Assembly (NCBI GenBank): GCA_002951815.1
Contig: CP019454.1
Coordinates: 2,666,001 to 2,730,000, forward strand
DNA: 64,000 nt
Reading direction: 5' to 3'
Source of the DNA: Sulfobacillus thermotolerans
Lineage (GTDB): Bacteria; Bacillota; Sulfobacillia; Sulfobacillales; Sulfobacillaceae
Both the position numbers and the translations under genes were made by a program. Positions within the stretch are counted from its first letter, which is position 1. Every line of letters starts with the position of its first letter. The notes below the pieces were generated by a model. That model was not told where the DNA came from, made no database searches, and worked only from the letters and a program-made list of their open reading frames with translations. This document shows positions 1 to 64,000 of this stretch, piece after piece.

Positions 1-938
1 CTGCCTATCTATCCATGCTTAAAGAAAAAATCCAATTAGGCCCCAAGCCTTTACGGGTCGTCGTCGACTGCGGAAATGGAACGCCGAGCTTGTTTGCAAA
101 AGATGTAATGCAAGCCTTTGGTGTCAATGCTGAGTGCCTGTATTGCGAAACCGATCCCACGTTCCCGCATCATCATCCGGATCCCGTTGTCGCCAAAAAT
201 TTGACGGACTTGATTGCCAAAGTTAAGGAAACCGAAGCCGATTTAGGCGTGGCATTTGATGGCGACGGCGACCGAATAGGTGTGGTGGATAATACAGGAC
301 AAATTATTTGGGGCGATCGCCTGATGATCTTGTATTGGCGTGAAATCTTAGCACGCCATCCCCGTGCCCGTGCCATTGTCGAAGTCAAATGTTCGCAGAC
401 GTTAGTCGATGAAATTACACGTTTAGGGGGGCAACCGGAATTTTTCAAGACCGGCCACTCCCTCATTAAAGCGCGCATGCGGGAAATCGGTGCTGTCTTT
501 ACCGGCGAGATGTCTGGCCATATGTTTTTCGCTGATGAATATTACGGGTTTGACGATGCCTTCTATGCCGCCGGACGCCTGTTCCGCATTTTATCTCACA
601 GTCCCCAGTCGCTATCCGAGCTCTTAGCGGACGTTCCCTTGAAGCCCGCAACCCCAGAAGTGCGGATTGATTGTCCCGATGATAAAAAATCGGAAGTGGT
701 CTCGACACTGCGCGCCCTCTATCAAAACCGAACAGACGTCAGCGTGATTGATATTGATGGATTGCGTGTCAATTTCCCGCATGGTTGGGGCTTAATTCGC
801 GCATCCAATACCCAACCCGCCCTCGTCGCTCGCGCGGAAGCCGATACAGACCAGCATCTGGAAGAAATTACGAAAGACTTAGAATCACAACTTCGCGCTT
901 TCCCGTATCTTCATGAGATTAATTGGGCTAGCGAATAA
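1..938 (+). CDS. Phosphomannomutase/phosphoglucomutase, 3' part
   Basis: This is the C-terminal two thirds of an alpha-D-phosphohexomutase, which interconverts hexose-1- and hexose-6-phosphates for nucleotide-sugar synthesis. The frame is open to the left window edge (codons begin at base 3), so the true start and the catalytic phosphoserine domain lie outside. Counting from the Met at base 15, I see CGNGT (19-23), the metal loop FDGDGDR (81-87), the sugar-binding GEMSGH (164-169) and a C-terminal phosphate loop RASNTQP. A mannose role would suit the mannosyltransferase-like genes at 7-9 kb, but PMM cannot be told from PGM here. Confidence 0.92.
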   Translation, partial: AYLSMLKEKIQLGPKPLRVVVDCGNGTPSLFAKDVMQAFGVNAECLYCETDPTFPHHHPDPVVAKNLTDLIAKVKETEADLGVAFDGDGDRIGVVDNTGQIIWGDRLMILYWREILARHPRARAIVEVKCSQTLVDEITRLGGQPEFFKTGHSLIKARMREIGAVFTGEMSGHMFFADEYYGFDDAFYAAGRLFRILSHSPQSLSELLADVPLKPATPEVRIDCPDDKKSEVVSTLRALYQNRTDVSVIDIDGLRVNFPHGWGLIRASNTQPALVARAEADTDQHLEEITKDLESQLRAFPYLHEINWASE

Positions 939-956
939 TCCCATCGTCTCTTCCAG

Positions 957-990
957 TCCGTTCCCTTTGCCCTAAGGGAACGGATTTTTT
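957..990 (+). terminator. Rho-independent terminator after the phosphohexomutase gene
   Basis: A perfect 11-bp stem (957-967 with 974-984) has a 6-nt loop and is followed by six T (985-990). It lies 19 bases after the stop codon and closes this transcription unit. Confidence 0.9.
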
Positions 991-1054
991 GTGCCCTTTT
1001 AGAGGATTTCCGCTTCTTATGTCGAATTTTGTCGAATTGAAAAGGGGGATGACG

Positions 1055-2536
1055 ATGCGTCGCTGGATTGCTCCGCTTATTCAGGGAATATTTTGGATCG
1101 CTGTGCCATTTTGGACCATTACCGCGTTAGCAGACGGATTAGCTCATAGCCTTTTTCAACAGCCGCGCCTGCTCTCAGGGGGAGATGACCTTGGCCTTTT
1201 AGCGTTGGGTTTGGGGTTCGCAAGCTTTTCATTGACTCGGCGCAAGGCTATTGCCTTGCTAGTCTTGTCCGCTTCTCTGGCAATTGACCTGGTCCCGTGG
1301 GCCTTCTCCATTCTGATGGTGGTGGCACTCCTCTATGCACGGTATCATCAGCGGCACCCTTCAGGCCCATTGACGACATTAGGGCGCGTCGTCCCCTGGC
1401 ATGTCCCCATTCAACTTGATCTGTCTGACCGCTACATGCATTTACACGTCATAGGCCCGACGGGCTCCGGTAAGTCTTCAAGCATACTCATGCCCTTGAT
1501 TGAACAAGATTTGCGCGCCAGACGGGCTATCACCTTAATCGAGCCCAAAGGAGACTTAAGTTACACAGCCTATCAAGCCGCTTTGCGTCATCACGCCACG
1601 GTGATTTACTTTGATCCGCATCGTGCCGACTGCGCACATTATAACCCTTTAAGCGGACCCGCCGACGTGGCCGCTGAAGGATTGTCTTGGGCTCTAAATC
1701 AGATAACGGAAGCAGGGCATCCTTTTTACGCGGTGACATCCCGGGTGCTTTTGATGTACAGTGTGATGGCAGTTAAAGAGACATTGGGCGAGCAAGCAGA
1801 CCTCACCCATGTATTAGACTTCTTGCGCATGGAAGCCTTTCGCGAAGATATCCTAAGGCAATCCCACGACCTGCGTGTCTTAGCGTATTTTCGCGAGCAG
1901 TTAAAGCAAATAGGAGCCCGCACGGCCCAAGAACAGCGCCAAGGCCTGTTAAATCGCCTAGAATTGCTGCTGGTCAATCCTGATATCCGCCGCGTCCTCA
2001 CGGGTTCTGGCCACTTTGATTGGGACACCGTCCTACGTGATGAAATTTCAGTCATTTGCCCCTTGTCTCTGGCACGGCTAGGCGAATCCGCCAAAGTCAT
2101 CGGGACTTTGCTATGGCATGGTCTTGCTATGGCCACGTACCGCCGTCTCAAAGCGGGAACAGTTCCGCCATATTTTCTGTACCTCGACGAATTTCACCAA
2201 TATGTCACCCCCGACCTCAGCGACTACTTGGCTTTAGCTCGCGGCTATTCCGTCGGTTTAGTGCTTGCGCACCAAGATATGGGTCAGCTTTCTCCCCCAT
2301 TACAAGAAGCGTTATTGGCCAACGCCCGCCAACGTATGGTGTTAGGCGGCATTCACGCCCATGATGCCGCGATATTTTCGCAATTGGCCGCGCCCTATCC
2401 GCTCCCGCCCACTCTGCGGTATTTGCCTAGAGGCCGAGCCTATGCCCAGCTTACAAAGCACGGACGATTAACACGTCCTTTGCTATTGCAATTGCCCCAC
2501 ATCCCCTTGTCGGAAGAGGTCTTGCCGCATGAATAA
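1055..2536 (+). CDS. VirD4/TraG-type coupling ATPase
   Basis: A 493-residue membrane-anchored P-loop ATPase of the type IV coupling protein class. Two to three hydrophobic segments fill roughly the first 95 residues. Walker A GPTGSGKS is at about residue 134 and the Walker B-like YLDEFH comes late (around base 2175), followed by a Gln-containing sensor region (LAHQDMGQ). ATG 1055 is preferred because AAAGGGGG (1041-1048) abuts the in-frame ATG 1049 but sits 6 bases before ATG 1055. The ORF can extend to 989, but that overlaps the terminator. It overlaps the next gene by 8 bases, so the two are probably translationally coupled. No relaxase or other type IV secretion gene is nearby. Confidence 0.82.
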   Translation: MRRWIAPLIQGIFWIAVPFWTITALADGLAHSLFQQPRLLSGGDDLGLLALGLGFASFSLTRRKAIALLVLSASLAIDLVPWAFSILMVVALLYARYHQRHPSGPLTTLGRVVPWHVPIQLDLSDRYMHLHVIGPTGSGKSSSILMPLIEQDLRARRAITLIEPKGDLSYTAYQAALRHHATVIYFDPHRADCAHYNPLSGPADVAAEGLSWALNQITEAGHPFYAVTSRVLLMYSVMAVKETLGEQADLTHVLDFLRMEAFREDILRQSHDLRVLAYFREQLKQIGARTAQEQRQGLLNRLELLLVNPDIRRVLTGSGHFDWDTVLRDEISVICPLSLARLGESAKVIGTLLWHGLAMATYRRLKAGTVPPYFLYLDEFHQYVTPDLSDYLALARGYSVGLVLAHQDMGQLSPPLQEALLANARQRMVLGGIHAHDAAIFSQLAAPYPLPPTLRYLPRGRAYAQLTKHGRLTRPLLLQLPHIPLSEEVLPHE

Positions 2537-3239
2537 TCCCCTCACATGGCCATTGGTGCTGGAGACTACCGGCTATCTGTCTTCAAACCAAGCACAGCAC
2601 TATTTTGACCTAGCCCTCGTGGGCAACGACTGGCCTGCCGATTGCATTCTTTGGAACGATGCGCTATGGACGCGTGCACAGTTTCAACGCGGAGCCCACG
2701 CGAAGCACCGCGAACTCGTTACGGAAAGCTTTATCCGTCTTTTTCCGGTTATTACTCATTGGCAAACCGGGGGCACCCCGTTTGGCTTATTCCCTGATGC
2801 TATGATTCGCATGTCGCCCGATGACCTCCCGATTTTAATTGAAGTGGACACAGGTAAAGAAACCGCCAAACAATGGCAATCGAAACTCGCCATGTACAGA
2901 CTTGAAGCTTTTGCCAATCCCCCGTTCGGCTTATGGGTCATTGCCGCGGGAGGACCACGACGCATCAACCATCTCACCACATGGGTCAATGACGCGAACT
3001 TACCCCTCTCATGGCAAGTCAGCCCGGTTCTCCAATTGCCTGAACCCTTCTGCGTACGCGACAAGGCGCCCAATCCTCCGCGTCTTGCCGCATTGAGTGA
3101 ACACCCTCGCTACCGTATGTGGCCGGAAGGAACAGAGTTGACGGCCCCCCAAGCGCAGATCCTGTTACGTCAAGGCGCTCAAATTCACGCCAAAGAAATC
3201 ACCGCCTTGGGCCCATTGTATTATCTGACCTTCTTGTAA
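2529..3239 (+). CDS. Replic_Relax-like protein (replication-relaxation family)
   Basis: A 236-residue protein resembling the Firmicute Replic_Relax family, found on plasmids and integrative elements beside FtsK/TraG-like ATPases. The middle carries FPDAMIRM, then ILIEVDTGKET and a following QSKLAMYR. This D...ExD...K order recalls the core of restriction-endonuclease-like folds, although activity is unproven. The N-terminal region would be the winged-helix part. It starts inside the end of the ATPase gene. It could equally be a DNA-binding partner without nuclease activity. The family call rests on motif memory. Confidence 0.6.
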   Translation: MNNPLTWPLVLETTGYLSSNQAQHYFDLALVGNDWPADCILWNDALWTRAQFQRGAHAKHRELVTESFIRLFPVITHWQTGGTPFGLFPDAMIRMSPDDLPILIEVDTGKETAKQWQSKLAMYRLEAFANPPFGLWVIAAGGPRRINHLTTWVNDANLPLSWQVSPVLQLPEPFCVRDKAPNPPRLAALSEHPRYRMWPEGTELTAPQAQILLRQGAQIHAKEITALGPLYYLTFL

Positions 3240-3370
3240 AGACCTCAGCGTGTCGAAAAATTATCTCCCTTCAGGGGCAGGATTTTGTCAAGCGTTTGGA
3301 GAATTTGAAGAAGCATACGCGGCATTACGCCGCATTGTCCGTTAATGGCAGCAAGGAGGCGTTTTGGGGA

Positions 3371-4042
3371 ATGCAAATCAAAGGAGACCGCCGCGGATTG
3401 CGACTTTTAGCGACAGGATTCACCACGGAAGCGGCACTTATCGAGGATTTAGCCCACACACTGGAAACACGCCAGGAATTTCTAGGGACCACGGGAATCT
3501 TTTTGGAAGTAGGAGCGATGGATTTAACCCCGTCACTGTTTGAGCAAGTCGCCCAAACCTTTGCCCGCTTCCCAGCCCTGACATTAAAAGGCATTCAGCA
3601 GTCTGATACCGCCGTCGTGATTTCACTAGAGGAAAAGAAGCCGGTTCCGGTGCCACGGATTGTGCGCCATACCATCCGCTCGGGACAACAAATCATGCAT
3701 ACAGGAGACGTGATTATCGTAGGCGATGTCAATCCCGGCGCTACCATTATTGCCTCTGGCGATGTGATGGTCTTTGGTTGGCTACGTGGTACTGTCTATG
3801 CCGGACAGCCTCAAGACCGCACGGCAGGGATCTTTGCGCTGAGAATGCAGCCAACCCAAATTAAAATTGGTGACATTATGGCCCTAGGCGATGGGCGCGG
3901 GGAAGAGCCAGAATTTGCTCATGTTGAAGAAGGCGCCATCGTCGTACAGCATTGGGCGGATGTGAAACTCCCGGACATCGTCACACAAGAACCGCGGACC
4001 CGGCGTGGCACTGAAAAAATTTCACGACTCATTAATAGCTAG
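3371..4042 (+). CDS. minC: Septum site-determining protein MinC
   Basis: A 223-residue FtsZ-assembly inhibitor that normally works with MinD. The N-terminal domain starts MQIKGDRRGLRL. The C-terminal beta-helix domain shows GDVIIVGDVNPGA, then IASGDVMVFGWLRGTVYAG and KIGDIMA, all typical of MinC. The ATG at 3371 follows AAGGAGG (3353-3359). The longer frame reaching back to 3119 is out-of-frame overlap with the previous gene. No minD is adjacent, unlike the usual minCD pair. The 3' end overlaps the convergent Nudix gene by 11 bases. Confidence 0.9.
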   Translation: MQIKGDRRGLRLLATGFTTEAALIEDLAHTLETRQEFLGTTGIFLEVGAMDLTPSLFEQVAQTFARFPALTLKGIQQSDTAVVISLEEKKPVPVPRIVRHTIRSGQQIMHTGDVIIVGDVNPGATIIASGDVMVFGWLRGTVYAGQPQDRTAGIFALRMQPTQIKIGDIMALGDGRGEEPEFAHVEEGAIVVQHWADVKLPDIVTQEPRTRRGTEKISRLINS

Positions 4043-4535
4043 CATGACGGCAAATCCAATCGTGTAAGGCATCACGCGTGGATAAAAAATAGAGCTCAGA
4101 CCAAGGAATTTGAGAAATCGCGAACGGACGCACGTTTAAGGACTCCACAAGCACGTGGGGCCTCTCGTCCGTTATAACGCCTTGGTAGACAATGGTTACA
4201 GCCCCAGGGGACGCTTCTCGGTATACGCCCGTTAACGACAATTCTTGGGGAGCCGCAATCCCTAGCTCTTCATGAATTTCCCGGCGCACTGCCTGCCTTG
4301 GGGTCTCATCCTCTTCGATATATCCGCCAGGCATTGTCCAGTGTCCAAAACCGGGCTGGAGTGCTCGCTTCACTAAGACGATATCACCACTACGCGTACA
4401 TAACAGAGCCGCAACCCCTAATCTCACCATGCCATAAGCGACCAACCCGCACTGGGGACACCCAAAGCGTACATGTCCGGCCAAGGACATCTTGCGCAAC
4501 CGTCCTTGACAATTGGCACAATACTTGGGCGTCAT
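4032..4535 (-). CDS. Nudix hydrolase with N-terminal zinc ribbon
   Basis: A 167-residue hydrolase of nucleoside diphosphate-linked substrates. A zinc ribbon (CANC near residue 6 and CPQC near residue 31) precedes the catalytic domain. The Nudix box is complete: GYIEEDE, seven residues, then REIHEELGI. Zn-ribbon Nudix proteins act on ADP-ribose, NADH or similar compounds, and the substrate cannot be read here. It is convergent with minC. Confidence 0.88.
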   Translation of the reverse strand: MTPKYCANCQGRLRKMSLAGHVRFGCPQCGLVAYGMVRLGVAALLCTRSGDIVLVKRALQPGFGHWTMPGGYIEEDETPRQAVRREIHEELGIAAPQELSLTGVYREASPGAVTIVYQGVITDERPHVLVESLNVRPFAISQIPWSELYFLSTRDALHDWICRHASY

Positions 4536-4558
4536 AGGACTATTTTCTCTTCATTCAT

Positions 4559-4587
4559 TTGGCTTCCCCCTAGCAATTTGGTACGAT
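4559..4587 (+). promoter_or_regulatory. Sigma-A-like promoter for the DUF2103-like gene
   Basis: TTGGCT (4559-4564) and TACGAT (4582-4587) are separated by 17 bp, just after the divergent Nudix start and 30 bases before the downstream ATG. Confidence 0.5.
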
Positions 4588-4617
4588 AGACATATAAAGA
4601 AGGGCAGGATCCGACAC

Positions 4618-4911
4618 ATGGCCAAATACCGACAATCCAAAATCAAAAGGCAACATCATGTTGTCCGCGAATTGGAGCCTGGTTTGCGCTTTTTGTCCTC
4701 TCTGCCGTCGGTCGACGGAGTCATTCCCGGAACCATTAGCCCCAAATCGGGTGGACAAATGGGCTACTCTTTTCAGTACTTTACCCCAAGCGGGTTGAAA
4801 CTAATCGGACGCTCAAGCGGCGCCGCGCAAGAAATTTTCGTGATTAGCGCCCGGCCCCACGACGTTTTGCAAGAACTGCAAGACCATGGTTTTTTGCCAA
4901 AACCCGGCTAA
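4618..4911 (+). CDS. DUF2103-like small protein
   Basis: A 97-residue basic protein beginning MAKYRQSKIKRQHHVV, with SVDGVIPGTI and a later Ser/Gly-rich IGRSSGAAQEIFVIS. This pattern fits DUF2103, annotated as predicted metal-binding; the assignment is from memory and no function is established. ATG 4618 is chosen because upstream codons lie in the Nudix 5' end and in the predicted promoter. A terminator follows directly, so it is probably monocistronic. Confidence 0.7.
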   Translation: MAKYRQSKIKRQHHVVRELEPGLRFLSSLPSVDGVIPGTISPKSGGQMGYSFQYFTPSGLKLIGRSSGAAQEIFVISARPHDVLQELQDHGFLPKPG

Positions 4912-4920
4912 GATTTAGCG

Positions 4921-4946
4921 GGCAAGGCTAATGCCTTGCCTTTGTT
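4921..4946 (+). terminator. Terminator after the DUF2103-like gene
   Basis: An 8-bp perfect stem GGCAAGGC/GCCTTGCC (4921-4928 and 4933-4940) has a TAAT loop and is followed by TTTGTT. The right arm overlaps a possible -35 (TTGCCT, 4936) for the fur-like gene. Confidence 0.75.
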
Positions 4947-4985
4947 ATTGCGTCTTTGGCATAATATCGGAAAGACGGGAGGCAC

Positions 4986-5447
4986 ATGATGGCAGCGCAT
5001 GAGGAACTTTTACAAACAGCATTACGAGAACGAGGACTGCGCGTCACCCCTGACCGTCTCCATGTTTTCCGATTGTTGGAAGCCAGTCCTTTACCCCTAT
5101 CGATTCCGGCGCTGGTGGAAGAAATTCACGACACGGGAATGAATCAAACGACGGTCTACCGTATTTTAGAACTCTTTACGGCGATGGGCGTCGTGCACCC
5201 TGTGCTGATTGGCCATGGTTCGGTCGGTTACGAATTAATTCCGCCTTTCCGCCACCACCATCATCACCTCGTATGCATTGGTTGCAACGAGGTCATTGAT
5301 TTGTATAATTGCCAACTCGAGCATCGTCTCGACGAGATTGTGAAGCCCTATCAATATAAAATCCTCTATCACGATATCGAAATCCACGGCTTATGTCCCA
5401 AATGTCAAGCCAAAGAGGCCGAAGACCCGGGGCCTAGCGCACATTGA
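4986..5447 (+). CDS. Fur-family transcriptional regulator
   Basis: A 153-residue Fur/Zur/PerR-type repressor. The N-terminal winged helix contains RVTPDRLHVFRLLE and the recognition helix NQTTVYRILELF. The dimerisation domain holds a His cluster (HHHHH) next to CIGC (about residue 97) and a second CPKC near the end, forming the structural zinc site. GGGAGG (4977-4982) precedes tandem ATGs at 4986 and 4989. The metal specificity cannot be decided. Its 3' end overlaps the convergent exporter gene by 14 bases. Confidence 0.92.
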   Translation: MMAAHEELLQTALRERGLRVTPDRLHVFRLLEASPLPLSIPALVEEIHDTGMNQTTVYRILELFTAMGVVHPVLIGHGSVGYELIPPFRHHHHHLVCIGCNEVIDLYNCQLEHRLDEIVKPYQYKILYHDIEIHGLCPKCQAKEAEDPGPSAH

Positions 5448-5880
5448 GAAAATGATGGGGGCGCAGAAGTGGGCGCAACAAGGCAGTTGCTAAGGCTAAG
5501 CCGAGTCCAAGAGCAGCGGCCGCAAACACGGCCGTCAATCCAAAATGCAACCCGGCATTGAAGTTGTTTTTGAGAAACGCGACCATACTCTCGTACACTA
5601 AATAGCCTGGTACGAAAGAAATAATCGCGGGAACTACAAAGATGGTGACCGGCTTTTTCTTCCATAGGGCGGCCAATTCTGCCAAGCTACCCACGACAAA
5701 GGCCCCGGCAAAGTCACCCAACAACCCCGCTCCGGGCATCAGATGCACGGCCATGGACGCCGCCCACGCGATAGCTCCTATCACGCCGGAAATCCACAGC
5801 AAAGAGGCGCGGACCTGATAAAGGAACCCAAAGGCGATCGTGGTCAACCCCGCAAATAGCGATTGCGTAATCATGGCCAC
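5434..5880 (-). CDS. Threonine/serine exporter, small membrane subunit (DUF3815/ThrE_2)
   Basis: A 148-residue protein with about five membrane segments, equivalent to the C-terminal half of full-length ThrE. It shows a proline-containing VPAIISFVPGYLVY stretch typical of this domain. It starts 10 bases inside the end of the larger subunit gene, so the pair is coupled and likely forms one inner-membrane exporter of threonine/serine-type amino acids. Confidence 0.8.
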   Translation of the reverse strand: MAMITQSLFAGLTTIAFGFLYQVRASLLWISGVIGAIAWAASMAVHLMPGAGLLGDFAGAFVVGSLAELAALWKKKPVTIFVVPAIISFVPGYLVYESMVAFLKNNFNAGLHFGLTAVFAAAALGLGLALATALLRPLLRPHHFLNVR

Positions 5881-6662
5881 CGCCCACCCATATTCAAGTA
5901 GATATAAAGCGTCAAACTCGCCCCTGCCGCCACTGAACCACCTATGAGCAAGGCCTCCAAGAGGCGACTAACCGCCGACACCAAATCCCCGGCAATGCCG
6001 TCACGAACAGCTGTTGTAAACAAAAGACCAGGCGTTAAGACCATAATACCGCCCACTAAAATAGCCCCAGGCTGAAATTCGCCAAATCGTGCTAAAAACA
6101 ATGCCGGCAAGGTTGCCACCACTGCGGCCATCATGTCCCCCAAGTTCGCTGGGATCTGCGTATGACTGATGCCCCGCCGTGTCATCTGCGTGAGTGCCCC
6201 ACTGACCGCAGCCGGCAGAACATCCACTAAATGGCCCCCCATTAACTGACTGATCAAGCCCGCCGCAATCGCCGCAAACACAATCGTAGCCCAGGGGGGA
6301 TACACCGCCAATTGTCTGGCGGCCTCAAGCCGCTGCCGAAATTCGGCCAAGGGCACCGGATTTTTCGCAACATCCCGCGAAATTTGGTTAATCTCTGCTA
6401 CAACGGCTAAATTCACCGAGCGATGCTGAATGCGTTTCACTAGGCTTTGGCCATCGGGTCCCGCAACAAAAAGAGCCGTGGGCATGGCCACGACATCCAC
6501 CGGAGCAATATGATATGCATTGGCCAGCCGTGCCATGGTATCTTCGACACGCGCCACTTCCGCTCCACTTGTCAACATCGCTAAACCCGCTTCAACGATC
6601 ACCTCGAGAGCGTCTAAAGGCACTGGATGCGGATTCCGTGACAGGTCGTTCGATTGAGTCAT
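5871..6662 (-). CDS. Threonine/serine exporter, large subunit (DUF1212/ThrE)
   Basis: A 263-residue protein with a soluble N-terminal segment (GLAMLTSGAEVARVEDTM, a ThrE hallmark) and then about five membrane helices including LVGGIMVLTPGLLFTTAVRDGI. ATG 6662 has GGGAGG 12 bases upstream; the longer frame to 6719 is an extension into the upstream gene. It overlaps the upstream GtrA gene by 71 bases. Confidence 0.85.
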   Translation of the reverse strand: MTQSNDLSRNPHPVPLDALEVIVEAGLAMLTSGAEVARVEDTMARLANAYHIAPVDVVAMPTALFVAGPDGQSLVKRIQHRSVNLAVVAEINQISRDVAKNPVPLAEFRQRLEAARQLAVYPPWATIVFAAIAAGLISQLMGGHLVDVLPAAVSGALTQMTRRGISHTQIPANLGDMMAAVVATLPALFLARFGEFQPGAILVGGIMVLTPGLLFTTAVRDGIAGDLVSAVSRLLEALLIGGSVAAGASLTLYIYLNMGGRWP

Positions 6663-7068
6663 GTGACGACAACGCCTCCCGCGTCCGAAAAACCCAGACG
6701 TTTGACAAGACAAAGCCAATCACGGTGCCAAAGGGAATAGCAATCAAGTCGGCAATAATGTAATTGATGCCTTGCCCTAGGACCACGCGGTAAATGGCCG
6801 TCTGTACCACTAAGCCACCCGCCGACACCAAATTATAGCGTAAAAACCCATGCAGATGAACTGACGCCTTAAAAGTAAACCAAGCATTCAAAACGTAATT
6901 GGTGATAATCGACGCTTCCACGGCTAGGACGTACGTTACCGTCGCTTGATGGGGCCACAGATGATGTAGGGCCGCTAGAACCCCCAAATTAACCCCGACC
7001 CCGCTCGCCCCAATAATCCCGTAGCGGATAAAGCGCTCAATCATCACCCGATATTTCGCTATGCGCAT
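6592..7068 (-). CDS. GtrA-family membrane protein
   Basis: A small four-helix membrane protein of the GtrA/DPMS family, thought to flip or handle polyprenyl-phosphate sugars. It starts RFIRYGIIGASGVGVN and ends with FGTVIGFVLSNVWVFR, both typical. ATG 7068 (158 aa) is preferred because TAAGGTG lies 5 bases ahead; the ATG at 7092 (166 aa) is inside the GT2 gene. It directly follows the GT2 gene, the standard pairing for making and moving polyprenyl-P-mannose or -glucose. Confidence 0.85.
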   Translation of the reverse strand: MRIAKYRVMIERFIRYGIIGASGVGVNLGVLAALHHLWPHQATVTYVLAVEASIITNYVLNAWFTFKASVHLHGFLRYNLVSAGGLVVQTAIYRVVLGQGINYIIADLIAIPFGTVIGFVLSNVWVFRTREALSSHDSIERPVTESASSAFRRSRGDR

Positions 7069-7075
7069 AGACACC

Positions 7076-7825
7076 TTACCGGAGACGCTCATCAGCAGGA
7101 CGCCGGTCGCCTTCTAAACCACTTTCCAAGCGCAATTTGCCGACCATCCATAGAGCCTCTGCAAAAATAGCCGGAGACATCTTGCTTTTGCCTTCCCGGC
7201 GCTCTTCAAAAATAATGGGCATTTCGGCCACCTTAAATCCTGACCGCACCGCCCGGTATGTCATCTCAATTTGAAATCCATAGCCTGTTGATTCAATTGA
7301 CTCCAAATTGATGGCCTCAAGAACCCGCCGACTAAAGCACTTGAATCCACCCGTTAAATCCTTAATGTTTACCCCGAGAACGAGACCCGCGTACAGTGAT
7401 CCGCCCCGAGAAATCAACCGCCGATACCATGGCCACCGAGTCGCTCCGCCGCCCGGCACATACCGTGAACCCAGCACAACATCCGCTTTTTCCTGAATCA
7501 TGGTCTGAATGAATGCGGGCAAGTACTGTGGGTTATGGGAAAAGTCCGCATCCATCTCGAACAGATAATCATAACCCTTGTTCAAGCCATACCGAAAGCC
7601 GGCCAGATACGCGGTCGCTAGTCCTAGCTTGCCTTGACGATGAATCACTTCCACCCGATTAGGATAGACCGTTTTCAGATGATCCGCTAACAATCCGGTA
7701 CCGTCTGGTGACCCATCATCGATGACGAGCACATCAAACATCTCGCCCTGTTCCATAATCGATTCCATGAGCGGTCCTAGATTGCCTAATTCGTTGTAAG
7801 TGGGAAGAATCACTAAGGCACGCAT
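7076..7825 (-). CDS. Polyprenyl-phosphate mannosyltransferase-like GT2
   Basis: A 249-residue family 2 glycosyltransferase close to dolichyl-phosphate mannose synthase. N-terminal ILPTYNE, then DDGSPDGT, the metal-binding EMDADFSHNP and GSRYVPGG are all present, with TGGFKCFSRR further on. No C-terminal membrane domain is fused; the adjacent GtrA gene probably supplies it. It should transfer mannose (or glucose) from a nucleotide sugar to a polyprenyl phosphate at the membrane. Confidence 0.9.
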   Translation of the reverse strand: MRALVILPTYNELGNLGPLMESIMEQGEMFDVLVIDDGSPDGTGLLADHLKTVYPNRVEVIHRQGKLGLATAYLAGFRYGLNKGYDYLFEMDADFSHNPQYLPAFIQTMIQEKADVVLGSRYVPGGGATRWPWYRRLISRGGSLYAGLVLGVNIKDLTGGFKCFSRRVLEAINLESIESTGYGFQIEMTYRAVRSGFKVAEMPIIFEERREGKSKMSPAIFAEALWMVGKLRLESGLEGDRRPADERLR

Positions 7826-7843
7826 GCATTAGCCTCCTCGTCT

Positions 7844-9004
7844 TTATGCGATCCAATGCCACGTTGCAAAGATCAGAAAAAATGTTGCTTGCAACATGGG
7901 AAAAACCCAATAAAAAAACCGTTGCCAACTCTCGCTCCTCGCTAGTATGCCCATCATCACGAACCCCGGAAACAAAATCAACACGAGTCGCGACATAGAC
8001 AGCAAGGGACTCTGGCCGTTAATATCCGGAGCCGAGATATCAATAAGTAATAGAATGCCCCAATACGCTAGCCAGTCCACCGGAAACTTTTTCAACCACG
8101 CCAATGCCCATAATACAATAAATCCGAGCGCGGCACACAGGTCTATCATACTGAGGATTGTGTCCGGCTGCAATGGACTACCATTCCAGATCGTCTTAAA
8201 AGCTAAAATAATGCCCACCCACGGCCAAGAAATTTTTCGACCCCAATATCCTTGCGCTGCAATAAACGCGAGCGGTGAGCCAAAGTCTCGCCATTGATAC
8301 ACCATATAAGCGATAATGCCAGCAGGAACCAAGAGCACACTCCATAAGGCTTTACGAATCGTCCACCCATAGCTTTGATAATATGACCACAGCAGAGGAA
8401 TCACCGTAAATGCCCCTTCGTTGCGTGTCAATCCCGCCAACAACCCAAAAATCCCCGCCGTATAAAATTTTTTCCGGTATGCCAGCCAAAAGACGGCGGT
8501 GCTGAAAAACATGTAGATGCCCTCAGTGTACCCTGCGGACATAAAAAAGGCGGTGGGAAACATCACCGCAATCCACACCGAGCGTTTGGCAACGTCAGCC
8601 CCAAACACATCGCGGACCAATGCATAAAAAACAAAGGTAAATCCCACTAACCCCATGTTAGAAACAATGAGGGCAGTATCATAAACCGAGAGAAAAGTGA
8701 TCCAATGCACCAGAGCTATCAAAAACGGGTACATCGGGAAAAATGCCAGGGCTTGAAACCAATAGCCATGCATGGCTATTCCTGTATACCACAAAGCGTC
8801 CCAGCGAATGCCCATTAAGACCACGGGATTCGCTGAAACGTTATATTGCGGACTATAATATTTCCATGGCAATCGGGCCAATCCGACCCATCCCGCCAAA
8901 ATTAACGCAATCCGACTAAATATGAGCAGTTCGATCAGTTCGCGCGCCGTCTTGGCATCGGGCCCCCATGAAGTGACCCAAGCACGAACCCGGCTAAAGT
9001 TCAT
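7844..9004 (-). CDS. PIG-V-like polyprenyl-P-mannose-dependent mannosyltransferase
   Basis: A 386-residue protein with about nine to ten membrane segments. RWDALWYTGIAMHGY in the first loop, AFFPMYP and AGYTEGIYMF are the acidic and Tyr/Glu motifs of PIG-V-type GT-C enzymes. These take sugar from a lipid carrier on the outer face of the membrane. Its start overlaps the stop of the GNAT gene (ATGA). A paralogous protein is encoded at 20301-21422. The acceptor is unknown. Confidence 0.78.
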   Translation of the reverse strand: MNFSRVRAWVTSWGPDAKTARELIELLIFSRIALILAGWVGLARLPWKYYSPQYNVSANPVVLMGIRWDALWYTGIAMHGYWFQALAFFPMYPFLIALVHWITFLSVYDTALIVSNMGLVGFTFVFYALVRDVFGADVAKRSVWIAVMFPTAFFMSAGYTEGIYMFFSTAVFWLAYRKKFYTAGIFGLLAGLTRNEGAFTVIPLLWSYYQSYGWTIRKALWSVLLVPAGIIAYMVYQWRDFGSPLAFIAAQGYWGRKISWPWVGIILAFKTIWNGSPLQPDTILSMIDLCAALGFIVLWALAWLKKFPVDWLAYWGILLLIDISAPDINGQSPLLSMSRLVLILFPGFVMMGILARSESWQRFFYWVFPMLQATFFLIFATWHWIA

Positions 9005-9876
9005 GAGGACAACGAATAGGCTTGAGCCTCAAACTGACGCTCCAACACCGTACCAACCCATTGATTTTGAATCGGCAGGTCTAACGCCTTGGCCATTTGT
9101 TCCGCCGTTTGCCCGGCCAACCCAAAGCGCATTTTTTGGACACCCCAAGCCCGCGCTTCAATCCATAAATAATTCAACAGCTCGCGCGTATAACGCCCTT
9201 GACTCTTGAAATATTTGATATCAATAGCGTCGTTGTTGCGCACACGGTACACCGCGATGGAGTCCACAGCCAAGCGCGCATCTTGAGGCGCTACCGCAAT
9301 GCCACCTTCCTCAAACTGATTCTCCAGATCCTCTATAGTCAGAGACTCGGGCACGTACATATCTTTCCCCACCCAAAGAGCACCCGGAAACTGTTGCATA
9401 AAGTCCTTGACGCGGTCTTTATCCACCGCCCAGGCCGGGCCCGCATCATGCGGCGGCACATCAGGAGCTTGAAATCCTTCAAACTCGCCAACGATCCATT
9501 GTCCGCTATTTTTAAAGCCAAAATCTTCTTGGAGCACAGTACTCCATAACGTGTCATCTTCTTTAATTAAAGCACGCACAATATGCGCTCCAGCTTTTTG
9601 CGCTTCCTTCAGTTGGAAGGCGGCAAATTCCTTATATAGATCCCGGTCTTGCTGGGGGGGTGCCATTCGCACGCTGCCAAGATATCCCTCGTGCCTTTTT
9701 GGAAATGTAATGACCGCCGTCCCGACAATAACGTCGTCTTCTAGAGCGAGATATAACCCACCTTGTGCCTGTGTCAAATAGGTGTTGACCTGTTCCGACA
9801 AATCATCATGAACCCCTTGCAAAAACTGCTCAACCTTCGCCTGGTCATTTACCGAGGCACGGACATACCTTAACAA
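9001..9876 (-). CDS. GNAT-fold acetyltransferase-like protein
   Basis: A 291-residue protein with an N-terminal GNAT-like half (LALEDDVIVGTAVITFPKR, then RDLYKEFAAFQLKEAQKAGA) and a second half that may be a degenerate repeat. TTG 9876 is the likely start, since GGGAGGG lies 6 bases upstream. It is coupled to the PIG-V-like gene by a 4-base overlap, so a role in modifying a glycosylation acceptor is possible but only inferred. Confidence 0.6.
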   Translation of the reverse strand: MLRYVRASVNDQAKVEQFLQGVHDDLSEQVNTYLTQAQGGLYLALEDDVIVGTAVITFPKRHEGYLGSVRMAPPQQDRDLYKEFAAFQLKEAQKAGAHIVRALIKEDDTLWSTVLQEDFGFKNSGQWIVGEFEGFQAPDVPPHDAGPAWAVDKDRVKDFMQQFPGALWVGKDMYVPESLTIEDLENQFEEGGIAVAPQDARLAVDSIAVYRVRNNDAIDIKYFKSQGRYTRELLNYLWIEARAWGVQKMRFGLAGQTAEQMAKALDLPIQNQWVGTVLERQFEAQAYSLSS

Positions 9877-9939
9877 ACGTGGCCCTCCCTTTCACACCAT
9901 GTCCTCATTGTAGCGTCTTGGGACATGGACTTCAACCAC

Positions 9940-10305
9940 TTAGGGATTTCCTGGCAAACGATGGTTCAGTTTAATAATATACCATGCCAGATTACGCGCT
10001 TGCGAGGGGCTTAATATGCCGGGGTTGGTAGCTGGCATCCGACTCTGAATAAATTGTGCAAGCGCTGACGTATTGGCATATTTCGTGACGGTCACACCAT
10101 CGTTAAGAACCGGCGCTCCTCCAGCCCCATCTCCCCCAGGGCCATGGCAAGTTTGGCACAGTGACGCAAAAAGCTCTTGGCCTTCCTGAGCCTCTTGCTG
10201 CGCCATCACGACATGCGTCGTGACTTGAGTCTCGTCATAGAGCCCAACGCCGGAGGCGGCGATAAGCAAACCCGCTCCCAAAAACGTTATCCAACGCTTA
10301 GTCAT
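9940..10305 (-). CDS. Membrane-anchored mono-heme cytochrome c
   Basis: A 121-residue class I cytochrome c. An uncleaved or cleavable hydrophobic N-terminus (ITFLGAGLLIAASGVGL) is followed by the heme site CQTCHGPGGDGAGG and a C-terminal Met-containing stretch (SRMPATNPG) that can supply the sixth ligand. AGGAGG (10315-10320) abuts ATG 10314 but is 9 bases from ATG 10305, so 10305 is taken. It follows the TsdA-like cytochrome gene by 2 bases and could be its electron acceptor, as TsdB is for TsdA (inference). Confidence 0.88.
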   Translation of the reverse strand: MTKRWITFLGAGLLIAASGVGLYDETQVTTHVVMAQQEAQEGQELFASLCQTCHGPGGDGAGGAPVLNDGVTVTKYANTSALAQFIQSRMPATNPGILSPSQARNLAWYIIKLNHRLPGNP

Positions 10306-10307
10306 TC

Positions 10308-10808
10308 TCAGCATCCTCCTTGAACGCCATGCATGGCACTTTTGGCTGCTAAGTGTTCAGGCCAACCGCTTGATAACCAGCGCAGATAAAGGTTCAGCGC
10401 CTGCAAGCGAGGGCTAGAAGCGGGAAGGGGGGCCGTGTGAGTCATTCGCAGGCACTGATTAATTTGGGCATCCAACGTACGAATGTGTCCCGCTCTCACC
10501 AACGGAAACGAGGCTGCCGCGCCAAGCAGACTCGGAATCAAATGCCCTTGGCGGTAAGTCATAAGGGTCCCCCCGCCGGCATGGCAACTCACGCAAGAAA
10601 CACCCTGCACCGGATCCATAAATGCTGTCTCCCCGTAGCGAATATCTTGTCCTAAAGGGCCGGCGGGAAGAGACAATTGGGGCGGGTCACGCAAGGCCTC
10701 AGCGGTCATACGACTCACCGGAAACGCCAGCATTAATCCGTTTTCATCGGGTTGATACAGAGTCTGCCCGACGATAATAGGATAGTCGGCGGCAAAAGCC
10801 CCTCCCAT
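10308..10808 (-). CDS. TsdA-like cytochrome c domain; likely the C-terminal part of the frameshifted propeller protein
   Basis: The frame encodes the heme site CVSCHAGGG and then DAQINQCLRMTH, APLPASSPRLQALNLYLRWL, resembling the N-terminal cytochrome domain of thiosulfate dehydrogenase TsdA. The first ~60 residues instead look like the last blade of a PQQ-type propeller (MGGAFAADYPIIVGQTLYQ). Upstream of the ATG there is no ribosome site, while the same frame continues back with ALNAKTGQEQASRY, a blade repeat. It is therefore most likely the C-terminal half of the protein begun at 11995, separated by a one-base slip near 10856-10863. Confidence 0.75.
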   Translation of the reverse strand: MGGAFAADYPIIVGQTLYQPDENGLMLAFPVSRMTAEALRDPPQLSLPAGPLGQDIRYGETAFMDPVQGVSCVSCHAGGGTLMTYRQGHLIPSLLGAAASFPLVRAGHIRTLDAQINQCLRMTHTAPLPASSPRLQALNLYLRWLSSGWPEHLAAKSAMHGVQGGC

Positions 10809-10843
10809 ATAGCGTGACGCCTGTTCCTGGCCCGTTTTAGCAT

Positions 10844-11995
10844 TTAAGGCAACATCCCCGCCCTATCGCCGACATATAACGTGTGGCGTAGCAACGCCGC
10901 GGAAGCAGAGACCGGACCATACGCTTGAAACGCCCACAATTTTTGACCGGATTGGGCGTTTAGCGCATATTCACAGTGGGAAATCGGCGATCCGACAAAA
11001 ACCCTGCCATGATACAATACTGGAGCCGAGACCTCAATATCTTTCGGCAATTTCCCCGTACCCAACGGCGTTTGCCATGCCAATGCCCCGGAATGTCGAA
11101 AGGCAAACATCGTAGAGACCGGATGTTGCCACGAACCGGTTGTTCCCTCGACATAAATCAACGAGGGCGACACGGCAATCGAGCTATCATCCGATCCCCC
11201 AAACACCTTTGGTACCGGCCGTTTCCAGATCACGTTGTGTGTTTGCACATTAATCGCATACAACGCATAAGGATGGGCCCCCGAGACATAAAGGGTATGC
11301 CCGAATACTGCAGGCGACGACATGCTCACATACGACCCCAAAGTCAAACGCCACCCAAGCGCCCCCGTTTTCGCATCAAGAGCCGATAACACCCCACTGC
11401 CGCCCACCGTATAAATGACGCCATGGTCGTAGACGAAACTAGGCATGTCCTCACCGCGTGTTGGGTCTTTCCACCTTACACGTCCCGTACGAGCATCTAG
11501 GGCATATATGGCGTTAGGGCCCGTTCCACGGAGGATATTGCGGCTTTGCAGCCGATTCACTCGGCGTTGCTGCGACGCGCTAAATGCTTGATTGCCCGTG
11601 CCGACAAACACTAAACCGTGTGCTACCACTGGGGTCGTCATCGACATGTTGTCTAAGGGCCTGGCCCATAGCTTCTGTCCCGTTTGGGCGTTAAGGGCGT
11701 AGAGCGCATGGTGGCCAGGCATTCCGTCGCCTGACACATAGATAACACCTTGAGCAAAAGAGGCCTGTTGTAAGGGGGTGCTGGCTGAGTATGTCCATGC
11801 GACGTTCCAATGTTTGAGCGCAGCCGTTTCGATCACCGCATTGTTCGACGCATTCATCGCATACTTGGTAAAGCGGCTAGGCCCTGTATCTGCAACGCTC
11901 TTCCCCCGTGCGACACTGGAGTGCTGTGCAAAAAGCAAGGCCGCACTAATCGTCAGGACTGGAATCCCCCAGAGAAGCCGCGCCCGTGATACCAT
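10844..11995 (-). CDS. PQQ-type beta-propeller protein, frame broken before the C-terminal cytochrome domain
   Basis: A 383-residue exported protein. After a signal-type N-terminus (LLWGIPVLTISAALLFAQ) there are at least six blades with the YALNAQTGQKLW pattern (YALDARTGRVRW, SALDAKTGALGW, YAINVQTHNVIW and others). It stops at TAA 10844, immediately after LYVGDRAG, in mid-blade. Adding one G in the run at 10856-10863 would join it to the downstream cytochrome frame and give about 560 residues. Tetrathionate hydrolases and quinohaem dehydrogenases both use such propellers. The cytochrome half points to a thiosulfate/tetrathionate role, but this is inference. Confidence 0.8.
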   Translation of the reverse strand: MVSRARLLWGIPVLTISAALLFAQHSSVARGKSVADTGPSRFTKYAMNASNNAVIETAALKHWNVAWTYSASTPLQQASFAQGVIYVSGDGMPGHHALYALNAQTGQKLWARPLDNMSMTTPVVAHGLVFVGTGNQAFSASQQRRVNRLQSRNILRGTGPNAIYALDARTGRVRWKDPTRGEDMPSFVYDHGVIYTVGGSGVLSALDAKTGALGWRLTLGSYVSMSSPAVFGHTLYVSGAHPYALYAINVQTHNVIWKRPVPKVFGGSDDSSIAVSPSLIYVEGTTGSWQHPVSTMFAFRHSGALAWQTPLGTGKLPKDIEVSAPVLYHGRVFVGSPISHCEYALNAQSGQKLWAFQAYGPVSASAALLRHTLYVGDRAGMLP

Positions 11996-12087
11996 ATTCG
12001 TCTCGTTCCTCCCTCGTCAGACAGTGTGTGCAGGTGTAATATGCGCGCATCAGGCGCTCACCAACCGCCGACCCAGGGAACTGTCAT

Positions 12088-13281
12088 CTAAACTTCTTTA
12101 GGTTTTCTTCCGGTTAGACGCGCGAACAAGGTCCGTTTGGCAGAGGTTTTCTTGGACTCTTGACGCGAGCGTCCTTGTGTTTCTCGCACTAATTCAGAAG
12201 CCATACTGTAAATGGCCCGCGATAGGGCCGAATCAGGAAACTGTAGTAGCAAGGGATGCCCTTCGTTCGCCGCCCGCACCGGGAAAGCTCCGTCACTGGG
12301 CAATTGATATGCGATGGGAGACTGCAGCACTTGCGCGATATCCGCCGTCTCCACCCCGGTCCGCGACCCACTGCGGTTCAGAACAATCTGCACCTTGTCT
12401 TTGGGATAATGAAAGCCGTCATAAAAGACTTGTAGCGCCTGGCCCACTGTCCGCAAGGTCACAACATCGGGCGTACACACCGTTAAAATCGTGTCCGCAA
12501 AGTCAAACGCCGCCACATTAACGTCCGTATAACCAGGCGCCGTGTCGACCACCACATAGGCATGGGTTTCTCTCAGGAGTTGCAAAATTTGTACGATATG
12601 CTCCGCGCGCACGTCGTCGGCTTCTTCTGGATTTTCAGGAGCCGCCAGCATGTAGACGTTGTTCGCCACGCGTTTCAAAGCGCGTTTGAGCATCTCCGCG
12701 TCAACGGGCGCCCCACTTTTCACCAAATCGTAAAGGGTAACAAGCGGCGCATCGCCCACCATCGGCGCCACGTCACCAAACTGAATATCCAAATCCATAA
12801 TCGCCACGGGTTGATGACTGGCTTTAGCCAGTCCAATAGCCAAGTTCACCGCGATGGTCGTCTTCCCGACCCCGCCCTTTGAGGAAAACACCACCAAGAC
12901 CCGTCCATCTTCTCGGGTTTCCCCTTGAATGGGAACAGCAACGCGAGATAGGATGGGTCCCAAATCCTCTGCCCACCGATCCAGACTGATGAAATCCTTG
13001 GCACGAATAGTCAGTGCGCGCCGTGCAGCCTGGGCATCAGCTGGAGCCGCTAACACCACAACCGGATAGGGGACCTCCGCGACCTTCTCAAATAACCCAA
13101 TATTTTGGGCAAGAAGCGCGTCATCAATTAAAAGAACACCAGGCACTTCGGCTGCGCATTCTTCCAAGGCCTGCCGCAGGTCAGACGAACTGCCATTGAG
13201 AATAGCCTCCGGTATATTTTTCACGGCAACCGTCAATGCGTTGCGCAATTCGTCTCGACTCGCCACATAGACCGTGAACAT
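12088..13281 (-). CDS. cpaE: CpaE/TadZ-like pilus ATPase, copy 1
   Basis: A 397-residue protein with a receiver-like N-terminal domain (about 1-125, LLIDDALLAQN) and a MinD/ParA-type ATPase domain. The deviant Walker A FSSKGGVGKTT is near residue 140, with DLDIQFGD following. CpaE positions the Tad machine at the cell pole. AGGGGG abuts the in-frame ATG 13287 and is 6 bases from ATG 13281, so the latter is chosen. It is separated from the rest of the minus-strand Tad genes by tadE and the divergent intergenic region. A paralogue is at 17637-18776. Confidence 0.85.
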   Translation of the reverse strand: MFTVYVASRDELRNALTVAVKNIPEAILNGSSSDLRQALEECAAEVPGVLLIDDALLAQNIGLFEKVAEVPYPVVVLAAPADAQAARRALTIRAKDFISLDRWAEDLGPILSRVAVPIQGETREDGRVLVVFSSKGGVGKTTIAVNLAIGLAKASHQPVAIMDLDIQFGDVAPMVGDAPLVTLYDLVKSGAPVDAEMLKRALKRVANNVYMLAAPENPEEADDVRAEHIVQILQLLRETHAYVVVDTAPGYTDVNVAAFDFADTILTVCTPDVVTLRTVGQALQVFYDGFHYPKDKVQIVLNRSGSRTGVETADIAQVLQSPIAYQLPSDGAFPVRAANEGHPLLLQFPDSALSRAIYSMASELVRETQGRSRQESKKTSAKRTLFARLTGRKPKEV

Positions 13282-13465
13282 CGACATCCCCCTGGCTCGA
13301 CAATAATCTTAGACTTTCTCTTGGAACCTACACAAAACGCCTCGCTACGTTCTTTTCCAAGGAAATTATTTACAGTCTTAGCGTTTATCCGTACACTTGA
13401 AGATAATCATATTACATCGCGTGCCATTACAGTAGAGAAATTGCAGGCAAGGAGTCTGAACATTT

Positions 13466-14053
13466 ATGCGCATTGCGCCGTGGCTAGGATCGCGCTGGCA
13501 GGACCGTCAAGGTCAGGCTCTCGTTGAGTTTGCACTCGTTATTCCTTTGCTTTTACTCTTTTTGCTCGCCATCATCCAAATGGGTTTGCTCTTTAATGGC
13601 TTTATTACCATTCAACAAGCCGCGCGCATTGGCGTTCGCGACGCGTCCCTCGGCGAAAGCACCCAAAGCGTTGGTTGTGCGATTCATAACCAAATCGCTA
13701 CGGACGGCTTATTCCCCTCTTCCGCCGTCGTCTATTGGAGCATTTCATCGTCCCCAACGACCTCCACGCCAAGTGCAGCCCCCAGTGGCTCACCGCCTTC
13801 GTCTACTAGCGCGTCCGCCACATCGTCCTCCAGCTCGTCACCAAGCCCGTCAGCCACCTCGTCGCCAAGCCCGGCTCCTAGTGCATCCGGTTCACTAAGT
13901 ACTGTAAGCGTGAAGGTGTCGACCGACTATCCCCTCATTGTCCCCATCCCGGGGTTTAGCAACAAAATTCCCATAGGTCAAAGCTACACGATGGTTCAGG
14001 AGGATCCCAGTCAAGGGGATCAAGCCACGACCAGTCAGTATTCCTGTCCTTAA
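13466..14053 (+). CDS. TadE-like pseudopilin with Ser/Pro/Thr-rich linker
   Basis: A 195-residue protein. DRQGQALVEFALVIPLLLLFLLAIIQ at the N-terminus is the TadE class III signal/membrane helix, with the acidic residue after the cleavage glycine. Residues about 92-150 are almost entirely Ser, Pro, Thr and Ala, probably an extended, possibly O-glycosylated linker, before a C-terminal beta-rich stretch ending in Cys-Pro. It is on the opposite strand from the other Tad genes and ends 3 bases from the convergent DUF192 gene. Confidence 0.85.
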   Translation: MRIAPWLGSRWQDRQGQALVEFALVIPLLLLFLLAIIQMGLLFNGFITIQQAARIGVRDASLGESTQSVGCAIHNQIATDGLFPSSAVVYWSISSSPTTSTPSAAPSGSPPSSTSASATSSSSSSPSPSATSSPSPAPSASGSLSTVSVKVSTDYPLIVPIPGFSNKIPIGQSYTMVQEDPSQGDQATTSQYSCP

Positions 14054-14056
14054 TGG

Positions 14057-14416
14057 TTACTCAATGGCTAGTCTATCGTTTTCTTGGACATCAAAGTTGC
14101 CCACGGGCAACTCTAGAACCCAATAGGCCCGCCATACAATGGGTCCAATCGTCCACGGCTTAAGCGTCACATGGCGCAAGACCGTCATGTTTTTAGACAA
14201 ATAAAGAACGGTGAGCGGATAACGCATAAAAAACATATGAACGGAATTGGTTTGAGGAAACAGCATCCCGTCGCCACATTTCAGCAGTTGAGTGCCCATC
14301 AGTCCTTTAAACTTTTGCCAAAAGGACTGCGCGACCACAATATTGTCCCCTACGACTTCACCACTGCGCAGATTGCGCACACATATCCGCTTCAATGTGT
14401 TACCCATGGAAGACAC
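14057..14416 (-). CDS. DUF192 protein
   Basis: A 119-residue protein of the DUF192 family, recognised from FKGLMGTQLLKCGDGMLF, then HMFFMRYPLTVLYLSKNMTVL and VLELPVGNF. Function is unknown. It lies immediately after tadC on the same strand, with a 17-base overlap, so it is likely cotranscribed with the pilus genes. No good ribosome site precedes GTG 14416; ATG 14407 is an alternative start. Confidence 0.85.
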   Translation of the reverse strand: MSSMGNTLKRICVRNLRSGEVVGDNIVVAQSFWQKFKGLMGTQLLKCGDGMLFPQTNSVHMFFMRYPLTVLYLSKNMTVLRHVTLKPWTIGPIVWRAYWVLELPVGNFDVQENDRLAIE

Positions 14417-15332
14417 GAATGAGGGACAACATCGCGGGTCCTAAGATGACGAGGAAAATCGCGGGAAAAATAAATAGCACCATCGGGAAAATGATTTTGA
14501 CGGGAATTAACGCCGCTTTCTCCCGCGCTTGCGCAGCCCGCGCCTCTTTAATATCCCGGGCCTGTACTTTCAGTGCTCCAGAAATACCCGAACCCGTGCG
14601 GTCTGATTGGGCTACTAAGCCGGCAAATCGTTTTAATTCGCGAGACTTGGTGCGTTCGGCTAATGCTGTCAGCGCCTCTGAACGCGTCATACCCAGCTGC
14701 ATATCCGACATCACGCGCGTAAATTCGTCCTTGGCTGGTCCTGGGTCTAAATTGGTCACTAGCTTCCTTAAAGCCCCATCGAAAGCTAGCCCTGCCTCCA
14801 CACTCACACTAAGCAGGTCAAACACTTCTGGCAAAGAGCGCTCTAACATTTTGAGACGATTTTGCGCCTGCGTATTCACGCGTACACCCATAAAAATATA
14901 CCCGATAGCGCCCATGCCCAATGGAATCGCAACACGCTGCCACTCCGGTAAGCTTTTCTCCACCATTGCCAACATCACACCTAATGCCAACAAAAGCACG
15001 GAGACGGCTAAGCGGTATAACACAAAGGCTTCTGGCCCTAACTTGCTGCCCGCCTGTTTTAAACGGCGCGCTAATTCCGCTCGCACCTTCGTAGGCGTCA
15101 AGACATGTGACAAACGCACGACAACTTTTTGCACAAAGGGTGTGATTACGCGCTGCATGAAGGGCAGCTCCAATTCATCCGCCAGTTCATCCCGACGCAA
15201 GTGATACGGTGACAATCGCGCACCCAATGCACGCTGGCGATTGTACACTTTTAAATCTTTCACCCATAAAGCCATGAAGATCACCGCCAACGCCAGTAGC
15301 GCAGCAATTGTCAGATCCATCCAGCGCAACAT
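14400..15332 (-). CDS. tadC: TadC-like pilus inner-membrane platform protein
   Basis: A 310-residue type II secretion F-domain protein. Hydrophobic segments near the N-terminus, around 125-170 and at the C-terminus flank the cytoplasmic F domain (LPEVFDLLSVSVEAGLAFDGAL). ATG 15332 has AGGAGG 7 bases upstream. It follows tadB by 11 bases and forms the platform with it. Confidence 0.88.
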   Translation of the reverse strand: MLRWMDLTIAALLALAVIFMALWVKDLKVYNRQRALGARLSPYHLRRDELADELELPFMQRVITPFVQKVVVRLSHVLTPTKVRAELARRLKQAGSKLGPEAFVLYRLAVSVLLLALGVMLAMVEKSLPEWQRVAIPLGMGAIGYIFMGVRVNTQAQNRLKMLERSLPEVFDLLSVSVEAGLAFDGALRKLVTNLDPGPAKDEFTRVMSDMQLGMTRSEALTALAERTKSRELKRFAGLVAQSDRTGSGISGALKVQARDIKEARAAQAREKAALIPVKIIFPMVLFIFPAIFLVILGPAMLSLIRVFHG

Positions 15333-15343
15333 CACAACGCCTC

Positions 15344-16264
15344 CTACATTTCCGGCGAGCGCACCAACCGATTAATAAGAAATCCCCCGATGGTTACGGA
15401 CACAGCAGCCATGCCCAACATCATCCATCCAATAGTGGAATGAAACAGCGGGTCAATGTAACCGGGATTGATAAACCAAATGGCAAATCCCAAAAAGAAT
15501 GGCAACGCCGTCAAAATCCAGCCACTAAAGCGCCCTTGGGCCGTTAACGCGCGCACTTCTTGAGCCAGTCGCTGACGCGCGACGATCGTCGCCACAATAT
15601 TATCGAGTATATCTGCCAAAGATCCCCCGATTTCCCTCTGGATATTAATCACCATGACCGCCAACGCCAAATCTTTAGAGGGAATCCGGTTCGTTAACTC
15701 TTCCAAGGTCTGTTCCAAACTGAATCCAAACGATTCCCGGCGCAACACGCGCGTAATTTCGGCACCAAGGGGATCGGGAGTCTCTTTGGCCACCAATGCC
15801 ATGGCCTGCAAGAGGGACGTCCCCGCACGCAATGCCCCGGCAATGCCGCGTAGAAAGTCAGGCAAGCTCAATTCCGCTAAACGTAGATACCGTGCCTTCA
15901 TATAACGAAAATAGATGAGAACCCCGCCGCCCCCAACAATGCCTAAAACCAATCCGCCGACAATACCGCGAATGACAAAGCCGATAAGCCCGGGAATGAC
16001 AAATCCCAAAGCAATGAACAAGATGTATTCGCTCATGCGGAGCTTGAGTGCAGCAGCGTTCTGTCCTTGACTCCATGTTTTGCGCAAAGTGTCTAGCACA
16101 CCCATTGATACCCTAGGTGCCTTACTCCCTTTGGGAACCACTGCGCCCATTGCAACAAGACGCCTTTGTGTCAATTGATAGGTGCGAGTCGCCCGAATCC
16201 CCACCACCACTAATAACAGCGCTAACGCCCATGTCAGGGCTAAAACAATGCTTAAATCTCGCAT
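15344..16264 (-). CDS. tadB: TadB-like pilus inner-membrane platform protein
   Basis: A 306-residue F-domain protein beginning MRDLSIVLALTWALALL. The F domain contains LPDFLRGIAGALRAGTSLLQAM and EIGGSLADILDNI. ATG 16264 starts 7 bases after the cpaF stop; the longer frame to 16489 lies inside cpaF and is rejected. It pairs with TadC. Confidence 0.88.
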   Translation of the reverse strand: MRDLSIVLALTWALALLLVVVGIRATRTYQLTQRRLVAMGAVVPKGSKAPRVSMGVLDTLRKTWSQGQNAAALKLRMSEYILFIALGFVIPGLIGFVIRGIVGGLVLGIVGGGGVLIYFRYMKARYLRLAELSLPDFLRGIAGALRAGTSLLQAMALVAKETPDPLGAEITRVLRRESFGFSLEQTLEELTNRIPSKDLALAVMVINIQREIGGSLADILDNIVATIVARQRLAQEVRALTAQGRFSGWILTALPFFLGFAIWFINPGYIDPLFHSTIGWMMLGMAAVSVTIGGFLINRLVRSPEM

Positions 16265-16271
16265 CTTGGCC

Positions 16272-17621
16272 TCACAATCCCAAACCGAAAATGCTTGGAG
16301 ACAACTCGACTCCTTGGGCTCGAATCCGATCGAAGTTTTTGGGACGTATTCCGTTGCCGTGAAACACGCCGATGACCTTCCCTTCCTCATCCACCCCGGA
16401 TTGATCAAACTGAAAGAGGTCTTGCGTGGTAATAATGCCGCTCTCCATGCCCACGACTTCCGTAATGCGAATAATCCGGCGCGATCCATCTAACAAGCGC
16501 GCTTGCTGGACGATAATGTCAATAGCGGACGCTATCTGCGAGCGAATAGCTGGCAACGGCAAGTCCGCCCCCGCCATCAGCACCATCGTTTCAATACGCG
16601 ACAAACAGTCCCTAGGACTATTTGCGTGCACAGTCGTTAAACTACCCTCGTGCCCGGTGTTCATGGCTTGGAGCATGTCGAGCGCCTCCCCCCCTCGCAC
16701 CTCTCCGACAATGATGCGGTCGGGGCGCATACGCAAAGCGTTGCGAACCAAATCGCGAATGGCCACCCCACCCTTGCCTTCAATGTTGGGAGGCCTAGCC
16801 TCTAAAGTGACTTTATGGTCTTGCTGCAACTGAAGTTCCGCTGCGTCTTCAATGGTGACAATGCGTTCAGTGCCCGGAATAAAAGCAGAAAATGCGTTCA
16901 GCGTCGTTGTTTTCCCAGACCCCGTACCCCCTGAGACGACAATGTTGAGTTTGCCGCGCACCGCTGCCTCAATAAAGGTGGCCATTTCAGCAGACAAGGT
17001 ACCCATCTGCACCAACTGCGAGAGAATAAACGGATCTTTGGAGAATTTGCGAATGGTGATCGAATCGCCTGCCACGGCTAGGGGACGCAAAATCGCATTC
17101 AAACGTGATCCGTCTGGCAGTCTGGCATCAACCATCGGACTTGACTCGTCGACTCGCCGACCTGAAAACGATAGCATTTTTTCTAAGGTGGCACGCAGGT
17201 GCGCTTCATCGCGAAACACGATGTTGGTCTTGACCAAACTCCCCTGACGCTCAATATAGATATTGTTGGCCCCATTAATCATGATTTCGGAAATCTCCGG
17301 ATCATCGAGCAACACTTGAATGGGACCATACCCTAAAATTTCATCCACCAAAATACGGACTAATGCATCTTTTTCTAACGGCGCAATTTCCTTATCGGCT
17401 TCAACGATATTCCAAATCAAATTCCTGAGTTCATCACGCGACAAATTTTCCGGCGATGTCACTTGCGTCAATAACGCGTCTTGAATACGGCTTTTCAGTG
17501 CCATGAAATTGGCGCCCAAGTAGTCAAAGTCATTGGACTTGGACGTCTGCGACGTCTTAATGGACTTAAAGGCCTGAGAAGCCCCAGGAGACATGCCGTT
17601 AATCCGCGTGCGTAAAGACAT
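16272..17621 (-). CDS. cpaF: CpaF/TadA secretion ATPase
   Basis: A 449-residue hexameric ATPase powering Tad pilus assembly. The N-terminal domain ends with EIMINGANNIYIER; Walker A is SGGTGSGKTTTLNAF, followed by the Asp box (IVTIEDAAELQLQQDHKV) and Walker B (RPDRIIVGEVRGGEALDMLQAMNTGH). AGAGGGG precedes ATG 17621. All catalytic motifs look intact. Confidence 0.95.
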   Translation of the reverse strand: MSLRTRINGMSPGASQAFKSIKTSQTSKSNDFDYLGANFMALKSRIQDALLTQVTSPENLSRDELRNLIWNIVEADKEIAPLEKDALVRILVDEILGYGPIQVLLDDPEISEIMINGANNIYIERQGSLVKTNIVFRDEAHLRATLEKMLSFSGRRVDESSPMVDARLPDGSRLNAILRPLAVAGDSITIRKFSKDPFILSQLVQMGTLSAEMATFIEAAVRGKLNIVVSGGTGSGKTTTLNAFSAFIPGTERIVTIEDAAELQLQQDHKVTLEARPPNIEGKGGVAIRDLVRNALRMRPDRIIVGEVRGGEALDMLQAMNTGHEGSLTTVHANSPRDCLSRIETMVLMAGADLPLPAIRSQIASAIDIIVQQARLLDGSRRIIRITEVVGMESGIITTQDLFQFDQSGVDEEGKVIGVFHGNGIRPKNFDRIRAQGVELSPSIFGLGL

Positions 17622-17636
17622 CCGAACCCCTCTCTT

Positions 17637-18776
17637 CTACACCTGTTCTTTGCGTGCCGTTTTGCGACTTTGTCCTTCAAACTCCTCAATTAAGGCCTTC
17701 GCCACATTTTCGATGGCTTGGGCTAACACATTGCCGGGATCTACCACGACCAAGGGTTTTCCGGAATTTGCAGAACGTACCGGGGTAACCCCGCCACTGG
17801 GCATCCAATATGTTACGGGTAGCCCTAGAAATTCTTGAATCTGCTCCTTCGAGACCCCGGAATCCGCCCGATTTAATGCCAGCCGAATCTTCCCGTCAGC
17901 AGGATAAAGAGTCCCCAAAACTTTAAGTGAGCGCTGTACTGTTCGTAGCGTAATCATTTCCGGCGTGGCTAGGAGCAAAATAACATCGGCCATATCCATC
18001 GCACTAAGATTTTGCTCTGTTAATCCCGAAGACAAGTCGCACACCGTGTAGACATGTGACGCTTTTAAGTGCGTCACGATATCTCTGACGTGGTGAGACT
18101 CCACGGCATCAGCGTACTGTGGATTAATAGGCGCCAACAACAGGTCAAGCGGCAGCCGATCCACCCCAATCAGCGAACGCGCTAATTTATCAGGCTCAAT
18201 CGTCTTCGGTGACCCTTCGACCAATTCTTGGATTGTCACATCCGGATGATCGTGAACCATCGGTCCCACATCACCAAACTGTAAATCCAAGTCCACCAAT
18301 GCTGTTGATTTGCCCGAGAGCTTGGCAAGGTTCCACGCTAAATTTACCGCCAAAGTGGTTTTACCCACACCACCTTTGGCCGAATACACGCCAATAATCC
18401 GGTGCACGATTTCTTGATTGGTATCTTGCGGATGCAGGCGTTGCAACAAAGCGGGTAGCAACGTCGGCAAAGCGTCTGTGGTCATAACGTCAGCCGCATG
18501 CATGGCCAATGCTCGACGGGCCGACTCTGCGCTCGCCTTCTCAATAACCAATATCACCGGACAATCCGCCCGGGACAGGCGGTCGGTAAGGCCCCAGCTG
18601 TCAATCAGCAGCGTCTCATCCACAATAATCGCATCAAGACGCTCCTGGGAACAATAATCAATCGCTTCCCGCACGCTATCCGTCGTTCCGACCACTTGGG
18701 CTTGGGATACCGTCGCAACGGTACGTTCGATGGCGTCCATAACCGGAGAAATGGCCGCAATAAGAACCTTTGTCAT
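17637..18776 (-). CDS. cpaE: CpaE/TadZ-like pilus ATPase, copy 2
   Basis: A 379-residue protein with the same design as the gene at 12088-13281: a receiver-like N-domain (IIVDETLLIDSW), Walker A YSAKGGVGKTT near residue 142 and DLDLQFGDVGPM. It sits between cpaB and cpaF, the usual position, so it is probably the main TadZ. Divergence between the copies suggests an old duplication. Confidence 0.88.
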   Translation of the reverse strand: MTKVLIAAISPVMDAIERTVATVSQAQVVGTTDSVREAIDYCSQERLDAIIVDETLLIDSWGLTDRLSRADCPVILVIEKASAESARRALAMHAADVMTTDALPTLLPALLQRLHPQDTNQEIVHRIIGVYSAKGGVGKTTLAVNLAWNLAKLSGKSTALVDLDLQFGDVGPMVHDHPDVTIQELVEGSPKTIEPDKLARSLIGVDRLPLDLLLAPINPQYADAVESHHVRDIVTHLKASHVYTVCDLSSGLTEQNLSAMDMADVILLLATPEMITLRTVQRSLKVLGTLYPADGKIRLALNRADSGVSKEQIQEFLGLPVTYWMPSGGVTPVRSANSGKPLVVVDPGNVLAQAIENVAKALIEEFEGQSRKTARKEQV

Positions 18777-18794
18777 GACACCCGCCCCTCTGAC

Positions 18795-19532
18795 TTAAGG
18801 AATTGCGCTTTCTAAATTGGTCATGCCATATGGGGCAGGAGCTTTAGCCTTAGTATGCGGCGATTCCAGAGCGGCCGTAAACCCTCCATCATATTGCTCA
18901 GCATACAACAAGGACTCAATTTTGGCCGGTGACATCGCTACAATAAGATTGGGGCTAGAACCTACCGTTGGAGCCGCTGGTGCAGCCATCGACCCGTTGA
19001 CGGCAAGAACCTTCACATCGTTCATAAAGTCTGCCAAGACCTTTTGGCCATTTTTAGTCACCGTGATAAAGAGCGCCACATTGTCACCTGGTACAATCAA
19101 TCCGTCAATGGCCGCAGTGGACGACAAGGGCACATCAACCGCCATATCCTGCGGACTAATCCGAGCCGCAATGACATTAGCCGTTTTTGGAAAGAATACC
19201 TCGCTGGAAACGATGGGCATGCCGACGGACACATTTTGCGTTGTCCAAGCCCCACTTAATCCGTTAAGCGATGAATAGGCGCCGACCGGGACAGAAGCCG
19301 CAGGAAACGTCTTCACCGTGACCAAAGCCGGCGCAACAGGCGTATACGCCGAAATCGGCTGAGCGGCCACTAAAACCTGGACTGTGGGACTTTTCACTTT
19401 CGCATTAGCCTGCTGAATAGCCAGCTGCACGTACCGCGCTGACACATACGCTGCCACGCCTATGACCACCACGCCAGCCAATAGCCACCGGTTAACCCGG
19501 AAAAACGTGCCCATGCGTTTGGCAATGGCCAT
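18795..19532 (-). CDS. cpaB: CpaB/RcpC-like pilus assembly protein
   Basis: A 245-residue protein with one N-terminal membrane helix (LLAGVVVIGVAAYVSA) and a SAF-type domain (VLVAAQPISAYTPVAPALV). It then continues into the RcpC region (VDVPLSSTAAIDGLIVPGDNVALF). In Gram-negatives RcpC works with the secretin; no secretin gene is seen here, consistent with a monoderm. AGGAGGGG lies about 11 bases before ATG 19532. Confidence 0.88.
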   Translation of the reverse strand: MAIAKRMGTFFRVNRWLLAGVVVIGVAAYVSARYVQLAIQQANAKVKSPTVQVLVAAQPISAYTPVAPALVTVKTFPAASVPVGAYSSLNGLSGAWTTQNVSVGMPIVSSEVFFPKTANVIAARISPQDMAVDVPLSSTAAIDGLIVPGDNVALFITVTKNGQKVLADFMNDVKVLAVNGSMAAPAAPTVGSSPNLIVAMSPAKIESLLYAEQYDGGFTAALESPHTKAKAPAPYGMTNLESAIP

Positions 19533-19570
19533 GTGCTACAACCCCTCCTAGTCGAGTAAGGAACACAGGA

Positions 19571-19596
19571 GCAGGCACAGCTAAAGCTATGCCTGC
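19571..19596 (-). terminator. Hairpin between flp and cpaB (possible attenuator)
   Basis: GCAGGCA (19571-19577) pairs with TGCCTGC (19590-19596), with a short inner AGCT/AGCT stem. No T-run follows on the minus strand, so it may partly terminate or stabilise the pilin mRNA rather than stop transcription fully. Confidence 0.45.
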
Positions 19597-19611
19597 AATT
19601 TGACTCCACGT

Positions 19612-19807
19612 CTAGCCTGCTGTGTTGTTCACTGCATTTGCAACGTTATTCAACGTGTTGTGTACTGCTCCGCCTAAGAACGTCAAGGCCACGATCACGA
19701 CAATGGCAATTAATGCCAAAATTTAAAGCATACTCCACTAATGCCTGGCCATCCTTGTCTTTTAAACGGGCCATAAACGCCATGAGAAATTGCTGAATGG
19801 TCGCCAA
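19612..19807 (-). pseudogene. flp: Flp/Fap-type pilin gene with a +1 frameshift
   Basis: The gene for the major Tad pilin. TTG 19807, 6 bases after AGGAGG, opens ATIQQFLMAFMARLKDKDGQALVEYAL, with the Flp cleavage/helix motif GQALVEYAL. The frame then runs off into unrelated residues. One base less in the AAATTTT stretch (19718-19727) restores ILALIAIVVIVALTFLGG and a tail ending AVNNTAG at TAG 19612. The restored product is 64 residues, the normal Flp size. It is either a sequencing error or a real (possibly phase-variable) lesion. Confidence 0.85.
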
Positions 19808-20035
19808 AGTAATCCTCCTACTTTCCGAAGTAGATGCCGAACCCAGTAGCAAGATACATTATTTTCCTGCTCACATGGTTATTCGACATAATAAATCCTA
19901 TTCCTTCTTTTTTTCATGGACTCTCCGGTATATTTTTACTTTTTCTGAAGGAGTTATAATCTAGCTTGTTGTCGAATACACAAAAGTGGATAATTTTAAC
20001 ATGGAACGCACATTGACGAGTCACGAGGTTGCTCC

Positions 20036-20250
20036 TTGAAGAAGCAGTTTAACGCCATCAAATATCTGCAGTTTCCGTGGTTGCGGACCATCCATCGAGA
20101 TGCCCATGCGCAACCGTTTGCCGATTTAGCGAAGCCGCGGCTTGGAGCTTCTGCTCGGCAGCATATTGGCGATTCCACTCATCCAGCGCCCAATTCCATA
20201 CAAATGCCTGGTAGCGATTTTTTACCGGACAGAAGGACCGTCCGACGTTG
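20036..20250. pseudogene. Decayed tnpB (OrfB) fragment with an internal inversion
   Basis: On the minus strand about 20250-20140 encodes FVWNWALDEWNRQYAAEQ, matching the N-terminal OrfB/TnpB region. On the plus strand 20036-20136 encodes KKQFNAIKYLQFPWLRTIHR and then DAHAQPFADLAK, the part that should follow directly. The intact TnpB at 58459-59646 has the same order (GALDQWQQQF, then RRQLNALKRAAFPWM and LGQAFKNFF). About 100 bp has therefore flipped. The junction is a 12-bp perfect palindrome, AAGCCGCGGCTT (20132-20143). The rest of the 19.86-20.29 kb gap holds only the flp promoter region. Confidence 0.7.
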
Positions 20251-20300
20251 AAGAAAAAAGGGAAAAGCCCGGATGACAGGAATGAAGCTTGGAGGAACAC

Positions 20301-21422
20301 ATGAAAAGCGGCCCTTACAAATTCAGATTTGCCTCTTATATCCCTCAAATTCCTGCATGGGTGGAACTTTTTCTGTTGCACGAAGCCTGGGTATTTTTCA
20401 GTGCCCTTCTTCCCTACTCTCATCCCCGCCAAAGCATCTTAAGCATGAGCGAAGCATATTCCAGCCGAGCAACCTTGTGGTTTCAGTACGATGCTCTATT
20501 CTATTTGCACATTGCCCACTATGGCTATGGATCACATCCCTCAGCATTCTACCCGTTGTTACCCATCCTCATTTGGCTAGCGCATAGTCGATGGATCGCA
20601 TTACTCATCATGCAAGCCATTTTTGCTGCCGACGTATACTATCTCAACCGATTTTTAACCACATTCGACCTGTCCGCTGGTCAAATCACCTTAGCCTTGG
20701 CATTGTTTGCATTTAATCCCGCGGCAGTTTTTTACAGTACCCTATACACTGAGCCTTTGATGCTCCTGCTGAGTCTATTGAGTACTCTCCAAGCACAAGA
20801 ACATAAATACATCACAGCCGCGGTGACGGCAGGTCTTGCTGCCTTAAGCCACCCTACGGGCGCTTTATTAGGCATCATGCCACTCGTGTTATTAATACAA
20901 AGCTTCAAGTATCACAACCGGCAACAACTATGGGGAGCGGTCATATGGGGCAGTGGTATTGTGATAGCCCTGGCGTTATTTGTGGGATACTCACTCATCT
21001 TCTGGCATACGCCCTTTGGCCCGTGGCTAGGAGAAAGCGGTTGGCACTCGCGCTGGGTCTGGCCTTGGGTGCAATATCAGCAAGTCATCGTTATCCATTC
21101 GGCAGATCATGTCTACGAAATCATCTTGAGCGCCCTAAGCCTCCCATACCTATTGGGAGCTATACTCTTAGCATCAAAATGGTCCAAGAGTTCCCTGCCG
21201 GCACTCATTTACGCGTGGGCGGGAACTCTTGTCTCCCTAAGTTTCTATGCATTAAATACACCATTTCACAGCACGCTGCGTTTATTAAGCCCATATTTTC
21301 CCCTCTACGCGGGAATATCGTTGGCAAATAACAAAGTTCTTATCCGCATCGTTATAATTTTATGGGGGGCGGCCAGTTTGTATGGGGCGATCCGGTTTAC
21401 CCATCAGTGGTGGTGGCAGTGA
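20301..21422 (+). CDS. PIG-V-like membrane glycosyltransferase, second copy
   Basis: A 373-residue protein with about nine to ten membrane helices. WFQYDALFYLHIAHYGYG, AFYPLLPILIW and TLYTEPLMLLLSLL line up with the motifs of the protein at 7844-9004, so the two are paralogous GT-C enzymes. GGAGG (20291-20295) lies 5 bases before ATG 20301; the TTG at 20289 overlaps it and is rejected. Its position within the Tad region suggests pilin or pseudopilin glycosylation, which is inference. Confidence 0.72.
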   Translation: MKSGPYKFRFASYIPQIPAWVELFLLHEAWVFFSALLPYSHPRQSILSMSEAYSSRATLWFQYDALFYLHIAHYGYGSHPSAFYPLLPILIWLAHSRWIALLIMQAIFAADVYYLNRFLTTFDLSAGQITLALALFAFNPAAVFYSTLYTEPLMLLLSLLSTLQAQEHKYITAAVTAGLAALSHPTGALLGIMPLVLLIQSFKYHNRQQLWGAVIWGSGIVIALALFVGYSLIFWHTPFGPWLGESGWHSRWVWPWVQYQQVIVIHSADHVYEIILSALSLPYLLGAILLASKWSKSSLPALIYAWAGTLVSLSFYALNTPFHSTLRLLSPYFPLYAGISLANNKVLIRIVIILWGAASLYGAIRFTHQWWWQ

Positions 21423-21463
21423 ATGCAGAATGCGCTCTACATCCCCGATACATGTATCTTTCC

Positions 21464-22570
21464 CTACGGTACGTTGTTATTTGATACTAACTGCGCTACG
21501 TAATTGGCGTCTAAATATGAAGATCCTATGCTAAAATTACTCGTGTCATTTAAGGCTAATTGGCTTATGACCTTAAATTCAAACCCCGCATTAGTACCCT
21601 GCGTGTTCGGTACATTGAGAATTTTAGCCGTAATAAAACCCACAATAGGAATAACAGCATTCTTTCCCTTATTGCTAGTGGGCGTTGGATTTGCCACAGG
21701 GAAATACACCGTGGCTCCATCAACAATTCCGTACTTAGAGAGGTCATTCCAATAAGAAGAACCCGTCGAACCAGCGACAATATAATTTTGAAACGCTAAT
21801 TGTTGATATGAATTAAACATCTCAATCCATCCCATTCCTCCTGCCCCATAGATCTGATGAAAATTAATGGGAGTTCCGGTCGTAACCCACGAAGGAACTC
21901 CCCCATTGGCTGAACCCCGAAATGCATCATAAATTTTGCCTACCATTAAATATGAATCCCATCCGTCACTTCCATAGGGATTAGCAAGCGGTAAATTGGC
22001 ACTCGCAGGCATAGCTAAAGGTACCATGCCTGCCGTATTGGCTTCGGCTTGGGGATCCACCACTGCTGTTGCCAAAGGCTTAACGTTAGCCATTGAGATT
22101 CCCAGTGCTGAGGCAAAATTTAACACTGTTGAGCCGCTAGCCTGGACCGTCACATAAATAGGTAGTTGTGACGCCGTAATGGTCGATGGCAATACGGTTA
22201 TTGGGGTTTTACTAGTACCCAAGTAATAGTGGACCACCGGATTACTATCCAATCCATTGTTTGGTATAGCCGTCTTAATATTGGATTGATAAATCATGTC
22301 TGCTACCGCTGTGGGATTTGACGGATACTGGATACTATCTGAGTTGGCCGATGCGTTATATCCGCTTTGCAACTCACGGGCCAAAGTTTGCGCCGCCGCT
22401 AAAGCCGCCGCGCTCGTAGCTGTTTGGGCTTGATTACGCAAAGCCGAGACCTTGGCAACATCGATGGAGATGGCGGCTGCGCCAATGATTAGTCCCATAA
22501 AGAGGACGGTTATCGGTAGCACTTGTCCAGATTCATTGCGCCATCCCTGTCTCATCAAGCCCATGACCAT
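21464..22570 (-). CDS. TadG-like pilus-associated protein
   Basis: A 368-residue protein. NESGQVLPITVLFMGLIIGAAA is a TadG-type N-terminal helix, followed by ALRNQAQTATSAAALAAAQTLA, a hallmark of putative Flp pilus-assembly TadG/TadE-like proteins. The remainder is an exported Ser/Asn/Thr-rich domain without a visible von Willebrand MIDAS motif. AGGAG lies 7 bases before ATG 22570. It is separated from the main Tad operon by the tnpB remnant and the PIG-V-like gene. Confidence 0.8.
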   Translation of the reverse strand: MVMGLMRQGWRNESGQVLPITVLFMGLIIGAAAISIDVAKVSALRNQAQTATSAAALAAAQTLARELQSGYNASANSDSIQYPSNPTAVADMIYQSNIKTAIPNNGLDSNPVVHYYLGTSKTPITVLPSTITASQLPIYVTVQASGSTVLNFASALGISMANVKPLATAVVDPQAEANTAGMVPLAMPASANLPLANPYGSDGWDSYLMVGKIYDAFRGSANGGVPSWVTTGTPINFHQIYGAGGMGWIEMFNSYQQLAFQNYIVAGSTGSSYWNDLSKYGIVDGATVYFPVANPTPTSNKGKNAVIPIVGFITAKILNVPNTQGTNAGFEFKVISQLALNDTSNFSIGSSYLDANYVAQLVSNNNVP

Positions 22571-22671
22571 TTCTCACTCCTTTGTCCAATTACTTCCACT
22601 ATACGCATATCACCATACTCCTGTAAATATTTTCAAATCCCTTCTCGGCCGATCTGCCAAAAAAGTTTTCT

Positions 22672-22700
22672 TTGTCGTCATAGGTCGGGCGTTGTAGAAT
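22672..22700 (+). promoter_or_regulatory. Promoter of the small secreted protein
   Basis: TTGTCG (22672-22677), a 17-bp spacer and TAGAAT (22695-22700) lie 34 bases before GTG 22735. Confidence 0.55.
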
Positions 22701-22734
22701 AATCGATAAGCACTTCTCAGAAAGGATAACGCCC

Positions 22735-23172
22735 GTGCGCATAATCCGAACCTTGTTTCTTGCCGTAGCCTCTGTATTAATTGTGTCTTCTTTCGCATGG
22801 GCTTCCTCTCGAACCGAATTGGTCGTCACCCCGACACCCGTGCAAGCACCCTCAGAAACAACATTTATTGTCGTCTCGCACTCGCTCGTCCCCACTGTCA
22901 TCGACCTCAAAATTACGGGACAAAAAACCGTGCACGTCGCTTTAAAGAAGGCGGCTGCACACGAATACGCCGGCTCGTACCTACTACGAACAACCGGTGA
23001 GATGACCGCGACGGCCCTGACCCGTTCTGGGCAAGTACTCATTACTCGCCAATATCACGTCACGAAGGCCCCATCGCACCTCTTCAGCAAAATCGTGGTA
23101 GCCATTGTCTTCTTTGGCGTTTCCATCTATTACTGGCGTAAATCACAGCGTTATGCCCGACCGAACAAATGA
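22735..23172 (+). CDS. Secreted, membrane-anchored protein of unknown function
   Basis: A 145-residue protein with an N-terminal signal peptide (IRTLFLAVASVLIVSSFAWA, probable cleavage after AWA) and a beta-rich middle. A C-terminal helix (IVVAIVFFGVSIYYWR) with a basic tail completes a type I membrane topology. GTG 22735 follows AAAGGATAA. The family is not recognised; the middle region could be an Ig-like extracellular domain. It has its own promoter. Confidence 0.7.
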   Translation: MRIIRTLFLAVASVLIVSSFAWASSRTELVVTPTPVQAPSETTFIVVSHSLVPTVIDLKITGQKTVHVALKKAAAHEYAGSYLLRTTGEMTATALTRSGQVLITRQYHVTKAPSHLFSKIVVAIVFFGVSIYYWRKSQRYARPNK

Positions 23173-23196
23173 AAAAAGGAGGACGGTGTCCTCCTT
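23171..23196 (-). terminator. Terminator between convergent small genes
   Basis: AAGGAGGAC (23176-23184) pairs with GTCCTCCTT (23188-23196) around a GGT loop. The A-run before it (23172-23177) reads as a T-run on the minus strand, so it best serves the minus-strand gene ending at 23195. Confidence 0.65.
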
Positions 23197-23593
23197 AAAT
23201 CGTATCGGGGCTGGCATGCGCTTCAATCGTACTAGGAGATTCGGCCACATCTCTCATCCATGCCCATGCCAAATAGGCTGTCACCAAGGCTTTGCCGTTG
23301 TTGCGCCCCACTAGCCTGACGAGCCAAATCAATCGAGACTTCAGCTTGCGAGGCAACAGGGGGTAACGGATTAAGGACCGTGATGCTAAAGCGGCCCCCA
23401 ACCACACCGCTCGAGTCACCCCACTGGTATCACCAGGAACGGCCTCCGGAACTAACCGCATCCACCGCGCTTCCAGCATCGCCCAGATGCGCCGTCTCGC
23501 CCTCCTACGCCCCTCTTTATTCTTCGACCATCCCAGCCGAAGACTCCACCACATCAGCCGCAATAAACTTGCATGAGATTCTTGGCCTTTCAT
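23195..23593 (-). CDS. Hypothetical basic protein
   Basis: A 132-residue Arg/Trp/Leu-rich protein (RLGWSKNKEGRRRARRR) with a possible amphipathic region near its C-terminus (ALVTAYLAWAWM). GGGGGA lies 6 bases before ATG 23593. No family is recognised and its composition is unusual, but it is flanked by its own terminator and nothing else fills this stretch. Confidence 0.45.
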   Translation of the reverse strand: MKGQESHASLLRLMWWSLRLGWSKNKEGRRRARRRIWAMLEARWMRLVPEAVPGDTSGVTRAVWLGAALASRSLIRYPLLPRKLKSRLIWLVRLVGRNNGKALVTAYLAWAWMRDVAESPSTIEAHASPDTI

Positions 23594-23750
23594 GGTTCTT
23601 CCCCCATCTCCGTTATGTCTAGGCTAGGAAAGATGATGATACCCGCCACGGGATGGTGAATCATTTTTGGGATTACCTATTAGACATATTCGTAGTGTGA
23701 CCAAAAGATGCTGGGTTATGCGCCCAATCCAAGAAAGTTTTTCCGCCTGA

Positions 23751-23778
23751 TCGTGAAAAAAACAAAACGCGGTATAAT
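23751..23778 (+). promoter_or_regulatory. Promoter of the DUF59-mrp operon
   Basis: TATAAT (23773-23778) is preceded at 16 bp by a weak TCGTGA (23751-23756) and lies 60 bases before the first gene. Confidence 0.45.
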
Positions 23779-23838
23779 ACTGAGTGATATGCTCGGATAT
23801 AGGGCATAGCTCCAATTCAAATTAAGGAGGCGACTCCT

Positions 23839-24147
23839 ATGGCAGAAGCGCCCAGCAAAGAGCAAGTGTTGGAAGTTCTCAAGGAAGTCAGCGATCCGGA
23901 AATCGGTGTCAACATTGTCGATCTGGGACTGGTGTACAATGTGGACATACAAGACGACGGAACGGTGACTGTGGACATGACTCTGACTGCACCCGGATGT
24001 CCCTTACATGACACCATTACGCGGACTGCAGAAATGGCCATTGAAACACTCGATGGGGTCAAAGAAGCCCGTGTCAACATCGTCTGGAGTCCCCCGTGGA
24101 CCCCTGATATGCTGACAGATGAAGGCCGCCGTTTGCTTGGCTTCTAA
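23839..24147 (+). CDS. DUF59/MIP18-family Fe-S assembly factor
   Basis: A 102-residue SufT/PaaD-like protein with [17 protein letters not shown], the family signature, and the conserved TAPGCPLHD around its reactive Cys. It ends with a [16 protein letters not shown] tail typical of PaaD-like proteins. AAGGAGG (23823-23829) precedes ATG 23839. It lies 20 bases upstream of mrp, whose product begins with another DUF59 domain. It likely helps mature Fe-S proteins. Confidence 0.92.
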
Positions 24148-24167
24148 TTTGTCTGCGAGGTGGATAT

Positions 24168-25367
24168 ATGCTGGATCAAGCTCGTGTTTTAGAAGCTCTG
24201 GAAGAGGTCCAAGATCCAGAGTTGCGCCAGAGCATTGTCACGTTGAATATGGTCCGCACCATTGATATTAAGCCGAACGGTGTCGTGTCTTTAGACATTG
24301 CACTGACCGTCGACGGGTGCCCGCTGCATGAAAAAATTACTGCAGATGTCAAGCATTCTCTAGGACGTCTGCCGGAGGTGAAAGATATCTCTGTGACCCT
24401 ATCCGTGATGAACGAACAAGAACGCCGCGTGGCCTTTCAAAAAGCATTTGAAGCCGCTCAACAAGCGCGTCAAGGAGAACCAGCACGTTCGGAAGGGGGG
24501 ACGCGTATCAACGTCACCCCGCCCCCACCCAAATCTTCGGGCAAAGCTCCTCTCATTGGACCGTTGCCCGGCCAAGGTGCGGCATCGGGCATGATGTCCG
24601 ATGCGGATAGCACCATCATTATTGGCGTGGCAAGTGGCAAAGGCGGCGTCGGAAAATCGACCGTGACCGCCAACTTGGCCGTGGCCCTGGCCCGCATGGG
24701 ATCGCGGGTGGGCGTGATTGACATGGACATTTATGGCTTTAGCCAAGGCCGCATGTTTGGAGCAAAAGAAAAAGCCAAGGTGAACGAACAAGAAAAAATC
24801 ATTCCGTGGTCCATGCACGGCGTGCATGTTGTTTCGATGGGAATGTTTGTGGAAGAGGGACAGGCCATCGTATGGCGTGGACCCATGTTAGGTAAAATGA
24901 TGCAACAATTTTTCTCGGACGTCGCATGGCCTACTTTGGACTACTTGCTTATTGATCTTCCTCCAGGCACGGGGGATGTCGCGTTAGATATGGCGCAAAA
25001 AGTGCGCAAGGCCAAGCTTGTACTCGTTACAACGCCTCAACAAGTCGCAACCCAGGTTGCCCACCGGGCCGGCGACGTCGCACAAAAGGCGCATCAAGAA
25101 ATTATCGGTGTGATTGAAAATATGTCATATGTTGTCTGCCCCCACGGAGAGCGCATGAATGTCTTTGGCGAAGGCGGCGGTCAGTCGCTAGCTGACCTGT
25201 TTCATGTCCCGTTGCTGGGACAAATTCCCTTAGAGTCGACGGTGCGTGAGGGCGGAGACAAAGGGCGTCCCTTAGCGGCTAGTGAACCCACTTCGCCTGC
25301 TGGCGCGGTCTTTTTAAGCATCGCTGAACGGATTAAGCAAACGCTAAGTAATGAAGCCGCAGGTTAA
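24168..25367 (+). CDS. mrp: Mrp/ApbC-type Fe-S cluster carrier ATPase
   Basis: A 399-residue protein. An N-terminal DUF59 domain (about 1-90, [17 protein letters not shown]) joins by a Pro/Ser/Gly linker to the Mrp/NBP35 ATPase. The deviant Walker [18 protein letters not shown] is near residue 162, and [13 protein letters not shown] and [12 protein letters not shown] follow. Only one Cys of the usual C-terminal CxxC pair is seen in this last motif. Its stop overlaps a strong terminator. Confidence 0.93.
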
Positions 25368-25386
25368 CCCTGCGGCTTCATTTTTC
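25352..25386 (+). terminator. Terminator of the mrp operon
   Basis: A 12-bp perfect stem (25352-25363 with 25369-25380) has a 5-nt loop and is followed by TTTTT. The left arm overlaps the mrp stop codon. Confidence 0.92.
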
Positions 25387-25404
25387 ACTTGACAACGGCG
25401 CCTT

Positions 25405-25746
25405 TTAAGGTGTGGACGTGCCCTCACGTCCATAGTTATCCTCCAAACGCACCACGTCATCAAGTTCTGGGGTGGACACTTCCATCACGTCCACATCTGT
25501 TACGGCTGTCAAGCGGTGTTTGGTCAACGGCACAATTTCTACGGCGTCGCCTGGATAAAGACGGCGCACTTCTTCGCCAATCAAAACGTCGGCTTCTCCG
25601 GCGACCACGTACATACTTTCATGCTTCACCCGGTGATATTGTAAGCTTAAAGACTGGCCTTGATTGACATGAATAAGTTTGCCCACGTAGCGGTCCGTCA
25701 CCGCCCACCATAACTCAAAACCCCAGGGCTTTTCAACGCGTTTCAT
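25405..25746 (-). CDS. Cupin, mannose-6-phosphate isomerase type II-like
   Basis: A 113-residue single-domain cupin that matches the C-terminal isomerase domain of bifunctional mannose enzymes: VEKPWGFELWWA, SLQYHRVKHESMYVVAGEA and GDAVEIVPLTKHRL. The metal-binding His/Glu residues are present (HRxxHE, H in KHRL). AAGGTGG precedes ATG 25746. It may interconvert fructose-6-P and mannose-6-P and so feed the mannose-transfer genes; alternatively it is a generic sugar-binding cupin. Confidence 0.82.
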   Translation of the reverse strand: MKRVEKPWGFELWWAVTDRYVGKLIHVNQGQSLSLQYHRVKHESMYVVAGEADVLIGEEVRRLYPGDAVEIVPLTKHRLTAVTDVDVMEVSTPELDDVVRLEDNYGREGTSTP

Positions 25747-25790
25747 CGATTTCCACCTTCCACGGTCCGGATACAGACCGTGTTAATAAG

Positions 25791-26444
25791 TCAGGGTTCA
25801 AAGGCCCGAACTGGTTTAGCGGATACACTATACAACATGGGTTTCTCAAACACATCCACCACGGAAAAGCCTGCTTGGCGCAAATGCCGCACCATTTTGG
25901 CTAGTGGTATATAATGGGGATCCGGCCAAAACTCCGTGATGACCAATAGTCCATCAGGCGTGAGAACCCGGCGTGCTTCTTCTAATGCTGTGACGCGCTG
26001 ACTGGGTGCAACTTCCCCTAACATGGCGACCATGATAACTCGGTCCATGCTCTGGTCCGCCCATGGCATTTCAGTAGCACTCGCCGTCGCAAGACCCGTT
26101 CGTGATAAGACGCCTTCTGTGCTCAGACGATGCTCGGTGCGGCGCACGGCTTCACTTTGAATGTCGACCCCGTAAGCCTGCCCACCTTCTCCTACGCGGT
26201 GCGCAATTTCTGAGAGCACAACGCCTACGCCAATGCCCACTTCTAGAACCCGCAAACCACTCAAATCCCCCGCCAAGCGCAACGCATCACGAGGTCCAAA
26301 ATAGGCAACCCGGACAGGATTGGTGAGGAAAAACTGTTCGAGTTTCATCGTCATAGGCCCCGGTCGCAATTTGCCATTAATGCGCACGACAGCAAATCCA
26401 AGACCTAATGCCCCTAATATGCCTAGTCCCCACTTTCGCTTCAC
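25791..26444 (-). CDS. SAM-dependent methyltransferase, UbiE-like
   Basis: A 217-residue class I methyltransferase. After a short hydrophobic N-terminus (GLGILGALGLGFAVV) it has motif I VLEVGIGVGVVLSEIA, an acidic VDIQSE and motif IV-like SMDRVIMVAMLGE. GTG 26444 is preferred because GGAGG is 7 bases ahead, whereas ATG 26450 is only 1 base from it. The substrate is unknown. It lies downstream of the sulfoquinovose synthase gene on the same strand, but a terminator separates them. Confidence 0.8.
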   Translation of the reverse strand: MKRKWGLGILGALGLGFAVVRINGKLRPGPMTMKLEQFFLTNPVRVAYFGPRDALRLAGDLSGLRVLEVGIGVGVVLSEIAHRVGEGGQAYGVDIQSEAVRRTEHRLSTEGVLSRTGLATASATEMPWADQSMDRVIMVAMLGEVAPSQRVTALEEARRVLTPDGLLVITEFWPDPHYIPLAKMVRHLRQAGFSVVDVFEKPMLYSVSAKPVRAFEP

Positions 26445-26618
26445 ACGCATGCCTCCCCTGGCCAGTCCGCCATCGCTTCTCCCCACCGCTATTGTACAAT
26501 TTTCCGCCAAAGGATGGGGATATTTCCCGCAGTGAATTGGTCTTTGTGTCCCTATTATACCCGCTGAATGCAAGGCCAGGAGTACATTTCGCAGCCAGGA
26601 GAGAGCGCATTGAGGACA

Positions 26619-26661
26619 TAAAACAACCGCTCTTACCCTAAAAAAGAGCAAAAGCGGTTGT
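26619..26661 (-). terminator. Terminator after the UDP-sulfoquinovose synthase gene
   Basis: ACAACCGCT (26623-26631) pairs with AGCGGTTGT (26653-26661), with additional CTCTT/AAGAG pairing inside. TTTAT follows on the minus strand. Confidence 0.7.
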
Positions 26662-26668
26662 ACAGGAC

Positions 26669-27910
<1,242 letters not shown>

Positions 27911-27939
27911 CTATTAGCCAAATGAAGATTTCCTGAATT

Positions 27940-29199
27940 TTATCCTTTTCCTCTAGACAAATCATACAACCGGTCTTTTTCCGGGAGCCACCGGACAGTT
28001 CCCACAGGGGGGAGCATGCGATCGGGGTCTTTTGAGTGTAGAGGAAAAAGAATATCGGGTTGAATAACATCGAGGAGCGCCCGTATATCGTCTGGACTGG
28101 CATGTCCCCCCGTCCCAATCGCCCAAAAACTGGTGTGAACAACCGCTAGCCAATCTTGTAGCAGAGTCCAATGCGGGTCAAACGTTCCTAAAGGTTCTCC
28201 ATTGGCATGAATAAACGTGGCCGACGGTCCCATAGGTAAATCAAGCATCATAGGCCAATCTTGAGCCGTCAATTGGATTATGTAGCGTTCAGGATGTTTT
28301 TGTATGGGGTCCAAGTGGTCCGCGTCCCATGACTCAGCCGCCAGCCCCATGGCTTGAAAAAACTGGGTCATGCGTTCAGGCCATAAAAAAGTCCGCCCCA
28401 TCTCCCGTGCCACTTGGATAAAAGCCGCCACCCGCTCAATATTGCGCGGGTAAACCGTCGCCAACACAAGTCCTGGCGTCTGGGCCAAAATTTTAGCAAA
28501 GGCCTGATCCACGTCTTCTTCGGTACGGGTCGCGTCCTGAAATCCAAAAGACAGTGTCGTGCCCTCCATAATGAGGGCACGAGCCCCGCGCACTTTATGC
28601 GCAAATTTCCACGTCTGTTCCGGATGGCGTCCATGAAGACGCAGGTCTCCACTAAAGGCTACCACGCCGTCCTCGGTCTCTACCGCGTACCCCGATGCGC
28701 CGATGATATCGTGATCGACGGCATACCGGGTAACTTGAAAAGGTCCAAATGCTATGGGCTGTTCGGCTGCCATAGGCCGCAAAACGGGCCACTCCCCACC
28801 AGAATCTTCCCCGCTAATTTCTAGGGCGTGCATCAATTGCACGGTTTCCGGCGACGCCCAGATTGGAATGGCTGGGTCAATCGCCCCTGCTAGTCCAATG
28901 TGATCCAGATGCGCATGCGTAATAAATACCGCGGTATGGCCATCAGAGCCCCCTGGTAAGTTGTTGATGCTCCTTAATAACTCGGGTCGATAGAGATGAG
29001 GAATGTGCGGGGCCATCTGCGTTTTCAGGCGATCCGACAATTCATGCCCAGGCCTGGGCCTCACTGCTCCTCGAAATAGCCCCAAGCCCGGGCTGAAATC
29101 CAATCCAAAGTCTAAGAGAATCCGCCAGCCTTCTTGTTCGATAAGAATTTTACTCGAACCGATCACGCCGACGCCTCCAAAAAACCGAATGGTTGCCAC
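27940..29199 (-). CDS. RNase J-like metallo-beta-lactamase-fold hydrolase
   Basis: A 419-residue protein. HAHLDH (about residue 95), FSGDLRLHGRH, the downstream IGTGGHASPDDI and PLHSKDP give the metal ligands and the C-terminal motifs of the beta-CASP RNase J-like group. It is shorter than true RNase J (about 550 aa) and lacks its C-terminal domain, so a nuclease role is probable but not certain. GTG 29199 is preceded by GAGGGGG and lies 4 bases after the HAD gene, so the two form an operon. Confidence 0.78.
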   Translation of the reverse strand: MATIRFFGGVGVIGSSKILIEQEGWRILLDFGLDFSPGLGLFRGAVRPRPGHELSDRLKTQMAPHIPHLYRPELLRSINNLPGGSDGHTAVFITHAHLDHIGLAGAIDPAIPIWASPETVQLMHALEISGEDSGGEWPVLRPMAAEQPIAFGPFQVTRYAVDHDIIGASGYAVETEDGVVAFSGDLRLHGRHPEQTWKFAHKVRGARALIMEGTTLSFGFQDATRTEEDVDQAFAKILAQTPGLVLATVYPRNIERVAAFIQVAREMGRTFLWPERMTQFFQAMGLAAESWDADHLDPIQKHPERYIIQLTAQDWPMMLDLPMGPSATFIHANGEPLGTFDPHWTLLQDWLAVVHTSFWAIGTGGHASPDDIRALLDVIQPDILFPLHSKDPDRMLPPVGTVRWLPEKDRLYDLSRGKG

Positions 29200-29203
29200 C
29201 GCT

Positions 29204-29899
29204 TCAATCCCCCTCGTGGTACTGACTTAGCCATTGCCTGGCTTTTGGTAAAATTTCTTCTAGGGTCGCTGCTTGAAACGTCGCAGGGCCAGGAAAAATG
29301 CGCCGCGGACTAATGTGTCCGGTCGTCCATCCCTCTTGAACGCCCGGAGCAATGTCATTGATATAATGATCGCCAATACTCAAAACCCGGGAAGGATCAT
29401 ACCTAGGTCCCATCACCTCGCGGACCGTTGCCACCAGCCCCGCAGGTTTGTTAGCTTCAGACCTTATCACGTCAAATGCGTGATCCAAATGCATCTGCTC
29501 CAATAGAGGCACCGCCGCTTCATAAGGGCTGTTGCTCGCCATAACTAAAGTTGCCCGGCCCCGCGCGTCTTGTAAAAATTCCGCCAGACCTTGCGGCACT
29601 TCTAGGGGGCATTCGCCACTTAACATATAACGCCGCGTGTCCATGAAAGCCTGTTGCCACTGTTCAGGCGTCAGGCGTTGCCCAAATGGTTCCATCAAAC
29701 GCACCACCGCTTCCCAATTATCGGCGGCGGGTACCATATCGCTACCCGCTATGTGCGCTTGCACCCGGCGCAAGTAGTCGTTCGCCGTCTTGGGATCTAA
29801 CCAGTCGGCCACCCGACGGGCATAATACAAATAGGGCTCGTCCCCTCGGTATAATGTACCGTCGAAATCAAAAATCATTAAAGGCTTGGCCACCATCAT
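29204..29899 (-). CDS. HAD-superfamily phosphatase
   Basis: A 231-residue hydrolase with motif I FDFDGTLY near the N-terminus, motif II VMASNSP and motif IV SIGDHYINDIAPGV. A helical cap lies between motifs I and II. AAAGGAG precedes tandem ATGs (29899 and 29896). The substrate is not readable. It is the first gene of a two-gene unit with the RNase J-like hydrolase. Confidence 0.85.
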   Translation of the reverse strand: MMVAKPLMIFDFDGTLYRGDEPYLYYARRVADWLDPKTANDYLRRVQAHIAGSDMVPAADNWEAVVRLMEPFGQRLTPEQWQQAFMDTRRYMLSGECPLEVPQGLAEFLQDARGRATLVMASNSPYEAAVPLLEQMHLDHAFDVIRSEANKPAGLVATVREVMGPRYDPSRVLSIGDHYINDIAPGVQEGWTTGHISPRRIFPGPATFQAATLEEILPKARQWLSQYHEGD

Positions 29900-29925
29900 T
29901 CACTCCTTTGTTGAACGCGCGTCCG

Positions 29926-29955
29926 TGTCACACGAGCCATGAGACGCAGTATAAT
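29926..29955 (+). promoter_or_regulatory. Promoter of the CDF transporter
   Basis: A consensus TATAAT (29950-29955) has a poor TGTCAC -35 (29926-29931) 18 bp upstream. It places the transcript start near 29962, after the ATG at 29939, and so supports the GTG start at 29987. Confidence 0.5.
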
Positions 29956-29986
29956 AGTATATCAATGGGAGAGCGAGGACGAACTA

Positions 29987-30895
29987 GTGCACCAACATTC
30001 ATCACATCACGCCACGCACGCTGTCCGGCAATTAACATGGGCGCTCATTCTGACTCTAATCATCTTTATTGTTGAGTTTATTGGAGGACTCGAAAGCCAT
30101 AGTGTTTCGGTGTTGTCCAATGCACTTCACTTACTAAGTGATAGCGGGGCAATGGCTCTCGCCTATTATGCCGCGAAGGTCCAGGCCCATCCACCTACCG
30201 CTCGGCTCAGCTATGGTTATCGCCGCAGCGGCATTTTGGCAGCGCTCATTAACGGGCTAGCGCTGGTCATCTTATCCACTCTCCTTATCGCCGCCGGCAT
30301 TTACCGCCTCATTCGCCCCCAGACTGTACAGGCTCCGGTGATGGTCTGGCTGGGGCTTTTGGCATTGGTGTTCAATGCCGCCATCACTCTTTTGCTCATA
30401 CGCCATGAGGAACACGACCTCAATGTGCGGTCAATGTTTTGGCATGCCGTAAGTGACGCTGCCGGGTCCTTCAGCGTTATGGTGTCCGGTCTGTTGATCC
30501 TGTGGACCCATTGGTCGGGTTTTGATCCCCTCTCCGGCATTATCATCGGGCTCGTTCTCTTTCGCGCCAGCGTCGCCATTACCCGTAAAAGCATTGCCAT
30601 TCTCATGGAAGCCACCCCCCTTGGCATTGATCCGGCTGCGATTGAAGCCTCTTTGCGATTAATTCCCGGGGTCGATGATGTGCACCATATCCATGTCTGG
30701 GCATTGGAGTCGGGATATAATGTGCTTTCCGCCCACGTCCTCACAGGCAATATGTCTCTGCGCGAAGGGCAGCAATTACTCGCCACCCTCAAAACACGAC
30801 TCACGACAGACTTTGCCATTCACCACGTCACCATCCAATTGGAAACCGACCATCATCCCCATCCGGATGACGACTGCATTCACCCTTCGTCCTAA
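29987..30895 (+). CDS. Cation diffusion facilitator efflux transporter
   Basis: A 302-residue CDF transporter exporting a divalent metal (Zn, Mn, Co or similar). A His-rich N-terminus (HQHSSHHATH), six membrane helices with the HLLSDSGAMALAY and WHAVSDAAGSF metal sites (HxxxD in helices 2 and 5) and a cytoplasmic C-domain (DVHHIHVWAL) ending in a His/Asp-rich tail (DHHPHPDDD) are present. GTG 29987 follows GCGAGGA by 7 bases. The next gene is an MntR-like regulator, hinting at manganese export, though zinc remains possible. Confidence 0.9.
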   Translation: MHQHSSHHATHAVRQLTWALILTLIIFIVEFIGGLESHSVSVLSNALHLLSDSGAMALAYYAAKVQAHPPTARLSYGYRRSGILAALINGLALVILSTLLIAAGIYRLIRPQTVQAPVMVWLGLLALVFNAAITLLLIRHEEHDLNVRSMFWHAVSDAAGSFSVMVSGLLILWTHWSGFDPLSGIIIGLVLFRASVAITRKSIAILMEATPLGIDPAAIEASLRLIPGVDDVHHIHVWALESGYNVLSAHVLTGNMSLREGQQLLATLKTRLTTDFAIHHVTIQLETDHHPHPDDDCIHPSS

Positions 30896-30966
30896 CTCAA
30901 AGAGCGTGCACGTTTTGCGCCATTCTCGCATACCATAAACGAAAAGGGAAAAGAGGGTGAGGAACC

Positions 30967-31392
30967 GTGTCCACACCCAACCAAGAGGACTATTTGGAGG
31001 CGATATGGCGCCTGACACAAGAAAAGGGCTATGCCCGAGTGTCAGATATTGCAGAGCGCTTGCATATCTCCCAAGCCTCTGTGAGCAAAATGATTCGGAA
31101 GCTCAAAGAGGATGGGTGGCTTGACGTCGAACGCTACCGAGGTCTTGCCTTGACCGAGAAGGGGATGGCAGAGGGACGCCAATTGCTCGCCCGCCACCAA
31201 ATCCTGGAACGATTTCTCCTCCATCTTGATATCCGAGAAAACGATGTGGTAGAACACGATGTGGAAGGGATCGAACATTATTTCAGCACCGAAACGCTCG
31301 AGCGCCTCACGGCACTTGTCGCGTTTATCGACAACAACCCCGAATGGTGGAACAAATTTCTCCAAAAAACCCCTCCTGCCCCCAAAGCCTGA
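30967..31392 (+). CDS. DtxR/MntR-family metal-dependent regulator
   Basis: A 141-residue protein, the size of MntR (no SH3 domain). The winged helix spans about 1-65 with DIAERLHISQASVSKMIRKL, followed by a dimerisation domain with metal-ligand positions (EDYLEAI, HQILERFLL and EHDVEGIEHYFS). GTG 30967 follows GTGAGGAA. It is probably cotranscribed with the CDF gene 71 bases upstream and may control it. Confidence 0.88.
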   Translation: MSTPNQEDYLEAIWRLTQEKGYARVSDIAERLHISQASVSKMIRKLKEDGWLDVERYRGLALTEKGMAEGRQLLARHQILERFLLHLDIRENDVVEHDVEGIEHYFSTETLERLTALVAFIDNNPEWWNKFLQKTPPAPKA

Positions 31393-31404
31393 GACTTTTG
31401 CTAA

Positions 31405-31410
31405 TATAAT
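31405..31410 (+). promoter_or_regulatory. -10 element upstream of the first carboxypeptidase gene
   Basis: A consensus TATAAT just after the MntR-like stop codon and 30 bases before ATG 31441. No convincing -35 is seen. Confidence 0.4.
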
Positions 31411-31440
31411 ACGCAACGACCCTTGCAGGAGGCAGACTGA

Positions 31441-32415
31441 ATGATTTCCCAACCCCGCCGGAGAAAACCGGCTCCCGCTCCTTGGGCGGCCCTGGCGATT
31501 GTTTTTGCCCTGGTTGCGTCCGCCTGGCTCAACCGTGCGCTATCCTCACCCCACGCCCAGGTGGCCGTAGCTCGCCAACAGCGTTCTCATCGCAACATCC
31601 CTATTGTCTACAGTGTCGAACCGGTCAACACCCCGACCCCAACCTTGCCCTTCGCCATTGGCGAAACCTCAGGTGTGCTTTGGGACCTCAATACCCATCA
31701 ATTGTTGTGGCAGCTCAATGCCCATACACCCGGGCCCATGGCTTCCACCACAAAACTGATGACGATTTACCTAGCATTAAAGGAATTGCCGCTCAACAAG
31801 ACGCTAACAGTCACCCCCAATGCTGCCGCCACAAGCGGGTCTGATATTTATATGGCACCGGGCGAACATTACCGCGTCAAACAGCTCTTATATGGCCTCA
31901 TGTTAGCGTCAGCCAATGACGCCGCGGTGGAGCTAGCGGAAGCGATGGGTGGAAGCACCGCGCATTTTGTGAAAGAAATGAATCAAGAAGCGGTAAAGCT
32001 CGGCATGCACGGCACGCATTATGCCGACCCCGACGGCCTTTCCCCCCAATCGGTAGGGACCGCTTGGGACCTCTCCATCATCGCTGAGCAGGACTTGCGC
32101 AATCCTTTGTTCCGAAAAATCGTGGATACTAAAGAAGTCTCGCTCCCCCACAATCCCATCGTGCGCAATCTCAATGGTCTTCTTTTTATGGATCCAGAAG
32201 TGACCGGGGTGAAAACAGGCTGGACAACGGCCGCAGGCTTTAACCTCATTTTTACGGCCACCAAGATGATCGACGGCCACCGCGTGACGTTACTAGGGGT
32301 CATCTTGCACGCACAAGATGGATTCCCGCCCGAGGACGCCGATGCGATGAAAATTATTCAGTGGGGATTTCACCAAGTGCAGCTACAAATGACTCCACCA
32401 CGGCATCCGGTATGA
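31441..32415 (+). CDS. D-alanyl-D-alanine carboxypeptidase (S11), copy 1
   Basis: A 324-residue penicillin-binding carboxypeptidase that trims peptidoglycan stem peptides outside the membrane. An N-terminal hydrophobic anchor (WAALAIVFALVASAWL) precedes the three active-site motifs: STTK (about residue 102), SAN (in LASANDAAVELAE) and KTG (VKTGWTTAAG). There is no long C-terminal domain. GCAGGAGGC precedes ATG 31441. Its 3' end overlaps the convergent paralogue by 33 bases. Confidence 0.92.
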   Translation: MISQPRRRKPAPAPWAALAIVFALVASAWLNRALSSPHAQVAVARQQRSHRNIPIVYSVEPVNTPTPTLPFAIGETSGVLWDLNTHQLLWQLNAHTPGPMASTTKLMTIYLALKELPLNKTLTVTPNAAATSGSDIYMAPGEHYRVKQLLYGLMLASANDAAVELAEAMGGSTAHFVKEMNQEAVKLGMHGTHYADPDGLSPQSVGTAWDLSIIAEQDLRNPLFRKIVDTKEVSLPHNPIVRNLNGLLFMDPEVTGVKTGWTTAAGFNLIFTATKMIDGHRVTLLGVILHAQDGFPPEDADAMKIIQWGFHQVQLQMTPPRHPV

Positions 32416-33603
32416 TTGATCGGCCTGAATCGGCACCCACGCTGAGGGAGCCCACCCTTGCGCCACCACCCGGCCATATCCCACCGTTTGTCCTTTCGAC
32501 CAATGGTCGCCCAGGTTCTTCCACCGAAATTGAAGATGCGCTTGTTCTCCCGTATCATAAGCCCCTAACGCCTGGGTCAGTGAAAAACTCTCGATCCTCT
32601 TCCCAAAGCTCGTCGTTACCAGCGCGGTTGCCACTGGGACCTTAGCAGGAAAAAGTGGAGTCCACGGCACATGAAATGCTGTATTCATCAACTGAGCCGT
32701 GTCCGCGAACATCGGATTGAACAAGGGTTCCCCTAACACAACGCCATAGATCGTCAACGGTTGGCCATGCAACCGTTTAGTTGCTGCAAACACTAAACAG
32801 CTACCCGCCCAAGGTGTCCAGCCCGTTTTCACCCCAATAGTTCCCGGATACTGCCAGAGCATTTGATTTAAATTAGTCAGCTCACCAAACGGTGTACGCT
32901 GGGTCTTTGTTTTGACCAACTGCCGAAACGTTGCGTTTTTCATCGCCACCGTGGTGAGCTTGATTAAATCACGCGCCGTGGAATACCCCTCATGGCTCAC
33001 CCCATCTGGATCCGTATAATGCGTCCGGTTCATCTGTAACAGCTTAGCTTCGCGGTTCATGTCCGCGACAAACTGCGTGGGATGGTTGTCCGTTTGTGCG
33101 CGTGCTAATGTCCATGCCGCGTCATCTGCGGATGGTAACATCAACGCCCACAGCAAATCATGCACCGTGACGACCATGCCCGTACGCAAGGGCACCTCGC
33201 TATCGTCTTTCAATAATCCCAAACGGTCATTAACCGTTTCCTGACGGTTAATGGTCACTCGCTTGTTGAGCGGCATGGCCGGATTCGTTAACGTAAGATA
33301 TGCCGTCATAATCTTGGTCGTCGACGCAATGGGACGCTCAATGTTTTGCCCCTTAACAAACAGCACAGGACCTTGCGCGGCCTTCATCTCACAACTTCCT
33401 GCTTGCGTCGACCATTTCTCGGGGTCTTTAGGAAGCCTGACATCCTCCCGAGCCCGTGGCGCGATGGATATCGGATGGACCTGCACCAGTTGGGGCAGCG
33501 TAAAGGCGAGAGCACCAACACCTAGAATCCCTGCGCTCCATGCCCAAAATCGAAAACGCGGCCGATACCTGCGCGGCCGCTGTTTGAGCCGAACCCTTGG
33601 CAT
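32383..33603 (-). CDS. D-alanyl-D-alanine carboxypeptidase-like (S11), copy 2, variant SxN motif
   Basis: A 406-residue paralogue with an N-terminal membrane anchor (FWAWSAGILGVGALAFTL) and a longer C-terminal beta-domain. STTK and KTG (VKTGWTPWAG) are intact, but the middle motif reads SAD (LPSADDAAWTLAR) instead of SxN. This substitution may lower or alter activity. Its start overlaps the stop of the upstream esterase gene by one base, so it is coupled to it. Confidence 0.88.
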   Translation of the reverse strand: MPRVRLKQRPRRYRPRFRFWAWSAGILGVGALAFTLPQLVQVHPISIAPRAREDVRLPKDPEKWSTQAGSCEMKAAQGPVLFVKGQNIERPIASTTKIMTAYLTLTNPAMPLNKRVTINRQETVNDRLGLLKDDSEVPLRTGMVVTVHDLLWALMLPSADDAAWTLARAQTDNHPTQFVADMNREAKLLQMNRTHYTDPDGVSHEGYSTARDLIKLTTVAMKNATFRQLVKTKTQRTPFGELTNLNQMLWQYPGTIGVKTGWTPWAGSCLVFAATKRLHGQPLTIYGVVLGEPLFNPMFADTAQLMNTAFHVPWTPLFPAKVPVATALVTTSFGKRIESFSLTQALGAYDTGEQAHLQFRWKNLGDHWSKGQTVGYGRVVAQGWAPSAWVPIQADQSYRMPWWSHL

Positions 33604-34235
33604 TAGCCCCTTGCCCCTCCAGACAACGACTCAAGCCAGGCGCTTAAGTCGGCCATTTCCTCCGCACTGACTTCATGCGCCATCGGATACGCATGAAATT
33701 GCACATGCGCCTTCGCTGCTTCTAATCGCTTATGTCCCACTTCACCCAGCGCATAGGGTAAGACGCCGTCATGCTCTCCATGTCCCCAAAAGACCTGCGC
33801 GGGGCCTTCGTGCAAGATCAAATGGTCGGGGACATAACCGCTCAAGACCACTACCCCTGCCAACAGCCCTTTTAACCGGCCAGAAAATCCCGCGGCCATG
33901 GCCATCACAGAGCCTTGCGAAAATCCTCCCAGCACAATGCGCGACCGGTCAACCCCAGGAAAACGCTCAGGAACCTGGCGCACCCATTGCTCGACAGCCT
34001 CCAAACTGGCAGCAAAATCTGCGGGTTCCGGCTCGCGCACGTTGGCCAAAGAATACCACTGATACCCAGGACCATAGGCATAAGGCGCTCTTAAACTGGC
34101 GAGTCCCCAAGATTTGGGCAATAAGGGCGCTAAGCCCATTAAGTCTTCTTCATCTGATCCCATTCCATGCAATAACACGAGAAGAGGATACGGTTCCTCA
34201 TGGGGTACAACGTATTTGGCAATTAAGTCCTGCAC
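33603..34235 (-). CDS. Phospholipase/carboxylesterase, alpha/beta hydrolase
   Basis: A 210-residue serine esterase of the carboxylesterase 2 type. LLHGMGSDEEDL forms the oxyanion region and GGFSQGSVMA holds the nucleophilic Ser. HGEHDGVLPY carries the catalytic Asp, and the catalytic His lies in PMAHEVSAEE. There is no signal peptide, so it is cytoplasmic. It precedes the carboxypeptidase gene with a one-base overlap. Confidence 0.88.
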   Translation of the reverse strand: MQDLIAKYVVPHEEPYPLLVLLHGMGSDEEDLMGLAPLLPKSWGLASLRAPYAYGPGYQWYSLANVREPEPADFAASLEAVEQWVRQVPERFPGVDRSRIVLGGFSQGSVMAMAAGFSGRLKGLLAGVVVLSGYVPDHLILHEGPAQVFWGHGEHDGVLPYALGEVGHKRLEAAKAHVQFHAYPMAHEVSAEEMADLSAWLESLSGGARG

Positions 34236-34267
34236 AGATGAGACACGTCCTTTCTTTCAACCGCCAT

Positions 34268-34735
34268 TTAGTGGCCAATAATAATCTGAATCAAGCTCTT
34301 TGTCGTCGGCCCGGGTGGAAAAATCACGAACAACAATAAGAACACCGCCAACCCGGTAATTGCAGCGATAAACCAGAACGTTGCTGTCCATGGCGCAATT
34401 TTACGATGTTTATTAAACCGCTCGCTTAACGCATACCGCAAAGTGATAACGCCCATTACGGCAGCAGCGGTGGCTAGGAGTATATGAATCAGAAGGAAAA
34501 TCTGGTAGCTAGCGTTATATTTGGCAGGCCCGCCATAAAAGGTATCGCCGACTAAAAACGTACTCAATAGATAGCTGACAAAAAAAACGGCCCCTAATGT
34601 CGCGCCCGAAAGCATAAACTTGCGGTGCACTTCCACCTGCTTATGACGAATAAAATACCAGCCAATGGCCACTAACGTGGCACTCGCAATCATGACAATT
34701 TCGTTGAATAATCCCCACAGGCCTGCTAGTCCCAT
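34268..34735 (-). CDS. DUF420 membrane protein
   Basis: A 155-residue four-to-five-helix protein of the DUF420 family (VEVHRKFMLSGATLG, HILLATAAAVMG, NKHRKIAPWTATFWF), which includes CtaM/YozB of Gram-positive haem-copper oxidase assembly. The conserved His residues are present. No oxidase gene is nearby, so that role is by family only. Confidence 0.82.
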   Translation of the reverse strand: MGLAGLWGLFNEIVMIASATLVAIGWYFIRHKQVEVHRKFMLSGATLGAVFFVSYLLSTFLVGDTFYGGPAKYNASYQIFLLIHILLATAAAVMGVITLRYALSERFNKHRKIAPWTATFWFIAAITGLAVFLLLFVIFPPGPTTKSLIQIIIGH

Positions 34736-35376
34736 CCGACGGCCTCCTCACCTATTCGAGCGACTTCAGCCGCCCTTTGCTGTCCTCTATTATGACACGG
34801 TATCCGTTCTCTGCGAAAGGCTTGCCTGCGAACTCCCAAATCCCCAATATTCCCTAATGGAACAGTATCAAGGATAGGAAGATTTGAACCGGGAAAGCTC
34901 TTTGGTCACTTCGGCATCACGAGGTCTACGGACCACTTTGTGGCACTGTTTGGCGCTTGGGTCGGCGCGGTTGCATCGACCGCCGATGCCTCGCTAACGT
35001 TTCTTGCGTCATGCATGCTTGCCCAGTTCGGTTTCCTTTGGGTGTGGCGAAATCACCTCGGGCCCCTCATCCCCCGTCCACCTTATAGCACACGCCATGT
35101 GCACAACGAACAAACCGCATGGTTTGGCCATGCAGTTTGCTCGGAATTGCCGTGTTCAGTTCGTCCTGGCAAACAAGAGCGCCCCTGGGCGCTTAGTTTG
35201 AAACACTGATTATGGCTGCTTCTGGCACCTCAATCGACGCATCACGCGAATCATGCCCACTATTTTACAATGACTTATGGCCCACCATACCCAAAGGATG
35301 GGTTTATCACACCCGGAAAATCACGTGCACGCGACCGTTATCCCGTCTTCAATACGAAAAACGCCGGTCAGATGTC
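34736..35376. other. 641-bp stretch without a convincing gene
   Basis: Only short frames without family resemblance or ribosome sites are present (the longest is 89 codons, plus strand, near 34940-35209). A GC-rich 7-bp hairpin AGCGCCC/GGGCGCT is at 35178-35193, followed by TAGTTT. The 5' part presumably carries the DUF420 gene promoter. The remainder may be decayed sequence. Confidence 0.5.
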
Positions 35377-36822
35377 TTAGCGACTGATTCCTCCGAGTGA
35401 CACATACTTGATATCCAAGTATTCGTCCATCCCATAATGGCTGCCTTCGCGGCCCAAGCCAGATTCTTTGATCCCTCCAAAAGGGGCTTGAGCCGTGGAA
35501 GGAACCCCATCATTTGCCCCTAAAATACCATATTCCAGCTGCTCCGCGAGGCGGATGACCCGACCGACATCACGAGTGAAATAATAAGCCGCGAGGCCCG
35601 CTCTGGTATTATTGGCGCGTGCAATCACTTCCTCTTCCGTATCGAAGGCTAAAATCGCAGCCACTGGACCAAATGTTTCTTCTTGCGTAATAAGCATGGA
35701 TTCGTCGACGTTTGCCAAAACTGTCGGCGGATAAAAATATCCCAGTCCCTCGGGGCGCTCCCCTCCCAGTAACACACGCGCGCCCTTTTCTTGGGCATCC
35801 GCGACATGACGCGCAACCTTTGCCACCGCCCTAGAATCAATCAACGGACCGACACTGACATTGGGATCTAAACCATTGCCCATATGCATAGCGGCTAAAG
35901 CCGCTGTCAATTTACGGCTAAACTCCGCAACCACCGATCGTTGCACATATATTCGATTCGCCGCGACGCAACTTTCCCCCACACTCCGCATTTTTGCGAC
36001 CACCGCATTGGAAACGGCTGCATCGAGATCCGCATCTTCAAAAACAATAAAAGGGGCTTGACCTCCTAATTCCAACGAGACTCGCTTCATCGACTCAGCT
36101 GCTTGCGTCATTAATAATTTGCCGACCTGGGTAGACCCTGTAAACGAAATTTTACGCACGGAAAAATCCATCATCGCCACGTTCACAAGGGGGCCTGGTT
36201 GCGTTCCCGTGAGGACAGAAAGAACCCCTTGCGGCAACCCGACGTCCTCAAAAATCTTGGCAATTGCCAAAGCAGATAAGGGAGTCAGTTCCGACGGCTT
36301 GACAATAACGGGACACCCCGTGGCTAAAGCGGGGCCGACTTTTCGGGTAATCATCGCGGCAGGAAAGTTCCATGGCGTAATGGCCAAGGACACCCCAACG
36401 GGCCGTTTGATCACCAAAATCCGCTTATTGGCCGAACTAGCCGGAATGATTTCGCCATACACACGTTTGGCTTCTTCGCCAAACCATTCGAGAAAAGAGG
36501 CGGCATAGGCAATTTCTCCACGGGACTCATTCAAGGGCTTGCCTTCTTCTTCGGTCATCAATTGGGCTAACTCTTCCGTCTGCGCCCGCATTTGCTGCGC
36601 TGCGCGCAATAAAATCTGCGCTCTATCAGCGGCTGGAGCATCTGCCCACGACGCCTGTGCCGCGTGCGCGGCATCGATCGCTCGACGCATATCATCAGGA
36701 CCGGCATCGGGAACGCGTGCAATGACTTGCTCCGTTGCCGGATTGATGACATCAAAATAGGTACCACTTGCCGATTGAACCCATTCGCCACCGATAAATA
36801 ACTGTGCATTTGCAATGGCCAT
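35377..36822 (-). CDS. gabD: Succinate-semialdehyde dehydrogenase-type aldehyde dehydrogenase
   Basis: A 481-residue NAD(P)-dependent aldehyde dehydrogenase of the GabD group. TPWNFPAAMITRKVGPALA (cofactor site), SFTGSTQVGK, SLELGGQAPFIVFEDAD (catalytic Glu) and GESCVAANRI (catalytic Cys) are all present. Beside the 4-hydroxyphenylacetate genes it would oxidise succinic semialdehyde, the last product of that pathway, to succinate. A hairpin separates it from the hpaC-like gene, so it may have its own promoter. Confidence 0.87.
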   Translation of the reverse strand: MAIANAQLFIGGEWVQSASGTYFDVINPATEQVIARVPDAGPDDMRRAIDAAHAAQASWADAPAADRAQILLRAAQQMRAQTEELAQLMTEEEGKPLNESRGEIAYAASFLEWFGEEAKRVYGEIIPASSANKRILVIKRPVGVSLAITPWNFPAAMITRKVGPALATGCPVIVKPSELTPLSALAIAKIFEDVGLPQGVLSVLTGTQPGPLVNVAMMDFSVRKISFTGSTQVGKLLMTQAAESMKRVSLELGGQAPFIVFEDADLDAAVSNAVVAKMRSVGESCVAANRIYVQRSVVAEFSRKLTAALAAMHMGNGLDPNVSVGPLIDSRAVAKVARHVADAQEKGARVLLGGERPEGLGYFYPPTVLANVDESMLITQEETFGPVAAILAFDTEEEVIARANNTRAGLAAYYFTRDVGRVIRLAEQLEYGILGANDGVPSTAQAPFGGIKESGLGREGSHYGMDEYLDIKYVSLGGISR

Positions 36823-36900
36823 AGCGCATTCTCCCTTTCGACCCTTTCTCTGGCATCGACTGCCTATTCACATATTCGCAAAGGCTTAGTCTAACCCTGA

Positions 36901-36931
36901 TAAAGGGGCAGCCTCAAAAGCTGCCCCTTTA
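36901..36931 (-). terminator. Terminator-like hairpin between hpaC and gabD
   Basis: A 12-bp perfect stem (36901-36912 with 36920-36931) has a CTCAAAA loop. The stem ends in TTTA on the minus strand, but no further T-run follows. Confidence 0.5.
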
Positions 36932-36947
36932 TCCAACATGCCGACAT

Positions 36948-37490
36948 TTAGAGCTCGAGTAATAACCCTTCCGCGTCACGCTCCTCATCCAAGCGATGAT
37001 AGTACCTCCCACCAAAAAACACGAGGGGCTTGGCTATATCAGAGGACGTCCCGAAATCTTCGACACGCGCCAACAACAAGACATGATCCCCCGCCTCGAC
37101 TTCTTGGACAGCGGTACATAAAAACCATGCAGCCGCTTGTTCCATAATCACATAAGGGGCGGATACCTCGCAGAACGGCACGGGAATGGGCAACCCATTT
37201 AAGGCTTGTAGACCACGCCCTCCAAACTTATCCGACCAGTATTGTTGGTCATGATTCAGAATGCTGACAGCAAAGTGGCGTTGACGTTGGAGAATGGGGA
37301 GCATTTTGGCCGAACGACTTACCGCCGTGGCAATTAACAAGGGGTCTAAAGACACCGACATAAAAGCGTTGGCCGTCATCGCATGAACATGGTCATCGTC
37401 CGTTGCTGTCAACACCGTGACACCTGTGGCAAAACGGCCACATGCTTGGCGAAAATGCCGCGCACGCCGCTGTTGTTCCTCATCCGTCAT
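36948..37490 (-). CDS. hpaC: Flavin reductase, HpaC-like
   Basis: A 180-residue flavin reductase-like FMN/FAD protein (FATGVTVLTATDDDHVHAMTANAF, SLDPLLIATAVSRSAK, GGRYYHRLD). It would supply reduced FADH2 to the oxygenase encoded at 41623-43080. AAGGAGG precedes ATG 37490. It lies in the minus-strand hpa operon, whereas the oxygenase is on the plus strand. Confidence 0.88.
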   Translation of the reverse strand: MTDEEQQRRARHFRQACGRFATGVTVLTATDDDHVHAMTANAFMSVSLDPLLIATAVSRSAKMLPILQRQRHFAVSILNHDQQYWSDKFGGRGLQALNGLPIPVPFCEVSAPYVIMEQAAAWFLCTAVQEVEAGDHVLLLARVEDFGTSSDIAKPLVFFGGRYYHRLDEERDAEGLLLEL

Positions 37491-37517
37491 CGTCAGTCCC
37501 TCCTTAGTCGTCCACCA

Positions 37518-39008
37518 TTACACGCCTAACTTCGGAATCTTATGGGACCCCGTCGCCACGTGAACTGTTTTGGTCTCTGTGTAGAAGTCAAAGGAGTAAT
37601 GGCCGCCTTCACGCCCGAACCCTGACCATTTGGATCCTCCAAAGGGAGTGCGTAGGTCGCGAACGTTTTGAGAATTAATCCACACCATGCCCGACTCGAT
37701 CCCATAGGAAAAACGTTGCGCACGGGTTGCATTCCCCGTCCAAACATAACTCGCTAAGCCATAACGCACATCATTCGCCATATTCAGAGCTTCATCATCA
37801 CTATCAAACGGCATCGCAACGAGAACCGGACCAAAAATTTCTTCTTGGGCAACCCGCATATCGTTACGCACGTCGGTCAATAAGGTCGGCAATAAATAAT
37901 TTCCATTAGGTAGATCAGCAGGGCGCCGCCCACCCGTTGCAACCGTAAAGCCCTCCACAGGAGATAAATCAACGTAGGACTTCACGCGAGCCCAATGGTC
38001 TGGGTGAATTAACGGTCCAATTTCCGTATTCGGGTCAAGCGGGTGTCCCACTTTAATGCGTGGAATTCTGTCGAGAAGACCGGCGACAAACCGGTCGTAA
38101 ATGCTCGATTCAATCAATACGCGAGACCCCGCGGTACAGCGTTCGCCATTCAACGTAAAAATACCGAAGAGGACCGCATCGAGGGCGCGTTCGAGATCAG
38201 CATCACCAAATACCACAACCGGTGACTTTCCGCCGAGCTCCATGGAGAACCGTTTGAGAAATTGAGACCCGGTCCGCATAATTTCTTGACCCGTGGTTGT
38301 CTCGCCCGTAAACGAGATAAGGGGAACACGAGGATGGCTCACGAGCGCCGCCCCCGCACTCTCCCCAAATCCATGAACAACGTTAAAGACGCCTGGCGGC
38401 AAATCCGCCTCTTGAATAAGGCGTGCTAGACGATAGGCCGTCAATGGAGACCATTCGGCCGGCTTCAACACAGCGGTATCGCCCGACGCCAAACAGGGCG
38501 CAATTTTCCACGTTTCCAACATAAGAGGGGTATTCCATGGCGTAATTAGTCCCGCTACGCCAATGGGTTGGCGAATAGAATAGTTCATGAAATGTGGGGG
38601 ATTGGGAAATGATTCCCCCAAGTTCCTTGTCGCCATTTCGGCGAAGAAACGGAAATTGTCCGCTGCTCGGTGAACTTGACCACGCGTCTGATGAATCGGA
38701 ATGCCAGTATCGAGGGACTCCCACATCGCCATTTCCTCATCGTCAGCCTCCAGCTTGTCGGCAATGCGAAATAAATACCGTTCCCGGTCCTTCGGAGTCA
38801 TATCACGCCAATAACGCTGCCATGCGTCGTAAGCACTAGACACAGCCCGATCAATATCTTCTGCAGATCCTGAAGCGACTGTGGCCAATGGCGTATTGGT
38901 ATCTGGATTGAGGGATTCAAACCGCTCCCCGCTCACGGACTCGACAAACTCTCCTCCAATCAAATGGGGAATAAAAGGGGGAATTTCCGGATGGGTTGGT
39001 GTTGCCAT
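37518..39008 (-). CDS. hpaE: 5-carboxymethyl-2-hydroxymuconate semialdehyde dehydrogenase
   Basis: A 496-residue aldehyde dehydrogenase. TPWNTPLMLETWKIAPCLA, SFTGETTTGQ, MELGGKSPVVVFGDAD and GERCTAGSRV provide the cofactor site, catalytic Glu and catalytic Cys. The HpaE assignment combines sequence type with position between the HpaG-like and HpaC-like genes. AAGGAGG precedes ATG 39008. Confidence 0.87.
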   Translation of the reverse strand: MATPTHPEIPPFIPHLIGGEFVESVSGERFESLNPDTNTPLATVASGSAEDIDRAVSSAYDAWQRYWRDMTPKDRERYLFRIADKLEADDEEMAMWESLDTGIPIHQTRGQVHRAADNFRFFAEMATRNLGESFPNPPHFMNYSIRQPIGVAGLITPWNTPLMLETWKIAPCLASGDTAVLKPAEWSPLTAYRLARLIQEADLPPGVFNVVHGFGESAGAALVSHPRVPLISFTGETTTGQEIMRTGSQFLKRFSMELGGKSPVVVFGDADLERALDAVLFGIFTLNGERCTAGSRVLIESSIYDRFVAGLLDRIPRIKVGHPLDPNTEIGPLIHPDHWARVKSYVDLSPVEGFTVATGGRRPADLPNGNYLLPTLLTDVRNDMRVAQEEIFGPVLVAMPFDSDDEALNMANDVRYGLASYVWTGNATRAQRFSYGIESGMVWINSQNVRDLRTPFGGSKWSGFGREGGHYSFDFYTETKTVHVATGSHKIPKLGV

Positions 39009-39028
39009 GGGCGATAACCTCCTTGTAT

Positions 39029-39772
39029 CTACTGCTCGGCGATAACGCGATTTTCGAGTACGCCAATCCCTTCGACTGAGCAGCGAATGACGTCACCAGG
39101 ATGCACGGGCGCAATTCCCGTGGGCGTTCCCGTGAGAATCACGTCATATGGCTCCAGGGTCATAAACTCGGATAAATAGGCAATAATCTGAGGAATAGAG
39201 TACGTAAGAAACTGCGTGTTTCCATCTTGTTTTAACTGTCCGTTAACCTCAGTACGCAAGGCCAAATGACCCGCATTAGGTATATCTTCTGCGCTGACCA
39301 ACCACGGTCCTAAGGGCAAGAAGGTGTCAAATCCTTTGGCCTTAACGGGAGGACGAAACGTGTTCCGAATAAAGTCACGGCAGGTAAAATCGTTGGCAAC
39401 CGTATACCCTAAAATATAATCCCACGCGGCCTCTTCCCGAATGTTTCGTCCCGTACGACCGATAACAACAGCCAGCTCGGTTTCATAATGACAATATTGC
39501 GCTCCCTGAGGGTATATAATCGCGCCTTGATGACCAATCAACGTAGTGAGGGGTTTAAAAAACAATACCGGATCCTCCGGTTCATCCAGCTGCAGTTCGG
39601 CCGCGTGACTTTGATAATTTAAGGCGAGACCAATCACTTGACGAACCGGGACCGGAGGCAGCCATTGAACGTCATTAGCGTTCCAGGGACGGCCTTGATG
39701 ATCAAGAATTTGACCATCTTGCCATGTTCCTTCCATAATGCGTCCCGACGCCGCAAATCGTAACGTTTTCAT
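39029..39772 (-). CDS. Fumarylacetoacetate hydrolase-family protein, HpaG-like
   Basis: A 247-residue single-domain FAH protein. VIGLALNYQSHAAEL, the metal ligands in YETELAVVIGR, GYTVANDFTCRDF and DVILTGTPTGIAPVHPGD are classic. It likely acts as 5-oxopent-3-ene-1,2,5-tricarboxylate decarboxylase. Enteric HpaG is a fused two-domain decarboxylase/isomerase of about 430 aa, so this is half-size. It overlaps the DapA-like gene by 4 bases (ATGA). Confidence 0.85.
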   Translation of the reverse strand: MKTLRFAASGRIMEGTWQDGQILDHQGRPWNANDVQWLPPVPVRQVIGLALNYQSHAAELQLDEPEDPVLFFKPLTTLIGHQGAIIYPQGAQYCHYETELAVVIGRTGRNIREEAAWDYILGYTVANDFTCRDFIRNTFRPPVKAKGFDTFLPLGPWLVSAEDIPNAGHLALRTEVNGQLKQDGNTQFLTYSIPQIIAYLSEFMTLEPYDVILTGTPTGIAPVHPGDVIRCSVEGIGVLENRVIAEQ

Positions 39773-40710
39773 GCCCGCGCCTCCCCTGTCTCTGGAAGCA
39801 GGCGATATTGAATCAGAATTTGCCTTAATGCCTCGGTCTTATGGGGGTCAAGAAGGGTTAAGGGCAAACGAATAACCGGTTGAATTTTTCCCATCAACGC
39901 CATGGCCGTTTTTAAGGGGCCTGGATTGGTTTCCCAAAACAGCGCTTGATTTAACGCCAGGAGTTGATAATGCAGTTCACGTGCCTCATGCCAACGATTA
40001 TCTCGGACATAATTGTATAAATCAGCCACCGGGGTAGGCAATAAATTCGCCGTGGCGCTAATATGACCCGCTCCCCCTATCGCTAGCATAGGAAAGCATA
40101 ACGTTTCAATGCCCGAATAGACGAGAAAATCCAACCCCAGTTGATCCAAGACCAAAGAGACCTGTTCAAAGTCCTTATTCGATTCTTTGATGCCAATCAC
40201 ATTAGGGGCCTTATCCCGAATTTTTCGAACAGTAGATGGTTCAATATTCAAAGCCGTTCGTCCCGGAATGTTGTAAATGATAATGGGAAGCGATGTCGAC
40301 CGAGCAACTAGCGAAAAGTATTCCACTAATCCCGCTTGAGATGGGCGATTGTAGTACGGCACGATGACCAAAGCGCCATCTGCACCTAAGACTTCGGCCC
40401 GTTTCGTCAATCTTAAAGTTTCTTCTAGGTTATTGGTTCCCGTCGCTGGTATCACCGGCACACGCCCATGGACCTGGCGGATCACCACCTCAAAAATTTC
40501 TTCCCGCTCCTCCAACGTCAATGCACTGGGCTCTCCTGTGGTACCCGTAACGGACAAACCGTGACTTCCCGCAGCGATTTGCCATTCCACTAGGGTCTTC
40601 AATGTGTCAACGTCCACATGGTTATCCTTGGTAAAGGGCGTAACCAAGGGCACAATCGAGCCTCGCAAACGATCGTAAGCGATGATAACCGCCTCCTTAA
40701 ATAGCCACAC
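39769..40710 (-). CDS. Dihydrodipicolinate synthase-family aldolase in the hpa operon
   Basis: A class I pyruvate aldolase of up to 313 residues: GSIVPLVTPF, GTTGEPSALTLEERE, IIYNIPGRTALNIE (catalytic Tyr) and NVIGIKESNKD (Schiff-base Lys). In this operon it probably replaces HpaI, cleaving 4-hydroxy-2-oxoheptanedioate to pyruvate and succinic semialdehyde. The start is uncertain: AAGGAGG lies 14-20 bases inside the ORF and the codons just after it are ATC ATC, while GTG 40710 has no ribosome site. Confidence 0.8.
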   Translation of the reverse strand: MWLFKEAVIIAYDRLRGSIVPLVTPFTKDNHVDVDTLKTLVEWQIAAGSHGLSVTGTTGEPSALTLEEREEIFEVVIRQVHGRVPVIPATGTNNLEETLRLTKRAEVLGADGALVIVPYYNRPSQAGLVEYFSLVARSTSLPIIIYNIPGRTALNIEPSTVRKIRDKAPNVIGIKESNKDFEQVSLVLDQLGLDFLVYSGIETLCFPMLAIGGAGHISATANLLPTPVADLYNYVRDNRWHEARELHYQLLALNQALFWETNPGPLKTAMALMGKIQPVIRLPLTLLDPHKTEALRQILIQYRLLPETGEARA

Positions 40711-40833
40711 TTTTGTGCTTATTTTTTATCATATAGGATTTCTTGTAGAATTGCCTTAGAAATCCTCGACACGGCCGAAAAAACACCGTTTAAACACATG
40801 CATTATATTTTATTTTTAATTACCTGAACACTC

Positions 40834-40861
40834 TTGATCTTATTTTATTTTTATTTATAAT
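40834..40861 (+). promoter_or_regulatory. Promoter of the GntR regulator in the divergent hpa intergenic region
   Basis: TTGATC (40834-40839), a 16-bp spacer and TATAAT (40856-40861) lie in an AT-rich 200-bp gap between the divergent hpa units. The opposite unit must also be transcribed from this gap. Confidence 0.6.
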
Positions 40862-40908
40862 CTCAAAGAGAACTGTTCACACAGCGAGTATACAAAGGGG
40901 ATGACACC

Positions 40909-41577
40909 GTGCAGTCAAAACACGAAGAAGCGTATCACATACTCCGTCAACGCATTCTCAGCGGCGCTCTAACGTCCGGATACCGATTAGTGACGGACAA
41001 CTTAGCCCGCGAATTGGATATGAGCGCGAGTCCGATTCGAGAAGCGATACGACGCCTTGAGGCGGAGGGGTTGGTCACGCACATTCGCAATGTTGGCGCG
41101 CTGGTGACTACCATGGACAGTACGCGTTATGTGAGCGCTCTCGAAACCCTGGCGGTTTTGGAAGGATACGCCACGGCCACAGCCGCTGCGGCTATGACGC
41201 CACGGGATTTTGAAAAACTTGAGGCTCTTACCGACCATATGCACGACGCTATAAACCAAGCCGATCCCTTGAAATATCATCAGCTAAACCGAGCCTTTCA
41301 CGAAGGCATTTATGCGGTATGCCCAAATTCGGTCTTAACGGAACAAATTCACCGGTTATGGGATAGTTTAGACGCAATTCGTCACAATATTTTCATACTA
41401 TTACCAGAACGCACACAGGCTTCGCTCACCGAACACTATCGCCTTATCAATGCGATGCGTTCCGGAAAAGACCCCGCCTTTATTGAACAACTCGCCCGCG
41501 CGCATAAGCAATCCACCATTAAAGCATTTCTCGCCTCGCAACACGTTGATAACACTGGAAGTCGTTCGGCCCCTTAA
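40909..41577 (+). CDS. GntR-family (FCD) regulator of the hpa cluster
   Basis: A 222-residue regulator. An N-terminal winged helix (AYHILRQRILSGALTSG, LARELDMSASPIREAIRRLEAEG) precedes an FCD ligand domain with metal-binding His residues (NRAFHEGIYAV, LTEHYRLINAM). GTG 40909 follows AAGGGGATG. Its place between the divergent hpa units suggests that it controls both, unlike the MarR-type HpaR of enterics. Confidence 0.87.
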   Translation: MQSKHEEAYHILRQRILSGALTSGYRLVTDNLARELDMSASPIREAIRRLEAEGLVTHIRNVGALVTTMDSTRYVSALETLAVLEGYATATAAAAMTPRDFEKLEALTDHMHDAINQADPLKYHQLNRAFHEGIYAVCPNSVLTEQIHRLWDSLDAIRHNIFILLPERTQASLTEHYRLINAMRSGKDPAFIEQLARAHKQSTIKAFLASQHVDNTGSRSAP

Positions 41578-41622
41578 TCACCGTGAACCATAAGGATACA
41601 AGCACAAGAAAGGAGCTCACCT

Positions 41623-43080
41623 ATGGGCATTCGTACGGGACAGCAATATCTCGACCAAATTAACCAGCAACATCGAGAACTATGGATTCGTGGAGAGAAA
41701 ATCACCACAAATGTTTCTGAACACCCCGCATTTCATAACATTACACACACAATGGCCCATCTCTATGACATGCAACACGATCCGAATTTACAAGATATTA
41801 TGACCTACCCTTCCCCCACGAGCGGCGAGCGCGTAAGTTTGTCCTTCCTACAACCCAAAACGAAAGAGGACCTTATTCGCAAACGCATTATGATGAAACA
41901 ATGGGCCGATTATGCTGGTGGAATGTTAGGGCGTTCTCCTGACTACTTGAATAGTTCTGTTATTGCACTGGCTGCAGCAGCTGACTACTTTGGAGACAAT
42001 GATCCGCGTTTTGGTGATAACATCCAACGCTATTATGAATACATTCGCGAAAACGATCTCTGCACTACCCATACTCTTATCAATCCTCAATCCAATCGTG
42101 GTGCCTCTGCGTCCGAATCGACGAATGCGCCCATCGCGGCGCACATTGTGGAGCAGAACCCGACCAAAGGCGTGTTAATTCGGGGCGCGCGCATGCTCGC
42201 CACACTACCCGTCGCCGATGAATTATTGGTCTTTCCTTCCACGGTGATTAAAAATCGCCCTGAGGATCAAGCGTACGCCTTCGCCTTTGCTGTCCCGTGC
42301 GATATTCCCGGACTCAAGTTTCTCTGCCGCGAAAGTTTCGATTATGGCAGAAGCCACTATGATCATCCCTTAGGGTCGCGTTTTGAAGAAATGGACGCCG
42401 TAGTCGTGTTTGACGATGTCTGGGTTCCATGGGACAGGATATTTCTTCTGGGGCGCGGAGATCTCTGTAACGGCATGTACACCGAAACCGGTGCCGTAAA
42501 TCATATGGCCTATCAAGTGCTCGTCAAAAATATTGCGAAGGCCGAATTTGTATTAGGCGTCATGGCCAAAATTGCAGAGACCATTAATATCGGTCAATTC
42601 CAGCATGTTCAAGAAAAAATCGCCGAAACAGCGATGACTGTAGAAATGCTAAAAGCCTTTCAACGAGCCAGTGAAGCGGACGCCAGCATCAATCGCTGGG
42701 GACTCATGACACCCGATTTCGCCCCCCTAAATGCCATGCGCAACATCTTTCCTCGTATCTATCCCACGCTTATTCATTACCTTCAGCGTATCGGCGCAGG
42801 CGGCTTAATGGCCATTCCGTCTGAAGAAGACCTTGCCAATCCGCTTCTCGCTGCCGATATTCAGCGCTACTATCAAGCGGCCCAAGCCGATGCGGACAGC
42901 CGCAATCGTTTATACCGCCTGGCATGGGATATCGCGGTCAGTTCCTTCGGACAGCGTCAAGTCCTTTATGAGCAATTTTTCTTCGGAGACCCTGTTCGAA
43001 TGGCTAGTGCCTATTACCAAAGCTATCCGTTTGAACCGCTCAAAGAGCGGGTTGAGGCCCTACTGTATCGCAACGACTAA
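41623..43080 (+). CDS. hpaB: 4-hydroxyphenylacetate 3-monooxygenase, oxygenase component
   Basis: A 485-residue FADH2-dependent hydroxylase converting 4-hydroxyphenylacetate to homoprotocatechuate. GVLIRGARMLATLPVADELLVF, CRESFDYGRSHYDHPLGSRF, VVFDDVWVPWDRIF and GGLMAIPSEEDL are typical HpaB segments. AAAGGAG precedes ATG 41623. The reductase partner HpaC is encoded on the opposite arm of the cluster. Confidence 0.93.
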   Translation: MGIRTGQQYLDQINQQHRELWIRGEKITTNVSEHPAFHNITHTMAHLYDMQHDPNLQDIMTYPSPTSGERVSLSFLQPKTKEDLIRKRIMMKQWADYAGGMLGRSPDYLNSSVIALAAAADYFGDNDPRFGDNIQRYYEYIRENDLCTTHTLINPQSNRGASASESTNAPIAAHIVEQNPTKGVLIRGARMLATLPVADELLVFPSTVIKNRPEDQAYAFAFAVPCDIPGLKFLCRESFDYGRSHYDHPLGSRFEEMDAVVVFDDVWVPWDRIFLLGRGDLCNGMYTETGAVNHMAYQVLVKNIAKAEFVLGVMAKIAETINIGQFQHVQEKIAETAMTVEMLKAFQRASEADASINRWGLMTPDFAPLNAMRNIFPRIYPTLIHYLQRIGAGGLMAIPSEEDLANPLLAADIQRYYQAAQADADSRNRLYRLAWDIAVSSFGQRQVLYEQFFFGDPVRMASAYYQSYPFEPLKERVEALLYRND

Positions 43081-43198
43081 TCTTATGCAGAACCTTCGCC
43101 GTCAGCCCCAAAACGCAGTTCCTGGCATTGAGTCTCACAGGTTATGACCTAAACCGTACCGACGCCATCACAAACTCACTCAAAAGGGGGATTCGAGG

Positions 43199-44203
43199 AT
43201 GAGTACCACACCCCAAATCATTCGTACTGCCCACATTGAGTATCGGGTGACAGACCTAGAACGAGCCCGAGCCTTTTACGTAGACACGATTGGATTTGTC
43301 GTCACAGAGGCCACACCTGATGCGTTATACCTACGCGGATTAGAAGATCGCAACCATCACTGCCTGATTCTTCGTCGTGCCGATTCCCCCGGAATCGGTC
43401 ATGTGGCTTTTCAAGTCCGCGGTGCCGCCGATTTAGACATTCTAGAACGCTTATATCAACCCACCGCCCGCTATTTCCAACGTGTCCCGGCGGGAACCGA
43501 ACACGGCATAGGAGAAGCCCTTCGCATTCAAGACCAATGGGGATTTCCCCTAGAATTCTTCTGGGAGAGTGCCAAAGCCCCATGGATGCTCCAACGCTAT
43601 GATCAGTACCACGGCTTTGATGTCATGCGACTCGACCACGTAAGCTTTATTGTGTCGGAAATCGATCCGGCCTACCAATGGTATACTAATACCTTAGGTT
43701 TTGGATGTTCCGAAATGACTGTGACTAGCGATACCCCACCGATCAAATGGGGAGCATGGCTCCACCGGAAACAAACCTCTCACGATCTCGCGCTTCAAAT
43801 TGGGGTGGGTACGCCAATGATCCACCACGCCTCTTTTATTAGCGGATCCGTCCCCAGTCTATTGCGTGGCCTCGATGTCTTGGGAGCCCAAGGCTATCAT
43901 CGCCGGGTCGAGCGTGGCCCTGGTCGGCATGGAACCACCAATGCCTTCTTCTTGTATCTGCGCGATCCCGATGGGAATCGTTTGGAACTTTTTACGGGGG
44001 ACTATCTTTTAGCAGACCCCGATTGGGATCCGATTATCTGGAGCTTAGAAGATGAACAACGCCAGACATTTTGGGGGGCAGACGCGCCCGACTCATGGTT
44101 TAACGAGGCTATGACGGTGACCGATTGGCAAACAGGTCTGCCTCTGCCCACAACCGGATCCGCGGTGCAAACCCAGCCCACGTACCTTAACAGCCGACGG
44201 TAG
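43199..44203 (+). CDS. hpaD: 3,4-dihydroxyphenylacetate 2,3-dioxygenase (type I extradiol)
   Basis: A 334-residue two-module VOC dioxygenase that opens the homoprotocatechuate ring. The Fe/Mn ligands appear as His in MRLDHVSF, His in IHHASF and Glu in RLELFTGDY. RVERGPGRHG and an IIWSLEDEQRQTFWG tail match the Brevibacterium-type enzyme. It is not the LigB-type HpaD of enterics. AAAAGGGGG (43184-43191) precedes ATG 43199. Confidence 0.92.
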   Translation: MSTTPQIIRTAHIEYRVTDLERARAFYVDTIGFVVTEATPDALYLRGLEDRNHHCLILRRADSPGIGHVAFQVRGAADLDILERLYQPTARYFQRVPAGTEHGIGEALRIQDQWGFPLEFFWESAKAPWMLQRYDQYHGFDVMRLDHVSFIVSEIDPAYQWYTNTLGFGCSEMTVTSDTPPIKWGAWLHRKQTSHDLALQIGVGTPMIHHASFISGSVPSLLRGLDVLGAQGYHRRVERGPGRHGTTNAFFLYLRDPDGNRLELFTGDYLLADPDWDPIIWSLEDEQRQTFWGADAPDSWFNEAMTVTDWQTGLPLPTTGSAVQTQPTYLNSRR

Positions 44204-44208
44204 CAAGC

Positions 44209-44241
44209 GCAGGCATTAGGGCCGCAATCCCTAATGCCTGC
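44209..44241 (+). terminator. Strong hairpin between hpaD and the MFS gene
   Basis: A perfect 13-bp stem (44209-44221 with 44229-44241) has a 7-nt loop. It lacks a T-run, so it may stabilise the hpaBD mRNA or reduce read-through. Confidence 0.45.
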
Positions 44242-44279
44242 AGATTCCACGCGATAATACTCAACTGGGAGGGATCTTC

Positions 44280-45716
44280 ATGAATGGTTCGCCATCTGTC
44301 ACCACCCACGACCCCCACCATATTATAGCGCGGCTTGACCGAATTCCCATTTGGTCCTTGCCCAATTTATTTGTGGGCGTGCTCGGGGTCGGATTCTTAT
44401 TCACGTTTTACGATATCTTTGATATCAATGTGTCCTTCATTCAAACCTGTAGTGCCCTCGTGCACGGTTGTTCTCCCCAAGACGCCAGCCAGTATATTGG
44501 ATTGCCCGTCCTATTCAACCTTTTAGGCTACGTCGTGGGTACCTTGATATTAAGCCCTCTAGCCGACCGTGTAGGGCGACGCACCATGCTCATGGTTACC
44601 CTTATCCTCACAGGACTCGGATCTTTGGGAACCGCCATCGTTCCCTCATTAACCTGGTTTGTCCTTGCGCGTACTGTAACCGGATTAGGTATTGGTGCGG
44701 ATTTAGCCATTGTGAACACCTATATTAACGAGGTCGCTCCGAAATCTGGGCGCGCTCGCTTTACCTCGTTATTATTTATTCTGTCGTCCATTGGGGCGTT
44801 TTTGGGCATTTGGATGGGGTTAGTCCTGACAACTCCCGCTGCTCCCTGGCCATTGGGATTGCCCTTCGCCATGGCAACTCCGCATTTTACAGACGGATGG
44901 CGCATCATGTATATCATTGGGGCCCTATTAGCGCTCATCGGGGTGATCTTACGGATTCAACTCCCCGAGTCGCCACGTTGGCTGGTGTCCGTTGGCAAGC
45001 AACAAGAAGCCCTTGACGTCGTGCGTAGCATGGAGAGCCTCGCAGAAATCCATCGCCCACTGCCACCGCCTGATTTGTCAGAACCGGATATAATCACCAG
45101 CACCCATCATCCCTACCGAGAAATATTAACCCATCCCCTTTACCGTCGGCGCACCGTCATTCTTTTAGGCGTCTGGGTTTTCAGTTATGTCACGGTCTAT
45201 ACGTTTGCGGCCGGACTCACTTCCATTTTGACGGCGCTCAAGTTTCCACCCTCTGAAGCCGGGTTAGTTGCGGCGGTGGGTGGCATCGGATTTATCCTGA
45301 GTGCCACGTTCGCCTTTGGCTATAGCGAACGTTTGGAACGCCGGACATGGCTCCCCATCGCGGCCATTCTCACGATCATCGGGGGGGCCCTCATGGTCAT
45401 AGCGGGTTCCCATGTCGCCTGGAGCATGCTGGGAGCCATCGTTCTGTTCTTCGGATTTAATTTATGGATGCCAATGGCCTATAGCTGGTCGACGGAGAAT
45501 TACCCCACGCGGGCACGGACGACAGGATTTGCACTGGTCGATGGCATTGGCCATGTGGGAGGAGGCTTTGGCATCTTAATGATCGCCCCCTTAATTCCTG
45601 CCCTAGGGGCTGCCAAATCCTTTGCTCTGATTATTGCGTTTTTGGTGATTGGCGCTATTATCGCCCAATTTGGTGTAAAAACCCGTGCACAAGCCTTAGA
45701 TAAAATTTCACCTTAA
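44280..45716 (+). CDS. MFS transporter, probable 4-hydroxyphenylacetate uptake
   Basis: A 478-residue, 12-helix major facilitator. PLADRVGRRTMLMV after helix 2, GIGADLAIVNTYINEVAPKSGRAR and PESPRWLVSVGKQQEA place it in the sugar/aromatic-acid porter group. TGGGAGGG precedes ATG 44280. Its position as third gene after hpaB and hpaD suggests that it imports the pathway substrate; enteric HpaX is from a different MFS branch. Confidence 0.85.
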   Translation: MNGSPSVTTHDPHHIIARLDRIPIWSLPNLFVGVLGVGFLFTFYDIFDINVSFIQTCSALVHGCSPQDASQYIGLPVLFNLLGYVVGTLILSPLADRVGRRTMLMVTLILTGLGSLGTAIVPSLTWFVLARTVTGLGIGADLAIVNTYINEVAPKSGRARFTSLLFILSSIGAFLGIWMGLVLTTPAAPWPLGLPFAMATPHFTDGWRIMYIIGALLALIGVILRIQLPESPRWLVSVGKQQEALDVVRSMESLAEIHRPLPPPDLSEPDIITSTHHPYREILTHPLYRRRTVILLGVWVFSYVTVYTFAAGLTSILTALKFPPSEAGLVAAVGGIGFILSATFAFGYSERLERRTWLPIAAILTIIGGALMVIAGSHVAWSMLGAIVLFFGFNLWMPMAYSWSTENYPTRARTTGFALVDGIGHVGGGFGILMIAPLIPALGAAKSFALIIAFLVIGAIIAQFGVKTRAQALDKISP

Positions 45717-45727
45717 CGACAGCCTAG

Positions 45728-45768
45728 ACAGAAGCCTTCTAAGTCCGAGCCGCTTAGGAGGCTTCTGT
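45728..45768 (+). terminator. Terminator-like hairpin after the hpa plus-strand unit
   Basis: A 16-bp stem (45728-45743 with 45753-45768) contains one G-T pair and a 9-nt loop. The flanking sequence is C/T-rich but has no long T-run. Confidence 0.6.
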
Positions 45769-45935
45769 CCCCTCTAAAAACATCTTCATTTGCCATCGTA
45801 TCCTATTCGGCTTTCTCTGCCGCTTTGATCCCGGAAACACACCATTTCATGCCATGTTAAAGGGCCCGTTGCACTGACATTATCCCGCCCCATCATCCCT
45901 AACCCGTATCCTTTAACTGCTTCCCCTTCCGCCCT

Positions 45936-46724
45936 TTACGTAGATTTTTGGAATAACGAAGGCGACACCGCTTGCAGTCCCATATCCCGGGCTTCCAATA
46001 ACATTTCGGCGGCCCCGATAAAGAGGTATCCCCCTGGCTTTAACGAATCCACTAACGTGGATAAAACCTGTTGCTTCGCCTCTTGGGAAAAATAAATTAA
46101 CACGTGCCGACACAACACCAAATCAAATTGCTGAGGATAGGCATGGGCCTCTAGGAGGTCTTGCACCGCAAAATGAATGTCTTGCCGCGCACTTTCCTCC
46201 AGCGTCCACCGCCCGTTAGGATAAATTTTCACAAATGGTCGATACGGCTCTAATTGAGCGGTCCACGTTTCTTTGGGAAATGTTAGCGTCTGAGCCTCCT
46301 CGAGCACCGGACGGTCGGTATCGGTGGCCCAGATCTCACAACGCCGGCCAGCCTTTCGTTGCATCAACCAGACAGTTGCGGGTTCTGCTCCCCAAGAACA
46401 GCCTGCAGACCATACGCGCGCTTGATGGCCCCACGGGGCTTGAGCTACTACGGCATCCAAACGGTCCCAGTACGACCTATCGCGAAAAAACTCACTGACA
46501 TGCACCGTCACAAAATTCTTCATTCTCCGAGCCAAATCGGGTTGTGAGGCTAATGCAGCGGCTAATTGCGGCAACGAGCTATATCCCTCACGCAGTAAAA
46601 AGCCTTGCAGGCGGCGTTCCACTTGTGGACGCTTGTAACTGTGCAAGTCCCATACTAAATCGGGGTGAGTCGCCACGGTCTTGAGAAATTCATGCCATTC
46701 CTGATCTAAAAATGCCGTGGTCAT
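45936..46724 (-). CDS. cheR: Chemotaxis protein methyltransferase CheR
   Basis: A 262-residue SAM-dependent methyltransferase that adds methyl groups to receptor glutamates. A helical N-domain (YKRPQVERRLQGFLLREGY) is followed by NFVTVHVSEFFRDRSYWD, the SAM site VWSAGCSWGAEPATVWLM and LVLCRHVLIYFSQE. It is the last gene of the chemotaxis operon and starts 35 bases inside cheB. Confidence 0.93.
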   Translation of the reverse strand: MTTAFLDQEWHEFLKTVATHPDLVWDLHSYKRPQVERRLQGFLLREGYSSLPQLAAALASQPDLARRMKNFVTVHVSEFFRDRSYWDRLDAVVAQAPWGHQARVWSAGCSWGAEPATVWLMQRKAGRRCEIWATDTDRPVLEEAQTLTFPKETWTAQLEPYRPFVKIYPNGRWTLEESARQDIHFAVQDLLEAHAYPQQFDLVLCRHVLIYFSQEAKQQVLSTLVDSLKPGGYLFIGAAEMLLEARDMGLQAVSPSLFQKST

Positions 46725-47715
46725 TATGCATCACCTCATTTATCCACCGTCCGATGTCATCTAGCGTCCCCATCATAGTGGCTGCGCCTCGGTTCAACAC
46801 CGCTTGCGGCATTCCCCAAACCACCGCGGTTTGTGGATCTTGTACCAAAACTGTTCCGCCCACTTGGCGACACGAGACGGCTGATTGCGCCCCGTCTTCT
46901 CCCATACCGGTCAAAATGGCCATACATAATCCCGCCCCAAAGGTATGAACCCCATCAGCCCCACTGACATCGATCGCCGGCATGACGCCATGGACCCGAG
47001 CCCCTGGTTCGCTCCATACCCCCGAAGAATCCATCCGCAAGTGATAACCTCCGCGCGCTAACACCACAAGGCCCGAATGCCACGGCAGTTTCTCGGGCCC
47101 AAGAGGAGATTCATAGACGGGATGCCCCAATATTTTGCCCAAGCGTTGGGCTAAGGAGGGGGTAAACGTCGAGGGCATATGCTGGACAATGATGATGGGC
47201 ACTCGAATGGGCGCTTCAATATGTGTCAACACCCGAGCTAAGGCAGCAGGCCCGCCCGTGGATGCCCCAATGAGTATGGCTTGAACGCCATTTAATGTTC
47301 GTTCTCTTAAAGAGGGGTGTGCCACCGGTGGATAAGGCACCCGACACGCCTCATACTTCGCAAGAATTTGATCCATCACCTCGTCGAGCGGCGCGTCGGG
47401 TGCCGGTTTGCCGACAAAATCACTGGCGCCGGCTTCCAAGGCAGGCCAGGTTTTGTCGGCTCCTCCATGGGTTTGGCTCGACACCATGATAATCGGGCCT
47501 TGCCAAATAGCGCGAATGGCTTTCACCGTTTCAATGCCGTCCATCCCTGGCATAATGACATCTAGTGTCACTAAATCTGGGGCATCTTGGGCAATCGCTT
47601 CTATGGCAGCGGATCCATCCCCCACAGCCCGTGTCTCCCATCCCAAGCGCCGAAAGCGATCTTTAAGAACAAAGCGCGCATAGGCCGAATCATCAACAAT
47701 TAAAACTCCGGGCAT
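46690..47715 (-). CDS. cheB: Chemotaxis response regulator/methylesterase CheB
   Basis: A 341-residue protein with a receiver domain (phospho-Asp in LVTLDVIMPGMDG, Lys in GKPAPD). The C-terminal methylesterase has catalytic Ser in GASTGGPAAL, His in IIVQHMPSTFT and Asp in GMGEDGAQ. It removes methyl groups from receptors. All three catalytic residues are present. Confidence 0.94.
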   Translation of the reverse strand: MPGVLIVDDSAYARFVLKDRFRRLGWETRAVGDGSAAIEAIAQDAPDLVTLDVIMPGMDGIETVKAIRAIWQGPIIMVSSQTHGGADKTWPALEAGASDFVGKPAPDAPLDEVMDQILAKYEACRVPYPPVAHPSLRERTLNGVQAILIGASTGGPAALARVLTHIEAPIRVPIIIVQHMPSTFTPSLAQRLGKILGHPVYESPLGPEKLPWHSGLVVLARGGYHLRMDSSGVWSEPGARVHGVMPAIDVSGADGVHTFGAGLCMAILTGMGEDGAQSAVSCRQVGGTVLVQDPQTAVVWGMPQAVLNRGAATMMGTLDDIGRWINEVMHNDHGIFRSGMA

Positions 47716-47732
47716 AATGACTCCTTCAAGCT

Positions 47733-48098
47733 CTATGACTTTTGTATAGACAGCACCTTGTTCAACGCACTTAGCACGCGGTCCGGTTCGTACGGCTTCA
47801 CAATAAAATCCTTCGCCCCGTGTTGAATGGCCTGAATCACCATCGCCTGTTGGCCAAGCGCGGAAACCATAATCACCCGAGCATCCGGATCCAAACGACG
47901 AATTTCCTGCAACGCATCAATGCCGCTCATCTCCGGCATCGTGATATCCATTAATACACAGTCCGGCTTTAGCGCTTGGTACTGCGCCACAGCCTCTTTG
48001 CCGTCACTGGCCTCCTCAACCGCAAACCCCTGTTCGGCTAATAGCTTTTTGAGACGCATCCGCATAAACGCGGCGTCATCAACTACCAATATCGTCAT
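47733..48098 (-). CDS. cheY: Chemotaxis response regulator CheY
   Basis: A 121-residue single receiver domain. The acidic VVDDAAF pocket, phospho-Asp in CVLMDITMPEMSG, Ser in IMVSALGQ and the invariant Lys in FIVKPYEPDRV are all present. It would bind the flagellar or other motor switch. It is 2 bases from the CheC gene. Confidence 0.92.
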   Translation of the reverse strand: MTILVVDDAAFMRMRLKKLLAEQGFAVEEASDGKEAVAQYQALKPDCVLMDITMPEMSGIDALQEIRRLDPDARVIMVSALGQQAMVIQAIQHGAKDFIVKPYEPDRVLSALNKVLSIQKS

Positions 48099-48099
48099 C

Positions 48100-48660
48100 T
48101 TATTCGTCTCCCTTCTTGACCGGGGCGATGAGGATTTCGCCAGTCAGCGTCTCACCCGTCACACGAAAGAGCGCTTCCGTCACTAAAACCTTTTGATGCA
48201 CAGCGAACATCGGAAAGACACTGCTCCCTTGGCCTTGACTCACTTCGGGCACTGTCGGTTCAAACACTTGACCAAATACATTAGCAAACACATTGAGAAA
48301 AGCCGTCCCCACGACATTGCCGATTTCGGCTAACGCTGACAATGAGACCTCGTCTAAAGGCAGACCAACCTCTTCCCCCATCATCGTTGAAACCAAGCGA
48401 CGGCTGTTCTCGGGGGTAAACAACAAAATGATGCGAGCAGAAATTAATCCCGTCGCCTTCAAATTGACAGCATAGAGTTCTGAGGCAGGACGCGCGTCAT
48501 ATTTGTCGAGCAACTCTTTCCATTCAACCTCGTTCACCGCCTTGTCTTCCATCGTAAACGATAATCCCGTCATCCGACTGAGCGCGCGACTTGCTTCTTC
48601 CAGACCCGGTCCGCAAATTTTACCCCAAATGCTCATGACTTGTTCGACATTGGCTTCCAT
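48100..48660 (-). CDS. cheC: CheC-like CheY-P phosphatase
   Basis: A 186-residue CheC/CheX/FliY-family protein. The second half carries the active-site motif SALAEIGNVVGTAFLNVFA. The N-terminal motif region (LEEASRALSRMTG) lacks the ExxN pair, so a single active site is likely. ATG 48660 follows AGGGGGACGG; the ORF extends to 48714 but overlaps the upstream gene. Confidence 0.88.
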   Translation of the reverse strand: MEANVEQVMSIWGKICGPGLEEASRALSRMTGLSFTMEDKAVNEVEWKELLDKYDARPASELYAVNLKATGLISARIILLFTPENSRRLVSTMMGEEVGLPLDEVSLSALAEIGNVVGTAFLNVFANVFGQVFEPTVPEVSQGQGSSVFPMFAVHQKVLVTEALFRVTGETLTGEILIAPVKKGDE

Positions 48661-48685
48661 AGTGATTGTCCGTCCCCCTTCTCTG

Positions 48686-49693
48686 TTAAGACCAGAGCCT
48701 TTTCTGATAGACACCGGAGATCACACGTGTCTGCTGGTCAGGTTGGCGCAGATCAATTTTCTGTCCCTGGTGATCGCCATTGAGCATCAAAATCAATGGG
48801 CGATTGGGCCAATCCGCCGGGACGTGATACACCACCGCCACTTCCCGTCCTAACGAGACGACCTGACCGGTCGCATAGGGCGCAACAACGCGACCGAGTT
48901 TGCGTACAGCCTCTAGAGAAAAATCCGTGCCACCGCCGCCCATCACCCACTCTAGGGCCTCGTGCGCTGGCAACGCCTGCCCATCCGTTTGAAACACCAG
49001 CATCAGAAATGCGGAAGCCAATCCCAATAACGCTCCGCCGCGGTAAATTTCTTCTCCTTTTAATGGCGGTGTGCCGGACCCGTCATAGCGGCACTGGTAG
49101 TGAAGAAGCGTCGTAACAACGGGTGCCGGCACCCGAATCTGCCGTAGCGTCTGAACCAAGTCCGCCAGTTCCGCAGGCGCAAGATCCCGGACCTGCCCAT
49201 TGTCTAAGCCCGGATGATGATACCCATACAAGAGCGCAGCAAGTCCATAAGCTTCCGACCACTCCGGCGCCAGTTGATCGGCTAAGCGCATGACCAGCCC
49301 AACTAAATTGGCGTAAAAACTTAAGTACGCACTACCGGCTTGATACACCGACAACATTTCAAAAGCGCGAGCATGCGCAAGAAGTTGTTCATCGCGCATC
49401 GTGCGGACTAATGCTTGTCCCTCATGCAGCCGCGCACTATCCAAGCCTCCTGGCTTCTTAGCCCATGCGGCCATCTTGTCAATCAATGCGGACGACACAA
49501 TCGGTGTGGTATCAATCTCCTCAAATCCCGGCCATTCAACGGGCAACGCGGGAATTCCCCAGTGCTCCACGGCCTTAATCATATCGGCATTGAGCGCTAC
49601 TCCTTGTCGCAAGAGCACGCGACCGTCGGCATTGCGCAACGTATCCGCGATTACATCCCCGGGCTCCAACTGATTAATGGGTAATAAGCGCAT
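48686..49693 (-). CDS. Degenerate HD-GYP-domain protein in the chemotaxis operon
   Basis: A 335-residue protein. The N-terminus (INQLEPGDVIADTLRNADGRVLL) is the small domain common before HD-GYP modules. The GYP-like region survives as HYQCRYDGSGTPPLKGEEIYRGG, but the HD dyad position reads LLYGYHHPGLDNG and the tandem His is HY. It is therefore probably an inactive c-di-GMP phosphodiesterase relative, perhaps a scaffold or c-di-GMP sensor. Confidence 0.72.
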   Translation of the reverse strand: MRLLPINQLEPGDVIADTLRNADGRVLLRQGVALNADMIKAVEHWGIPALPVEWPGFEEIDTTPIVSSALIDKMAAWAKKPGGLDSARLHEGQALVRTMRDEQLLAHARAFEMLSVYQAGSAYLSFYANLVGLVMRLADQLAPEWSEAYGLAALLYGYHHPGLDNGQVRDLAPAELADLVQTLRQIRVPAPVVTTLLHYQCRYDGSGTPPLKGEEIYRGGALLGLASAFLMLVFQTDGQALPAHEALEWVMGGGGTDFSLEAVRKLGRVVAPYATGQVVSLGREVAVVYHVPADWPNRPLILMLNGDHQGQKIDLRQPDQQTRVISGVYQKRLWS

Positions 49694-49739
49694 ATCCGTA
49701 TCTCCTTTACTGAGTCACATTCCAGCGAACCACCGTCGC

Positions 49740-51731
49740 CTATAACTGATATCGGGAGACCATTGCGTCGAGCTGGGCTGCGACCTGGGCTAACTCCCGC
49801 GACTTAGCCGACAACCCGGAAGCCGACTCCGCAACGCCTTGACTGGTACTGGCCACTTCTTCGGTTGCAGCCGCCGTCTCCTCGGAAATCGCCGCGAGGC
49901 CTTGAATGGTATCCGTCACATCAGCCGACGCTACGGCCATTTCGTGCGCGGTGGCAGCATTGCCTTGAGCGATGCGCGAAATCTTTTTAATCCCTTCATC
50001 CACCCCAGCACTTTGCACCGTAAAGCCATTGACGGTCGCAGCTAACGTGCCAATCTCATTAGCCACTTCTGATACGGCTTGTTCCATCATCTCCAAAGCG
50101 CTCCGCGTCTGTTCACCCAAGGATTGCCCGTGTTGGACTTCTTGTTGCCCCTTTTCCGTGGACTGGACCGCGTGCTGGACGGTTTCTTGAATCGTTCGAA
50201 TGAGCTCACTCACATTCTCGGCCTCTTTCGCCGATTGCTCTGCCAATTTGCGTACCTCATCGGCCACCACCGCAAAGCCCCGACCATGTTCTCCGGCACG
50301 CGCTGCTTCAATATTGGCATTGAGCGCCAGCATATTGGTTTGGGAAGCAATTTCAGAAATCGTACTCGCAATGGCTCCGATCCGTTCCGAATGTTGCCCG
50401 AGGAGGCCAATAGCGTCAGCCGTGGCCTTGGTCACGTCGGCAATACGCCCCATGGCCGACAAAGTGGCTTCGACCTGTTGTCGTCCTTCAACTGCGTTAT
50501 GCCGTGACGCTTGAGCCAGGGACTCCATACGCTTCGCGGCCGATTCCACAGACCCTTGGGCCGATTTCATTTGGTCCAATGCCTGCTCCCCATTTTGTAC
50601 TTGAAGTTCTTGATCTTGGGTGCCCGAGGCAACCTGTTCTACAGCCGCTTTCAGCTGCTGCATGGACGCTGCGATTTGCTGCAAGCCTTGAGATGATTCG
50701 CCAGTTGCTTGAGCTGTTTGGGCAATCGCGAGAGAAATTTGCTGCGTCGCATCGGTCGTCTGGGTTGCCAAGTTGCTGAGTTCGGCCACACTCCCGTGAA
50801 CTTGATGCCCCATTTCCTGCATGGCTTGAATCATCTCGCGAAGGCCTTTATGCATGGCGACAAGCGCCTTGCCCAACACATCCTTCTCACCTTTGGCCAC
50901 AGGCGCTTGGGTCAAATCTCCTCGTCCCACTGCATCGGCCGTTGCTCCTGCTTCAGTGAGGTATTCGGTCATTGCTCGAAATGACTGCGCCAATGCGCCT
51001 AATTCATCACGACTTTTATAAGTGGCTGTTTCCTCTACATTCCCAACGGATAAATTCCGGGCAATATGTTCCAAATGCCGTGTCGGTTTGACCATATAAC
51101 GCTGGACCGCTCCCAAGGCCAGCAACAAAAGAATTAACATCGCTCCCAAAGCTGTCCAAGCAAAAGCAATATCACTTTCTTGTTCATGAATAATACGGGT
51201 CAAGGTTGTCGCCGATTGTGCCTGACTAATAGCATTTAACTGCTGAAGTAAAGGCATAATCGCGTTGGAGGGCTGAGCATTGCCCACGGTTTGCATGGTA
51301 ATGGCTTGTGACACCCTATGCGCTAAGACATCCTGGTGCACAATGGTCGCATCGTGGCGGTAAGCTTGAATTTGTGTGTGCAATTCTCCCAAAATCTTTG
51401 CGGCCTGCTTTTGGCTGGTGTTGGCATTGGCCCGATTGAAATCCGTGGAAAATTGATGCGAAAACCCTAACGCTTGGGCATAGGTTACTTGGGCCAAATT
51501 CCCCTGGTGGGGCAAATCCGCCACGAGCACATACATGTTCATTTGGTCATCGAATCCATAAAATGCCGTTTCCATGTTATGGACGGCATTGTTGAAGATA
51601 CTGTCCCGTTGAAAAACCGTCTGAATTTCATGCAGAGTCTTTTCTGAGCGTGAAATGGACAGATAGCTTTGAGTAACAGTGACCGCCATGAGCACTCCAG
51701 CTAAAATGCTGGCTTTCCCGGTTAGCTTCAT
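49740..51731 (-). CDS. Methyl-accepting chemotaxis protein
   Basis: A 663-residue receptor. TM1 lies near residue 10, a helical (four-helix-bundle type) sensor covers about 30-205, and TM2 is [23 protein letters not shown] domain and a long cytoplasmic hairpin follow, with the conserved tip [23 protein letters not shown] 51731 is chosen ([12 protein letters not shown]) with AAAGGA upstream. The ligand is unknown. It is the first gene of the operon. Confidence 0.92.
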
Positions 51732-51779
51732 AACACCCGAGTCCTTTCTTGTTAAGCGCTTGCCGATTCCCTTCGACAA

Positions 51780-52202
51780 TTTCTTACATCAAGCGATTTT
51801 CGACAAGAAGCCATAAAACCCTTTTTTCAGTCAGGAGAAATTTAGGCTACGCGCCAATTTTTGTCGTTTTCAGGTGCCAGTCGCTCCATACAGAAAAAAG
51901 CGCCCAAGAATGGCCCGGAAGTGACGTTCATTTAAGACCTCAGCGTTGCCTTCTGGGTTATGACCATGTGCCGCGTACTGTCTGTACCCTTGCGGCTCTT
52001 AACTCTAGCACCACTGCTCAAGCCAGGCGCAAAGCGTCTTTGCTGATAATACCGACTGCACAGGGAGATCGAATAAGATCGAGCACGAATCAGAGCCTTA
52101 GAGCGCCAATGCGATAAAGCGACACCGTCGATGAGTGTTGCCATGGTAGCAAGAGGAATCGTTAACACATCGCGATCGGTCAAGTGAGCGTCGTCTGCAC
52201 AA
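51780..52202. other. Intergenic stretch without a supported gene
   Basis: About 420 bp between the MCP and the terminator of the ICMT-like gene. A 104-codon minus frame (51932-52246) is unlike any family I know and overlaps that terminator. The MCP promoter should lie at its left end. Confidence 0.5.
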
Positions 52203-52232
52203 TAAGAAAAGCCCTGTGTTATAGCGCAGGGC
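52203..52232 (-). terminator. Terminator of the ICMT-like gene
   Basis: GCCCTGTG (52211-52218) pairs with CGCAGGGC (52225-52232) with one G-T pair. On the minus strand it is followed by TTTTCTT. Confidence 0.75.
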
Positions 52233-52324
52233 AAATAATCAGACAATCCTCAGCCCAGTATGCCTTATTGCTACACGGATGCATCCCAGTAGCAGCAGCA
52301 TCGCCACACCGCAAGGCGACTAGC

Positions 52325-52897
52325 CTACCATATCCATGGAAACATATGGTACGTATGCTGGCGATAGTGCGAATAAGACGAACCCATGTGACTCACAAGA
52401 GCCTGTTCCTCGATGAGAATCCGCCGACGATAGATCGCGAAGAGGCCCACCGCGATAATGATGGTCCCCACCCACGTATCTAACCCTAAACCTAAGCCCA
52501 CGGCAATCAACCATCCGCCGGTGTAAGCTGGGTGGCGAATGTTTCGATACCATCCGGAGTGAATGACGGTTTGGCCTGGCGCAATTTGCACCGTGGAGGA
52601 AAAGTAGCGCCCCAATTGCGTAATCGCAAGGTAGCGCATTGTGATGCCAAGGGCCATCACTGCATTTCCCACAAAGGGCACCCACGTCGGCATCAGCCCA
52701 ATCCCGTTCATGGCTAAGAAAAATGCAATGAGAATTAACACATACATTCCACCGAAAATGAACCATACAGATCCTTGGTCAGCCTTTGTGGTAGCGGGAA
52801 ATTTTTTTCGTAGGGACCGAGCCCGCAAATTCACAATAATTTCCATGATAATCCAGACCAACCACAAAGCCCAAAAAAGGATGGAGTGAAGATTCAT
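52325..52897 (-). CDS. Isoprenylcysteine carboxyl methyltransferase-like membrane protein
   Basis: A 190-residue protein with about five membrane helices. The C-terminal part, SGWYRNIRHPAYTGGWLIAVG, then RRRILIEEQALVSHMGSSY, is the SAM-binding signature of the ICMT/PEMT-like family. ATG 52897 follows GGAGGG by 4 bases. Bacterial members methylate small lipophilic acids or lipids; the substrate here is unknown. Confidence 0.85.
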   Translation of the reverse strand: MNLHSILFWALWLVWIIMEIIVNLRARSLRKKFPATTKADQGSVWFIFGGMYVLILIAFFLAMNGIGLMPTWVPFVGNAVMALGITMRYLAITQLGRYFSSTVQIAPGQTVIHSGWYRNIRHPAYTGGWLIAVGLGLGLDTWVGTIIIAVGLFAIYRRRILIEEQALVSHMGSSYSHYRQHTYHMFPWIW

Positions 52898-53305
52898 AAA
52901 TCCCTCCGTTCGCCCAGGGTATGTTTCCTCGTCACTATCGGTAGCCCTTCGCCTCATGCGACGTCCTCTCTACCATTTTGGTCTCAGTAAGATGTCCAAC
53001 GCAATCAGTTGGCCCAATAATGTTATCGCCCATATGGCATCGACCTTCCACGACAGGCCTGCACTAGGAAGACAAATCGAATCGAGGTGCTCGAATGGGT
53101 CTTTCTTCTGTGGTAAAGAGGACATGGCGAAGACCGACCGAGAAACGCATCGAGTCTAAAGATTTAGGGGCCAACATCATAGTCCCTCAGAATGTTGCAG
53201 CCGCTCGAAAGTGACCTCTCAATACCTATCGCGTAAGGTGGAGGTTTGTCCTTTTTACTTCCTGATTTGGAAAATGTATCGGTTGTACCTCAAGAACACA
53301 TCAAT
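52898..53305. other. Intergenic stretch without a supported gene
   Basis: About 400 bp that should include the ICMT-like promoter at its left end. Short frames (up to 67 codons) resemble nothing recognised. Confidence 0.45.
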
Positions 53306-53328
53306 ACAGCCCGGGAATCCCGGGCTGT
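53306..53328 (-). terminator. Palindromic terminator after the DUF1540 gene
   Basis: ACAGCCCGGGA (53306-53316) and TCCCGGGCTGT (53318-53328) form an 11-bp near-palindrome. Only a short TATTG follows on the minus strand. Confidence 0.55.
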
Positions 53329-53333
53329 GAGAT

Positions 53334-53558
53334 TTATTTGGCTTTAAAGGTATGACAAGCCGTACTCGCCATATTCTGGGCCGGCGTATCACCCATTGAC
53401 GCTGCTAAGTGTCCGTGGTTTTCCGATCCGAATGCCATGCGCGCCCCATCATCAGCCGCTGTATCAGCCGTGATCAGGATGCTGTCGGCCGAACACGTGT
53501 CATTTTTTGCCCAAAAATAGCAGTTGTTGACCGTACAACGTACATCAACGGATGCCAT
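53334..53558 (-). CDS. DUF1540 protein
   Basis: A 74-residue Cys-containing protein: VRCTVNNCYFWAKNDTC, SADSILITAD and a C-terminal ACHTFKAK follow the DUF1540 CxVxNC...C...C pattern, probably a small metal-binding domain of unknown role. ATG 53558 is preceded by AAGGGGG; the ORF to 53648 extends into the upstream spacer. Confidence 0.82.
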   Translation of the reverse strand: MASVDVRCTVNNCYFWAKNDTCSADSILITADTAADDGARMAFGSENHGHLAASMGDTPAQNMASTACHTFKAK

Positions 53559-53647
53559 CGACTCGCCCCCTTCTTGGAGAACCAGTTCACTGTGATGTCT
53601 GGTCTCAATGCTTAAGGTCCCCCGGGGCATAACACGGTATGCAAGCA

Positions 53648-54076
53648 TTAAAGGTTTGGGTTGGACGTTTGCTGCAAATCTAAAAACCGTTCTTGAAGGT
53701 CGGGGTAGGCACTTAATAAATCGGCACTTTGTTCGGCTAATTGTTGCCCCTGCTCAGAATCCGCCGTGCAAGCCATTTGCACCGCTTGTTCCAGAACATG
53801 GATAAGCCCCATCATGCGTTCATGATTTTCGGCTCGCTCCATGGTCCATGCATGGCTTCGCAACAAAAGTACGGGGCGATGGTCGTCCAACCCGGTGAAA
53901 TATTCACCCGCTACATCTTGAAATCGATCCGCCACTTCATCCGCAATTTGGTCGCATTTCAAGGCGATTAATGCCACATCACCTGACGAACCAGATTCCA
54001 CATATTGCCGGATGTCATCTAGGGCCTCTGGTGTCACGGCATCGAGATCCCACCACTTGGCGCTTTGTCTTCGCAA
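53648..54076 (-). CDS. Hypothetical acidic protein
   Basis: A 142-residue predicted all-helical acidic protein (ALDDIRQYVESGSSGDVALIAL, GLIHVLEQAVQMA). TTG 54076 has AAGGGGG 8 bases upstream. It lies 89 bases before the DUF1540 gene on the same strand and may be cotranscribed. No family is recognised. Confidence 0.65.
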   Translation of the reverse strand: MRRQSAKWWDLDAVTPEALDDIRQYVESGSSGDVALIALKCDQIADEVADRFQDVAGEYFTGLDDHRPVLLLRSHAWTMERAENHERMMGLIHVLEQAVQMACTADSEQGQQLAEQSADLLSAYPDLQERFLDLQQTSNPNL

Positions 54077-54285
54077 CTGCCGTTCCCCCTTACTGGCGTT
54101 CTTTCATGCCCAGTCAACCCATGTCCATATTTATATAGATGAGAAGACGTCACATCGCCGAGCAATTGTTGCCCAGTTTGTACACGATCATTGATACTAT
54201 AGCAAACTTCTAGGGAATTGTCGGGATAATGAAAATCATCATCATTTGGCCATACTAATTAGAGTCGGTGATTCCCCGCCCGAGC

Positions 54286-54294
54286 TGATATGAT
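54286..54294 (+). promoter_or_regulatory. Extended -10 promoter before the 39-residue ORF
   Basis: TGATATGAT provides a TG-N-TATGAT extended -10 element 53 bases before GTG 54348. Confidence 0.4.
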
Positions 54295-54347
54295 AGAGGA
54301 AGAATCCGTGCTTCAGGGCCAAACGTAACGGAAAGGATGGAGGAAAC

Positions 54348-54467
54348 GTGTCCATAGGATATTGGCTGCTCTTAATTGTCATTATTGTTCCTGCCTCTTG
54401 GCTCGTCGCCGGTCTTATTCTTTGGGTGTTGTTTGGCGGCCGTTCTGACCCTCCCCAGTTATTTTAA
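54348..54467 (+). CDS. Small membrane protein, 39 aa
   Basis: A short frame starting GTG after AGGATGGAGGAAAC encodes a single hydrophobic helix (GYWLLLIVIIVPASWLVAGL, then ILWVLFGG) and a polar tail ending DPPQLF. Its strong ribosome site, own -10 element and clean membrane-helix composition support a real small protein of unknown role. Confidence 0.55.
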   Translation: MSIGYWLLLIVIIVPASWLVAGLILWVLFGGRSDPPQLF

Positions 54468-54620
54468 GCCAGGCCCTTCTTCACGTGCGACCCACTCTTC
54501 TCGTACCTCCATTAATCCATAGGTCATGCCGTTTGTGTGATAAATCTATCTCCTTTGGTAAGAAAGCCGAAGTGAATTTCTCCACACCTCAGAATAACGG
54601 CATGTCACAAAACAATAATT

Positions 54621-54629
54621 TGCTATGAT
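54621..54629 (+). promoter_or_regulatory. Extended -10 promoter of the glycerophosphodiesterase gene
   Basis: TGCTATGAT (TG at 54621, TATGAT 54624-54629) lies 34 bases before ATG 54663. Confidence 0.45.
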
Positions 54630-54662
54630 GGCTCTATACGCCTTTGGAGAGGACGTGCCGGT

Positions 54663-55367
54663 ATGTTTCAATATCCCTCATCATCCCGTCCGTTTGTGTG
54701 GGCTCACCGCGGGTCGCACACACGATTTCCCGAGAATTCGCTCGCGGCTTTTCGTCAAGCCATTTTGGAGCAAGCTGATGGTATCGAATGCGATTTACAT
54801 CTGAGTCGCGATCACGAAGTCGTCATCATTCATGATGCCACACTCACTCGCACGACGAATGCCCAAGGGCGTGTCAATGAGCGGCGATGGGAAGAATTAC
54901 AAGACGTGGAACTCAAAGGCCCAGGCCATGAGCACCTTTGCCGCCTTGAAGACCTATTAGGTCTTAAATCCCCCATCGCCCTTAATCTCGAACTAAAAGA
55001 CCGGTCACTGACCTTGGTCGATGCGGTGTTGGACAAAATTCACCGATTCGGAGCGTCGCACCGGGTATTGCTTTCGTCGTTTCACCACGCTTCACTCCGT
55101 TATGCCTTTGAAAAAGATCCTGAAGTCGCACGCGCTGCCCTCTATTGCGGCCAACTGCTTGATCCCGTGGCCGTGGCTCGCACGATTCCTTGCAATATAT
55201 TGCATATGGACTGGGAATCCACCCATAGCGAAGACCTCGGTACGCTCAAAACCTGCCACATCCAAACAGGCGTATACGGTCTTTGCGACTCTCAAGATTA
55301 TGAACACGCCAAGCGTGATGGCGTAAACGCCGTGTTTTTGGACAACCCTTTATGGGCCCTACCGTAA
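54663..55367 (+). CDS. Glycerophosphodiester phosphodiesterase
   Basis: A 234-residue TIM-barrel GDPD. AHRGSHTRFPENSLAAFRQA and DGIECDLHLSRDHEVVIIHD contain the catalytic His, Glu and Asp residues, and LNLELKD carries the third acidic ligand. There is no signal peptide, so it acts in the cytoplasm on deacylated phospholipids. GGAGAGGA precedes the ATG. Confidence 0.93.
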   Translation: MFQYPSSSRPFVWAHRGSHTRFPENSLAAFRQAILEQADGIECDLHLSRDHEVVIIHDATLTRTTNAQGRVNERRWEELQDVELKGPGHEHLCRLEDLLGLKSPIALNLELKDRSLTLVDAVLDKIHRFGASHRVLLSSFHHASLRYAFEKDPEVARAALYCGQLLDPVAVARTIPCNILHMDWESTHSEDLGTLKTCHIQTGVYGLCDSQDYEHAKRDGVNAVFLDNPLWALP

Positions 55368-55375
55368 GCATTCCC

Positions 55376-56137
55376 TTAAAGAGGTTGTTTCTTGGGCCGC
55401 AACCGCGTAATAAATACGGCGCCAAATAGTGCGAGCCCTTCCGCACTCCAAATCCATAGCCCCGGTACCGGAACGCCGAGCAGTGACAACGACACCATAA
55501 AGAGAACAATGCTGCCTCCTGCGGCCAGAAAATTTCGGGCCAATGGCGTGTCTAGTCCGCCCCATTTCCACTGCAAAAGACTACCGGCCAAGGTGAGCAG
55601 AAAGCCAACCCCTACGGAAAGAGTCACCATCGCAAATAACAGCGGATTAAACTGAAAGTGTAGCGGTAAAAGCCGGTGGCTTTCTAACCCGTAGATAATC
55701 ATCACGGAGATCAAAATCGCCACCATTTGTGGAGGCTTATACAGACCGCGCACTTTATGCGGCAAACTTGTCGGCCACATATTGGCGGCTGTCCCCAACA
55801 AGATTAAGGCAGTAAAGATACCTTGGTAGGGCAATTCAATGGCCTGAAGAGGCCCCATCAGCAATGTGGCCAGCCATGCCGTGGGTAAGATAATGAGGTA
55901 GACGCGAGCAATCATAAACGTCATGCCGCGCCAATGGGTAGCAGTGTGTGGCAACAAAGACGCGGTCGTGACCACTCCGGCTCCGCTAAAGGCCAATAGA
56001 CCCACAAGCACCGCCACGTTCCAATGGTCCAAGCGACCTGAAACCACCATAGACAAAAAGTAGCCGTCGACCAACGGCAAAATCAACAACCGCAAAAGGT
56101 CACGCGGGGTTTTGTTCGATGGTAAAGCCATATCCAT
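55376..56137 (-). CDS. Integral membrane protein of unknown function
   Basis: A 253-residue protein with about seven to eight membrane helices and short loops. A conserved-looking SLPHKVRGLYKPPQM loop sits between helices 4 and 5. I do not recognise the family. It is convergent with the GDPD gene (8 bases apart) and follows the LCP gene on the same strand after a terminator. Confidence 0.7.
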   Translation of the reverse strand: MDMALPSNKTPRDLLRLLILPLVDGYFLSMVVSGRLDHWNVAVLVGLLAFSGAGVVTTASLLPHTATHWRGMTFMIARVYLIILPTAWLATLLMGPLQAIELPYQGIFTALILLGTAANMWPTSLPHKVRGLYKPPQMVAILISVMIIYGLESHRLLPLHFQFNPLLFAMVTLSVGVGFLLTLAGSLLQWKWGGLDTPLARNFLAAGGSIVLFMVSLSLLGVPVPGLWIWSAEGLALFGAVFITRLRPKKQPL

Positions 56138-56261
56138 CCCTCATTCAAATCTACTCCCTTCGGTGTTTGTGATGTCAATTCTGGCTTATTGTACGCGCTC
56201 TGATTCGAAACGGCAAGACATTTCGCTCAACATCGTGCACCCGCCGAATAATCACATTCCC

Positions 56262-56295
56262 GACAAAACAAGAGCGCTCATAAACCTGCGCTCTT
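56262..56295 (-). terminator. Terminator of the LCP gene
   Basis: AAGAGCGC (56270-56277) pairs with GCGCTCTT (56288-56295) around a 10-nt loop. GTTTTGT follows on the minus strand. Confidence 0.7.
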
Positions 56296-56329
56296 ATGGT
56301 CAAACCATAAATCTCACCTCGCCCCACTG

Positions 56330-57637
56330 CTAAGACGATGAGTTAGGCTTGTAGTCTTGCCCCACCGTAATGATCATATCAAGATGGGGAACATCGTGAT
56401 AAGGACTATTGTCGATCGTTGTCGATCCAGCAGGCCCCATATGACTGGCTAATTGATTGGCAAATCCTTCGTCGCCTGTGAAGTTCACAATCGTGTTGTG
56501 CACATGATTGTGACGATTGGCCCAAATGACTTCATTGACCGTATATCCTTGCTGTGTCAGCCATGATGCCATCTGCTGCGCTTGCGTGAGGGTGTCTGTT
56601 CCACTGCGCACGACAAAGTGAATACTCGCTTTCTCGGCTTTCGTCCAGGGCTGGCCCATAAGCAGCTGTTGACCTAACAACCGCTCCCATTTCGTATTAT
56701 CGATCCAATAATCGAGCATGACATGCATATATGGATCCATGCGTGTAGTGGGCGTCCCAGGAATCGTTGCGAATTGCACGTCCGACAACGACACATGCCG
56801 TGCCACCAATGCCAATGCCAACAACTGATTGTCATGCAAATTCGTATACACGATATCCTTGCGCAGCTCCAACGCAATTTGGGGCAATTTCGGCAAGTTC
56901 GCGGGTTGCAAAAGCTTGTGCATAATGGCTTTAATCACTTCTTGTTGTTGAAATGAGCGTGCAATGCTCCCCATCGGCTCATGGCGAAAACGCGCAAATT
57001 CTAGGACTTGCTGCCCATCTAAATGTTGCAAGCCCTTATTTAAATTGATATCCAAGTAATTGCCGGTCCCACCGTAGTGCATGGGTTTTGGCACGTACAA
57101 GGTTAATCCGCCAATTTGGTTGATAATGTCTGCAAAGTTCCACATGGTCGTTTCCATGTAAAAATCTACAGGAATATGCATCATCTTTTCGACTTCTTGT
57201 ACCGCCAGCTTAGGGCCTCCAAAATAGTTAGCCTCATTAAGCTTGGTATAACCAACATGGGGAATGTCGACCAACGAGTCGCGTGGAATGGATAACACGC
57301 TAACCTTTCCCGTCTTTGTGTCCACACTCACTAACAACATGGCATCAGTGCGGTCACGCACCTTAGGATTGGTCACGTCCTTGCCGTTAATAATGCTAAG
57401 GGCATTACCTAAAAGCAAAATGGTCACACGCTGTTGACCCAAGGCATAGCTTTTATTGAGTGAACTTACCCGCGGCGTGGTTAACGCATGGGCTGGATCT
57501 AATTTCCACCATGCGCCAGCAGCCAAAGCTCCTAAGAGCCCTACAGTTCCTAACGGAAGCCACCAACGCCATTTGCTGCGCTTTTTTTTGCTTTTCGTTT
57601 GCTGCCTTTTCGGCAACGGTTCATTGAAATTATGCAC
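56330..57637 (-). CDS. LytR-CpsA-Psr family protein
   Basis: A 435-residue LCP phosphotransferase that attaches secondary polymers to peptidoglycan. A basic N-terminus and one membrane helix (LPLGTVGLLGALAAGAWW) precede the LCP domain (DRTDAMLLVSVDTKTGKVSV, LSIPRDSLVDIP, LNEANYFGG, GLQHLDGQQVLEFARFRH). A C-terminal LytR_C domain (DTLTQAQQMASWLTQQGY) follows. GTG 57637 is 5 bases after GGGAGG; the longer frame to 57709 is unsupported. Confidence 0.9.
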   Translation of the reverse strand: MHNFNEPLPKRQQTKSKKKRSKWRWWLPLGTVGLLGALAAGAWWKLDPAHALTTPRVSSLNKSYALGQQRVTILLLGNALSIINGKDVTNPKVRDRTDAMLLVSVDTKTGKVSVLSIPRDSLVDIPHVGYTKLNEANYFGGPKLAVQEVEKMMHIPVDFYMETTMWNFADIINQIGGLTLYVPKPMHYGGTGNYLDINLNKGLQHLDGQQVLEFARFRHEPMGSIARSFQQQEVIKAIMHKLLQPANLPKLPQIALELRKDIVYTNLHDNQLLALALVARHVSLSDVQFATIPGTPTTRMDPYMHVMLDYWIDNTKWERLLGQQLLMGQPWTKAEKASIHFVVRSGTDTLTQAQQMASWLTQQGYTVNEVIWANRHNHVHNTIVNFTGDEGFANQLASHMGPAGSTTIDNSPYHDVPHLDMIITVGQDYKPNSSS

Positions 57638-57842
57638 GACAACCTCCCGCGTGTGCCTAAGTCTCCGCCAAACGTGGACGCCTGCCGATAGCCAGACATT
57701 AAACTGCAAATCATTGTATCATAGGTGCCATACCGTTCGCCGTCATCTATTCATATAACGCTAAAATTGACGTAAGGTGACACGGTTTGGCCCTGTAAAC
57801 GCGAAATATCCCTCTCTCATGCCTATGCACGGTTGGTCCCCA

Positions 57843-58250
57843 TCATACGTGCGACACTGGCACCACTTGCACCCAACACGCCCGGTCCCTTGGCCCATCA
57901 AATTCGCAGAAGTAAATTCCCTGCCACTGGCCAAGCATGACGTGTCCTTCTTGAATGATAAGAGAAACCTGCGAACCCACGAGGCTTACGAGAATATGAC
58001 TATCCGAATTGCCTTCCCCATGACGAAAATCTGGAAAGTTGTGTGGAACGCGCTGACCCAAGAATGCCAGAAAATCTTTTCCCACATCCGGATCCCAATT
58101 TTCGTTCACCATAATGCCGCCCGTGGTATGCGGGGAAAACACCACCACGATGCCGTCTTGCACGCCGCTAGCGGTCACGGCCGCTTGGACCTGGCGGGTA
58201 ATATCTATCAATTCCTGGCGCTGATGAGTGGTAAGCTGAACGACTGTCAA
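57843..58250 (-). CDS. YjbQ/UPF0047 family protein
   Basis: A 135-residue protein of the YjbQ family (linked to a secondary thiamine-phosphate synthase activity). SPHTTGGIMVNENWDPDVG, RHGEGNSDSHILVSLVG and GQWQGIYFCEFDGPR are the conserved signatures. TTG 58250 is taken because AGGAGG is 7 bases upstream and it gives the usual family length; the ATG at 58328 would add 26 atypical residues. Confidence 0.9.
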   Translation of the reverse strand: MTVVQLTTHQRQELIDITRQVQAAVTASGVQDGIVVVFSPHTTGGIMVNENWDPDVGKDFLAFLGQRVPHNFPDFRHGEGNSDSHILVSLVGSQVSLIIQEGHVMLGQWQGIYFCEFDGPRDRACWVQVVPVSHV

Positions 58251-58339
58251 AAAGTCCCCTCCTACGTTCGTAATTCTCGGCAAGTCTAACTCTACTCGCC
58301 CCCGTACCGTTCTGATGGACTTATCCAAGTCTGATCATC

Positions 58340-58500
58340 GTTAATCAATTGATCAAACGGAGCCACCTTCCTGTGTCATCATGCCACCGCTTCTTAGGGC
58401 CATTGGCCGGTCGTCCACGGGCGGGCACTCCACAGGCTGTCACCGAGCAGGTCTGCCGTCAGGCAGACACGGGTGAGGAGCTCCTCACCGAACTCTCGGC
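58340..58500 (-). ncRNA. Likely omega RNA (reRNA) overlapping the tnpB 3' end
   Basis: On the minus strand the tnpB 3' end and the following ~120 bases are rich in stems: an 18-bp palindrome (58472-58489, GGTGAGGAG/CTCCTCACC) and GTCTGCC/GGCAGAC (58451-58468), with the tnpB stop codon in its loop. TnpB guide RNAs derive from exactly this region. Boundaries and guide are inferred. Confidence 0.5.
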
Positions 58501-59646
58501 CACGGTTCGCAAATTGATCGCCGCATTGATGTCGCGGTCGTGGTGTGTGTGACATTCTGGGCACGTCCACTCCCGCATAGCGAGCGGCATTTTCGGCATT
58601 TTGTATCCACACGCGGAACACGTTTTGCTGCTCGGATACCAACGGCTCACGATGACCACCGTTTTCCCGCATTGGGCCGCTTTGTATGCGAGTTGCCGAC
58701 GGAATTCCCCAAAGCCCATATCAGCAATCGCCCGGGCGAGAGGATGATTTTTGAGCATCCCGGCGACGTTCAGGTCCTCGATGGCCATGACATCGAAGCG
58801 CTGCACGAGATCGGTGGTCAGTTGGTGTAACGCATCCGCCCGGATATTCGCAATCCGCGCATGGCGTCGGGCCATGCGCCGCTGCGTCTTTCGCATATTC
58901 TGGGACAAGGGCATGGGCATCCCTTTCGGGGTGGGCTGGCCGGGCTGAAGCCCGGCGCGGACTTTGGCGACTTCCATCTGGCGACTGAATTGTTTCGATA
59001 ACCGCCGAAGCTGTGCCAAGGCGTCCGCATAGGCTTTCGGTCCCACGATCTTCTCTCCGGTCGAGAGCGTCGCCAACGCCGACACGCCCAAATCCACGCC
59101 GACTACCGCTTGGCGTTCGCGGCGGACACTGGGGGGATCGGGAAGTTCGACGGTGACGCTCAAAAACCAGCGATCAGCGGTCCGCGACACGGTGCCTGCT
59201 ACCACTTTGCCGATAAATCGCAACGGTTCGTGCATGCGCACCCAGCCTAATTTGGGCATATGCACTTTTTGCCCTTTGACCGTGAATTGGTCGTTGGTGA
59301 GCGTAAAGCTGTCGTGTCGGCCCTTTTTCTTAAACGTGGGATACTCGGCGATCCCCGCAAAGAAATTCTTGAACGCTTGACCCAAGTGCATAATCGCCAT
59401 CTGGGGGGCGTTCTTGGTAACCTCCAGCATCCAGGGGAAGGCGGCGCGCTTGAGTGCATTGAGTTGACGCCGCAGAGCGGCTTCGGTCGGCTTGGGCAAC
59501 GTAGGATCGGCTTTCCATGCGTCGAACTGTTGTTGCCACTGATCCAAGGCCCCATTGTACGCGAAACGGGCCGTCCCGGCGGCCTTGCGGAAATACGTCT
59601 CTTGAACGTTATTCGGGTCGAGCGCAATCTTATGGGCCAGAATCAT
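58459..59646 (-). CDS. tnpB: TnpB RNA-guided nuclease of the IS607 element
   Basis: A 395-residue OrfB/TnpB. An N-terminal helix-rich WED/REC part is followed by a RuvC domain with all three acidic residues: VGVDLGVSALATLSTG, VMAIEDLNVAGM and the final DRDINAAINLR. The zinc finger CSACGYK...CPECHTHH lies between the last two. It needs an omega RNA and cuts DNA to favour element retention. It overlaps tnpA by ATGA. Confidence 0.93.
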   Translation of the reverse strand: MILAHKIALDPNNVQETYFRKAAGTARFAYNGALDQWQQQFDAWKADPTLPKPTEAALRRQLNALKRAAFPWMLEVTKNAPQMAIMHLGQAFKNFFAGIAEYPTFKKKGRHDSFTLTNDQFTVKGQKVHMPKLGWVRMHEPLRFIGKVVAGTVSRTADRWFLSVTVELPDPPSVRRERQAVVGVDLGVSALATLSTGEKIVGPKAYADALAQLRRLSKQFSRQMEVAKVRAGLQPGQPTPKGMPMPLSQNMRKTQRRMARRHARIANIRADALHQLTTDLVQRFDVMAIEDLNVAGMLKNHPLARAIADMGFGEFRRQLAYKAAQCGKTVVIVSRWYPSSKTCSACGYKMPKMPLAMREWTCPECHTHHDRDINAAINLRTVAESSVRSSSPVSA

Positions 59647-60287
59647 GATGACGCCTCCTCCACGGCGTGTCTCACGCCGTCGAGCAATTTTTGGTTCTTG
59701 CGGGAGCGGCTGCCGTAGAGCCGAGCCGAAAACACGGTGATTATTTCGAGGACGTCTTGAGCCAGCTCTTCCTCAAAGGTCGTGTCCTCGCCTTGATTGA
59801 GAATCACCACCTCCACCTGCTTGGCTTCGCAGATCGCAAAGACGAGCTCCGCCCCAAAGCGCAAGAGACGGTCCTTATGGGTCAAAACCAGCCGACCGAC
59901 CCGGTCGGCGAGGATGTCATTTAAGAGGCGCTTGAGACCCTTTTTGTGATAATTCATCCCGGATCCGAGATCCGCCACGACCTCAAAGGTCCACCCTTGA
60001 CGGGCACAATAGATCTCCAGCACGTGCTTTTGCCGCTCCAGATCGTCTTTCTGGTCGTGGCTCGATACGCGGGCATAGGCGACGGTTTTGCGACGCGGGC
60101 TGAGTCGGTGAAACTGGTCAGGTCGCAACCGGGCCAAGTCGTAACGCCGATACCCACCCGCTGTGCGTTCATCGGGCAACAACGTTCCTTCGTGTTCCCA
60201 TCGACGTAACGTCGATGGGGTCACACCTAAAAATTCCGCCGCTTCACGAATGCCGACAAGTTTTCTATGCCTACCTAAATTATACAA
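59643..60287 (-). CDS. tnpA: IS607-family serine recombinase TnpA
   Basis: A 214-residue transposase. A MerR-like helix-turn-helix at the N-terminus (GIREAAEFLGVTPSTLRRWEHEG) precedes a small serine-resolvase domain. The catalytic Ser is in YARVSSHDQKDDLERQ, and RLVLTHKDRLLRFG and a C-terminal YGSRSRKNQKL follow. It joins DNA ends without target duplication. Confidence 0.93.
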   Translation of the reverse strand: MYNLGRHRKLVGIREAAEFLGVTPSTLRRWEHEGTLLPDERTAGGYRRYDLARLRPDQFHRLSPRRKTVAYARVSSHDQKDDLERQKHVLEIYCARQGWTFEVVADLGSGMNYHKKGLKRLLNDILADRVGRLVLTHKDRLLRFGAELVFAICEAKQVEVVILNQGEDTTFEEELAQDVLEIITVFSARLYGSRSRKNQKLLDGVRHAVEEASS

Positions 60288-60351
60288 TAATGGGTAACCA
60301 TAGGTAAACTTTTAGCAAACTGTTAAAACCCTAATCCACCTGACAGGCACC

Positions 60352-60380
60352 TTGAACCCTGTCGCCCGATATGGTATCAA
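60352..60380 (+). promoter_or_regulatory. Possible promoter of the MFS gene
   Basis: TTGAAC (60352-60357), a 17-bp spacer and TATCAA (60375-60380) would give a leader of about 190 nt containing a TGCCTG/CAGGCA hairpin (60535-60556) just before the ribosome site. Confidence 0.35.
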
Positions 60381-60575
60381 TGTAGCATAATGCAACGCGA
60401 TTCCTAGGCATATCATACCTACCGAACATCAAGAAACTCCCGCCTAACTGAAAGAGTTCCTTGTCTATGGTCCTACACGCAAGCGCTGCACTGGACGCCT
60501 GTGTCTTGCCTAGCGATGGCGAAAGCATGATGAATGCCTGGGAATGAGAGCAGGCACCCCCTGAGGAGGAATGGC

Positions 60576-61781
60576 ATGTCCCTGTCTTCGCCCAAGCTTT
60601 CTCGCGGCGCTCTATGGCTTCTTATCACATTCTCGGGCGCTCAGACCGCCAACGCCGTCGCGACAGTGTTTGTCAATTTGTTTATGCTTGTCGTCGCTCA
60701 CGATTTGACAGGCTTAATTACCTTTAATATTGGATATTTTGTGGCATTAAGCATCGTGTTTTATGCGGCATCGAAAGTATTTCATGGCCAACCCCCTTTA
60801 GTCCCTTACCGCTGGGGCCTCTTTTTAACGATGGCTTTTTATGGTCTTCTGCTTCTTTTGTCCCACCATGCTGGCCACATGGTCCTGACGTTAGGCATCA
60901 TTTACGGCATCGCCCAAGGATCGTACTGGTTTGGGTTTAACCTCATGACCTTCGATACCATTGATAAAGATTCCCGCATGCATTTTTTCGGCATGAGCGG
61001 TGCAATTAATAGCATTGCTGGAGTGGCCGCTCCCTTGTTTTCGGGGTTCATCATCAGCACCTTCTCAGGTCTAGGCGGTTATCTCATTGTGTTTGCCGCC
61101 GCATTGGCGCTTTACGCAGCAGCCCTTATCGTCAGCTCAGGCGTCCCTATGGGTCCGCCCATGCATCTGCAACCCGTAACGGATAGCTGGCGTGTGGTCG
61201 CAGAACGTCCTGATTGGGCCTTAATTATTAAGACGGTTGTAATACGTGGAACCCGCGAAGGCATCACCAGCATCTCTGGACTCTTTCTCATATTTTTTGC
61301 CACCCACAATGCAGCCTTGGTAGGAATTTATACCGCTGCAACTGCTTTGGCACGCATGGCGGCTTCCTTGCTCGTGACCCGCCATGTGCGAGATAGTCGA
61401 CAAATGCAAGCCATGTCCTTGGGAGTCGCGGGCATTATCGGCGCGGGCTTACTGCTGTTAGCGGGATCCTCGTGGCCTTGGATTTTTGCTTATGGTATGC
61501 TCTTTGCACTGACTTTGCCCTTTTACATGATCCCCTCCGAAACCATTCCAATGGGCGTCATGGATAACGATCCCCAAATTACCCAAAGACGTGTGAGTTA
61601 CACCCTAAGCCGAGAAGTCGCTCTGAATGTGGGCAGACTGCTCACCGTGGCCATTTTGTCCATCGGTGTACACTGGATTGCAGCACCGGTGATGGTGATC
61701 ATCCTGATCTTAGCGACCTCGGTCATTCAAATCTGGAATGTGTGGGCCATGGGCCGCATTATCACTCCAGAAATCGGATAA
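60576..61781 (+). CDS. MFS transporter
   Basis: A 401-residue, roughly 12-helix major facilitator (LFMLVVAHDLTGLITFNIGYF, GIIYGIAQGSYWFGFNLMTF). The fused long loops are absent and the substrate is not evident; it resembles the MFS group with YttB/Bcr-like topology. ATG 60576 has AGGAGG 6 bases upstream, so the longer frame from 60534 is rejected. Confidence 0.82.
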   Translation: MSLSSPKLSRGALWLLITFSGAQTANAVATVFVNLFMLVVAHDLTGLITFNIGYFVALSIVFYAASKVFHGQPPLVPYRWGLFLTMAFYGLLLLLSHHAGHMVLTLGIIYGIAQGSYWFGFNLMTFDTIDKDSRMHFFGMSGAINSIAGVAAPLFSGFIISTFSGLGGYLIVFAAALALYAAALIVSSGVPMGPPMHLQPVTDSWRVVAERPDWALIIKTVVIRGTREGITSISGLFLIFFATHNAALVGIYTAATALARMAASLLVTRHVRDSRQMQAMSLGVAGIIGAGLLLLAGSSWPWIFAYGMLFALTLPFYMIPSETIPMGVMDNDPQITQRRVSYTLSREVALNVGRLLTVAILSIGVHWIAAPVMVIILILATSVIQIWNVWAMGRIITPEIG

Positions 61782-61788
61782 ACGGCCA

Positions 61789-61833
61789 TAACCAAAGTCC
61801 CCAAGGGCCGATAAGCCCTGGGGACTTTGGTTA
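61789..61833 (+). terminator. Long hairpin between the convergent MFS and pRiA4b-like genes
   Basis: A 14-bp outer stem (61789-61802 with 61820-61833) and a 5-bp inner stem AGGGC/GCCCT are symmetrical enough to serve both strands, though T-runs are short. Confidence 0.6.
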
Positions 61834-61886
61834 TTAAGCAACACATCGTCACACGTCCACGTCATCCGTCCGCCGCAATCATCTCG

Positions 61887-62453
61887 TCATTTCTTGAAAC
61901 GCTGCGCCATTTCTTCATTGACTTGATTGCGATCAAAAGCCCACGGGTCAAAAGTCCCCCCAGCCCAATCCAACAAGTGATTGGCTTCCGGATCCTCGCT
62001 GTCATAGATGGTTTGCAAGAACTGCTCATAGCCATATGGGCCCCCGACGTCTTCAGGAGGACATGCACCTTCGCCACCCGTACAACGCACAGTCATCTGC
62101 CGATGCTCTAAAGGCCTGACCCCTTTGACATGAATCAAATGGACCCAGTTGTCTCCAAAGTCATAGAGATAGGACATGACATCCGATGAAGCCAAGTTCA
62201 ACGAGGAAAGCTTCTTCCAGCGTGCATCAAAATGCGTGTCATCCACAACAAAATCTTCATCGGGTAAGGAGATGGTCAAAGGTCCATACTTGAATTCGAA
62301 TAAATGATAGCTCTGCCAGCCCATAGCGATCTGGATCGCTTCATGAAATTTCTTAAATGTAATGGTGCTTGGCACCATCAGCCGACGCCATACCGGCCAC
62401 GGCATGTCTAGCAAAGACACCTGAATATCGTATAGAAATGACCGCATTGCCAT
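61887..62453 (-). CDS. Plasmid pRiA4b ORF-3-like protein
   Basis: A 188-residue protein of the pRiA4b ORF-3 family, common on plasmids and transposons and of unknown function. YDIQVSLLDMPWPVWRRLMVP, then FHEAIQIAMGWQSYHLFEF, YLYDFGDNWVHLI and GACPPEDVGGPYGYEQFL are diagnostic. It lies 2 kb from the IS607 element and may mark formerly mobile DNA. Confidence 0.87.
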   Translation of the reverse strand: MAMRSFLYDIQVSLLDMPWPVWRRLMVPSTITFKKFHEAIQIAMGWQSYHLFEFKYGPLTISLPDEDFVVDDTHFDARWKKLSSLNLASSDVMSYLYDFGDNWVHLIHVKGVRPLEHRQMTVRCTGGEGACPPEDVGGPYGYEQFLQTIYDSEDPEANHLLDWAGGTFDPWAFDRNQVNEEMAQRFKK

Positions 62454-62772
62454 GACCCATACAGCTCCTCTGTAATCACCTCAAAAACTCTGGCACACAA
62501 AATCCCTAACTCCTATCATAGCTTCTCCCCATGGCGGCGACAAGCATGGGATTTATCTGATCAGGGCTTGAGATCACTCCAAAGCGCGCGCATCAGGCGG
62601 CGATACAGCGCATATCTTCTCTATGCGCAGAGACTCAGGATATGAGGCCGCTTCCCTCGACCTCGCCTATTTCTTTTAGCTAAAATGCCGTAAATATTTC
62701 CCTATACTTACCGAATACAGTATATCTTAGAAAGAGAAGATGCCCCCGGCACAGGGGAAAGGAGCTTTTAGA
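62454..62772. other. Intergenic stretch
   Basis: The divergent spacer between the pRiA4b-like and histidine phosphatase genes. No gene is seen. The right part is AT-rich and should hold the phosphatase promoter. Confidence 0.5.
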
Positions 62773-63396
62773 ATGTCCTTATCCGTTTTATTTGTTAGAC
62801 ACGGTGAAAGTGAAGCAAATCTCAATGATATGCTGGTATCCGAGCATGCCGATCCCCCCTTAACGGACCGAGGACGCCAAGAAGCTCGCATGGTTGCCCA
62901 CCAATGGATGATTCACCCTCCCACAGCCATATACGCAAGCCCGCTAAAGCGAAGCATCGACACCGCAAAAATTTGGGCCGAAGAAACCCACGCATCGCCT
63001 GTGCAAATTGATCCCCGCCTGCATGAAATTCGATTAGGCGAATTCGACGGACGCCGTATCCAGGATTTGTTAGAAAACGACCGCATCCGCTATCAACTGT
63101 GGAAAAGCGACCCCGAATCCCCGCCTCGTCATGGAGAAAAGCTTAGCGCCGTTGGGACACGAATGATGTCTTTTCTTAGTGACATGAGCACTCGGTATGA
63201 ATCGGGCTTTGTCGTGGCGATCACGCACGCCGATTGCTTGAAAGCTGTAACCCTCCACATATTGCAAGCGCCATGGCAGTCCGCTCGGTTTTTGCACTTT
63301 TCCAATGTTGCAGGCGTGCATGTCACCAAAACAGGATCCCGCTTCGAATTGCTGGGCCTGCCCTGTTCACCCCCCGCGCACGACGGCTCTCTCTAA
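62773..63396 (+). CDS. Histidine phosphatase (phosphoglycerate mutase-like)
   Basis: A 207-residue branch-1 histidine phosphatase. LFVRHGESEANLND holds the phospho-accepting His, ASPLKRSIDTAKIW the second Arg, LHEIRLGEFDGRR the catalytic acid region and VVAITHADCLK the second His. ATG 62773 has AAAGGAG 8 bases upstream. The substrate is unknown (GpmB/CobC-like). It is convergent with rpiA. Confidence 0.9.
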   Translation: MSLSVLFVRHGESEANLNDMLVSEHADPPLTDRGRQEARMVAHQWMIHPPTAIYASPLKRSIDTAKIWAEETHASPVQIDPRLHEIRLGEFDGRRIQDLLENDRIRYQLWKSDPESPPRHGEKLSAVGTRMMSFLSDMSTRYESGFVVAITHADCLKAVTLHILQAPWQSARFLHFSNVAGVHVTKTGSRFELLGLPCSPPAHDGSL

Positions 63397-63506
63397 TGCG
63401 TGTCTCGCGGCCCGGCGTGAGCTCGATCCCTCAACTCATCACCCACACTGACGTCATCAAGATCGTAGCGTCATTCACGCTTTCAATATCCCGATACGGC
63501 CATGAT

Positions 63507-64000
63507 TCACCCCGCATCGGGATAATGCAATGCCACCTGCTGCCCGTCACTAGCAACGACAACATATGCCATATTAATGAACAACCCGGTTTCTACTACC
63601 CCCGGCAATGCCTTGAGGTATCCATGTACACTGGCGGGATCGGAAATTTCTCCAAAATCACAATCCAGAATATAATTGTGGTTGTCGGTTACAAACGGTT
63701 GATCCTCGTGCATACGCAATGTACTGCGACAACCCGCAGCCTCAACCCGTTTTTTGGTCAATTGCCAGGCAAATGGCACGACCTCTACAGGCAATGGAAA
63801 CTTTCCGAGATAGCGGACCAGCTTCGTGTCGTCCACAATGACAATAAAGCGGGACGCTGCCGATGCCACAAGCTTTTCCCGCAATAAAGCCCCGCCACCA
63901 CCTTTCGTTAAAGCAAAATCTCGAGACACCTCATCAGCCCCATCAATGGCCACATCCAGTTGCGCCACGCGAGAAAAATCGACAATGGGAATCTGGGCCG
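63507..64000 (-). CDS. rpiA: Ribose-5-phosphate isomerase A, 3' part
   Basis: The C-terminal ~164 residues of RpiA, which interconverts ribose-5-P and ribulose-5-P. The frame continues through the right window edge, so the N-terminus is missing. DVAIDGADEV (substrate site), LTKGGGGALLREKLVA (catalytic Glu), GKFPLPVEVVPFA, TDNHNYILD and GVVETGLFINMA are all classic. Confidence 0.95.
   Translation of the reverse strand, partial: AQIPIVDFSRVAQLDVAIDGADEVSRDFALTKGGGGALLREKLVASAASRFIVIVDDTKLVRYLGKFPLPVEVVPFAWQLTKKRVEAAGCRSTLRMHEDQPFVTDNHNYILDCDFGEISDPASVHGYLKALPGVVETGLFINMAYVVVASDGQQVALHYPDAG

Follow-up and report, generated by a model that had tools for sequence, protein, structure and literature searches.

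The question raised by this locus is whether a PQQ-type propeller and a cytochrome resembling thiosulfate dehydrogenase (TsdA) form one enzyme and, if so, what that enzyme acts on. An initial annotation had proposed that they form an exported fusion, with a small cytochrome as partner, and that the fusion couples thiosulfate and tetrathionate chemistry in one polypeptide. We analysed a window of 64,000 nucleotides (bases 2,666,001 to 2,730,000 of the closed genome of Sulfobacillus thermotolerans Kr1, 3,317,203 bases) and compared it with related genomes. The features of the locus are listed by window position, with TTH denoting tetrathionate hydrolase.

10844 to 11995, minus strand: propeller open reading frame (ORF), 383 aa, with an N-terminal signal or anchor and most of a TTH-like propeller (PF13360, 93 bits)
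11906 to 11995, minus strand: hydrophobic N terminus (peak hydrophobicity at residues 5 to 23), predicted export signal or membrane anchor
11639 to 11641, minus strand: Met119, first TTH-signature methionine (NMSM-TTP; TTH methionines according to PMC11818568)
11444 to 11446, minus strand: Met184, second TTH-signature methionine (GEDM-P)
11321 to 11323, minus strand: Met225, third TTH-signature methionine (SYVSM-SSP)
11186 to 11188, minus strand: Asp270 (GSDD), counterpart of catalytic Asp325 of Acidithiobacillus ferrooxidans TTH (role of Asp325, PMC10859504)
11033 to 11035, minus strand: Glu321, at the Lys/Arg381 position of TTHs, a reversed charge that is invariant in the fused family
10848 to 10855, minus strand: frameshift, four bases absent relative to five orthologues in the DNA alignment, which breaks the reported sequence
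10308 to 10808, minus strand: haem ORF, 166 aa, with the last blade and a SoxA/TsdA-type haem domain (contains CVSCH and INQC; PF21342, 27.5 bits; TsdA-like predicted fold)
10581 to 10595, minus strand: haem c attachment motif CVSCH, invariant in the alignment
10464 to 10466, minus strand: haem-domain site (PMC4423706)
10452 to 10454, minus strand: Cys119, predicted as an axial ligand of the haem, 43 residues beyond the haem His and invariant in the family
10311 to 10319, minus strand: Gly-Gly-Cys at the C terminus of the haem ORF
9940 to 10314, minus strand: partner monohaem cytochrome c, 124 aa, with an N-terminal hydrophobic anchor, CQTCH and predicted ligand Met93 (RMPATNPG)

In the window, the propeller ORF and the haem ORF lie in different frames; the former meets a stop past the frameshift, beyond which the last propeller blade is encoded. 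By DNA alignment with five relatives, we found that Kr1 lacks 4 bases between about positions 10851 and 10852, in the codons of a conserved Gly-Met/Phe-Leu/Phe-Tyr stretch close to where the propeller ends. As reported, the Kr1 sequence would not yield the joined protein. In contrast, the propeller and haem domain share a single stop-free frame in 15 other genomes, so the proposed fusion holds for the relatives but not for the window itself. The intact fused proteins have about 566 to 594 residues (open frames of 569 to 601 aa).

The Kr1 genome was determined from 454 reads, with gaps closed by Sanger sequencing (PMC6803676). A homopolymer error in a G-run was ruled out as the cause of the frameshift, since the 4-base gap follows ATGT in the DNA alignment, and programmed frameshifting was dropped because the relatives use a single frame. 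A 4-base gap is atypical of 454 homopolymer errors, which makes a genuine mutation no less likely than a sequencing error. The gene may have been inactivated by a recent deletion, or the gap may stem from misassembly; the rest of the Kr1 gene is well preserved, as would be expected if the event is recent or the sequence is in error.

Besides the window, the fusion is carried by 14 genomes of the same family, Sulfobacillaceae, and by one (G041) from a different family within the order. Among the bearers with names are S. benefaciens AMDSBA4, S. harzensis DSM 109850 and Sulfobacillus sp. clean5091. The fused gene is missing from four genomes of the genus. The propeller and haem domains are under strong purifying selection (dN/dS of 0.016 to 0.114 in two close pairs), and dN/dS for the partner cytochrome is 0.10 to 0.16 in close pairs. 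An alignment-based scan of genome contigs recovered 11 fusion loci and missed 4 of the 15 known bearers, which makes it a weak test of absence elsewhere; a scan of the contigs with a single sequence gave no match. The SoxA/TsdA domain scored above the cut-off in at least 2 of 398 genomes of the phylum, a lower bound given that the weak domains of two known bearers were missed, and one of those genomes (G009) has the fusion. A tblastn search against plasmids returned generic propellers only, and Rfam, promoter and terminator scans gave no informative result.

We also found propeller-only paralogues of about 442 to 458 aa (L076, L077, L079, L080, L158 and L159), which stop at the expected start of the haem domain. 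The two that were placed on the tree (G026 and G030) nest within the fused clade, which shows that the propeller can dispense with the haem and counts against the enzyme that we propose below. They would most simply have arisen by duplication followed by loss of the haem domain.

The partner cytochrome gene directly follows the fusion in 16 of 16 genomes, which makes the small cytochrome a constant partner. It had been placed 2 bases downstream; instead, we found that it overlaps the haem ORF by 7 bases, including the stop codon. All 16 partner sequences have an N-terminal hydrophobic segment, CxxCHG and the invariant Met of an MPA motif, so that the CxxCH and downstream Met ligand by which we recognised a c-type cytochrome are both present throughout. 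The partner is kept even in G041, where the remaining neighbours differ, and we therefore regard the fusion and the partner as a conserved two-gene unit. We are highly confident of this overall anatomy. Every fused protein ends in an invariant Gly-Cys (Gly-Gly-Cys in nearly all), and we raise the question of whether this Cys forms a disulfide with the partner cytochrome.

The other conserved neighbours in Sulfobacillaceae are acetyltransferase and glycosyltransferase genes, a GtrA-like gene and ThrE. No sulfur genes, including Sox genes, were seen in the fusion neighbourhoods, and we count this setting against the sulfur enzyme that we propose below. Separately, window positions 989 to 3239 hold a type IV secretion coupling-protein-like gene and a replication-relaxation-like gene. 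Their location close to ThrE is conserved in several genomes of the family, which gives the impression of a retained mobile-element remnant.

We found that the best solved sequence match of the propeller is A. ferrooxidans TTH (6l8a), with E values of 1.1e-30 (window propeller) and 3.6e-58 (family profile). Like the TsdA matches of the haem domain given below, these lie far outside the range of chance. AlphaFold2 gave a confident propeller for the intact orthologue L081 (pTM of 0.70 overall), and the best fold match of this model is again 6l8a (Z of 50.2 over 396 residues at 2.3 A), followed by a first entry outside TTH at 40.8. Thus, TTH is the nearest known relative by both sequence and fold, as had been suggested. 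About seven blades had been counted; the propeller as a whole is matched best by TTH, which is eight-bladed, and the model is consistent with that number.

Two other readings of the propeller bear on these matches. According to one, it is a noncatalytic scaffold, like BamB or YxaL, that places the cytochrome pair at the cell surface. Both proteins are among the sequence and fold matches, but TTH is clearly the better one (BamB reaches a Z of about 35), and the catalytic Asp and pocket Met residues described below are invariant; we consider a scaffold quite unlikely. According to the other, the protein is a PQQ-using quinohaemoprotein dehydrogenase of alcohols or sugars, which would agree with the PQQ-repeat matches in Pfam and NCBIfam and with the order of propeller and cytochrome in type II quinohaemoprotein alcohol dehydrogenases. 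However, the PQQ-dehydrogenase model scored 52.9 bits against a cut-off of 480, the family alignment has no invariant cysteine in the propeller, which argues against the conserved disulfide ring of PQQ enzymes, and the haem domain is of the SoxA/TsdA type. Alcohol or sugar dehydrogenase genes, whose conserved linkage would have spoken for such an enzyme, were not seen in the fusion neighbourhoods. A quinohaemoprotein is thus very improbable.

The catalytic residue of A. ferrooxidans TTH is Asp325 (PMC10859504). With the numbering anchored on the sole Cys of that protein, Cys301, the aligned Asp is invariant in all fused members and in the window. Three Met have been reported near the tetrathionate pocket (PMC11818568), and they align, by motif matching, with three Met that are invariant in every fused member. 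In contrast, the basic residues of TTHs are changed in the fused family: an invariant Glu takes the place of Lys/Arg381, Arg428 gives way to Ser or Ala, and position 465, an Arg in most TTHs, is rarely basic and mostly a small residue. Glu at 381 is common to many other non-TTH propellers of the searched genomes. Matched by equal spacing, positions 428 and 465 would correspond to Arg460 and Arg497 of Metallosphaera cuprina TTH, which contact the sulfonate ends. The fused group falls outside the TTH clade on the tree, with support of 100/99 for the separating branch.

The Met triad is also the starting point for a reading in which the haem domain is a mere electron relay and the propeller oxidises Fe(II), Cu(I) or another nonsulfur donor at a metal site formed by the three Met. 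In M. cuprina TTH, these residues have been put forward as putative ligands of a metal, and Sulfobacillus species are Fe(II) oxidisers whose pathway has been called unclear in a genome paper. The triad is, however, general to TTH-like propellers, real TTHs included; the absence of the gene from four genomes of the genus also argues against a metal donor, as does the haem domain, since those SoxA/TsdA-family proteins that have been characterised are enzymes of sulfur compounds (PMC4423706). We therefore regard a metal donor as improbable.

We modelled the haem domain separately because the fold search with the whole chain was uninformative on this part. Pfam family PF21342 (SoxA-TsdA_cyt-c) matched all 12 of the domains tested, and TsdA matched with an E value of 1.1e-5 for the domain alone and 2.3e-12 with the family profile. 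For the window's own domain, the model reached moderate confidence (pLDDT of 68, pTM of 0.60). In the fold search with this model, the top eight rows are all the TsdA haem-1 domain (Z of 9.8 to 10.0), SoxA comes next, and cytochrome c peroxidases lie near a Z of 5. The CxxCH and the axial-type Cys are invariant in the family, and the Cys aligns, at equal spacing, with the haem ligand of the TsdA active site. The likeness to the first domain of TsdA that the initial annotation had noted is thus upheld, and the predicted structure gives no sign of a cytochrome unrelated to TsdA. The fused chain has one CxxCH only, and the second haem is on the product of the next gene. The SoxA model TIGR04484 gave 40.8 bits for the window piece and 58.6 for L081, below its cut-off of 110.

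Arg119 is reported to be invariant in TsdA and SoxA (PMC4423706). We found that it is replaced by Gln in the fused family (Glu in one member) and that Ser127 of TsdA is replaced by Met, Thr or another residue. G009, which carries the fusion, also encodes a di-haem TsdA-like protein of 264 aa (L102:6853-7647, minus strand), which, like true TsdA, has both the Arg and the Ser; the change is therefore a specific one. Among related sequences, we observed stand-alone exported single-haem SoxA/TsdA-like proteins of about 140 to 190 aa (L092, L093, L095 to L097 and L099 to L101). Those listed have the axial Cys and Gln in place of Arg, and most share the conserved end RHLSxFHER. In several genomes, the genes for these stand-alone proteins adjoin one for a protein of about 346 aa, which is a D-Ala-D-Ala ligase in the one case checked.

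The residues of both halves bear on the proposal that the protein is bifunctional, with the haem domain oxidising thiosulfate to tetrathionate and the propeller hydrolysing the tetrathionate in one polypeptide. The nearest relatives of the two halves are exactly these enzymes, and neither the catalytic Asp nor the axial Cys has been lost. Loss of the Arg need not be fatal: R119A TsdA of Allochromatium vinosum still turns over, more slowly, with about 40% of kcat kept and a Km for thiosulfate raised from 0.22 to 17 mM (PMC4423706), so weak turnover of thiosulfate by the fusion is possible. On the other hand, both halves lack the anion-binding residues (381, 428 and 465 of TTH; Arg119 and Ser127 of TsdA), which makes thiosulfate and tetrathionate less likely than another sulfane compound and suggests that the halves may have diverged in function. 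The position of the propeller outside the TTH clade argues in the same direction.

The other sulfur genes were tallied for 15 fusion genomes among the 46 searched, the window included. TTH-clade propellers, assigned by match strength, occur in six (G000, G001, G003, G004, G011 and G023) and are absent from nine; DoxD occurs in six and sulfur oxygenase reductase (SOR) in five. The fusion thus does not replace the known genes in any regular pattern, since TTH-clade genes coexist with it in six bearers and DoxD in six, and no clear pattern of co-occurrence with DoxD or SOR was found among the 15. TTH-clade genes, DoxD and SOR are all missing from 8 of the 15 bearers, which argues that the unit is not an accessory to the known TTH/DoxD route. 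Taken together with the residue changes, these results speak against the thiosulfate/tetrathionate coupling first proposed. We consider the bifunctional enzyme unlikely, and the sequences suggest that the substrate is probably not simply thiosulfate plus tetrathionate.

In Kr1, the haem domain of the fusion is the sole SoxA/TsdA-type domain, and four other TTH-like propellers are present. Two adjacent TTH-clade genes of 634 and 481 aa (L138, G000:C1:1866500-1873500) are likely the real tetrathionate hydrolases of this strain; the main text of its genome paper does not mention tetrathionate (PMC6803676). Elsewhere, we observed TTH-like proteins of about 1030 to 1044 aa with two tandem TTH-like propellers (L144 in G035, and G003:C1:2266616-2269207). 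The transcriptome of S. acidophilus TPY names one tetH, TPY_0895, which may be the fusion or a TTH-clade gene.

On balance, we prefer to read the unit as an extracytoplasmic oxidoreductase of sulfur compounds that delivers electrons to the partner cytochrome by way of a Cys-ligated haem, a reading that we hold about as readily as we doubt it and for which the sulfur substrate is argued from homology alone. According to this model, Sulfobacillaceae would make a two-gene, membrane-anchored enzyme outside the cytoplasm. The first gene would encode an exported eight-bladed propeller of the TTH superfamily followed by a SoxA/TsdA-type haem c domain whose haem is predicted to have His and Cys as ligands, and the second a membrane-anchored monohaem cytochrome c for which His and Met are the predicted ligands. 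The propeller pocket, with its three Met and acid Asp, would bind and activate a sulfane-containing compound at acid pH, and the sulfur would be oxidised at, or transferred to, the Cys that ligates the haem. The electrons would then pass to the partner cytochrome, in the role of the second haem of TsdA or of SoxX, and from there to a cytochrome c oxidase. More tentatively, the unit might represent a new class of respiratory sulfur enzyme in acidophiles, one that couples S-S activation with electron removal, uses neither thiosulfate nor tetrathionate but another substrate (e.g., polysulfane or colloidal sulfur) and fills a missing extracytoplasmic step in the sulfur oxidation of Sulfobacillus; we are inclined to doubt this wider proposal.

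Sulfobacillus is a main actor in metal-sulfide leaching, and its extracellular uptake of electrons from sulfur compounds is poorly known. Published schemes of its sulfur metabolism are built on TTH and DoxDA. Justice et al. (2014) reported uncharacterised TTH homologues in Sulfobacillus (PMC4378227), and we did not find mention of a haem domain in that paper. Nor did we find any description of a TTH- or TsdA-type fusion in Sulfobacillus in the open-access literature, which agrees with the claim that the layout is undescribed and is not proof of novelty. The unit is a concrete, testable enzyme candidate with an electron acceptor already paired to it, and eight of its bearers have no TTH-clade, DoxD or SOR genes. 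The fusion would also be a natural experiment in which hydrolytic and redox sulfur chemistry meet within one chain.

The propeller, haem domain and partner are a new combination of known kinds of parts. Like the TTHs (TetH) of A. ferrooxidans (6l8a) and M. cuprina, the fusion has an eight-bladed PQQ-like propeller with Asp325 and three Met, comes from an acidophile and is predicted to be exported; unlike them, it lies outside the TTH clade, is changed at basic positions 381, 428 and 465 and has a C-terminal haem domain, which none of the TTHs examined has. With the haem-1 domain of A. vinosum TsdA (4v2k/4wq7) it shares the predicted fold, the CxxCH, the spacing of the axial Cys and the tail YLRWLSSG. 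However, its chain has one haem domain, placed behind a propeller, with Gln for Arg119 and Ser127 replaced, and the second haem is on a separate protein. The pairing of a Cys-ligated haem domain with a small separate monohaem cytochrome recalls SoxXA, and the NCBIfam SoxA model matches the domain, but L081 stays well below its cut-off, the invariant Arg is missing and no Sox genes were seen nearby. TsdBA of Marichromatium purpuratum (5lo9) is likewise a TsdA joined to another domain, which is TsdB in TsdBA and a propeller in the fusion. Finally, type II quinohaemoprotein alcohol dehydrogenase (1kv9) also has a propeller followed by a cytochrome c domain, but its propeller belongs to another family, its cofactor is PQQ and its haem domain is of another kind.
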